A stretch of DNA of 36,624 bases from an uncultured bacterium (GTDB lineage Bacteria; Verrucomicrobiota; Verrucomicrobiia; Verrucomicrobiales; Akkermansiaceae): the NCBI GenBank assembly GCA_945831585.1, contig CAMACY010000012.1, forward strand, positions 1 to 36,624, given 5' to 3'. The notes below the pieces were generated by a model. That model searched no databases. It was not told the origin of the DNA and worked only from the letters and a program-made list of their open reading frames with translations. The position numbers were made by a program, and so were the translations under genes. This document shows positions 1 to 36,624 of the stretch, one piece after another (the first letter of the stretch is position 1; each line of letters opens with the position of its first letter).

Positions 1-2
1 TG

Positions 3-839
3 GCTTGTAGAATCTGCGAGAAATTATACATGCATCAAGAGTTGTTCCCGCCGGATATTCCATGGTATTCCTACATTGATTTTACAGCTATTTTCATCAA
101 CGATTGGCGTTTTGCGGGTGTGCACCACCCTGTCAATGTTCCGCTTTGGTTCATGAGAGATTTGATTTTTCTGTTCCTCCTTTCCCCGCTGCTGAACCGC
201 TGTTCTCATTGGCTTTTTCCGGTAATTCTACTGCTTTCCTTATCACCGCAATTGGGAGATTTGTTCAGTCATCGACAACATACGGCAGTTCTTTCGCCGT
301 ATTCCATCGCTTTCTTTTTGGTTGGCTGTTGGCTGAGACGCATGGATAAGGGCTTCCAACACAATCTCCTCACCTACTGTAATGGTTGGTTTTTGTTGAC
401 ATACCCGTTGCTTTGGTATGTGCTGTATCGTTGGGGAAAACTCCTCCCCGCGTATAGTTTTGTGTACCAACTCTATGTCTATTGGATGCTTTACCAGCTC
501 GCCCGCTGGATTGAGATCCATGTTCCCCACGCGAGTCGTGTGGCTCTGACGCTCGCTCCTGTGACCTTTCTCACCTTTGCCACTCATTTTATGGCATGGG
601 TGGCCATTGCACATCTGGTGCACCCGAGCCAATTCTCTGGCTGGTTGTTGCTGCTGCCCATTCTCTGGTTCGGGGTGCTCGCTCTATTCTTTTTTGCTAT
701 GAAACGCTGGGCTCGCCCGCTCTTGCATCTCGTAGCGCACTACAAGCTCCGAGCTGATGATTTTCCCCCATCGCAACAGCAAGCATTTGAGACACCTGAT
801 GCGGTGTCATCTGCAACCGGCAGCGTGGCGAATCCGTAA
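3..839 (+). CDS. Acyltransferase 3 family membrane protein, 5' end cut by window
   Basis: The reading frame is open from base 3 without a stop, so the gene begins outside the window; the first in-frame ATG is at 30. The 269 residues after that ATG hold many hydrophobic segments and the motif PLWFMRDLIFLF, which resembles the HxWF-R-L-(I/V) pattern of the acyltransferase-3 family (OatA, WecH and NodX relatives). Members of this family O-acylate surface polysaccharides or peptidoglycan at the inner membrane and usually have 330-380 residues, so about 70-100 N-terminal residues, including the family's usual catalytic His, should lie upstream. The C-terminal tail after about residue 240 is polar. 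Base composition is more AT-rich than in the following genes, which may indicate transfer. The family call is fairly safe; the substrate is unknown. Confidence 0.8.
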   Translation, partial: ACRICEKLYMHQELFPPDIPWYSYIDFTAIFINDWRFAGVHHPVNVPLWFMRDLIFLFLLSPLLNRCSHWLFPVILLLSLSPQLGDLFSHRQHTAVLSPYSIAFFLVGCWLRRMDKGFQHNLLTYCNGWFLLTYPLLWYVLYRWGKLLPAYSFVYQLYVYWMLYQLARWIEIHVPHASRVALTLAPVTFLTFATHFMAWVAIAHLVHPSQFSGWLLLLPILWFGVLALFFFAMKRWARPLLHLVAHYKLRADDFPPSQQQAFETPDAVSSATGSVANP

Positions 840-1015
840 ATGGCGGCGCTAGGTTTGTGACGGACAGCTTGCCGTCCGCAAGGGTGTCAAGCTACTGCGA
901 GCCGCGGCATTGGCGCGACAGTGTGCTGCCCGGGGGCGGGCTTGGGCGTAGGCAGCGGATGAGCACCCTGAACCAAAGGTATGTGGGCGCAGGTGCGCGA
1001 TGACGGCAAAAGGGG

Positions 1016-1044
1016 TTGCCAAAGAGGGCGGGGCGTTTTAGAAT
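1016..1044 (+). promoter_or_regulatory. Sigma70-type promoter for the deacetylase gene
   Basis: TTGCCA (1016-1021) is separated by 17 bp from TAGAAT (1039-1044). It is followed by a purine-rich Shine-Dalgarno stretch GGAGGGGG (1061-1068) just before the ATG at 1070. This is one of the few starts in the window with a clear ribosome binding site, in contrast to the leaderless-looking promoters elsewhere. Confidence 0.6.
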
Positions 1045-1069
1045 GGCTCGCATTTTCTGTGGAGGGGGT

Positions 1070-2221
1070 ATGCTTAAATTTCATTCTTGGTTTCTGAGTG
1101 TCGCGTTTTTCTTGTGTGCCTGTGCGCCCGAGCCGACCGTTCAGCCTGTGGTGAGCTCGTCGGTGGTGCCTGTGGCGCAGCCGGAGCCGGGGGTGGCGCA
1201 GGCACCGCCGACGGTGCGTCCGAGCGCGCCGCCCGCTGCACCTGTTGCGGAACCGATGCCCGAGCCTGAGAGGGTGCTCCCGATGGAGATGTCTCCCGAG
1301 CCGGTCGGCGAGACGGTGCCCGAGCCGTCCGTACGCCCGACTTCTGACGAGACGGCCGTGCCGCTGCCCGTGCCGCTGCCCGCGCCGATGCCGGGCGAGC
1401 CGCCGGTGGGACTGCGCGTGGCGCGGGTGCCCGTGTCGGGTATGTATGTGGCGCTGACCTTTGACGATGGTCCCAGCCCGGCGACAACGCCGCAGGCGCT
1501 GGAGATTCTGCGTCGCAACGGCGCGCACGGTACCTTCTTTGTCACGGGGGCGAATGCCTCGCGCCATCAGGCGCTGCTGGCGCGCATGGCGGCCGAGGGG
1601 CACGAAATCGGGGTGCACAGCTGGACCCATGCGCAGCTGACGCGTTGCAGCGCTGCCAAGGTTGACCATGAGATTGCCGACACGGCGGAGGTGATTTGCC
1701 GTGCAACGGGGCAGGCGCCCAAGCTCATGCGCCCGCCCTACGGGGCGACCAATGCGGCGCTCAATAAGCGCATGATGGCGGACTATGGCCTGCGGACGAT
1801 TTTGTGGGATGTCGATACGCTCGACTGGCGCCACCCCGGGGTGCAACGCGTGATTGATACGGCGGTGGGCAAGGCTCGCCCCGGTTCGATTATCTTGGTG
1901 CATGATATTCACGCGTCTACCATTGCGGCGCTGGAGGGTATCGTGCAGGGCTTGCAGGCGCGTGGCTTTAAGCTGGTGACGGTGTCGCAGCTCATTGCGC
2001 TGAGCCGCAGCGGTGCGGAACCGCCGGCGACGAGTCCCGCTGCGCTGCCCGCAGCAGAGCCTGCGGCGCCGGAGCAGCTGTTGCCCCCGGCGGAGTCAAG
2101 CGGCGCGGCCAGTATTGGAGCCCCGCCTGCGGTCGCTGCACCGACGGGGGTGGGCGAGGCGGAGCTGACGGGCGCTGCGGAGGGCGGCGCGGGCATTCGC
2201 GGGGAACAGAAGGCGGACTAA
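1070..2221 (+). CDS. Lipoprotein polysaccharide deacetylase (NodB domain)
   Basis: This 383-residue protein starts at the ATG at 1070, chosen over the upstream in-frame ATGs because it follows GGAGGGGG and opens a lipoprotein signal peptide (MLKFHSWFLSVAFFLCAC, lipobox LCAC). A Pro/Ala/Val/Glu-rich linker of about 100 residues follows. The NodB homology domain shows all five motifs: TFDDGP near residue 130, HSWTH near 183, RPPYG near 221, DVDTLDW near 250 and LVHDIH near 277. These supply the Asp-His-His metal site and the catalytic Asp and His. Such enzymes remove acetyl groups from N-acetylhexosamines; peptidoglycan is the likely substrate for a lipoprotein on the periplasmic face, but this is inference. 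The last 60 residues are Ala/Pro/Glu-rich low complexity. The gene has its own promoter and lies 9 bp before cobA-hemD. Confidence 0.88.
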   Translation: MLKFHSWFLSVAFFLCACAPEPTVQPVVSSSVVPVAQPEPGVAQAPPTVRPSAPPAAPVAEPMPEPERVLPMEMSPEPVGETVPEPSVRPTSDETAVPLPVPLPAPMPGEPPVGLRVARVPVSGMYVALTFDDGPSPATTPQALEILRRNGAHGTFFVTGANASRHQALLARMAAEGHEIGVHSWTHAQLTRCSAAKVDHEIADTAEVICRATGQAPKLMRPPYGATNAALNKRMMADYGLRTILWDVDTLDWRHPGVQRVIDTAVGKARPGSIILVHDIHASTIAALEGIVQGLQARGFKLVTVSQLIALSRSGAEPPATSPAALPAAEPAAPEQLLPPAESSGAASIGAPPAVAAPTGVGEAELTGAAEGGAGIRGEQKAD

Positions 2222-2230
2222 AGCAGGATC

Positions 2231-3775
2231 ATGGAGACAACAAGAAACACGAAGACGGCGGGAACGGTGTATCTGGTGGGTGCGGGGCCCGGCGATCCCG
2301 GCTTGATGACCCTGCGCGGGCGCGAGCTGATTGAGCGCGCGGATTGCTTGGTCTACGATGCGCTGGGGGCTCCTGCGATGCTCGGTTGGGCCAAACCGGG
2401 CTGTGAGAAGATTGATGTGGGCAAGCGCAGTGGCAAGCATGCCCTGCCGCAGGAGGATATCAACCGCCTACTGGTTACCTGTGCCGGGCGCTACGCCTGC
2501 ACGGTGCGGCTGAAGGGCGGCGATCCCTATGTGTTCGGGCGCGGCGGGGAAGAGGCACTGGCCTTGCAGGAGGCCGGGGTGGCGTTCGAGGTGGTTCCGG
2601 GGGTGACCTCGGCCATCGCGGGGCTGGCGGCAGCCGGGATTCCGGTGACGCAGCGCGGGCTGTGCACGCAGTTTACCGTGTTTACGGGGCATGAGGATGC
2701 CCGCAAAAGCGCCTCGACCCTCGATATTGCGGGCATTGCGGCGGCGCAGGGCACCAAGGTGATGCTCATGGGGATGAGCCGCTTGCGCGAGACGCTCGCG
2801 GCGCTGATGGCGGCGGGGCAGTCGGGCTCCGTGCCGGCGGCGGCCGTGCAGTGGGGCGCGACGGGGCGGCAGCGCAGCGTGCTCTCCACCGTGGCGGGTT
2901 TGGCCGATGCGGTGGAGCAGGCCGGGCTGGGTTCCCCCGCCGTGGTGGTCATCGGCGAGGTGGTGCGATTGGCTCCCCGCTTGGATTGGCGCTCGCGACT
3001 GCCCTTGGCGGGGCGGCGCATCGTGGTGACGCGCACGCGGGAGCAGGCGGGCGCCCTCTCGGCGCAGCTGGCGCAGCTTGGGGCAGATGTTATGGAGCTG
3101 CCGACCATCCGCATTGCCGATCCCTCGAACCGTCGCGACTTTGCTGAGGCCGTGGTGGATGCACCGCACTATGATTGGCTGATTTTCAGCAGCCCCAACG
3201 GGGTCAAACGCTTTTTCCGCGCCTTCTTTGCGGTGTTCGAGGATATTCGCGAGCTGGGTGGGGCGCGTTTGGCCGCCATCGGCGCGGGGACGGCTGCCGA
3301 GCTGCGCGCGGTGGGGCTCATGGTGGATGTCATGCCGAAAAAGGCGGTGGCCGAGGAGCTGATTGCCGAGTTTGACCGCAAGGCCGATGAGTTTGGCGGG
3401 CTGGCTCACAGCACGATGCTTTGGGTGCACAGCGAGCAGGGGCGCCGCGTCATCTACGACGAGCTGATGAAGCGGCAGGCCATTGTCGATGAATGCGTGG
3501 CGTACAACACTGTCCCCGAGACCGAGGATGTGAACGGGACACGAGCCCGCTTGCAGAGCGAGGGCGCCGATGTCATCACCTTCACCTCCTCCAGCACGGT
3601 ACACCATTTCATGGCGCTGGGGATTCCCCTGCCGGCGGGCTGCCGCATCGCCAGTATCGGCCCCGTGACCAGCGCCACCCTAGCTGAGTATGGCCTCAAA
3701 CCCGATGTCGAATCGGCCGACCACAGCATCCCCGGGCTGGTGCAGGCTGTTTCCCGAATGGTTGCACAAGGATGA
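2231..3775 (+). CDS. cobA-hemD: Uroporphyrinogen-III C-methyltransferase / uroporphyrinogen-III synthase fusion
   Basis: This 514-residue protein has two domains. Residues about 10-255 are a SAM-dependent uroporphyrinogen-III methyltransferase (CobA/SumT), with GAGPGDPG at 17-24, GGDPYVFGRGGEEA, and VPGVTSAIAGLAAAGIPVT. Residues about 258-514 are uroporphyrinogen-III synthase (HemD), beginning at LAGRRIVVTRTREQAGALS and containing FSSPNGV. The HemD half cyclises hydroxymethylbilane to uroporphyrinogen III and the CobA half converts it to precorrin-2, committing it to siroheme or cobalamin. Such fusions are known in several phyla. The ATG at 2231 has a weak AGGA 2 bp upstream. The stop overlaps the hemA start (ATGA, 3772-3775), so the two are translationally coupled. 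Confidence 0.93.
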   Translation: METTRNTKTAGTVYLVGAGPGDPGLMTLRGRELIERADCLVYDALGAPAMLGWAKPGCEKIDVGKRSGKHALPQEDINRLLVTCAGRYACTVRLKGGDPYVFGRGGEEALALQEAGVAFEVVPGVTSAIAGLAAAGIPVTQRGLCTQFTVFTGHEDARKSASTLDIAGIAAAQGTKVMLMGMSRLRETLAALMAAGQSGSVPAAAVQWGATGRQRSVLSTVAGLADAVEQAGLGSPAVVVIGEVVRLAPRLDWRSRLPLAGRRIVVTRTREQAGALSAQLAQLGADVMELPTIRIADPSNRRDFAEAVVDAPHYDWLIFSSPNGVKRFFRAFFAVFEDIRELGGARLAAIGAGTAAELRAVGLMVDVMPKKAVAEELIAEFDRKADEFGGLAHSTMLWVHSEQGRRVIYDELMKRQAIVDECVAYNTVPETEDVNGTRARLQSEGADVITFTSSSTVHHFMALGIPLPAGCRIASIGPVTSATLAEYGLKPDVESADHSIPGLVQAVSRMVAQG

Positions 3776-4851
3776 GCCTATTTCCCGCAGAGCCCCTGCA
3801 CTTGCTGTGTATGGGGGTGAACTATCGCACGACGGCGGTGGCGGAGCGCGAGCGCTTTTCCGTGTCGGCCTCGCAGCTGCCGGGCGCGCTGGCCGAGCTG
3901 AAAGCCGTCCCCGGGGTGGAAGAGTGTGTGCTGCTCTCCACCTGCAATCGCGTGGAGCTCTATTGCTGGACCGCCGACCCGGGGAGAACGGCCGAGACAT
4001 TGTCGCAGGATTTCCTGCGGCGGCGCTCCGCATCGGGGCTGTTGTGCGCGGCGTTTGAACGGCGCGAGGATGCGGCGGCGCTGGCGCATTTGGCGCGCGT
4101 GGCAGCGGGGCTGGATTCGCTCGTGCTGGGCGAAACGGAGATTTTCGGCCAGCTCAAGACGGCGTATGCCACCGCCTTGAATGCCGGCGTAACCGCGCGC
4201 AACGCCAACCGCAGCTTCCAAAAGATTTTCAGCATTGGGAAAAAGGTGCGCAGCAATACGCGCATCACCAGCGGCCCCACCTCGGTGGGCGCAGCGGCGG
4301 TGCAGATGGCGCAGGATATGCTGGGCTCGCTGCAGGGGCGCAATATCCTCGTCGTGGGTGCGGGCGAGGTGGCGCGCACCACCGCGCAGAGCCTGCATTC
4401 GCGCGGGGCAGAGAGCATCTTTGTGGCCAACCGCTCCTACGACCGCGCGCAGGCCTTGGCGGAGGAGGTCGGGGGGCGGGTCATTCGCTTTGCCGAGTGG
4501 GTGCCGTATTTGGAGCACATCGACATCGTGATTGTTTCCACGGCCTCGCCGGTCTATGTGGTTTCGCCGCCGGTGCTGGAGCGCGTGCAGCGCGTGCGGC
4601 AGCGCCCGCTCTTCCTCATCGACCTCTCCGTCCCGCGCAATGTGGACCCGGCTTGTGCCGGGGTGGAGCAGGTGAGTGTGTACAATATGGATGCGATGGA
4701 GGCTGCTACCGAGGCAACGCGCATAGCGCGGCGCGCGGCCTGCGGTCTGGCGGAGCAGATGATTGCCGACTGGGTGAGCACCGAGGGCGCGGAGCTTCTC
4801 CCCGCCGTTTGTGCGCCGGCGGAGCTGCAGGTTCATCCGGCCATTCTCTGA
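3772..4851 (+). CDS. hemA: Glutamyl-tRNA reductase with shortened C-terminus
   Basis: This enzyme reduces glutamyl-tRNA(Glu) to glutamate-1-semialdehyde with NADPH, the first committed step of C5-pathway tetrapyrrole synthesis. Visible motifs are GVNYRTTAVAERERFS, the catalytic STCNR (Cys about residue 58), LVLGETEIFGQLK, GPTSVGAAAV, the nucleotide-binding NILVVGAGEVARTTA near residue 191, and LIDLSVPRNVDP near 280. The protein has 359 residues; the E. coli enzyme has about 418. Only about 70 residues follow the VPRNVDP motif, so roughly half of the helical C-terminal dimerisation domain is missing. I looked in the other two frames past the stop and saw no continuation, so this looks like a natural short form and not a frameshift. 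It is coupled to cobA-hemD by the ATGA overlap. Confidence 0.95.
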   Translation: MSLFPAEPLHLLCMGVNYRTTAVAERERFSVSASQLPGALAELKAVPGVEECVLLSTCNRVELYCWTADPGRTAETLSQDFLRRRSASGLLCAAFERREDAAALAHLARVAAGLDSLVLGETEIFGQLKTAYATALNAGVTARNANRSFQKIFSIGKKVRSNTRITSGPTSVGAAAVQMAQDMLGSLQGRNILVVGAGEVARTTAQSLHSRGAESIFVANRSYDRAQALAEEVGGRVIRFAEWVPYLEHIDIVIVSTASPVYVVSPPVLERVQRVRQRPLFLIDLSVPRNVDPACAGVEQVSVYNMDAMEAATEATRIARRAACGLAEQMIADWVSTEGAELLPAVCAPAELQVHPAIL

Positions 4852-4876
4852 GGCGCGCCACAAAAAACAATCTTTT

Positions 4877-4906
4877 TTGAACGGAAACCGTTACTTCGTG
4901 TCTACA
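4877..4906 (+). promoter_or_regulatory. Promoter with an inverted repeat in the spacer
   Basis: TTGAAC (4877-4882), an 18-bp spacer and TCTACA (4901-4906) make a moderate sigma70-type promoter. A perfect inverted repeat AACGG-AAA-CCGTT (about 4880-4892) begins in the -35 box and runs into the spacer, where a repressor could bind. The start codon at 4916 lies 9 nt after the -10 box. Confidence 0.4.
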
Positions 4907-4915
4907 CCTGCGGAG

Positions 4916-5545
4916 ATGAGCTCCCGATTCATGCGTACAATGAGCGAACAGAGTGATGGTGGTGCTCGGCTGAAGAGCCGGGCAGAGCAAGCGACTGCCG
5001 CTGATGCGGAGACACGCTTGGTCGCGGTTTTGGCGAGCCTGCGGGTGTCGCAGACCCCCGAGGCCGGTTTTGAGGAGCGTTTTCTCTATGATTTTCACGA
5101 GCGTATCGCCCGAGAGGCTGTCTGCTGCCCCGCTCGCCACCGGCTTTTCGAGCACCTGCTGCAGATGCTGGAGAATTTCGGCAGGCGGCGTTTGGCCTAC
5201 GGCGCATCTACCTTGGGTGTTGGTGTGCTGGCGGTGGGGGGATACATGGCGATCCCGGAGCAGGAGACATCCGTCACGAGTTCGGCGGTGATGAGTCGTT
5301 TCGACAGCGGTATCGCGGCGATGTCTCCCGCACTGTCTCGCGATTTGGAGGGCTGTATCAACATCCGTGTTGAAACCCAAGCCGACCCCTTGGACAAGGA
5401 GGCCGTTTTGGTGGTGCGCGAGCCGCGCCTTCCGGTGATGTACAATGCCTACACCAGCAGCATGCCCCGTCCGGTACAATCTTGGGATTCATGGGGGGGG
5501 GCTCCGGCGGTGGAGTCGGCAGCTGTCTTGCCGTTCTCGTTCTGA
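4916..5545 (+). CDS. Hypothetical single-pass membrane protein, anti-sigma-like topology
   Basis: This 209-residue protein is not recognised. Its N-terminal half is soluble and charged (about 95 residues), with a helical stretch around FEERFLYDFHERIAREAV. One hydrophobic segment follows, roughly GASTLGVGVLAVGGYMAI near residue 107. The C-terminal part is probably periplasmic and ends in a Ser/Trp/Gly-rich tail. This cytoplasmic-helix, single-TM, periplasmic-tail layout resembles anti-sigma factors, but no zinc-binding HxxxCxxC motif and no adjacent sigma gene is present, so the role is open. The frame extends back to 4811 inside hemA; 4916 is preferred because the promoter -10 box ends 9 nt before it. 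ATGs at 4931 and 4940 are alternatives. Confidence 0.6.
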   Translation: MSSRFMRTMSEQSDGGARLKSRAEQATAADAETRLVAVLASLRVSQTPEAGFEERFLYDFHERIAREAVCCPARHRLFEHLLQMLENFGRRRLAYGASTLGVGVLAVGGYMAIPEQETSVTSSAVMSRFDSGIAAMSPALSRDLEGCINIRVETQADPLDKEAVLVVREPRLPVMYNAYTSSMPRPVQSWDSWGGAPAVESAAVLPFSF

Positions 5546-5603
5546 GCGGGTACGGTCTTTTACCCGGTGTGCCAAAAAGCGGCGTGCTGCGCGGATTCTT
5601 GGC

Positions 5604-5632
5604 TTGCCAAGGAGTTTGTTCTTTGCTATACA
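5604..5632 (+). promoter_or_regulatory. Strong sigma70-type promoter abutting the 5643 start
   Basis: TTGCCA (5604-5609), a 17-bp spacer and TATACA (5627-5632). The ATG at 5643 follows after only 10 nt (CAAAGAGCCGAA region) without a Shine-Dalgarno sequence. The transcript should have a leader of about 3-5 nt. Confidence 0.6.
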
Positions 5633-5642
5633 AAGAGCCGAA

Positions 5643-7160
5643 ATGGAGAAAGAGTGTGCTCAGTGCCATCGATTGTTTCATGCGGTTCAGGAAAAGGCAG
5701 AATTGTGTCCCGATTGCTTAAGAACACAGTTCTCGGTGGCGAGTACTCTTCCCGAGGCGGAGCGCGCGGTGCTGCAGTCGGCGCGGCGCGCGGCTGAGAA
5801 GCGCCAGGAGCAGCGCGCGCGGCGCATGCAGGAGAACTACGCCGCAGGAAGCCTGTTCCGTTTTACGGGCAAGCTGCGTTTCGCGGAGGGCTTGGGCTTG
5901 TATTTGGTCGTCTTGCTCTTTTTTGTGCTCAGCTCCGGAGACGAGGCAGAGGCGCAGTTAGGCTTTATGGATGGTTTCGGGCAGCGGGTGCTCTCGCTGT
6001 TGTTCTGTGGGGTGGCGGCTGTGTTGGTGGCGAGTGCCTCGGCGCGCTTCCGGCATTACCTCTTGCCCTTGGCGGTGTTGATGGTGAGCAGCGCGTGGTT
6101 TTTGCCCGAGTGGGCTTCGTCGGAATCGCCGACAAAGCCGAAATCCCCTGCCCCGGAGACCGCCGTGGAGCATGCGGCGTCCGACAACAAGATGAGCCCT
6201 GCGGCGAGACTGATGACGGAGGCCGATTTGGAGGTGTTTCGGCAACTCGATAGTAGCTCCGAGCAGTGCACGCACTATGCCATCTATATGACGCGACAGG
6301 ACGCCCGCACGCGCGATCTGATGCGCGAGGCGCTGAGCCGTCTGCTCGGAGCCGAGTTCACGCGTGCGTACACGCGCGGCGAGGGGTCATTGTACGTGGT
6401 GACCAATGTGCCGGGGAAGCGCCGTAATATATCGGACGTGTTGTCCCGCTTCGGACGTTTGGTGTACGAGGCGCCTCGGGAGGGAATCTACGAGCTGCGC
6501 TTCGATGCTGAGAAGACGAATATGGTGAGCAAATTCCAGGCGGATGCGCTCATGACCTCGTCTCACTCTTCGTTTGTGGCGGCGAATATGGCAGAACTCA
6601 CCTGCCTCGACCCCATGCGGATTCGCTCGGCTGCCAAGAGGCTGACGCAGGCGCAGGTGCAGACCTTGCGTCGCGAGGTTCGCAATACACTTTTGCAGGT
6701 GATCGCTGATCCTTGGGAGGGGGATTGGGATACCTACGGTGCGTTGGTTGAGGCGCTGGCGACCTATGCCTTGGAAGGCGATGCCCCCAGCGTCTCCGCC
6801 TGCTTATCGTTCTTCCGCTCCGGCTTGGAGAAAAAGCACCCGATTCCGTCGGTTGTGGTCGGATATCTGGTTCGCGAGGTGCCGCAAGAGGTGCTCGACC
6901 CGATTGTTGAACAATGGTATGCGGATCCGATCGCGTGGGGGGAGAGCATGAACCAACTGGGCAGGGCGGTTCAGCCGAAACTGGTGGCGCAATTGCAGCG
7001 CTCGGAGAGCTTGCGGCAGGTCAACAGCATCATCAGGTACCTGCGGGATCATGGGGATGCGCAGGCAATCCCGGCTATTCAGCCCTTTACTCAGAACTCG
7101 GACTCCCTCATTTCACACGCGGCTCAGGAAGCCGTCAAAGCCTTAGAACAACGCCGTTAA
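5643..7160 (+). CDS. Zinc-ribbon membrane protein with HEAT-like C-terminal repeats
   Basis: This 505-residue protein has no recognised family. The ATG at 5643 is chosen from the promoter position and because it opens a compact zinc ribbon: CAQC at residues 5-8 and CPDC about 15 residues later. A basic/coiled stretch follows (ERAVLQSARRAAEKRQEQRA). Three hydrophobic segments come next: GLGLYLVVLLFFVLSS, RVLSLLFCGVAAVLVASA and YLLPLAVLMVSSAWFL. The rest is a large soluble domain. Its end (ALVEALATYALEGDAPSVSA and later DAQAIPAIQPF...SHAAQEAVKALEQ) looks like HEAT/PBS-lyase helical repeats. Zinc ribbon plus TM plus helical repeats suggests a membrane scaffold or sensor; this is inference. It probably heads an operon with the next two genes (20-bp and 38-bp gaps). 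Confidence 0.7.
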   Translation: MEKECAQCHRLFHAVQEKAELCPDCLRTQFSVASTLPEAERAVLQSARRAAEKRQEQRARRMQENYAAGSLFRFTGKLRFAEGLGLYLVVLLFFVLSSGDEAEAQLGFMDGFGQRVLSLLFCGVAAVLVASASARFRHYLLPLAVLMVSSAWFLPEWASSESPTKPKSPAPETAVEHAASDNKMSPAARLMTEADLEVFRQLDSSSEQCTHYAIYMTRQDARTRDLMREALSRLLGAEFTRAYTRGEGSLYVVTNVPGKRRNISDVLSRFGRLVYEAPREGIYELRFDAEKTNMVSKFQADALMTSSHSSFVAANMAELTCLDPMRIRSAAKRLTQAQVQTLRREVRNTLLQVIADPWEGDWDTYGALVEALATYALEGDAPSVSACLSFFRSGLEKKHPIPSVVVGYLVREVPQEVLDPIVEQWYADPIAWGESMNQLGRAVQPKLVAQLQRSESLRQVNSIIRYLRDHGDAQAIPAIQPFTQNSDSLISHAAQEAVKALEQRR

Positions 7161-7180
7161 CAACCTTTACCTTTCCTCCC

Positions 7181-9724
7181 ATGTCCTTGCGCCTCATCAA
7201 GCTACTCCTTGCCGTGTTCATTTGTATGGCTGCGGGTTTTGCCCTGTATCCCTACATCTACCCCACCGAAACCGTGCGAAAAAAGACGCCGAAGAAGGTT
7301 GAACAAGTCGTTAACCGCAGCCATCAGGTCGATGACTGGGATGCCGAAGACGAAGAGGCGTGGAAGACGGAGGACAACACCGAAGAGGAGGCGCCGGTTG
7401 GGCTTGGCAGTCAGGAAGATGACAGCTTCAAGGAGGAGGATGTGCCCGAGGACCCCCGCCAGAATAAGGTGCCCAAGGCGCGCGTGCACGCGCAGTTCAC
7501 CTCCTCGCTGGCCACCATTCGCCAAATGTGCAAACGCTATGAGCGCACGGAGGCGCAGAACTTCACCAGCGATGACTTGCCGGCCGAGCGTTGGCACGAC
7601 CCCATGGCGATTTACCAGCAACTGGTCGAAAGCACCCTGGCGCAGATGGGAAAACTGGATGAGGCCTCCATTCTCAGCTTCATGGAGGATCCCAAGAATC
7701 GCCTCGATTTGGCGCGCATCACCCTGATCCGCAAGGTGGGGTCCAACGGCATGGCTGCGTTGGCCTCTCTGGAAAAAGGCCCCGAGATGTTGGCCGATAT
7801 CTGCCGCGATCTCAACTGGATGAACGGCGTGCTCTATTCCGGGCCGACGAAGAATCTGGAACAAGGGCTCAACAACCTGTTGGGTTTCTACACGCAGCAG
7901 GCGGACGCCATCAAATCGGATGAGGTAGTCAAAAAAATCGCCACCACCACCGCCTTGGAGTTTGCGCGCGAGGGATGGAATGACCGCGACATGCAGGCTC
8001 GCTTCGACTACTACTTCAACAGCTATCGGGAGGGCAAACTCAATTATCTGTTCAACAAGTTGCAGTACTGGGATATGCGTTTGGTGACCGGCTGTGCCGA
8101 GGGGAACAGCTCCTCGCCGAGCTGGGGCGGGCCGACGAATCTGGCCTGGATGCGCGACAATGTACGCCTGCCCGCCGATCGCTATCCTGGGGTCGAGTAC
8201 CGCCATCTGGAGTACCGCCTGCGCAACGTGGCGGGAGATTCCGTGTTCTCCGGTGAGTATTTGGCGCCTGTGTGGGAGTACACGCACCACACCACCGCCT
8301 GGGCGCACCGCATTATCGGCGGTGTGTGCGGCGCGCTGTCGCACTATGCGTCGTTCGGCGCACTGGCCTCGGGGTTGCCGGCCATGCCCATGGGTGAACC
8401 CGGGCATTGCGCCTATGCCATTCGCCAGGGCGACAAGTGGGTGATGGGCAACAGCCTTTACTGGCAGCACGGCCTACAGAAGACACTGTGGGGCGAGCCG
8501 GAGTGGGATTATCTGGTGCTGATGCAGGATCTATACAGCGACCGCTACCTGACCATGATTTCCGATCAGCTGGTGGCCATGGCAGATTTCCTGGGCGCGC
8601 GCAAGAAGATGACCGCCTCGTTCAACTGCTACGAGTTGGCACTGCATGCCCAGCCGAACAACTGGCCCGCCTACGCCCGCTACTCCGGCTACCTGCGCCT
8701 CAAAGCTCCCGATGATCAGAAGAAGTGGAAGGCGCTGCACGATGCCGTGGTCGAGGGCATGGGCAAGAAATACTACTGCGCGGCCGCCAAGATTCTCTAT
8801 TCTCGCGTCTACCCGAATCTGGTGCCTCTCATCAAGGATCCTCAGGTGCGCAACCGCATGTTCTCCGGCATCTTCCGCAATTTCAACGGCTGGGGCAACA
8901 ATCGTTGGGAAATCAAGCACATTCTCAACGCGCAGATGAGCTACTGCAAGGACAAGCAAGAGCAGAAGCTCTACCTGCGCGAGGTGCTGCACACCCTGAT
9001 GGCGAAGAAGGAGTACGCCGGCTCCGTGCTCATTTGGGGCCTGGGCTACATCTCCAAGATGAGCGAGGCGGACAGCAAGACGCAGGATGAATTCACCAAC
9101 ATGCTCGTGCGTTCCATGGCGCGCACCAAAACCTCCAAAAAAGAGTTGGACGATACCTGGAAGACACTGGGTGAGGCCATGGCCGCCGCCGAGGAAAACG
9201 GCGAGCGCGCCACCTTCCAGGCGATCGGGCGTTTGGCGTACGCCAAGTGCCGCGGCAAATTCCCGAAGAAGTCGCTCAAGGTTCCCCGCTACCCCGGTAA
9301 GGTTGTGTCGCAGACCGGGCTGATTCAGACGGCCACCACGATGGGTGATGGTCAGATGGCGGACAGCTGCATGCACTGGGCGGTGCTCCAGCGCTTCGGC
9401 GGGCGTATTCCCGGCAAGTTCGAGGGCTCCAGGACCGGGACAACCGTGCAGCTGGATGCCAAGTGCGAGATTACGGGGGCGGTCGTCGTGCTCAACGAGA
9501 CCGTCAAGCCGGCGGTGCGCGAGACGCCTTTCACCCTGCTGGTTTCGGATGACGGTCAAAACTGGACCAAAGCTGCTGAGAGCGAGTTTGACGGCACCAT
9601 GCTGAAATTCGACACCCGCAAGAACCGCGTCAGCGGCAAGTACGTCAAATTGATTCGCGATGCCGACAAATACGAACCGGGCATGGTCGCCTTCTATGTC
9701 TATGGACGCGTCATCAAGGAGTAA
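7181..9724 (+). CDS. Envelope protein with transglutaminase-like core and F5/8C-like C-terminal domain
   Basis: This 847-residue protein starts at MSLRLIKLLLAVFICMAAGFA, a signal anchor or uncleaved signal peptide. A highly acidic linker follows (EDEEAWKTEDNTEEEAPV). The middle contains GGVCGALSHYASFGA (Cys about 383), GEPGHCAYAI (His about 409) and GDKWVMGNS (Asp/Asn about 419-425), a Cys-His-Asp/Asn order typical of transglutaminase-like cysteine proteins. Residues about 705-847 (from VPRYPGKVVSQTG, with LLVSDDGQNWTKAA and KYVKLIRDAD) resemble a discoidin/F5-8 type C carbohydrate-binding jellyroll. A secreted or surface protein acting on protein or peptidoglycan and binding glycans would fit; activity is unproven. 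The ATG lies 20 bp after the previous stop; a longer frame overlapping that gene is rejected. Confidence 0.72.
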   Translation: MSLRLIKLLLAVFICMAAGFALYPYIYPTETVRKKTPKKVEQVVNRSHQVDDWDAEDEEAWKTEDNTEEEAPVGLGSQEDDSFKEEDVPEDPRQNKVPKARVHAQFTSSLATIRQMCKRYERTEAQNFTSDDLPAERWHDPMAIYQQLVESTLAQMGKLDEASILSFMEDPKNRLDLARITLIRKVGSNGMAALASLEKGPEMLADICRDLNWMNGVLYSGPTKNLEQGLNNLLGFYTQQADAIKSDEVVKKIATTTALEFAREGWNDRDMQARFDYYFNSYREGKLNYLFNKLQYWDMRLVTGCAEGNSSSPSWGGPTNLAWMRDNVRLPADRYPGVEYRHLEYRLRNVAGDSVFSGEYLAPVWEYTHHTTAWAHRIIGGVCGALSHYASFGALASGLPAMPMGEPGHCAYAIRQGDKWVMGNSLYWQHGLQKTLWGEPEWDYLVLMQDLYSDRYLTMISDQLVAMADFLGARKKMTASFNCYELALHAQPNNWPAYARYSGYLRLKAPDDQKKWKALHDAVVEGMGKKYYCAAAKILYSRVYPNLVPLIKDPQVRNRMFSGIFRNFNGWGNNRWEIKHILNAQMSYCKDKQEQKLYLREVLHTLMAKKEYAGSVLIWGLGYISKMSEADSKTQDEFTNMLVRSMARTKTSKKELDDTWKTLGEAMAAAEENGERATFQAIGRLAYAKCRGKFPKKSLKVPRYPGKVVSQTGLIQTATTMGDGQMADSCMHWAVLQRFGGRIPGKFEGSRTGTTVQLDAKCEITGAVVVLNETVKPAVRETPFTLLVSDDGQNWTKAAESEFDGTMLKFDTRKNRVSGKYVKLIRDADKYEPGMVAFYVYGRVIKE

Positions 9725-9762
9725 GCCCGTTTCCCGAACCTGATAACCTGAAGCTGTCCGTT

Positions 9763-10860
9763 ATGATGAATCGAATGATTGCCACGATGGGGCTTGCCGC
9801 CCTCGTCTCCCTGCCTGCCGTTGCTGCCGTCGCGCGCAGTATTCCCGATGCCTATGCCCGCGCCGGGCACAAACCCATTGTGCTGTTCTGCTACGGTGCC
9901 AACACCGACAAGGTGAACGATACCGCCTACGAAGTCTACATCAAGAGTAACAAGTTGCAGAGAGAGACCGGGAAGGCGGTGCTGGTCATCGTGCCGCTCT
10001 ACCAATACCCCGACGATAAGCAGCGCAAGGAAATGGAAGGGGTGTTGGGACCCAAGGGACTGCCGAGCAAGGTGTACACGACCCCGAGCATGGTGGTGAT
10101 GGACAGTGACGGCAATTTGCGCGGCTCGGTGCATGAGCCGGAGTTGATGCAGAATCCGGAAAAGGCCTTTGAAGCACTCAAAAGGCTCTTGGAAGCTTAC
10201 GACGAGCAGGAGGGATGGATTGTTAAGGCGGAAAAAGCCTCCGGGGCGCGCAAGTCGCAGCTCTACCTCAAGGCGGCGGACGTGCGCGGTGTGGACATGC
10301 CCTCGCTCAAGAACACCGATATCGGCAGCAAAAACAGGGGCAAGGCCGGGCAGGCCAAGGCCGAGCTGCAAAACCGCAGCAATTTCGACATCGAGGGCGT
10401 GGTGCAGCATCTGCAAGTGCTTGATCTGGGGCAGGCCGAGGGCTATGTGCGCGGCCTCATGGGCAAGGGCTACTCCATCTTGCAACGCCAGTGGCTGCTG
10501 GCGGCCTTGGGTGGGCATTTCCGCCGCAATCAGGGCTCCAAGGACAAAATGCGCCAATTTTACACGGAGATGCGCGACCTCGACCCCGATTCGCCCTATG
10601 GCGCCTACGCGCAGGGGGCCTTGGACATTTGGGTCGACGTGAAAGAGAAGAGCTCGGTGGACGAGGTCCCGGCAGAGATTACCCGCGTGAACAACACCAT
10701 CTCCACCGAAGGCAGCGGCAAGGCAACGCCGGGTGCCAACGATGCGTTCAAGGGCATCGGGAACAACACCGCTATGGGAACGCGCGTCACCCCTGCGGAT
10801 GCCGACTATGACGACCCGGGTGCCGACGCTGATTCGGGGAACGGCGCTGATTCGGAGTAA
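9763..10860 (+). CDS. Secreted thioredoxin-fold-like protein without CxxC
   Basis: This 365-residue protein starts with a signal peptide (MMNRMIATMGLAALVSLPAVAAVA). Residues about 35-120 read like a thioredoxin fold: a first strand KPIVLFCYGAN, later AVLVIVPLY, then TTPSMVVMDSDGNLRG with the cis-Pro position and the strand-turn-strand of thioredoxin-like proteins. The CxxC redox pair is absent; one Cys remains in LFCYG. The rest is helical and polar, ending in an Asp/Gly/Ala-rich tail (DADYDDPGADADSGNG). It lies 38 bp downstream of the transglutaminase-like gene and probably shares its transcript. No specific function can be assigned; a structural or chaperone role in the envelope is possible. 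The ATG three bases later (9766) is an equally possible start. Confidence 0.68.
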   Translation: MMNRMIATMGLAALVSLPAVAAVARSIPDAYARAGHKPIVLFCYGANTDKVNDTAYEVYIKSNKLQRETGKAVLVIVPLYQYPDDKQRKEMEGVLGPKGLPSKVYTTPSMVVMDSDGNLRGSVHEPELMQNPEKAFEALKRLLEAYDEQEGWIVKAEKASGARKSQLYLKAADVRGVDMPSLKNTDIGSKNRGKAGQAKAELQNRSNFDIEGVVQHLQVLDLGQAEGYVRGLMGKGYSILQRQWLLAALGGHFRRNQGSKDKMRQFYTEMRDLDPDSPYGAYAQGALDIWVDVKEKSSVDEVPAEITRVNNTISTEGSGKATPGANDAFKGIGNNTAMGTRVTPADADYDDPGADADSGNGADSE

Positions 10861-10879
10861 ACACAGACGGAATATAGGC

Positions 10880-10908
10880 TTGCGTGAGGGGGGCAATCTC
10901 TCTATAAT
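10880..10908 (+). promoter_or_regulatory. Sigma70-type promoter for hom
   Basis: TTGCGT (10880-10885), an exact 17-bp spacer and a consensus TATAAT (10903-10908). The hom ATG at 10920 comes 11 nt after the -10 box and no Shine-Dalgarno sequence is seen, so the leader should be about 4-6 nt. Confidence 0.68.
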
Positions 10909-10919
10909 CGCCGCTGCGC

Positions 10920-12239
10920 ATGACCGCAAAACCGCTACAGATAGGGCTGGCCGGGCTCGGCACCGTGGGGACGGGGGTTTATGAAACCCTCTGTCGCAAC
11001 CATGAGCTGTTGGAAGCCCGAGTGCAGATGAGCTTCGAGGTCAAGCGCGTGGCGGTGCGCGACCTCGGTCGCCCCCGCGATGTGGCCATCGACCCTGCCC
11101 TCCTGACCGATGACTGGCGCACGCTGGTGGAAGACCCCGACATCGACATCATCATCGAGCTCATCGGGGGGGTGACGGATGCTTATGAATTGATCACCGC
11201 CGCTCTGCGGGCGCACAAGCCCGTGGTGACGGGCAACAAGGCGCTGCTGGCCGAGCGTGGTGGCGAACTCTTCCGTCTCTCGGCAGAGACGGAGGCTCCC
11301 CTCTATTTCGAGGCATCCTGCGGCGGCGGCATTCCCATCATCCAAAGCCTGACGGCCTCGCTCATCTGCAACAACGTGGAACGCATTGCCGGCATCATCA
11401 ACGGCACGAGTAACTACATCCTCTCCGCGATGGAGCGCAAAGGCGTTTCCTACGAGGAAGCCCTGAGCGCGGCGCGCCGCAAGGGCTACGCCGAGGCTGA
11501 CCCCTCGCTCGACGTCAACGGGCGCGATGCCGCTCACAAAGCGCTCATCCTCGCCATGCTGGCTTACGGCACCCCCGTGGATCCCCGAGCCATCGCCGTG
11601 TACGGCATCGAGCGCGTGACCCCGGTCGATTTTCAGTTTGCCCATCGGCTCGGCTACACCATCAAGCTATTGGTCGTCATCAAGCACCATGAGGGCAGCG
11701 GCAAGCTCGAACTGCGCGTGCAGCCCAGCTTTGTGCCCAAGGAGCACCTACTGGCCAATGTCAACGGCGTGTTCAACGCCATCGCCGTGCGCGGCGACAT
11801 CGTGGGCGAAACCATCTTCTACGGGCGCGGTGCCGGCAAGAACCCCACCGCGAGCGCCGTCATCGGCGATGTCATGCTCGCCATGCGCGACTGCCGCCAC
11901 CCCGAGCACCACAGCGGCTTCCATCCCTACACACAGGCGCCGGAGCTCATGCCGGCGGAGGAGACGGTGACGCCGTACTACGTGCGCTTCCTGGTGCAGG
12001 ATCGCCCGGGGGTCATCGCCGCCATTGCGGCCGAGCTGGCCAAGAAAGGTATCGGCATTTCCGCCATCACCTCCACCCCCCACGGCGAGGAGGAGCAGGC
12101 CGACAGCAACGACCTGGTGCTGCTGCTGCATGCCTGCGCCTGGGGCAAGCTCAAGCAAGCCCTGCGCGAAATCGGCAATTACGACAGCATCGACCGTCAC
12201 CCCGTCGTGTTCCGTATCGAGAATTTCAACGAATCATAA
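10920..12239 (+). CDS. hom: Homoserine dehydrogenase
   Basis: This enzyme reduces aspartate-4-semialdehyde to homoserine in the threonine/methionine branch of the aspartate pathway. The 439-residue protein has the N-terminal NAD(P)-binding motif GLAGLGTVGTGVYE, then GNKALLAERGGELF, ASCGGGIPIIQSL, GIINGTSNYILSAM and the substrate-site GYAEADPSLDVNGRDAAHKA. A C-terminal ACT domain starts near residue 353 (PYYVRFLVQDRPGVIAAIA), which usually senses threonine. Length and domain order match the common bacterial form. It heads a tightly spaced plus-strand group (hom-lysC and on to murJ) and is separated from lysC by 4 bp. It has a consensus promoter immediately upstream and appears to be translated from a nearly leaderless mRNA. 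Confidence 0.96.
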   Translation: MTAKPLQIGLAGLGTVGTGVYETLCRNHELLEARVQMSFEVKRVAVRDLGRPRDVAIDPALLTDDWRTLVEDPDIDIIIELIGGVTDAYELITAALRAHKPVVTGNKALLAERGGELFRLSAETEAPLYFEASCGGGIPIIQSLTASLICNNVERIAGIINGTSNYILSAMERKGVSYEEALSAARRKGYAEADPSLDVNGRDAAHKALILAMLAYGTPVDPRAIAVYGIERVTPVDFQFAHRLGYTIKLLVVIKHHEGSGKLELRVQPSFVPKEHLLANVNGVFNAIAVRGDIVGETIFYGRGAGKNPTASAVIGDVMLAMRDCRHPEHHSGFHPYTQAPELMPAEETVTPYYVRFLVQDRPGVIAAIAAELAKKGIGISAITSTPHGEEEQADSNDLVLLLHACAWGKLKQALREIGNYDSIDRHPVVFRIENFNES

Positions 12240-12243
12240 GCCC

Positions 12244-13464
12244 ATGGCACTCATTGTTCAAAAATACGGCGGCTCGTCCGTCGGCACCATCGACCGCATC
12301 CGCAACGTTGCCCGCCGCCTGATTGATACGCAGAAGGCAGGCAACAGGGTTGTGGCCGTCATCTCGGCCATGAGCGGTATCACCGACAAACTCATCGGTC
12401 TGGCGCATCAGGTCATGGACAATCCGCCTGAGCGCGAGTTGGACGTCCTGCTTGCCACGGGCGAACAGCAGTCCATCGCTCTGCTGTGCATGGCCATTAC
12501 CGACATGGGCTTCAAGGCGCGCAGCTTCACCGGCGGGCAGGCGGGTATTTGCACCTACGGCAGCCACACCCGCGGGCGCATCGACACCATCGATGCCGCG
12601 CAGGTCATCCGCGCCCTCGACGAGGGCTGCATCTGCGTGTGCGCCGGTTTCCAGGGCGTGGCGCAAGACGGCTCCATCCACACCCTCGGGCGCGGCGGTT
12701 CGGATCTCTCGGCCATTGCCATGGCTGCCGCCGTCAAGGCCGATATCTGCCAAATCTACACCGATGTGGACGGCGTGTACACCTGCGATCCGCGCGTCGT
12801 GAAGGATGCCCGCAAAATCCCCGTCCTCTCCTACGAAGAAATGCTGGAAATGGCCTCCAGCGGCTCCAAGGTCATGCAGGGACGCTCCGTTGAATTCGCC
12901 AAGAAATTCAGCGTCGTCTTTGAAGTCCGCAACTCCATGAACAACAACCCCGGTACCATCGTGCAAGAAGAAAATTCCTCCATGGAGAGTCTCGCCGTGC
13001 GCGGCGTCTCCATCGAACGCAACCAGGCTCGCGTCACCGTCTCGGGCATCACCGCGCCCGTGGCCTACACCTCCCTCATCCTCAACGCGCTGGCCGAGGC
13101 GGAAATCAACATCGACATGATCGTCGCCAACACGGCGCACGACGGCATGGCGCGCCAGTCCTTCACCATGAACATGAACGACCTGGGCAAGGCTCAGGCC
13201 GCGCTCAAGAAGCTGCTGCCCAAGCTGGGCAAGGGGGCTCGCCTGGAGACGGAATCCGGGCTGGCCAAGCTCTCCGTCGTCGGTGTGGGCATGCGCTCCA
13301 ACGTGGGCGTGGCCGCCACCGTGTTTGGGGCGCTGGCAGAGGCCGGCATTGCCACGGGCATGATTGCGACCTCGGAAATCCGCATCTCCACCACCGTGGA
13401 TGCGGGCGACATTGAGCAGGCGGCACGCGTGGTGCACGCCGCGTTCCATCTCGACCGCGCCTGA
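12244..13464 (+). CDS. lysC: Aspartate kinase
   Basis: This enzyme phosphorylates L-aspartate, the first step toward lysine, threonine and methionine. The 406-residue protein starts MALIVQKYGGSSVGT; the KYGGSSVG motif binds the phosphate of ATP. GFQGVAQDGSIHTLGRGGSD and QIYTDVDGVYTCDPRVV mark the substrate and nucleotide sites of the amino-acid kinase domain. From about residue 260 two ACT domains follow, as in the lysine/threonine-inhibited monofunctional class. The ATG at 12244 sits 4 bp after the hom stop; a longer open frame starting inside hom at 12025 is rejected because its extra part has hom-shadow composition. Pairing with hom puts two control points of the pathway in one transcript. 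Confidence 0.96.
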   Translation: MALIVQKYGGSSVGTIDRIRNVARRLIDTQKAGNRVVAVISAMSGITDKLIGLAHQVMDNPPERELDVLLATGEQQSIALLCMAITDMGFKARSFTGGQAGICTYGSHTRGRIDTIDAAQVIRALDEGCICVCAGFQGVAQDGSIHTLGRGGSDLSAIAMAAAVKADICQIYTDVDGVYTCDPRVVKDARKIPVLSYEEMLEMASSGSKVMQGRSVEFAKKFSVVFEVRNSMNNNPGTIVQEENSSMESLAVRGVSIERNQARVTVSGITAPVAYTSLILNALAEAEINIDMIVANTAHDGMARQSFTMNMNDLGKAQAALKKLLPKLGKGARLETESGLAKLSVVGVGMRSNVGVAATVFGALAEAGIATGMIATSEIRISTTVDAGDIEQAARVVHAAFHLDRA

Positions 13465-13472
13465 AGCCGCCC

Positions 13473-15227
13473 ATGAGTCAGGAGCCTCAGCCAACCGCCC
13501 CCCAAGATGCCCCCGCCGGGGTTGGGGGGGAAGCCGCCGTCGCGAGCTCGCCGGCTGTTCCGCAGCCGGAGGTGAACGAGGAGGAGCTGGAGTTCAAACC
13601 CGTGGTGAAGTACACCGCCATCGGGGTGTTGAGCTGTCTGGTGCTGGGGCTGGGCTACGCCACCTTCCGTTGCGGCTACACCCAGGGCTACGACGAAGCC
13701 GTCAGCTCGCAGCAGGTCGCGGAGAAGCTCAACGAAACGGCGGTGCGCAATCTGACCTACTTCATGCAGAGCTCGGCGGCAGACGACGCCGAGCTGGTCG
13801 CCCTCGCTGCCGATGCAGACAAGCGCTTGTCGTGGATTGCCGACCGGGGCATTCGTCGCGAGGCTCAGTGGCTGCTGGTGCAGACGCTCTTGGAGCGCGG
13901 TCTGTCTGAGCCGGCCGAGGGTTTGTTGCAGCGCCTGTATCCTGAGACACCCGCCGACGCCATCGGGGCACGCCGGGCGGAACAAGCCGCTGTTGCGTTC
14001 CTGAACAATCGCGAGAATGCCGTCGCCATCGCGTGGTTCCGCCGCGCTGCCGATGCCTACGGCAAGCTGGGTATGCCGGGCGAACAGGCAGAAGCCCTGC
14101 AGCAGCTCTTTGCTGTGCGCAGCCTGAGCACGACCACGGCTCCCGAGAAAGAGGCGCTGGAGCTTCTGGATGAAATTGTCCCCCTGGGGGAGCACGCCGC
14201 CACCCTTCGTCTCATGGTGCAGGTCTACCTGGGCGAGCTGGCGCGCAATCGCGGCTCGGCGGGCGAAGCGCAGAAACATTTTGCCGCTGCACGGGAGGCC
14301 GCCGCCACGGTCTCGGCGAGTGCCGTGGGCGCTACCTACCGCGCCATCGCGCAGCTGGAGAGCGGCGACCTTGCCGCCGGGCTGCCCGCCCTCGGTGCGG
14401 CCATGGCGCAACTGGGCATGAGCCCTGCCGACCGCCTGTGCCGCCTGCAGGCGCTGCGCTGCCGCGCCGCCGCCGTCATGGAGGCGGACAACGACATCAC
14501 CACTGCGCTGGGGCTGCTCCACCGCGCCGAGGGCGCGGCCGATGGCCTGTTGCCCGCCGAGCACCCTTTCTGGGCATGCCTCGCGGAGCAGCGCGGCTGG
14601 TTGCTCCTGCTGGGGCAGGACGCTGAGAACGCCCTCGAGGCCTTCCGACTTGCGCTGGAGAACCCCGGCGAGCCCGCCGTCGCCATGCAGGCGATGGAGG
14701 GCGCCGGGCGCTGCCTGCTGGCGCTCAATCGCCCCAAGGAAGCCGCGGAGCAGTTCGCCCCCTGCGATGCCCTGCGGCGCAAGGCCGCCCCCGATGATCG
14801 CGCCGCCGCCGGGCGTGTCCGCCTCCTGTGGGCGCAGGCGCTCGACCACCAGGGACAGACGGAGAAGGCCTCCGAGCTCTACGCTCAGGCGGCGCAGCTC
14901 CTGCAGCAGGCCGGTGAGAGCGAGCGCGCCAACCTCCTCACCGCCCTGCTGGGGCGGGGCTACGCGCTGGTGCAGGCGCAGCAATGGGCCGAGGCCACCG
15001 CCGTCTGGCAGCAGATTCTGCCCCTGGTTCAAGAGCAGCCCGACCGCCGGGAAGAAGCCCGCAACATGCTGGCCGAGTGTCGCCGCCACAGCCGCGCGCT
15101 GCCGTTGCCGGAGCCCGCACCCGAGGATGCCCGCGCCGCTGCCGAGGCGGCTGCCGAGGGCGCTGCCTCTGCCCCGGAGGACGGGGAAGAGGACGACGAA
15201 GAGGCTGCCGCTGCTGAAGCTCCCTGA
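13473..15227 (+). CDS. Membrane-anchored TPR-type protein, paralogue 1
   Basis: This 584-residue protein is of unknown function. A Pro/Ala/Glu-rich cytoplasmic stretch of about 45 residues precedes one transmembrane helix (YTAIGVLSCLVLGLGYATF). The rest is alpha-helical with repeated Ala/Leu pairs typical of tetratricopeptide repeats, for example NAVAIAWFRRAADAYGKLGM and KASELYAQAAQLLQQAG. The C-terminus is a run of Glu/Ala/Asp (EDARAAAEAAAEGAA, EDGEEDDEEAAAAEA). Near residue 108 the pattern LA-x5-RL-x-WI-x4-RR-x3-W-x-L also occurs in the next gene near residue 76, with the same position relative to the TM helix, so the two are diverged paralogues. It follows lysC by 8 bp. A scaffolding role in envelope assembly with MurJ downstream is a guess. 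Confidence 0.75.
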   Translation: MSQEPQPTAPQDAPAGVGGEAAVASSPAVPQPEVNEEELEFKPVVKYTAIGVLSCLVLGLGYATFRCGYTQGYDEAVSSQQVAEKLNETAVRNLTYFMQSSAADDAELVALAADADKRLSWIADRGIRREAQWLLVQTLLERGLSEPAEGLLQRLYPETPADAIGARRAEQAAVAFLNNRENAVAIAWFRRAADAYGKLGMPGEQAEALQQLFAVRSLSTTTAPEKEALELLDEIVPLGEHAATLRLMVQVYLGELARNRGSAGEAQKHFAAAREAAATVSASAVGATYRAIAQLESGDLAAGLPALGAAMAQLGMSPADRLCRLQALRCRAAAVMEADNDITTALGLLHRAEGAADGLLPAEHPFWACLAEQRGWLLLLGQDAENALEAFRLALENPGEPAVAMQAMEGAGRCLLALNRPKEAAEQFAPCDALRRKAAPDDRAAAGRVRLLWAQALDHQGQTEKASELYAQAAQLLQQAGESERANLLTALLGRGYALVQAQQWAEATAVWQQILPLVQEQPDRREEARNMLAECRRHSRALPLPEPAPEDARAAAEAAAEGAASAPEDGEEDDEEAAAAEAP

Positions 15228-15247
15228 TTTCACCCCCTTTTTTGCCC

Positions 15248-16891
15248 ATGGCCACCTATCGCCGCTATCGTCCCGCCCGTAAAAGTTCCGGTCATGCCCT
15301 TCCGTTGACGGCTATTGGGTTGACCGCCGCCGCCCTCCTCCTGTGGGGAGCCTACAGCAAGGGACATGACATCCTGACCTTCTTCAAGGGGCAAACCATC
15401 ATCGTGCCGAGCAACAAGGAAGCCAACGATAACCTCGAGAAATTGCTTGCCGACTTGTCGGGCGACAAGGCCGGGCTGCTGGAGCTGGCCGAGAGCTCCA
15501 AGCTGCGCCTCGGGTGGATTGAAAACGAGAACACCCGCCGGCAGTTCCGCTGGTTTCTGATGTCGCGCTTGGTGGACAAGGGGCAGTGGGAGGAGGCCGT
15601 GCGCATCCTGCCCGAGGTAGAATCGCTCGCCCCCGTGGAGGGTCTCGACCGTCTGGCCGAAGCCGCACGGCAGCACGGTGACTACGAATTGCAGCTGCGG
15701 CTCGACCGCGAGTTGCAGGACAAGCTCATGCTCGCCCCCGAGCAGACCCCCCTCCTGCTGCGCTCCGTGCGCCGCAGCGCCGAGACCTGCATCGCCATGC
15801 AGCGCAGCGACGAAGCCGTCAAGGCCATCGCTCGCCTCGATGCCCCCGCCGTTCTCGCCCGGCTCAAGGAGCCCGCGCTGGCTGCCGAGGCGGCCGAGTT
15901 GCAGATGATGCGCGCCGATGTTTGCGAGGTGAAGGAGCCCGTGTTGCAGCTCGTGCGCAACATCCTGGAGCAGGCTAAGTGGCCGCTCTGCCCCGCGACC
16001 TCGCGGCTCATGCTGGAGGAAGTGACGACCACCCTGCGCGACAACAAGAACCTTTCCCCCATCGCCCTGCGCGAGATTGAGGAAAAGCTGCTGCATTGCC
16101 GCGATTCCATGCTGGAAAATCCCGACCGCGAGCATCGGCTCCCCACCTGCTACACCCTGCTGGGCGAGCTGCGCTACCGCTTGCAGAACTACGAAGGCTG
16201 CTCGCAGGCGCTCTCGCTGGCCGCCGCCTTTGCCGAGGGCTATGGCGAGATGACCAAGGAGATGCAGATTCGGCTGCGCCGCCTGCGCTCGCGCGCCAAC
16301 GAGGCGCGCGGAGCCCTCCCCGAGGCCGTGCAGGACTGCCGCTACCTGCTGGAGCACGACAGCGACCCCGCCGAGCAGCTGCGCTGCCTCTCCCTCATGG
16401 CTCAACATGCTGAGGGCGAGGAGAAAATCGAGCTCCTGAACCGCTGCTGGGACGCGCTGAAGCAAACACCCGCCCTCGCCGGGAAAGACCCGGAATTCAT
16501 GTCGCGCATTGCCAACGAGCTGGCCGCCTACTACACCGAGAAGGAGGATTACCCCAACGGCATTAAATGGGTGGGCGAGTGCACCAACATGCTCATCGCC
16601 GCCAACCCCGACCTGACCAACGGCGTGGCCCTCGCGGCGCGTTACCGGCTCGCCATGCTCAACCGCAAGGCCAAGAACGACGCCACCGCCTGCCGCCTGT
16701 TCCGCGAAATCGTGCGCGACATCGAGCAGCTGTCCGAAGAGGACCGCGCCAAACTCGACGGCGTGGATGCCAAGCTCCACCGGAACGCCGTGCGCGAGGT
16801 CTCGCGCAGCTACCTCCTCATGGGCGACAAGGACTTGGCCAAGCTGTGGATTCGCAAGATTCGCGAGAGCCTGCCCGACAAGGTGCGCTGA
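15248..16891 (+). CDS. Membrane-anchored TPR-type protein, paralogue 2
   Basis: This 547-residue protein has a short basic N-terminus (MATYRRYRPARKSS), one transmembrane helix (LPLTAIGLTAAALLLWGAY) and a long helical periplasmic domain with TPR-like pairs (YEGCSQALSLAAAFAEGYG, NGIKWVGECTNMLIAANP, ATACRLFREIVRDIEQL). The motif LAESSKLRLGWIENENTRRQ matches the pattern seen in the upstream gene. The ATG at 15248 is preferred over a TTG six bases earlier. It lies 20 bp after its paralogue and 28 bp before murJ, so cotranscription is likely. No known family is recognised beyond the TPR-like architecture. Confidence 0.75.
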   Translation: MATYRRYRPARKSSGHALPLTAIGLTAAALLLWGAYSKGHDILTFFKGQTIIVPSNKEANDNLEKLLADLSGDKAGLLELAESSKLRLGWIENENTRRQFRWFLMSRLVDKGQWEEAVRILPEVESLAPVEGLDRLAEAARQHGDYELQLRLDRELQDKLMLAPEQTPLLLRSVRRSAETCIAMQRSDEAVKAIARLDAPAVLARLKEPALAAEAAELQMMRADVCEVKEPVLQLVRNILEQAKWPLCPATSRLMLEEVTTTLRDNKNLSPIALREIEEKLLHCRDSMLENPDREHRLPTCYTLLGELRYRLQNYEGCSQALSLAAAFAEGYGEMTKEMQIRLRRLRSRANEARGALPEAVQDCRYLLEHDSDPAEQLRCLSLMAQHAEGEEKIELLNRCWDALKQTPALAGKDPEFMSRIANELAAYYTEKEDYPNGIKWVGECTNMLIAANPDLTNGVALAARYRLAMLNRKAKNDATACRLFREIVRDIEQLSEEDRAKLDGVDAKLHRNAVREVSRSYLLMGDKDLAKLWIRKIRESLPDKVR

Positions 16892-16919
16892 ACGCCGCAT
16901 TGCCCCAACGCCTGCTGCC

Positions 16920-18761
16920 ATGAGTTCGCTGCAACGCAAGAGTCTCATCGCCACGGCGGCGATTTTCTGCTGCCGCTTCACCGGTCTGCTGCGCGAGATT
17001 GTCTACACCTCGCTCTTCGGCGCCACGGGAGCCCTCGATGCCTTCCTCACCGCCTTTCGCGTGCCCAACATGCTGCGCGACATGTTTGCGGAAGGCGCCC
17101 TCTCGCAGAGCTTCACCAGCGTCATGAGCAAAACCGAGCAGCAGAGCGGTCGCGAGGCCGCCTGGGCGCTGGCCCACCGCATCGTCTCCCAGCTCTGCTC
17201 GCTCATGCTGGTCATTGTGGCGGCGGGCGTGTTGCTCGCGGGCGTCTTTATGCAGGCGCTCTACCCCGAGCGCGCACGGCTCGTGCTGCAATGCCCGGCG
17301 GGCGCTCCCGCAGCCGCGCAAGTCTACGCCACCTATGAGGGGCTGCGCGAGAACGCGGACGGGCTGCCGGAAGCTCACTTCACCGCCGAGGCCGCTTTGG
17401 ACGGGCTCACCGCCCAAAGCTGCGTGCGCGTCAGCGAGCTGCGCAAGCTCAGCATCGGCACCCGCCTGCCGCTGGGGCAGGGCAGCGGCGCACAGCCCGC
17501 CTTGCGGGTCGAAGCCCGCAGCTACATGGCGCTCGCTACGGATCTCTGCCGCATCATCTGGCCCTTCATCCTCTTCGCCTCCGTCTCCGCCCTCTGCATG
17601 GGCGCGCTCAACGTCTTCGGCATCTTCGGGCTGCCCAACTTGGCCAGCGCCGCCTTCAACCTGACCACCATCGGCCTCGGCTGCCTCCTCGGCTGGTGCA
17701 TCGACCCCGGCTTCGGCGCGGATGCCCTCTACGGCTTCGCCATCGCCGTCGTCTGCGGCGGTGCTGCCCAAATCGCCGTCCAACTCCCCAAACTGCGCCG
17801 CGAGGGCTACCGCCCGCACTGGGACCTCGGCCTGCAGTGGCAGGGGCGGTGGTGGCACTTCACCGACCCCCTCGCTCGCAAAGTCTGGTACCTCATGCTC
17901 CCCGGCGTCATCGCCGCCGGCATCACCCAAACCAATATCTTCATCAACACCGCCTTTGCCCTCTATCTGCCCGCCGGCAGCGTCACCGCCCTCTCCGGCG
18001 CCTTCCATCTCTGGCAGCTCCCCGTCGCCCTCTTCGGCGTGGCGGTGGGCATGGTCGTGCTGCCCTCCGTCTCGCGCATGACCCTCACGCGCGGCAACAG
18101 CGCCATCGCCGAGCACCTCGCCCGCGCCCTACGCTTCGTCGCCCTCTTCGCCGTCCCCTCCGCCGTGGTGCTGCTCTGCTGGGGCGTGCCCATCGTCAGC
18201 GTCTTCTTCCAGCGCGGGCGCTTCGACGCCGAGGCCTCCCTGCTCATGGGCAGCGTGCTTTCCACCTACGCCATCGGTTTGCTGGGCTATGCGGGCATGA
18301 AGGTGCTGCAACCCGTCTTCCTTGCCCTCGAAAAACCCTGGGCACCCGCCCTCCTCGCCCTCGTGGCTTGCGGCATCTCCGTGGGGCTCAACTATATCTT
18401 TGTCATTCGGTGGGGCATGCCCGCCTCCTACCTGGCTCTCACCACCTCCGTCATCACCAGCCTCAACTTCCTCTTCTACTTCCTCTACCTGCGGCATCTG
18501 CTGGGCGGCATGGCCTGTCGCATTCTCATTCCGGGGCTGCTGCGCATCCTCGGTGCGGGCGCATTGCTGGGGGCGGGCTGCCTGAGCGCGGGGCTCATCA
18601 TCCGCGTGCAGGATTGGCTGGCTTGGAGCTTCGCCGCCCGCTTCGGCTCCCTGGCGCTCGGCGGGGCGGCGGCGGGGCTGCTGTACCTGGCTGCCTGCTG
18701 GCTGTTGCGCGTGCCGGAGCTGCGCGAACTCGTCGCCGGGCTGCGCCGCCGCCGGAGCTGA
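16920..18761 (+). CDS. murJ: Lipid II flippase MurJ with large loop insertion
   Basis: MurJ flips lipid II across the inner membrane for peptidoglycan synthesis. The start MSSLQRKSLIATAAIFCCRFTG is followed by the family signature (RFTGLLREIV, LDAFLTAFRVPNMLRDMFAEGALSQSF). The protein has 613 residues; typical MurJ proteins have about 510-530. The excess is mostly a polar segment of about 85-90 residues (about 115-200, from YPERARLVLQ to RVEARSYMAL) between the third and fourth hydrophobic regions, where other MurJ proteins have a short loop. From PFILFASVSALCMGALNVF onward the pattern of helices is normal, with 14 TMs expected. The ATG at 16920 is preferred over an upstream frame overlapping the TPR gene. 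It is last in the plus-strand group and ends 6 bp from the convergent symporter gene. Confidence 0.92.
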   Translation: MSSLQRKSLIATAAIFCCRFTGLLREIVYTSLFGATGALDAFLTAFRVPNMLRDMFAEGALSQSFTSVMSKTEQQSGREAAWALAHRIVSQLCSLMLVIVAAGVLLAGVFMQALYPERARLVLQCPAGAPAAAQVYATYEGLRENADGLPEAHFTAEAALDGLTAQSCVRVSELRKLSIGTRLPLGQGSGAQPALRVEARSYMALATDLCRIIWPFILFASVSALCMGALNVFGIFGLPNLASAAFNLTTIGLGCLLGWCIDPGFGADALYGFAIAVVCGGAAQIAVQLPKLRREGYRPHWDLGLQWQGRWWHFTDPLARKVWYLMLPGVIAAGITQTNIFINTAFALYLPAGSVTALSGAFHLWQLPVALFGVAVGMVVLPSVSRMTLTRGNSAIAEHLARALRFVALFAVPSAVVLLCWGVPIVSVFFQRGRFDAEASLLMGSVLSTYAIGLLGYAGMKVLQPVFLALEKPWAPALLALVACGISVGLNYIFVIRWGMPASYLALTTSVITSLNFLFYFLYLRHLLGGMACRILIPGLLRILGAGALLGAGCLSAGLIIRVQDWLAWSFAARFGSLALGGAAAGLLYLAACWLLRVPELRELVAGLRRRRS

Positions 18762-18767
18762 GCTTCG

Positions 18768-20486
18768 TTACGAGAAAGGCTCGCGCTTGTGCACCTCGGG
18801 CGGGGTGCGGTGGCGGTGGAAGGCGCGCGAGGTGTGCACCACAAAGCACATGAAGAGCGTGACCATCAGCAGCCACAGCATGGGCAGCAGCGCACCCGGC
18901 TCCCCGCGCAGGAGATTCTGCACCTCCGGGCAGAGCTCCACAAAGAGGTTCTTGTACACCCAGGAGCCGAAAATGAGCAGCAGAATGCTCGGGGTGATGT
19001 AGTTGACCACAAAGCCGAGCATGCGCGGCAGGGGCATGAGCGCCCCGCGCCCCAGCTCGCGCAGCCCGTTCTCCGTGCCCCACACCAAGCGGAACAGGAT
19101 GAGGTAGAAGCCCGCGATGATGAAGAGTAGCAGGTTGCCCGCCCAAAAGTCCAGCGTGCTGAGAGCCTGCAAATCCTCCGTGTACCACGACACCAGCCCC
19201 GAGCCCACCCCGAGAATGAGCGCCACCAGCACCAGACTCTGCGGGCGGCTCATGTGCCAAAACTCGCGCATGAAGGCGATGGAGGGCTGCACGATGGAGA
19301 TGGAGCTTGTGACCGCCGCCAGCGACAGCAGCCCGAAGAACAGCGTGCCGAACAGCCGCCCGCCGGGCATGCCCGCAAAGACCTGCGGCAGCACGTTGAA
19401 GCCCAGCCCGAAGGTGCTGGCTCCTGCTGCCGCCGCCACGCCGAGCAGCGAGACCGTGGCGGGCACAATCATCATGCCCGCGATGCCCACCTCCACCACC
19501 TCGTTGGCGGCATTGGCCGTCAGCGAGGAGAGGGCGATGTCACGCCGCCGCCCCACATAGCTGGCGTAGCACAGCACCGTGCCGAAGCCGATGGAGAGCG
19601 AGTAGAAAATCTGCCCCGCCGCCGTAATCCACAGGTCGGGGTTGAGCAGCCCCTGCAGCAGCGTCACGCGGCGCAGCTCCACCTGCTTGCCGGGGTGCTC
19701 CGCGCGCGTGCGCTCGATGAGCTGCTGCGTCTGCGCCTCATCGGCACTCTGCGGAATCATCTGCACCGTCCTGCCGTCTGCCACCAGCTCCAGCTTGTCG
19801 GGGTTCCACATGTAGCCCAGCCCCTCGTTGACACTGCGCTCGGGGTGCGCGGCATCCGGCGTGCCCAGCGTCAGCACACGCAGCAGCACCAGCAGCGCCG
19901 TGCCCAGCAGAACCGGCATGCTCCACTTGCAAAACCACTCGATGCCGCGCGTCACCCCGCGGTATATCACATAGAAATTCGCCAGCAGTGCCAGCACGAA
20001 GAAAATCGCCAGGCTGCTGCGCTCAAAGTCGTAGACCGTCCCGTTGCCGGAGAGCCCCACGAAATTGGCGAAAAAGGCGCTGAACTCCTCGCTGCTCTGC
20101 AGCTCGAGGTTGCCCATGGCGGTGTGGTAGGCATAGCCCATCGTCCAGCCCTCCAGCAGCAGGTAGTACATACTGATGCACAGCGGGGTCATCACCCCCA
20201 GCACGCCGAGGTACTTCCACGCTGTGGAGTGCGAGATGAGCATGAAGGCCGAGGCGCAGGAATGGCCGCCCAAAATGCCGCCTCGGCGCCCGATGGTCCA
20301 CTCCACCCAGCAGAGGGGGATACCCAGCAGCAGAAAGGCGCAGAAGTAGGCAATCATGAACGCGCCGCCGCCGTACTGCGCCGCCAGCCCAGGAAAACGC
20401 AGAAAATTGCCGAAACCCACGGCGCTGCCCGCCACGGCCAGCACGGCGCCGAGGCTGCTGTTCCACTGAACACTCTTCTTAGGCAT
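18768..20486 (-). CDS. Sodium:neurotransmitter symporter family protein (downstream copy)
   Basis: This 572-residue NSS (SLC6/LeuT-fold) transporter probably takes up an amino acid with Na+. TM1 carries the family signature GSAVGFGNFLRFPGLAAQYGG, where unwound residues bind substrate and sodium. AGQIFYSLSIGFGTVLCYAS is the TM6 signature. About 12 hydrophobic segments are present. A polar insert of about 50 residues (from MWNPDKLELV to LRRVTLLQGLLNPD) sits just before TM6. The paralogous gene upstream has the same insert. The gene starts 6 bp after a 32-codon small ORF and belongs to the operon NSS, small subunit, NSS. A tract of 158 bp is identical to the upstream copy. The substrate is not deducible from sequence alone. 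Confidence 0.9.
   Translation of the reverse strand: MPKKSVQWNSSLGAVLAVAGSAVGFGNFLRFPGLAAQYGGGAFMIAYFCAFLLLGIPLCWVEWTIGRRGGILGGHSCASAFMLISHSTAWKYLGVLGVMTPLCISMYYLLLEGWTMGYAYHTAMGNLELQSSEEFSAFFANFVGLSGNGTVYDFERSSLAIFFVLALLANFYVIYRGVTRGIEWFCKWSMPVLLGTALLVLLRVLTLGTPDAAHPERSVNEGLGYMWNPDKLELVADGRTVQMIPQSADEAQTQQLIERTRAEHPGKQVELRRVTLLQGLLNPDLWITAAGQIFYSLSIGFGTVLCYASYVGRRRDIALSSLTANAANEVVEVGIAGMMIVPATVSLLGVAAAAGASTFGLGFNVLPQVFAGMPGGRLFGTLFFGLLSLAAVTSSISIVQPSIAFMREFWHMSRPQSLVLVALILGVGSGLVSWYTEDLQALSTLDFWAGNLLLFIIAGFYLILFRLVWGTENGLRELGRGALMPLPRMLGFVVNYITPSILLLIFGSWVYKNLFVELCPEVQNLLRGEPGALLPMLWLLMVTLFMCFVVHTSRAFHRHRTPPEVHKREPFS
19375..19532. repeat. 158-bp tract identical between the two NSS genes (copy A)
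   Basis: These bases are identical, including third codon positions, to 21217-21374. With three single mismatches the match extends about 45 bp further. It encodes the segment before and including the hydrophobic stretch VEVGIAGMMIVPATVSLLGV. Flanking parts of the two genes differ much more, which suggests recent gene conversion. Confidence 0.85.
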
Positions 20487-20492
20487 GGCGGC

Positions 20493-20591
20493 TTACTTGT
20501 CGCGGCGCGTCAGGCGCGCGCAGCAGACGATGAAAAGGGTGAGAACCGAGCCGATGGAAAGAAGCATGGTGATGAAACCGGCGAGAGTCAT
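20493..20591 (-). CDS. 32-residue membrane peptide, MetS-like small subunit of NSS transporter
   Basis: Between the two symporter genes the minus strand encodes a 32-codon ORF, beginning MTLAGFITMLLSIGSV and ending CCARLTRRDK. It has one hydrophobic helix (about residues 4-24) and a basic C-terminus. It starts 18 bp after the upstream NSS stop and ends 6 bp before the downstream NSS ATG, so it fits an operon gap with almost no spare sequence. Small single-TM subunits such as MetS of the Corynebacterium MetP methionine/alanine importer accompany NSS transporters in many bacteria. Location, size and topology match that class, although similarity in so short a peptide cannot be proven by eye. 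No Shine-Dalgarno sequence is visible, and translational coupling is likely. Confidence 0.68.
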   Translation of the reverse strand: MTLAGFITMLLSIGSVLTLFIVCCARLTRRDK

Positions 20592-20609
20592 GACGGGGAA
20601 GGGGAAAAA

Positions 20610-22340
20610 TCAGGAAAAGGGTTCGCGCTGCGGCACGGTCTCCGCCTCGGCGCGGCGGTGGAAATGGCGCGAGGTGTGGATGACAAAGCACATGAACAGC
20701 CCCACCAGCGCCAGCCACAGCATGGGCAGCACGCTGCCCGGCTCGCCGCTGAGCAGGGAGCGAATCTGCGGGGAGAGCTCCACAAAGACATTCTTGTAGA
20801 GCCAAGAGCCGAAAATCAGCAGCAGGATGGAGGGCGTGACCCAGTTGATGACAAAACCCAGCCCGCGCGGCAGGGGGATGAGCGCGCCGCGCCCCAGCTC
20901 GCGCAGACCGTTCCTCGTGCCCCACACAAAGCGGAAAAGGATGATGTAGAGCATGGAGAGCAGGTAGAGCGCGAAGTTCGCCGCCCAGAAGTCCATCGTG
21001 TCCAGCGCGCGCAGCCCCTCGGTGAACCAGGCGACCAGCCCCGAGCCCACCACGACGATCAAGCCCACCAGCACCACCCCCTGCGTGCGCTTGAGTCCCC
21101 AAAACTCGTGCATGAAGGCCATCGTGGGCTGTACGATGGAGAGCGAGCTGGTGACGGCCGCCAACGACAGCAGGGTGAAGAAGAGCGTGCCGAAGAAGCG
21201 CCCCCCCGGCATGCCGGCAAAGACCTGCGGCAGCACGTTGAAGCCCAGCCCGAAGGTGCTGGCTCCTGCTGCCGCCGCCACGCCGAGCAGCGAGACCGTG
21301 GCGGGCACAATCATCATGCCCGCGATGCCCACCTCCACCACCTCGTTGGCGGCATTGGCCGTCAGCGAGGAGAGCGCGATGTCGCGCCGCCGCCCCACAT
21401 AGCTGGCGTAGCACAGCACGGTGCCGAAGCCGATGGAAAGCGAAAAAAAGATTTGCCCGGCCGCCGCAATCCACAGGTCGGGGTTGAGTAGCCCGCGCAG
21501 CAGGGTGACCTCCTGCACCTCAATCTGCTTGCCGGGGTGGGCGGCGCGCGTGCGCTCGATGAGTTCCTCGCGCTGCTCTTGCGTACATTGCTGCGGAATC
21601 ATCTCCAGCGTTCGTCCCCCCTCCGTCAGCACGATTTTGCTCGGATTCCACATGTAGCCCAGTCCCTCGTTCACGCAGCGCTCGGGGTGCGCGGCATCCG
21701 GCGTGCCCAGCGTCAGCACCCGCAGCAGCACCAGCAGCGCCGTGAGCAGCAGCACGGGCATGCTCCACTTGCAGAACCACTCGATGCCGCGCGTCACACC
21801 GCGGTAGAGCACGTAAAAATTGGCCAGCAGCGCCAGCGCAAAGAAGACGGGCAGCGTGCTCTGCCCGCTCTCGAAGATGGCTCCGTCAGCCGACAGCCCC
21901 ACGAAACGCCCGAAGAAGTCGCTGAACTCCCCACTGCTCTGCAAATCGAGGTCGCCCACGGCGGTGTGGTAGGCATAGCCCATCGTCCAGCCCTCCAGCA
22001 GCAGGTAGTACATCCCCACACAGAGCGGCGCCACCACCCCGAGCGCACCGAGATATTTCCACCGGGGCGAGCGGGTAATCATCATGAACGCCGCCGCGCA
22101 GGAATGCCCGCCCAGCACGCCGCCGCGCCGACCGATGGTCCACTCCACCCAGCAGAGGGGAATGCCCAGCAGCAGAAAGGCGCAGAAGTAGGCAATCATG
22201 AACGCACCGCCGCCGTACTGCGCCGCCAGCCCGGGAAAACGCAGAAAGTTGCCGAAACCGACAGCGCTGCCCGCCACGGCGAGCATGGCGCCCAGATTGC
22301 TGTTCCACTGAACGGTTTGAGCCGACTTGCGTTGAGTCAC
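20610..22340 (-). CDS. Sodium:neurotransmitter symporter family protein (upstream copy)
   Basis: This second NSS transporter has 576 residues from the GTG at 22340. It shares most of its sequence with the downstream copy: TM1 signature GSAVGFGNFLRFPGL, TM6 signature AGQIFFSLSIGFGTVLCYAS and the same extra loop before it. It differs mainly at the C-terminus and in loops. The upstream ATG at 22352 would add four residues (MLPF), but that ATG lies inside the -10 box TATGCT of a near-consensus promoter, so it cannot be in the mRNA from that promoter. The GTG at 22340, 7 nt after the -10 box, is the first start available and gives an N-terminus (VTQRKSAQTVQWNSNLG) that matches the paralogue. It is first in the NSS, small peptide, NSS operon. 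Confidence 0.88.
   Translation of the reverse strand: MTQRKSAQTVQWNSNLGAMLAVAGSAVGFGNFLRFPGLAAQYGGGAFMIAYFCAFLLLGIPLCWVEWTIGRRGGVLGGHSCAAAFMMITRSPRWKYLGALGVVAPLCVGMYYLLLEGWTMGYAYHTAVGDLDLQSSGEFSDFFGRFVGLSADGAIFESGQSTLPVFFALALLANFYVLYRGVTRGIEWFCKWSMPVLLLTALLVLLRVLTLGTPDAAHPERCVNEGLGYMWNPSKIVLTEGGRTLEMIPQQCTQEQREELIERTRAAHPGKQIEVQEVTLLRGLLNPDLWIAAAGQIFFSLSIGFGTVLCYASYVGRRRDIALSSLTANAANEVVEVGIAGMMIVPATVSLLGVAAAAGASTFGLGFNVLPQVFAGMPGGRFFGTLFFTLLSLAAVTSSLSIVQPTMAFMHEFWGLKRTQGVVLVGLIVVVGSGLVAWFTEGLRALDTMDFWAANFALYLLSMLYIILFRFVWGTRNGLRELGRGALIPLPRGLGFVINWVTPSILLLIFGSWLYKNVFVELSPQIRSLLSGEPGSVLPMLWLALVGLFMCFVIHTSRHFHRRAEAETVPQREPFS
21217..21374. repeat. 158-bp tract identical between the two NSS genes (copy B)
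   Basis: Partner of 19375-19532 at a constant offset of 1,842 bp in direct orientation. Unequal recombination between the copies would delete or duplicate about 1.8 kb, including the small-subunit gene. Confidence 0.85.
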
Positions 22341-22347
22341 GAAAGGC

Positions 22348-22376
22348 AGCATACGTTACTTCGGGAACCCTGTCAA
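22348..22376 (-). promoter_or_regulatory. Near-consensus promoter of the NSS operon
   Basis: On the minus strand, TTGACA (22376-22371), a 17-bp spacer and TATGCT (22353-22348). The -10 box overlaps an ATG in frame with the symporter, and a GTG in the same frame lies 7 nt after the box, at the expected transcription start. This predicts a leaderless GTG-initiated mRNA. Confidence 0.7.
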
Positions 22377-22503
22377 GCACGCATTGCCGCTGCGCATGGC
22401 CTGTGGGTCTGTTTCCCATCCACTGGCGCGGGAGCGGAGGCCGGAGAGGCAATATAGGGCGATGCCGGGGGAGCCGCCCCGTTTCCCCACCCCTGATGTA
22501 TGG

Positions 22504-23493
22504 TTAATCCCTTGCGGATGCGGGAAGCGTTCCCAAGAGATCTTCCAACGCGGCATACGACTCCACGCGCGCCAGCTGCGGGCGCAGCGGCTTGGTGCCG
22601 GGAATGCCCTTGGCATAGGCCAGTAGACGGCTGCGCATAGCGCGCATGGTGAGCAGCTCCCCGCCGTAATGGCCGCTCTCTACCGCCAGACGCGCGTGGC
22701 GCAGCACAAAATCGATGCGCTCGCGCACCGTCGGCTCGGGGGGGATGGTGCCGCTCTCCAGCAAGTTGCGCGCGCGGCGGAAAATCCACGGTGCCGCCAT
22801 CGCCGCGCGCCCGATCATCACCCCGGAGACGGCGCTGTGCTCGCGGGCGCGGAGCACATCCTGCGGGGTAGCGATGTCGCCGTTGCCGATGACGGGAAGG
22901 CGCACGGCGCGCGCGCAGCGGTCGATGTGCTCCCAATCAGCGTGCCCGCTGTACTGTTGGGCTCGCGTGCGGCCGTGTACCGCCAGCGCCGTTACCCCCA
23001 CATCCTCCAGCCGCCGCGCCGCCTCCACCGCGCACAGGTGCTCGGCGTCCCAACCCAGACGCATCTTGACCGTCACGGGGATGCCGCCGGGCGCAAGCTC
23101 GCGCACCAGTGCCGCCGCACAGCGTTGCAAGAGCGGCAGATCGCGCAGCAGTGAGGAGCCTCCGTTCTTGCCCACCACCTTGGGGACAGGGCAGCCCGCG
23201 TTCAAATCGATGAAATCGGGCTGCTCGGCCTCGCAGATGATGCGCGCCGCCGCCGCCAAGTGCTCGGGGTTGGCGCCGAAGAGCTGGATGCCCAGCGGTC
23301 GGTGCTGCGCTTCAAAGCGCACATAGCGGCGGTTGCGCTCCCAGGCTTGCAGCACCCCCTCGGCCGAGACAAACTCCGTTAGCATCACATCCGCCCCCTC
23401 CTGCTTGCAGAGCGTGCGGAAGATGGGATCCGTCACCCCCGCCATCGGCGCGAGATAGAGCGGAAAGCGCGTGAAATCAACGCCATGAATCAT
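22504..23493 (-). CDS. dusB: tRNA dihydrouridine synthase, DusB-like
   Basis: This 329-residue flavoenzyme reduces uridine to dihydrouridine in the tRNA D-loop. The motifs are APMAGVTDPIFRTLCKQEGA at the FMN barrel start, DLNAGCPVPKVVGKNGGSSLL with the catalytic Cys, VKMRLGWD, VHGRTRAQQYSGHADW, GNGDIATPQDVL and GVMIGRAAMAAPWIF. KVVGKNGGSSLL and the length fit the DusB/Nifr3 subgroup, although subgroup assignment by eye is not certain. The start overlaps the stop of the siroheme decarboxylase gene (ATGA, 23493-23490), so it is the last gene of an ispE-ahb-dus operon. Its link to the other two is unlikely to be metabolic. Confidence 0.92.
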   Translation of the reverse strand: MIHGVDFTRFPLYLAPMAGVTDPIFRTLCKQEGADVMLTEFVSAEGVLQAWERNRRYVRFEAQHRPLGIQLFGANPEHLAAAARIICEAEQPDFIDLNAGCPVPKVVGKNGGSSLLRDLPLLQRCAAALVRELAPGGIPVTVKMRLGWDAEHLCAVEAARRLEDVGVTALAVHGRTRAQQYSGHADWEHIDRCARAVRLPVIGNGDIATPQDVLRAREHSAVSGVMIGRAAMAAPWIFRRARNLLESGTIPPEPTVRERIDFVLRHARLAVESGHYGGELLTMRAMRSRLLAYAKGIPGTKPLRPQLARVESYAALEDLLGTLPASARD

Positions 23494-24602
23494 GAGCCAC
23501 CCCCTTGATCGGCCAGCCAGTCGGCATACAGAGCAGGCGAAATCTCGCTGGGGCGGATTTCGGAACGCTCGCTGCGGAAAATCGCCGTGTAGCGCACGCG
23601 GACGCCCGCCTCGGCCAGATGCGCATCAATCGCCGCCTTGTGCGCACGCACCCCCTCGGCGTCGGTTGCATGCGCCACGCCCATAATCTGCGCGCCGCCG
23701 AAACGCTCGCCCCCGCGGCGCCAATAGCAGTGAGTCATGCAGATATGCCGCCCCACCTCGCCCCCCGCGCGCTCCTCCTCCCCCGGCTCGACTGCCCAGA
23801 GAAAGAGCCCGGCGGCACCCGTGCCGCTGTGGCGGTCGGCCGGTGCCGTATGATCCAAAAAGGTCGCAAAGCGGCCGATGACACCGCGCTTGTCCAACTC
23901 GGCCGCTACGGCGCAGTAATGCTCCGTGCTCATGCCCAGTTGCGCTGCCCGCGCTGACCAAGGGCAGGGGAGCGCAAACTCCTCCTCGCGCAGACTCTCC
24001 TTCAGGCTCAGCAACACGGCCCATTCCTGCGGCGTGAGCACGGGCGACTCGGGGCGCTGCATGCGCGGCGCCTGCGCCAGCCGCTCCCCGGGGAGCAGCC
24101 CCGCGCGGCGCACATGCCCCACCCCCAAGCTGAACATGCCCACCACCGGCAACAGAACCGACTCCTGCGCCCCCAGCCGCCGCGCGAGCAGCGTCGTATG
24201 CTCCTGCAGCGAGCCGTAGCCGGTCGGCACCTTCAGCGTTGTCCACAGCCGGAACGCCGCCCCCGGTGCGGCGGGGGATTCGGCGCGGCGCAGCACGATG
24301 TGCCCTGTGAAGGGATCATGCGCGCGCAGCCACTCGAACGCGGCGCTGAGGCGCTCCTCGGGCAGCCGCCAGGCGACCAGCGCCCCCTGCGCCAGACTCG
24401 TGGACAGCAGGGTTTGGCGCACACGGCGCACCACGCCCGCGCGTAGCAGACGCAGCAGGCGCTCGCGCACCTCGGCCTCCGGCAGCGCACAGCGGCGGGC
24501 AATCTCCGCAAAAGGTGCGGCGTGAAAGCCCCGAATCTGATCCTCGGCCACGGCCAGCAGGCGGCGGTTGGCGGGATCCTGCATGCACGTCGCGAGATTC
24601 AT
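23490..24602 (-). CDS. Fused siroheme decarboxylase, AhbA-AhbB type (Lrp/AsnC-like)
   Basis: This 370-residue protein consists of two tandem Lrp-like modules, each a winged HTH plus an AsnC-type ligand domain. Module 1: EIARRCALPEAEVRERLLRL, then HIVLRRAESPAAPGAAFRLW and SLQEHTTLLARRLGA. Module 2: LGMSTEHYCAVAAELDKRGVIGRFATFLDH, then ICMTHCYWRRGGERFGGAQIMGVAHA. The H-C-Y-x-R pattern and the W/Y-x-(M/T)-(V/T)-H/P strand match NirDLGH/Ahb siroheme decarboxylases. These enzymes remove two carboxylates from siroheme to give didecarboxysiroheme for the alternative haem route or haem d1. AhbA and AhbB are often separate subunits; here they form one chain. The ATG at 24602 overlaps the ispE stop (ATGA); a longer frame into ispE is rejected. 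A transcriptional regulator is less likely. Confidence 0.78.
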   Translation of the reverse strand: MNLATCMQDPANRRLLAVAEDQIRGFHAAPFAEIARRCALPEAEVRERLLRLLRAGVVRRVRQTLLSTSLAQGALVAWRLPEERLSAAFEWLRAHDPFTGHIVLRRAESPAAPGAAFRLWTTLKVPTGYGSLQEHTTLLARRLGAQESVLLPVVGMFSLGVGHVRRAGLLPGERLAQAPRMQRPESPVLTPQEWAVLLSLKESLREEEFALPCPWSARAAQLGMSTEHYCAVAAELDKRGVIGRFATFLDHTAPADRHSGTGAAGLFLWAVEPGEEERAGGEVGRHICMTHCYWRRGGERFGGAQIMGVAHATDAEGVRAHKAAIDAHLAEAGVRVRYTAIFRSERSEIRPSEISPALYADWLADQGGGS

Positions 24603-25444
24603 TGTGGGTTGACCCTGCCGCAGTAGGTGAAGAGGGAAGCCCCCCATGCCTCGTGCGCCGCGCTCGCCACGGCCTGCGCCTGCTCCGGCGTCTCCGTCAG
24701 CGCAAAGAGCGCCGAGCCCGAGCCGCTCATCATCGCCGCGCGCACACCCTCCTGCTCCGCCAGCCACATCTTCATGAGCCCCAGCACGGGGAACTTGGCA
24801 AACACGGGGCGCTCCAAATCATTGATCAGGGTGAGATCGTCCACCCGCTGCACCCCGTAGTTCACCGTGCGGTGGCGGCGCGAGCAGGTCAGCGCCTTGT
24901 AGGCCGTGGGCGTTGAGACCCCGAACGCGGGTTTGAGCAGCACCACGGGCGAGCTCCAGCCCGCCAGCTCGGGCAGGGGAGTGACGATTTCCCCGCGCCC
25001 CGTGCAGCGGCTGATGACGGGGTTGAGGAAGAAAGGGACATCGCTTCCCAGCGCCGCCGCCATCTCCAACAACTCCTCCCCGTCGTACTGCGTGCCCAGC
25101 TGCTCGTTGAGCGCCCGCAGCGTGACGGCCGCATCGGCTGAGCCGCCGCCCAGCCCCGCGCCGTGGGGAATCTGCTTGGTCAGGGTGATGCGCTGCTTGG
25201 CCTTGCGCCCGTAGTGCTTTTCGAACTCGCGCACCGCGCGCAGCACCAGATTGCTCTCGTCCGTCGGGATACCGGGGGAATCGCACAATAGTGTGGTGGT
25301 GCGCGAATTGTGGAACTCCAGCGTATCGTGCAAATCCAGCGGAGCCATGAGCAGATCCACCTCGTGGTAGCCATCCTCGCGCAGCTTGTTGCGCACGCGC
25401 AGGGAGAGATTAATCTTGGCCGGTGCCGTGTACAGGGTACTCAT
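24599..25444 (-). CDS. ispE: 4-diphosphocytidyl-2-C-methyl-D-erythritol kinase
   Basis: This GHMP-family kinase catalyses the fourth step of the MEP isoprenoid pathway. The 281-residue protein starts MSTLYTAPAKINLSLRV, where PAKINL is the family N-terminal signature. The ATP-binding loop is IPHGAGLGGGSADAAVTLRA, and MMSGSGSALFALT is the third GHMP motif. Other frames extend 60 bp further upstream, but the ATG at 25444 is chosen because it starts the conserved domain and lies 7 nt after the -10 box of a good promoter. It is first in an operon with the siroheme decarboxylase and dus genes, all joined by 4-bp ATGA overlaps. The promoter arrangement predicts a leaderless mRNA. Confidence 0.95.
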   Translation of the reverse strand: MSTLYTAPAKINLSLRVRNKLREDGYHEVDLLMAPLDLHDTLEFHNSRTTTLLCDSPGIPTDESNLVLRAVREFEKHYGRKAKQRITLTKQIPHGAGLGGGSADAAVTLRALNEQLGTQYDGEELLEMAAALGSDVPFFLNPVISRCTGRGEIVTPLPELAGWSSPVVLLKPAFGVSTPTAYKALTCSRRHRTVNYGVQRVDDLTLINDLERPVFAKFPVLGLMKMWLAEQEGVRAAMMSGSGSALFALTETPEQAQAVASAAHEAWGASLFTYCGRVNPQ

Positions 25445-25451
25445 GGGAGCT

Positions 25452-25480
25452 ATTCTACACGAAGGGCAGGCGCGCGTCAA
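25452..25480 (-). promoter_or_regulatory. Promoter of the ispE operon
   Basis: Minus strand: TTGACG (25480-25475), a 17-bp spacer and TAGAAT (25457-25452). The ispE ATG at 25444 follows after 7 nt, which is where transcription should start, and no Shine-Dalgarno sequence is possible. Confidence 0.68.
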
Positions 25481-25512
25481 CGCACATGCCGCGCCGCAGA
25501 TCAAAATGGCGC

Positions 25513-25542
25513 TTGTGGCAGCGCGTGGGGATGTGTTATCAT
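25513..25542 (+). promoter_or_regulatory. Promoter of the C39-like gene
   Basis: TTGTGG (25513-25518), an 18-bp spacer and TATCAT (25537-25542). The ATG at 25551 follows after 8 nt. It diverges from the ispE promoter 32 bp away, so the two could be co-regulated. Confidence 0.5.
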
Positions 25543-25550
25543 GCAGGGCG

Positions 25551-26741
25551 ATGAAAAGAAAGCTCCTTTCCCTTGCGTTTGCGGCGGTCGCGCTGCCCCT
25601 CGCTGCCTTGGATTTTGCGCCGCCGCTGGTCGATGGCTCCGGCTGGCAGAAAAGCCGCCGGGATTGGGAGCGCGAACTGGCGGGCAGTCGCTATGCCCCC
25701 GTCGATGCGCAGAGCATCCGCCTGTTGGCCGAGCCGCAGCACGGCTTCGGCGCCCTGCGCCCGCGCGAAATGGAGCTGCAGTGGGCGGCAGACGGCAGCG
25801 CGCTCAGCAGCGTGCGCATCATCATCTACAACAAAGGTGACGACCTGCCCCTCGACAAAAAAGCCTTTGCCGCCAAGCTGAAAGAGAGCGTGTCTGCCCT
25901 CAACGAGGCTCTGGGGATGCCGGGTAAGCAAAAAAATCTGCTCACTCGGGACACGGGGGTGAAGGTCAAGGCCACCGAGTGGCGCGGCGAGCATATCGCG
26001 GCGCGGCTCGAATCCTGCAACCAAGAGTTTATCCGCCTGACGGTGACCGCCGATGCCGAGAGCCTGAGCGGCGGCGGGGCTGCCGATGCCGTCAGTAAGA
26101 AGAGCCTGCGGCAAAACGTCTGCCGGGAGGGCGGAGCCCTGTGGATCAAGGGCATCCCCATGGTCGACCAAGGGGAGAAGGGCTACTGTGTCCCCGCGAC
26201 CCTCGCTCGCATCTTCAGCTACTACGGCATGAGCGGCATCGACCAGCACGCGATGGCTGCCCTCTGCGAATCCGGCGGCACCACGGGCACTTCCGTCCTC
26301 GAGATGCAGCGCGCGCTGGAGGCCATCAGCCACCGTTTCCATGTGCGCCTCAGCCAAATTGATGCCCGCATGCCGGATTTGTCGGACGTGTACGCCCGCT
26401 ACAACCAAGTCGCGGCTGCCGCCGGGCAGCCGAGGCTGCTGCCCATGGGCGCCGGGCGCAACCTCAGCGAGGCCGACGGGAAGCTCATGCAGCAGGCGAT
26501 GGGGCTCCGCGATGCCGACGTCGCCAAATGGCTCAAACCCATCCGCAAACCCCTGCAGGAGGGTATTCCCATTCTCTGGTGCGTGCCGGGGCACATGCGC
26601 ATGATTATCGGCTACGATACCGAGCGGCAGGAGCTCATCTACTCCGACTCATGGGGGGCGCGCACGGCCGAAGAACGCATGCCGCTGGCGGCGGCCTGCG
26701 CCATCTCCGTGTTCCGCTACATCCTCAAGCCCAGCCGCTGA
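25551..26741 (+). CDS. Secreted C39-like cysteine peptidase family protein
   Basis: This 396-residue protein has a signal peptide (MKRKLLSLAFAAVALPLAAL). The first 180 residues are an unassigned domain. From about residue 200 the sequence resembles peptidase C39-like domains: GIPMVDQGEKGYCVPATLAR (Gln of the oxyanion hole and Cys about 213), GHMRMIIGYD (His about 348) and YSDSWGA (Asp about 366). All three catalytic positions are kept, so an active secreted cysteine protease is plausible. C39 domains in transporters cleave double-glycine leaders, but no ABC transporter or leader peptide is seen here, so the substrate is unknown. The ATG at 25551 was chosen over the longer frame from 25386 because it begins the signal peptide and follows the promoter closely. 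It converges on the M16 gene, with 7 bp between stops. Confidence 0.8.
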   Translation: MKRKLLSLAFAAVALPLAALDFAPPLVDGSGWQKSRRDWERELAGSRYAPVDAQSIRLLAEPQHGFGALRPREMELQWAADGSALSSVRIIIYNKGDDLPLDKKAFAAKLKESVSALNEALGMPGKQKNLLTRDTGVKVKATEWRGEHIAARLESCNQEFIRLTVTADAESLSGGGAADAVSKKSLRQNVCREGGALWIKGIPMVDQGEKGYCVPATLARIFSYYGMSGIDQHAMAALCESGGTTGTSVLEMQRALEAISHRFHVRLSQIDARMPDLSDVYARYNQVAAAAGQPRLLPMGAGRNLSEADGKLMQQAMGLRDADVAKWLKPIRKPLQEGIPILWCVPGHMRMIIGYDTERQELIYSDSWGARTAEERMPLAAACAISVFRYILKPSR

Positions 26742-26748
26742 GCTCGGC

Positions 26749-29247
26749 TTACAACACGCTGACCCGCGTGCGCGGCGCCTCGGGAGCCAGCAGCCGCGCC
26801 ATGAACGCGCGCATCTGCTCCGCCGTGACGGCACGCAGCAGCTCCGGCATCGCGTCATCGTAGTCGGCTCCCACGCCCAGCAACTCGTTGACCGCCACGC
26901 TGCTGCTGCGTTTGTCGCAGGATTGCAGCGCCAGCAGCCGAGCCGTCAGCGCCGTCTCCTGAGCGCGTCGCAGCGCCGCCTCCGGCATCCCCTCGCGCCC
27001 CAAGCGCAGCAGCAGCTCCTCCAGCGCTTCGCGAGCCTCCTCCGCGCGCTCGGGAGCCGTGGCCACATAAAAAGCCATGAAGCCCGCATCCGTGCCCAGC
27101 AGCGAAGCCACCGAGCAGTCGTAGGCCAGCGCCCTTTTCTCGCGCAGCTCGACAAAGAGCGGGCCGCTCATATCCCGGCACCAGGTTTCCAGCAGCAGTT
27201 GCAGCGGCAAGTCCGGCGACACCGCCGTGCAGGCGGGCAGCGCCGTCACCAGCACCGCCTGCTCCTTGCCGGCGTGCAGGGACTCCTCCCCCGCCTTCTG
27301 GGGTGGGGTCGGCACCCCCACGGCGGGCAGCCCCGCGGGTAGTTCGGCAAACAGGCGCTCCACCGTCGCTTGCAGAGCCGCTTCATCGATATCCCCCGCC
27401 ACCGACAGCACCGCATTGCGTCCGCAGAGCAGGCGCGCGTGCTGCGCTGCCAGATGCTCGCGTGTCAGCGAGCGCAAGCTCTCCGGCGTGCCGTCGCGGT
27501 GGTTGCCGTAAGACATTGCGCCGAAACAGGCGCGGCGCAGGCGGCGGAAAGCCAGCGCTACCGGGTCCTCCTGCGCATCGAGCACATCGGCAATCATCGC
27601 CTCGCGCTCATGCTCCAGCGCCGCCTCGGGAAACAGCGGGTGCAGCACCACATCCGCCAGTAGCTCCAGCAGCCACGCCGCATCCTGCGACGGCCCGCGC
27701 AGGGTGATACAGATCGTGTTATTGCCCGCCTCGCTGCCGATACTCGCCCCCACATCCTCCACCGCCTCGGCCAGCTGCGCCGCGCTGCGTGAGCGCGTCC
27801 CCTTGAGCAGGCACTCACTCATCAGCGCGTTGAGCCCCGCCGTCTGCTCCGACTCCGTGCGGCAGCCCGCCGCGCAGCAAAACGTGAGCGCCACCATCGG
27901 CACGCGGGCATCCGCTCGCGTCACCAGCCGCAAACCGTTCGGCAGCAGATGAACCTTGCTCGCCGCTGCGGCGCGCGGGTGCTCGGCGCCGTCCTCCTCC
28001 ACCCCCGCAGCTTGCAGGGGGTCAATGCTGACCTCCGTCAGGCGCGGCGGTGTCAGATACGCCGCCGCCACCCGCTGCAAATCCGCATCCGTCACCGCGT
28101 CGAGCGCCGCCTCCCACTCCTCCGCACAATCGGCATTGCGCGTCAGGTGCCACGACATGCCCAGTGTCGCGGCCATGCCCTGCACGGTGGAGAGCGTGCG
28201 CAGGCGCGCCGTGCGCATCTGCCGCCGCGTGCGCTGGCGTGCCCGGCTCCACTCGGCACGGGGCAGTGCCTCCATGAAGGCCAGCAGCGCGCCGCGCGCT
28301 TCCTCGCGGCGTTCCCGCTCCACATCGAGCTCCACCACCAGCGCTCCCTCTGAGTGCGCATCGGGTAGGGCGAACACGCTCACATCGTGCACCAGCCCCA
28401 GCTCATCGTGCAGGTGTTTGTAGAGCCAGGCCGAGCGCCCATCGCCCAGCAGCGACACCAGCAGCGACAGCGGAGCCGCATCCGCCGAATCCGCGGGGGG
28501 GATCCGCCACGCCAGCATCAGCGTACTCGTTGGTTGGGCAAAGCTGCGGCGGCACAGGCGCGGTCCCCACTGGCGCGGCTCCGGCAACAGAAGCGGCTCC
28601 GGCACAGCTCGCGGCGGAACATCGGCCACCACCGCCTCGACAGCCGCGAAAAAGACCTCCGGGTCCACATCGCCCGCCGCGCAAATAAACATGTTTGCGG
28701 GGGCATAGCGCCGCCGGTGGTAGTCCACCATGTCCTCGTAGCGCAGCGCGTCGAAGGCCGCCCGCTCGCCGATGACGGGCAGACGGCGCGGGTGGCGGTG
28801 GTAGAGCGTGCGGAGGAGGGTGTGGTAGGCCACATCCTGCGGGTCGTCATCGCACATCGCCATCTCGCGGCGAATCACCTCGCGCTCGCGCTCAAACTCC
28901 TCGCGCGGGAAGGTGGGGTGCAGGCAGAGCTGCACCAGCAGCTCCAGAAATTCGCGCCAAGAGGTCGCGGGACCATCGATGTAGAACACCGTGCGATCGC
29001 CGGAGGTGTAGGCATTCCACAGACCGCCCAGCTCGGGCACTCGCTCGTTGAGCTCGCGCCCCGAGAAACGCTCGGTGCCCTTGAACACCATGTGTTCGAG
29101 CAAGTGCGACAGCCCTGCACCCGCCCATTCCCCCTCTTGCGTCGATCCCGTTTCCACCCACAGTTGGAGCGAGATGAGCGGCAGGTCGTGCTGCGGCGCG
29201 ACAAGCGCCGTCAGCCCGTTGGCACAACGATGAATCTGATGCTGCAT
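26749..29247 (-). CDS. Two-module M16 family zinc metallopeptidase
   Basis: This 832-residue protein has two M16 (pitrilysin/processing peptidase) modules in one chain. The N-terminal module holds the inverted zinc motif HLLEH (residues 48-52) and the third ligand Glu near 128 (EREVIRREMA). WNAYTSGDRTVFYIDGP is also typical. The second module, from about residue 430, aligns in outline (AGLNALMSECLLKGT, EHEREAMIADVLDAQEDP) but lacks HxxEH, so it should be the inactive lid, as is usual in single-chain M16 enzymes. No signal peptide is visible; MQHQIHRCANGLTALVAP begins directly with the first strand, so it may act in the cytoplasm on peptides. The ATG is 6 nt after a -10 box, predicting a leaderless mRNA. 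Confidence 0.92.
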   Translation of the reverse strand: MQHQIHRCANGLTALVAPQHDLPLISLQLWVETGSTQEGEWAGAGLSHLLEHMVFKGTERFSGRELNERVPELGGLWNAYTSGDRTVFYIDGPATSWREFLELLVQLCLHPTFPREEFEREREVIRREMAMCDDDPQDVAYHTLLRTLYHRHPRRLPVIGERAAFDALRYEDMVDYHRRRYAPANMFICAAGDVDPEVFFAAVEAVVADVPPRAVPEPLLLPEPRQWGPRLCRRSFAQPTSTLMLAWRIPPADSADAAPLSLLVSLLGDGRSAWLYKHLHDELGLVHDVSVFALPDAHSEGALVVELDVERERREEARGALLAFMEALPRAEWSRARQRTRRQMRTARLRTLSTVQGMAATLGMSWHLTRNADCAEEWEAALDAVTDADLQRVAAAYLTPPRLTEVSIDPLQAAGVEEDGAEHPRAAAASKVHLLPNGLRLVTRADARVPMVALTFCCAAGCRTESEQTAGLNALMSECLLKGTRSRSAAQLAEAVEDVGASIGSEAGNNTICITLRGPSQDAAWLLELLADVVLHPLFPEAALEHEREAMIADVLDAQEDPVALAFRRLRRACFGAMSYGNHRDGTPESLRSLTREHLAAQHARLLCGRNAVLSVAGDIDEAALQATVERLFAELPAGLPAVGVPTPPQKAGEESLHAGKEQAVLVTALPACTAVSPDLPLQLLLETWCRDMSGPLFVELREKRALAYDCSVASLLGTDAGFMAFYVATAPERAEEAREALEELLLRLGREGMPEAALRRAQETALTARLLALQSCDKRSSSVAVNELLGVGADYDDAMPELLRAVTAEQMRAFMARLLAPEAPRTRVSVL

Positions 29248-29253
29248 GCGCCC

Positions 29254-29282
29254 ACTATAGCACAGTGCACCCGGCGGCGCAA
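29254..29282 (-). promoter_or_regulatory. Promoter of the M16 peptidase gene
   Basis: Minus strand: TTGCGC (29282-29277), a 17-bp spacer and TATAGT (29259-29254). The ATG at 29247 follows after 6 nt, leaving no room for a leader or ribosome binding site. Confidence 0.65.
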
Positions 29283-29769
29283 CGCGCGAATGAGTGCCGC
29301 TCAGGGCAAACGCATTGGGGAAGATGACGCCCTACAAGGTGATAGGGGGACTTCTAAAAAGTCCCCGTAGGGAGAAGGAAGGGAACGTACGGAATTTCCA
29401 TACTCTCTTTTTGGTGGTATCATGCTGAAAAACACATCAATTTCGAGGAGTTTCGCCCCAAGCCGGATGAACTCTGCCACAATCGATGAAGTCCGCGAGA
29501 CGCATGCGGGGGAAGGTAACTCAATGGGACATAGGCCAGCCATCTTCGGCGCGCGCAAAATGGAACGCCGAGAGCTTTTTCTCCGGGCACAAAATCCCCG
29601 TCGGCTCCATTCTCGGTCTGCCCGGGTAGGGGAGAGACTGGCCGACCCGGGGGATAAGCAGATAGAAGTTATTTTTTTGGGGGGAGCGGGCGTTTTCCAA
29701 CCAACTTTTTTCTTGTCATTCATACCATGGTGCCTTACCATGGTGCTGACTTAGTTTTCCGACACGTTC
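29283..29769. other. 487-bp gene-poor region with hairpin, possible promoter and T-tract
   Basis: No recognisable gene is present. An 8-bp perfect hairpin GGGGACTT-CTAAA-AAGTCCCC lies at 29346-29366 without a U-tract on either side. A promoter-like TTTCCA-17-TATCAT occurs at 29395-29423 on the plus strand, and a run of seven T at about 29671-29677 lies 250 bp downstream. Both strands have open frames (plus 29422-29754, minus 29301-29741) without a known motif; they overlap each other, so at most one is real. The stretch could be a dispersed repeat, the remains of a gene, or an untranslated RNA. Confidence 0.4.
29713..29746 (+). promoter_or_regulatory. Candidate rml promoter with tandem ACCATGGT palindromes
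   Basis: TTGTCA (29713-29718), 17 bp and TACCAT (29736-29741) form a weak promoter ahead of rmlA. The 11-bp sequence TACCATGGTGC occurs twice (29723-29733 and 29736-29746), each containing the palindrome ACCATGGT, with centres 13 bp apart. This could be an operator covering the spacer and -10 box. Confidence 0.4.
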
Positions 29770-30660
29770 ATGAAAGGAATTGTCCTGGCCGGAGGAAGCG
29801 GCACCCGACTCTACCCCATCACCAAGGGGGTCAGCAAGCAATTGTTGCCCATCTTTGATAAACCGATGGTGTATTACCCTATCTCGACGCTGATGCTGGC
29901 GGGCATTCGCGATATCCTCATCATCTCTACGCCCGATGACCTTCCCGGCTTCCGTCGGCTCCTCGGCGACGGATCCGATTTCGGCGTCAACTTCAGCTAT
30001 GCCGAGCAGCCCTCGCCCGACGGACTGGCGCAAGCCTTCATCATCGGGCGCGAGTTCATCGGCACAGACTCCGTCTGCTTGGTTCTGGGCGACAATCTCT
30101 TCTACGGGCACGGGTTTACCAAGATGCTGCACGCAGCGGTCGATACTGCCGACCATGCCGGTAAAGCCACCGTTTTCGGCTACTGGGTTGCCGACCCGGA
30201 GCGCTACGGCGTGGCCGAGTTCGATGCAGCGGGCAACTGCCTCTCCATTGAGGAAAAACCGCAGCAACCCAAATCGCACTACGCCGTCGTCGGGCTCTAC
30301 TTTTACCCCAATCGGGTAGTTGATGTTGCGGCCGCAATCAAACCTTCCGCACGCGGCGAGTTGGAAATCACCACGGTCAACCAATGTTTTCTGCGCTCCG
30401 GCGAGCTGACGGTGCAGCCTCTTTCTCGCGGTTTCGCCTGGCTCGACACGGGGACGCACGACTCCCTCAGCGAGGCTTCCACCTTTGTGGAGGTTATCGA
30501 GAAACGCCAGGGACTCAAGATTGCCTGTCTGGAGGGCATTGCCTACCGCAACGGCTGGATCAGCAGAGAGCGTCTGCTAGAGCTTGCTGCCCCCATGGCT
30601 AAGAACGGCTACGGAAAATACTTGCAACAATTGGCCGCATCGGCTGCATCCCCTCTATGA
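29770..30660 (+). CDS. rmlA: Glucose-1-phosphate thymidylyltransferase
   Basis: This enzyme joins dTTP and glucose-1-phosphate to make dTDP-glucose, the first step of dTDP-L-rhamnose synthesis. The 296-residue protein starts [18 protein letters not shown], the nucleotide-binding loop, followed by [47 protein letters not shown] and [11 protein letters not shown]. Its length is normal for the short RmlA class, which is allosterically inhibited by dTDP-rhamnose. It is first of four rml genes in the order A-C-D-B and overlaps rmlC by ATGA. Rhamnose is presumably used for the surface polysaccharide whose glycosyltransferases follow. Confidence 0.97.
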
Positions 30661-31226
30661 ACTGCCTACCTACCAGTATTCCCGGTGTGTGCATCATCGA
30701 ACCTCGCGTGTTTGCCGATGCTCGCGGCTACTTCTTTGAGTCCTTCTCCGAGGCGTGGTTCCGCCGCCATGTGTGCGACACCCACTTTGTGCAGGACAAC
30801 GAATCGCGCTCCGTGCGCGGCACCGTGCGCGGTCTGCACTACCAGCACGCCCCGCATTGCCAGAGCAAGCTTGTGCGCTGCGTGAAGGGGCGTGTGCTCG
30901 ATGTCGCTGTGGATATCCGCCATGGTTCGCCCACCTTCGGCAAGCATGTGGCCGTGGAGCTCAGTGCCGAGAACCACCGCCAGCTTTTCATTCCCCGCGG
31001 CTTTGCCCATGGCTTTGCCGTGCTGAGCGAGGAGGCTATCTTCCAGTACAAGTGCGACAACTACTATGCCCCCGAGAGCGAGGGCGGTATCGCTTGGGAC
31101 GACCCCGCCCTCGGCATTGATTGGCAGCTGCCGGCAGCAGATGTCATCCTCTCCGCCAAGGACACCGACCGCTGCACTCTGGCAGACGCACCGCACGATT
31201 TCGATATATCCATCCCGCTGTATTGA
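30657..31226 (+). CDS. rmlC: dTDP-4-dehydrorhamnose 3,5-epimerase
   Basis: This cupin enzyme epimerises C3 and C5 of dTDP-4-keto-6-deoxyglucose. The 189-residue protein has the expected motifs: [34 protein letters not shown] (catalytic His in GLHYQ), [36 protein letters not shown] and [10 protein letters not shown]. Length is normal. The start overlaps the rmlA stop. The gene is followed by 85 bp containing a 7-bp tandem repeat before rmlD, the only wide gap in the rml cluster. Confidence 0.97.
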
Positions 31227-31248
31227 TATTTAGCCTCCCGACCTCTTC

Positions 31249-31311
31249 GTAAATCGAAAATCGAAAATCGAAAATCGTAAATCATAAATCGTAAATCGTA
31301 AATCGTAAATC
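31249..31311. repeat. Nine-copy 7-bp tandem repeat abutting the rmlD start
   Basis: Nine consecutive heptamers of the form (G/A)(T/A)AAATC fill 31249-31311 without a gap: one GTAAATC, three GAAAATC, GTAAATC, ATAAATC, then three GTAAATC. The last unit ends directly at the rmlD ATG (31312). The array is AT-rich, without a Shine-Dalgarno sequence, in a GC-rich operon. The recent-looking identical runs (three of each type) suggest slippage expansion. Confidence 0.92.
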
Positions 31312-32175
31312 ATGAATATCCTTGTGACAGGCTCCGCCGGGCAGCTGGGTCTCGAAATGCGCCGCGTGGCTGCCGAGCAGATGCCGCAGCACCACTGGCG
31401 CTTCACCGACGTCGCCGAGCTCGATATCACCGATGCCGCCGCCGTCCGCCGCGCCGCCGACGGGGTGGACGCCATCGTCAACTGTGCCGCCTACACCAAC
31501 GTTGACCAAGCCGAGGTCGACACCGAGCTTGCGCGCCGCATCAACTCCGACGCCGTGCGCAACCTCGCGCTTGCCGCAGCCGAGACCGGTGCGCTGCTCA
31601 TCCACGTCTCCACCGACTATGTATTCGGCGGCACGGCCAACACCCCCTACACCGAGGACAGCCCCACCTGTCCCCTCGGGGTCTACGGAGCCACCAAGCT
31701 GGCAGGTGAACAGGCCATTGCCGCCGCGGGCTGCCGCGCCCTCATCCTGCGCACTGCCTGGCTTTGGTCCGTCCACGGCAACAATTTCGTTAAGACGATG
31801 CAGCGCCTCATGAGCGAGCGCGACAGCCTGCGCGTGGTCATCGACCAGGTGGGTAGCCCCACCTTTGCGGGCGATTTGGCGGATGTCATCGGCCGCGTTC
31901 TCGCCCTCGATCCTGCGGAGCAAGCCCTCGGTATCTACCACTACACCAACGAAGGGGTCTGCTCTTGGTACGACTTTGCCATGGCCATCCGCGAGCTCAT
32001 CGGCGCTACGCGCTGTGACCTGCAACCCTGCCGCAGCTCGGAATACCCCTCGCGCGTGACCCGCCCTGCTTATTCCGTGCTCGACAAGAGCCGAATCCGT
32101 CGTGAGCTCGGCATCCGCATTCCCCACTGGCGCAGCAGCCTGCAGCGCATCCTTACCCAGAACACTCTCCCCTGA
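31312..32175 (+). CDS. rmlD: dTDP-4-dehydrorhamnose reductase
   Basis: This enzyme makes dTDP-L-rhamnose by NAD(P)H reduction. The 287-residue protein begins with the Rossmann motif MNILVTGSAGQLGLEM, then IVNCAAYTNVDQAE, VSTDYVFGG and the catalytic YGATKLAGE (YxxxK). Its length is normal. It follows the heptamer array directly and has no ribosome binding site. Expression may therefore depend on the AT-rich repeat as an unstructured loading region, or on coupling from upstream; that is inference. It is separated from rmlB by 2 bp. Confidence 0.96.
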   Translation: MNILVTGSAGQLGLEMRRVAAEQMPQHHWRFTDVAELDITDAAAVRRAADGVDAIVNCAAYTNVDQAEVDTELARRINSDAVRNLALAAAETGALLIHVSTDYVFGGTANTPYTEDSPTCPLGVYGATKLAGEQAIAAAGCRALILRTAWLWSVHGNNFVKTMQRLMSERDSLRVVIDQVGSPTFAGDLADVIGRVLALDPAEQALGIYHYTNEGVCSWYDFAMAIRELIGATRCDLQPCRSSEYPSRVTRPAYSVLDKSRIRRELGIRIPHWRSSLQRILTQNTLP

Positions 32176-32177
32176 TT

Positions 32178-33269
32178 ATGAGCGACCAACGCCACATCCT
32201 CATCACCGGCGGCGCGGGCTTCATCGGCTCGCATGTTGTGCGACTCTTCGTCAACCGCTACCCGCAGTACCGCATCATCAACCTCGACAAACTCACCTAC
32301 GCAGGCAACCTCGCCAATCTCAAGGACATTGAGGACAAGCCGAACTACACCTTCGTAAAGGCGGACATCTGCGACTTCGACAAGATGTGCGCCCTCATGC
32401 AGGAGTACGATATCGACGGCGTCATCCATCTGGCTGCCGAGAGCCACGTCGACCGCTCCATCAAAGACCCCTTCACCTTTGCGCGCACCAATGTGATGGG
32501 CACGCTGAGCCTCCTGCAGGCCGCCCGCCAGCACTGGAATGGCAACTGGGAAGGCAAGCGCTTCTACCACATCTCCACCGACGAGGTCTACGGCGCGCTC
32601 GAGCTGGACAAACCCGAAGGCTCCGCCCCCTACGGCAGCGAGTTCTTCCTCGAGACCACCAAGTACAATCCGCATAGCCCCTACAGTGCCTCCAAGGCCG
32701 GTAGCGACCACTTTGTGCGCGCCTATCACGATACCTACGGCATGCCTACGCTGGTGACCAACTGCTCCAACAACTACGGCCCCTACCAGTTCCCGGAGAA
32801 GCTTATCCCCCTCTTTATCAACAATATCCGCCATGGTAAGCCGCTGCCTGTTTACGGTAAGGGCGAGAACGTGCGCGACTGGCTCTACGTGGTTGACCAC
32901 GCCCGCGCCATCGATGTTATTTTCCATCAGGGCAAGACCGGCGATACCTACAACATCGGCGGCTTCAATGAGTGGAAGAACATTGATATCGTGAAGGTGG
33001 TGATTAAGACGGTGGACCGTCTCCTCGGCAACCCCGAGGGCACCAGCGAGAAGCTCATCACCTACGTCACAGACCGCGCCGGGCACGACCTGCGCTACGC
33101 TATCGATTCCACCAAGCTCAAGAACGAGCTAGGCTGGGAACCCTCTCTCCAGTTCGAGGAAGGTATCGAGAAGACCGTGCGCTGGTATCTTGATAATCAG
33201 GAGTGGATGGATAACATCACCTCCGGCGAGTACGAGAAATACTACGAGGACATGTACAAGAACCGCTGA
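32178..33269 (+). CDS. rmlB: dTDP-glucose 4,6-dehydratase
   Basis: This enzyme converts dTDP-glucose to the 4-keto-6-deoxy sugar, the second step of the rhamnose pathway. The 363-residue protein has the NAD-binding motif ILITGGAGFIGSHVVRLF, LDKLTYAGNLANL, AAESHVDRSI, STDEVYGAL and the catalytic YSASKAGSDHFVRAY. NCSNNYGPYQFPEKLIPLF and RDWLYVVDHARAID are also diagnostic. It is last of the four rml genes, 2 bp after rmlD. GC content drops sharply after its stop, marking the boundary to the AT-rich glycosyltransferase island. A short hairpin (AGGCTG...CAGCCT, 33273-33291) follows the stop without a U-tract. Confidence 0.97.
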   Translation: MSDQRHILITGGAGFIGSHVVRLFVNRYPQYRIINLDKLTYAGNLANLKDIEDKPNYTFVKADICDFDKMCALMQEYDIDGVIHLAAESHVDRSIKDPFTFARTNVMGTLSLLQAARQHWNGNWEGKRFYHISTDEVYGALELDKPEGSAPYGSEFFLETTKYNPHSPYSASKAGSDHFVRAYHDTYGMPTLVTNCSNNYGPYQFPEKLIPLFINNIRHGKPLPVYGKGENVRDWLYVVDHARAIDVIFHQGKTGDTYNIGGFNEWKNIDIVKVVIKTVDRLLGNPEGTSEKLITYVTDRAGHDLRYAIDSTKLKNELGWEPSLQFEEGIEKTVRWYLDNQEWMDNITSGEYEKYYEDMYKNR

Positions 33270-33434
33270 TGAAGGCTGCACCTGCCAGCCTCGGGACTTC
33301 AGCGCCGGAGAAATCAGTAGTTATTACCGGCTATCGGCCGATGCAAGTCCTCCAAACTGACCATGCAGGAAAAGGAAATCTTAACATTCATATAATCAGA
33401 TGGTAGCAAGTGCCGGACATTACCTGAAACCTTG

Positions 33435-34299
33435 AAACCCATACTTGTTCATGTGCATGTATTCTATCTGGATATTTTCCGGCAGATGCAGCCTTTGTTG
33501 GAGTCTATCAGGAAAAGTTATCCCACAGAATGTTGATTTGCCTACATAGAGGGAGATAGGGAAATACAAACTGAGTTGAGAGAGTAAGAGCATGTATTAC
33601 CGGTCTCTAACCGGGGATTTGATATTGCTCCCTACCTGCAAGTCATCAATCAGGTGGATTTGTCGCGGTATAGTTATATTATCAAGTTGCATACCAAGAG
33701 GACAGTCAGATCAGACACCACGATTGGGAAGTATGACGTATGTGTTGGTGATCCTTTGTGGCGCGATTACCTGCTTTCTTTCCTGATTCCATCGAACTTA
33801 AAAAAATGTATAGAAGCATTTCAGAATAAACCGAATTTGGGAATGATTGGACACTCTGCGCTCATATTAAATGAGGAGTGTGGAGAATCCGGAAAACAAG
33901 CCCTGTCTTTGATGGCCCGAATCAATCTGAAACCGAGGGATACGACGATGGTTGCGGGGAGTATGTTCATATGCAGAGCAAGTCTGATGCAACCGCTGAA
34001 AACTGTATTTAATGAGTCGGAATTTGAGCCTACCCTCGCGAGATAATCCGTTCACTCTGGCTCATGCCGTTGAACGCTTACTGGGATTTATCGTCTCAGC
34101 ACAAGGCTATCATATGGAGGAGGTATACACCCCGCAAGCAAAACAGAAAATAATTATCATTAAAAGCATTCTGCGCAAGTATGTCCTGCATATAACAAGC
34201 TTGGTGTACGAAAAGGAAAGGCATGATAACGGAGATAAGACAATCCGGTTATTCCGCATTCCTGTATACCATAAGACGAAAAGTAAAAATAGAAGCTGA
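33435..34299 (+). pseudogene. Broken RgpF/rhamnan-synthesis-F-like glycosyltransferase gene
   Basis: Three separate stretches join into one recognisable protein. Frame 1 reads KPILVHVHVFYLDIF from 33435, is interrupted by TGA (33534) and TAA (33585), then reads NRGFDIAPYLQVINQVDLSR, YSYIIKLHTKR, LWRDYLLSFL and MVAGSMFICRASLMQPL up to a stop near 34044. The next frame continues with FTLAHAVERLLGFIVSAQGY to 34299. The NRGFDIAPYL and YIIKLHTKR blocks are typical of rhamnan synthesis protein F (RgpF) glycosyltransferases. At least three disabling changes (two stops, with a likely frameshift pair around 33530-33560, and one frameshift near 34035) and a missing N-terminus make a working product unlikely. 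Sequencing error cannot explain all of them. The region is AT-rich. Confidence 0.72.
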
Positions 34300-34461
34300 A
34301 GTCGTGGATAAAGACAACTTGCCACCCTATAAAATCCTGTGAGTTTAAGCATTTCATGCTTGCATGGGGGGATGATACCCACGTGTGCGTAAGAGGTAAA
34401 AGCTGAATATTTTAAGATACGCAATCGTTATCGTTACTTCATTCTATCAGTTCCTGTATTT

Positions 34462-36126
34462 ATGAAACAGAAAGAGTCTCACATACGAGTGTTATGGTAT
34501 CGCCTGAAATGGAAATTGGGCCTGATTTCCGGCGAGCGCTACCGGCAACAATACAACAAGTGGAAATTTGCAAAGGATTTATTCGAAATAGCAGGTGGTC
34601 GGGTGAACGTTCTTGCTCATAGAGACTATTCACTGATTGCCGAAGAGATTGCCTGCGTATTGCACATTTATGGATATAAAAGCGATGTGCTTTACTCGTT
34701 TGGGAAAGGAGCGGACCGGAAGGCTTTCTATATTGTCATTATGCCGGGAATGGACCTGAAGTGCCTTCCAAAACGTTACATTGCATTCAATGTATGTCAT
34801 GCGGCCGACTCCTTTACTCCGCAGTATCTGGCTGCGCTCAATGGAGCATATGGAGTGCTTGATGATTCTCAACTCAACATTACCTATCTCAGAGAACAGG
34901 AAATTCGCCCCGGCTTTCTGTATTACGCCGCGCTTGCACCCGTGCTGATTCCTGTATCAGAATATGAACAGAAAGTAACTCCCATACTCATCTTCGGGGA
35001 CTCGACCAGCCCTCGCTGTAAGGCTATGCTGGAGCAAATCAGCAAGAAATTTTCGGTCAAAATGCTTAACCATCTTGTGGCAGATGAAAAACAAGAGGAA
35101 CTGAGCAAGGCTAAATTGGTACTCAATATTCACAGTTGTGAAAAATCCCGGCTTGAGGCTCTCAGAATATGTGAAGCATTGAGTCATGGGTGTATGGTGA
35201 TATCTGAGGCAGGTGAGAATGAGGCCGTATATCCGCATTTGCAGGAAATGGTTGAATTTGTCGCTGCCGGAGATGTTGATTCCATGCTTGAACGAATTGA
35301 GTATTGGATGACTCATGACGAGGAACTTCGCCGGAAAATGGAGACAAACCGCCACTGTGTTGCCAAGGTAGCAGGGCGTTTTCGTATGTTCATTGCCCGC
35401 ATGCTCCTCAGCTATAATTTGATTGATTTGGATGCATTCTACGAAAAGGAACACAGTGTGTTTTCTCTGGGGGATGGGAAAATCTGCATTAGTCTGCCGG
35501 AATCTCCTGAACGTGGAGAATGGTTTGACAGACAGAATAAGTATGGTTTTCGATTTTTTCCGGGGCTAAGGCATGCCCAGGGCTGGAAGGGATGCGCTAT
35601 GTCCTACAAATTCCTTGCACGTCTGGCATTGGACGAAAACAGAAAACACGTGACTATATGCGAGGATGATGCTGAGCTGCCTGAGGATTTTGCAGACCGA
35701 TATGCAGAAATTTGCCAATACATGGAACAGTCAGATGCAGATGCCTTTTCCGGATTTCTTGTGGAAATGAATGACTCCGCCAATATCCTTTCTGTTGACC
35801 AGAGCCGCTTCAACGGTAAAATTGTACAGACCGATACCATCATCAGTACAGTATTTACTGTGTATAAGGAAAAATTCTTACGTATTCTTGCAAGCTGGAA
35901 TGAACGCGATGATAACGTAGCGATGAATGCGATTGATCGCTATATGTCGCGACAGGGCAAATACAAGGTCGCTTTCAGCTGGCCTTTTCTGGTAAACCAT
36001 TGTGAGAATCTCTTTTCAACAATCTGGAAATTTCAAAACGACTTCTATACAGAAAGACTCACAAAAACGAAAGATGTAATCGATAATAAAATCAAGGAGT
36101 ATACTTCTGGCACAAACAATCAATAA
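34462..36126 (+). CDS. Two-domain glycosyltransferase (GT1/CgeB-like plus GT25-like)
   Basis: This 554-residue protein appears to join two transferase domains. The N-terminal part (about 1-330) ends in KLVLNIHSCEKSRLEALRIC and EALSHGCMVISEAGENEAVY, which resembles the donor-binding half of GT-B enzymes such as the CgeB-like group. The C-terminal part (about 335-540) has ICISLPESPERGEWF, FRFFPGLRHAQGWKGCAMSY and VTICEDDAELPEDFADRY, the pattern of glycosyltransferase family 25 (LPS beta-galactosyltransferase type), with an EDD metal-binding motif. It is probably cytoplasmic and adds sugars to a lipid-linked glycan. The start at 34462 has no clear ribosome binding site. It lies in the AT-rich island after the rml genes; donors and acceptors are unknown. 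Confidence 0.72.
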   Translation: MKQKESHIRVLWYRLKWKLGLISGERYRQQYNKWKFAKDLFEIAGGRVNVLAHRDYSLIAEEIACVLHIYGYKSDVLYSFGKGADRKAFYIVIMPGMDLKCLPKRYIAFNVCHAADSFTPQYLAALNGAYGVLDDSQLNITYLREQEIRPGFLYYAALAPVLIPVSEYEQKVTPILIFGDSTSPRCKAMLEQISKKFSVKMLNHLVADEKQEELSKAKLVLNIHSCEKSRLEALRICEALSHGCMVISEAGENEAVYPHLQEMVEFVAAGDVDSMLERIEYWMTHDEELRRKMETNRHCVAKVAGRFRMFIARMLLSYNLIDLDAFYEKEHSVFSLGDGKICISLPESPERGEWFDRQNKYGFRFFPGLRHAQGWKGCAMSYKFLARLALDENRKHVTICEDDAELPEDFADRYAEICQYMEQSDADAFSGFLVEMNDSANILSVDQSRFNGKIVQTDTIISTVFTVYKEKFLRILASWNERDDNVAMNAIDRYMSRQGKYKVAFSWPFLVNHCENLFSTIWKFQNDFYTERLTKTKDVIDNKIKEYTSGTNNQ

Positions 36127-36142
36127 CACTATTATCCGGGGT

Positions 36143-36624
36143 ATGATTGAAATATTTTATGATGAGCAGCATCGTGCATGCTTGCAAAATGCGTTCCATG
36201 AGAATTGGATGGTGAAGCAGGAAGACTTGGGAGACCCTGAGTGCGTGGAAAACGGCATAGTCATTCCACTCCATGCATATGATATATACAATTATGAGCA
36301 TGGTGTATCAACGCCTGATGGTAAATATATTATCTCTTCCGGTAGGTTTGGTTGTCAACCCGATTTAAATGAAGAAATTTTTAAATCTCCCATTCAACGA
36401 GAGGAAACGGTTATCTATGCGGGACGTTTGCATGAGCACTATGGACATTTTCTTCTGGAAAGCACGGCTCGTTTGTGGTACTACTTGGAAAAACGTCACC
36501 ACAAATTATGTTTCACGATAGCTGAATCCTGGCATGGGGTTCCCGGGTATGCCAGAGAGTTCTTCGACTTGCTGGGAATTCCTGAAGAGCAGATAATTAT
36601 ATGCAGTGAACCCACTCAGTTCCG
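36143..36624 (+). CDS. GT61 (DUF563)-like glycosyltransferase, 3' end cut by window
   Basis: The frame is open from the ATG at 36143 to the last base, about 160 codons. The block YAGRLHEHYGHFLLESTARL with WYYLEKR resembles the conserved N-terminal part of GT61/DUF563 transferases, where a GHF/W-x-E motif is typical. The remainder (FFDLLGIPEEQIII) fits the usual helix-strand that precedes the catalytic region, which lies beyond the window. The start is uncertain: a clean Shine-Dalgarno AAGGAG (36094-36099) inside the previous gene is 7 nt before an in-frame CTG at 36107, which would add 12 residues and overlap the previous stop. The ATG at 36143 has only GGGG close by. The gene continues the polysaccharide island. 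Confidence 0.68.
   Translation, partial: MIEIFYDEQHRACLQNAFHENWMVKQEDLGDPECVENGIVIPLHAYDIYNYEHGVSTPDGKYIISSGRFGCQPDLNEEIFKSPIQREETVIYAGRLHEHYGHFLLESTARLWYYLEKRHHKLCFTIAESWHGVPGYAREFFDLLGIPEEQIIICSEPTQF

Follow-up and report, generated by a model that had tools for sequence, protein, structure and literature searches.

The STRR heptamers of cyanobacteria are tandem 7-mers that change by 7-bp steps and are distributed patchily among relatives. Heptamer arrays at start codons have also been described, with a role so far untested. The nearest example, TAACTGA in marine Beggiatoaceae, is mostly found in forward orientation right before start codons and has been proposed to act in translation (MacGregor 2015, PMC4679880). 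For phase-variable repeats of surface genes, the same paper cites Moraxella catarrhalis uspA2, whose 5′ UTR holds an AGAT array. A literature search turned up no description of AAATCGTAAATC as a repeat.

The array considered here lies in a window of 36,624 nt (the whole stretch analysed) from a genome of 1.92 Mb in 94 contigs, designated G000; other G numbers are comparison genomes. Four genes on the + strand, each exceeding its NCBIfam equivalog cut-off, place it inside a rhamnose operon, as the first-pass annotation had it, with the order rmlA-C-D-B: rmlA, glucose-1-phosphate thymidylyltransferase (29770..30660, TIGR01207); rmlC, dTDP-4-dehydrorhamnose 3,5-epimerase (30657..31226, TIGR01221); rmlD, dTDP-4-dehydrorhamnose reductase (31312..32175, TIGR01214); and rmlB, dTDP-glucose 4,6-dehydratase (32178..33269, TIGR01181). 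The A-C junction is an overlap of 4 nt and the D-B gap is 2 nt; rmlC and rmlD are separated by 85 nt, of which 63 are filled by nine units of (G/A)(T/A)AAATC (31249..31311, + strand), the last base directly preceding the rmlD ATG. The array had been taken for the whole sequence before rmlD, which is not so: a spacer of 22 nt (31227..31248, + strand), recognisably common to G005 and G187, separates the end of rmlC at 31226 from the first unit.

The units run GTAAATC, three GAAAATC, GTAAATC, ATAAATC, three GTAAATC (five, three and one of the respective kinds), and nine of nine fit the consensus. The runs are interrupted, the longest perfect one being three units. Tandem Repeats Finder places the array at 31247-31311 with period 7, 9.3 copies, 93% matches and a score of 102, the highest in the window; the best period-7 self-match covers 52 of 56 positions, whereas 200 windows simulated with a first-order Markov model never exceeded 35. 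The array is far beyond chance, and is a long simple sequence repeat (unit of 5-11 nt) longer than chance allows in its own genome; both the reading of the units and the period-7 test bear out the nine-unit description given at first pass. Since a period of 7 is not divisible by 3, a stop falls in each frame over three adjacent units: the last three units carry TAA at 31292, 31299 and 31306 (31292..31308, + strand), just 5′ of the rmlD start, the last of these in frame with RmlD. Read in reverse, the array holds one stop only; a gene called on the minus strand (31282-32127) was put down to the reversed unit, which is nearly stop-free.

The same junction was compared among congeners, one genome per species, with the rmlC stop as left edge and the rmlD ATG as right edge. 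Unit counts are about 0, 1, 4 or 9. G005 has one unit (...CTCTTCGTAAATC, then ATG) and G187 has four (...TTTCTTCGTAAATCGTAAATCCAAAATCGTAAATC, then ATG); four units are present in G011:C78 and G024 too, in diverged form; G018 has one or a few that are degenerate, and no unit is seen in G010, G011:C44 or G180. The arrays of G005, G187 and G000 all terminate in AAATC directly before the ATG. The left spacers of G000, G005 and G187 being recognisably alike, the junction is orthologous, and its copy number therefore differs from species to species. The expectation that the array changes in length thus holds in 7-bp steps between congeneric species, the level at which the data were gathered. A single junction that can be followed through such states is a natural series for the effects of arrays on translation. 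Related arrays also abut the rmlC and rmlB starts in congeners. In G010 (L009), the rmlA stop is followed by reversed heptamers and the rmlC start is preceded by forward ones, and the two sets at this rmlA-rmlC junction could pair with each other.

A search of the 1.92-Mb genome found no second array with at least three units of the (G/A)(T/A)AAATC type. The only other array of G000, at G000:C7:26800 (L197), is short and degenerate (ATTCGTAAATCGTAAATCGCAA); it contains the stop codon of the preceding gene and lies directly against the ATG of an open frame that has at least 692 codons and no Pfam match. Across the genus, the GTAAATCNNAAATC pair is present in 45 of 76 genomes, at counts from 1 to 290, and its reversed control gave almost none in the same 76. 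Three perfect AAATCGT units occur in only 6 of 388 genomes of a phylum-wide sample, and a check of IMG/VR for viral carriage yielded only seven stretches with four perfect units.

Three congeners (G026, G025 and G211; L067-L085) carry well over 100 matches per genome, in intergenic elements that often have a GC hairpin upstream or downstream of the array, with stems that vary among copies. Just one of 52 arrays in these genomes is at a start codon and most lie away from starts, so start-abutting placement is not a universal property of the repeat. A dispersed intergenic repeat of the form GGCGTAAGCCGC...TTCGTAAATCGTAAATCCAAAATCGTAAATC...GTGTCCCA(A/T)ATCTTTGGGACACGTATG is found in G018 and G024 (L270, L271, L276, L281-L285); several G018 contigs finish near it, which suggests assembly breaks. 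Within the window itself, adjoining and similar minus-strand genes of the sodium:neurotransmitter symporter family (PF00209; 18768-20486 and 20610-22352) are apparently a tandem duplication.

Bias towards start codons was counted in the fetched loci of low-array genomes, rml loci excluded, with mechanical ORF calls. Eleven of 58 arrays have a co-oriented ATG at most 20 nt beyond their end, and in the reversed orientation there is no such array; among random positions in the same loci, 66 of 9400 satisfy the same 20-nt rule. Three of the eleven are orthologous xseA copies and two have doubtful frames, which leaves seven clear independent loci, so that few independent loci and mechanical ORF calls underlie the orientation bias; the single stop of the reversed array may explain part of it. 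The genes 3′ of these start-abutting arrays are groES, purQ, xerC, gmk, xseA, a beta-N-acetylhexosaminidase gene and an LpxI-like gene (purQ, xerC and LpxI are named by best hit, with scores under the strict equivalog cut-offs). At xseA, the leader arrays of G235, G035 and G012 differ in length too. At groES, the array is present in G018 and G035 and absent from G000, G010, G011, G242 and G226, the genomes covered by this comparison, with GroES 95-99% identical; arrays can evidently be gained or lost ahead of a gene whose expression has to be maintained.

The explanation that best accommodates these observations, and in which our confidence is about even, is that the rmlD-leader array is an elastic 5′ spacer, grown by slippage and compatible with the start codon it abuts. 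It would belong to a family of AAATCGT-type heptamer repeats spread across the genus, whose members come and go and vary in length, probably through slippage, and would be tolerated or mildly favoured directly before start codons in one orientation, that in which the A-rich unit contains TAA. The rmlD array probably expanded from a short state comparable with the single unit of G005. The result would be a spacer, free of a Shine-Dalgarno site, by which rmlC and rmlD are kept apart in translation; it may keep the rmlD start weakly structured, and its length may slightly tune the level of RmlD, switching being unlikely.

The properties predicted for the leader are compatible with a small effect of this kind. 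No Shine-Dalgarno-like motif was found at the window genes checked, some of whose start positions were guessed. Predicted folding energy from -35 to +35 goes from -14.4 kcal/mol with 0 units to -9.6 with 4 and then stays level up to 12, so a change of copy number around nine is predicted to have little effect; mean unpaired probability at the start ranges from 0.32 to 0.58, with no simple trend with unit number. The natural leader folds as its shuffles do (z 0.09), so any ‘low structure’ is modest: a modest opening of the start site by the array is possible in these models, as is some leader-level effect of a change in units. A structured RNA leader was considered and set aside, as folding equals that of shuffles and there is no Rfam family. 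A promoter within the array was likewise rejected, the sole match being weak and on the minus strand.

A second perspective locates the role of the arrays in recombination: at gene boundaries they would offer short shared homology for the exchange or insertion of polysaccharide genes and of small cassettes, notably the four-helix-bundle IVP genes. We consider this improbable, and keep it as the second hypothesis because of an identity break at the array and an IVP gene lodged between arrays in G024. The array position does coincide with the identity break of a mosaic rml operon. Between G000 and its closest congeners, RmlB identity is mostly 94-97%, but that of RmlD only 63-68%. Compared with G187, the 3′ half of rmlC is 89-94% identical, identity stays high through spacer and array, and rmlD goes down to 55-65%. 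Over 240 nt on each side, the end of rmlC is 92% and the beginning of rmlD 59% identical, the largest drop among 55 pairs (the next is 19 points); at four-fold sites the figures are 29/36 for rmlC versus 7/31 for rmlD (P 2e-6, before correction for the 55 pairs). However, the recombinant may be G187 and not G000, since the G187 rmlD resembles that of G024 (91% at the amino acid level, GC 50%), and breaks between genes have many causes. Import of the array together with the operon from Bacteroidales was also entertained and rejected: RmlD has relatives there, without heptamers at the rmlC-rmlD junction.

The IVP genes tell in both directions. G024 has one (TIGR02436) between rmlD and rmlB, flanked by an array on each side, and eight fetched sites (G001, G012, G020, G024, G035, G187, G235 and G241) show an array and an IVP gene no more than about 150 nt apart. 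Against this, the best-scoring IVP genes of 30 genomes are mostly without an adjoining array, so that the array does not serve as a general marker of these genes, and G242 carries an inserted gene between rmlC and rmlD that lacks arrays. G000 has no PF05635 match, and thus no IVP gene for arrays to flank. IVP genes (PF05635/TIGR02436) adjoin arrays at L293, L296, L302, L303, L279, L290, L203 and L221; several array-adjoining IVP genes have a reversed array before and a forward array after.

No more and no less improbable is the neutral account, in which slippage has left its product at a site that tolerates it, with zero translational effect. Presence and absence before near-identical GroES genes speak for it, as do the degenerate array versions seen in G024 and G018. 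The orientation bias near starts, 11 to 0, speaks against it, though selection against harmful orientations alone could yield that figure.

The first-pass annotation proposed a contingency locus: slippage would alter the rmlC-rmlD spacing and ribosome loading, so that the supply of rhamnose, and with it surface polysaccharide, would vary between cells or strains. The array does abut the start of a surface-sugar gene and its length differs between species; moreover, heptamer arrays of two very similar Cyanothece strains differ in 7-nt steps (PMC4679880). As a switch, though, the proposal is weak, and we regard it as quite improbable. The runs are interrupted, with no perfect stretch beyond three units. 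The array lies neither in frame nor between promoter elements, where phase-variable simple sequence repeats act: it does not belong to the coding frame, an in-frame TAA standing at 31306, and therefore cannot shift the RmlD frame (frame-switching of RmlD was rejected on this ground), and a search of the array for + strand promoters and terminators gave none. Modelled folding energy is insensitive to unit number between 4 and 12. Finally, oriented, start-abutting arrays of the same type in relatives precede groES, gmk, purQ, xseA and other housekeeping genes, where on/off switching would be harmful; a rhamnose switch is thus not supported. The elastic spacer is the likelier reading of the two, and the case cautions that a leader repeat in a surface-sugar operon is not automatically a phase switch.

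A post-transcriptional regulon, with S1, a cold-shock protein or a CsrA-like protein binding the repeated leaders and controlling the array-bearing genes jointly, is very improbable: the orientation and start-codon bias do match the pattern behind MacGregor's proposal for TAACTGA (PMC4679880), but only two G000 genes carry an array, and its presence before one and the same gene changes between close species.

Returning to the elastic spacer, the system it most resembles is the TAACTGA repeat. Both are heptamer arrays, mostly intergenic and forward, placed a few nt from starts that mostly lack a Shine-Dalgarno site; both precede genes of mixed function, essential ones included; and both units bear stops when forward. 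There are also differences. The unit here is of the AAATCGT type (GTAAATC, GAAAATC, ATAAATC) and not TAACTGA; G000 has only two arrays, against about 170 sets in the TAACTGA case; length differences are seen here at orthologous junctions of several congeners; and some congeners keep the repeat mainly away from starts. It is possible, if doubtful, that the two represent a convergent device, in which stop-bearing units with a period that is not a multiple of three, AAATCGT here and TAACTGA there, would provide Shine-Dalgarno-less starts with a three-frame stop barrier and an open landing site, their length evolving by slippage.

The cyanobacterial STRR, to which the locus was likened at first pass, make a reasonable comparison, as do the long simple sequence repeats (LSSR) of other bacteria, with tandem 7-mers, 7-bp length steps and patchy occurrence among relatives; unit and lineage differ, the start-codon bias is marked here, and the TAACTGA start-codon heptamers (PMC4679880) are closer. 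With the AGAT array of uspA2, the rmlD array has in common its position in the leader of a surface-related gene; it differs in being interrupted and in having relatives before housekeeping genes. As its unit, its low copy number and its spread in some congeners are unlike those of TAACTGA, the array is best filed within the broad class of long heptamer repeats.
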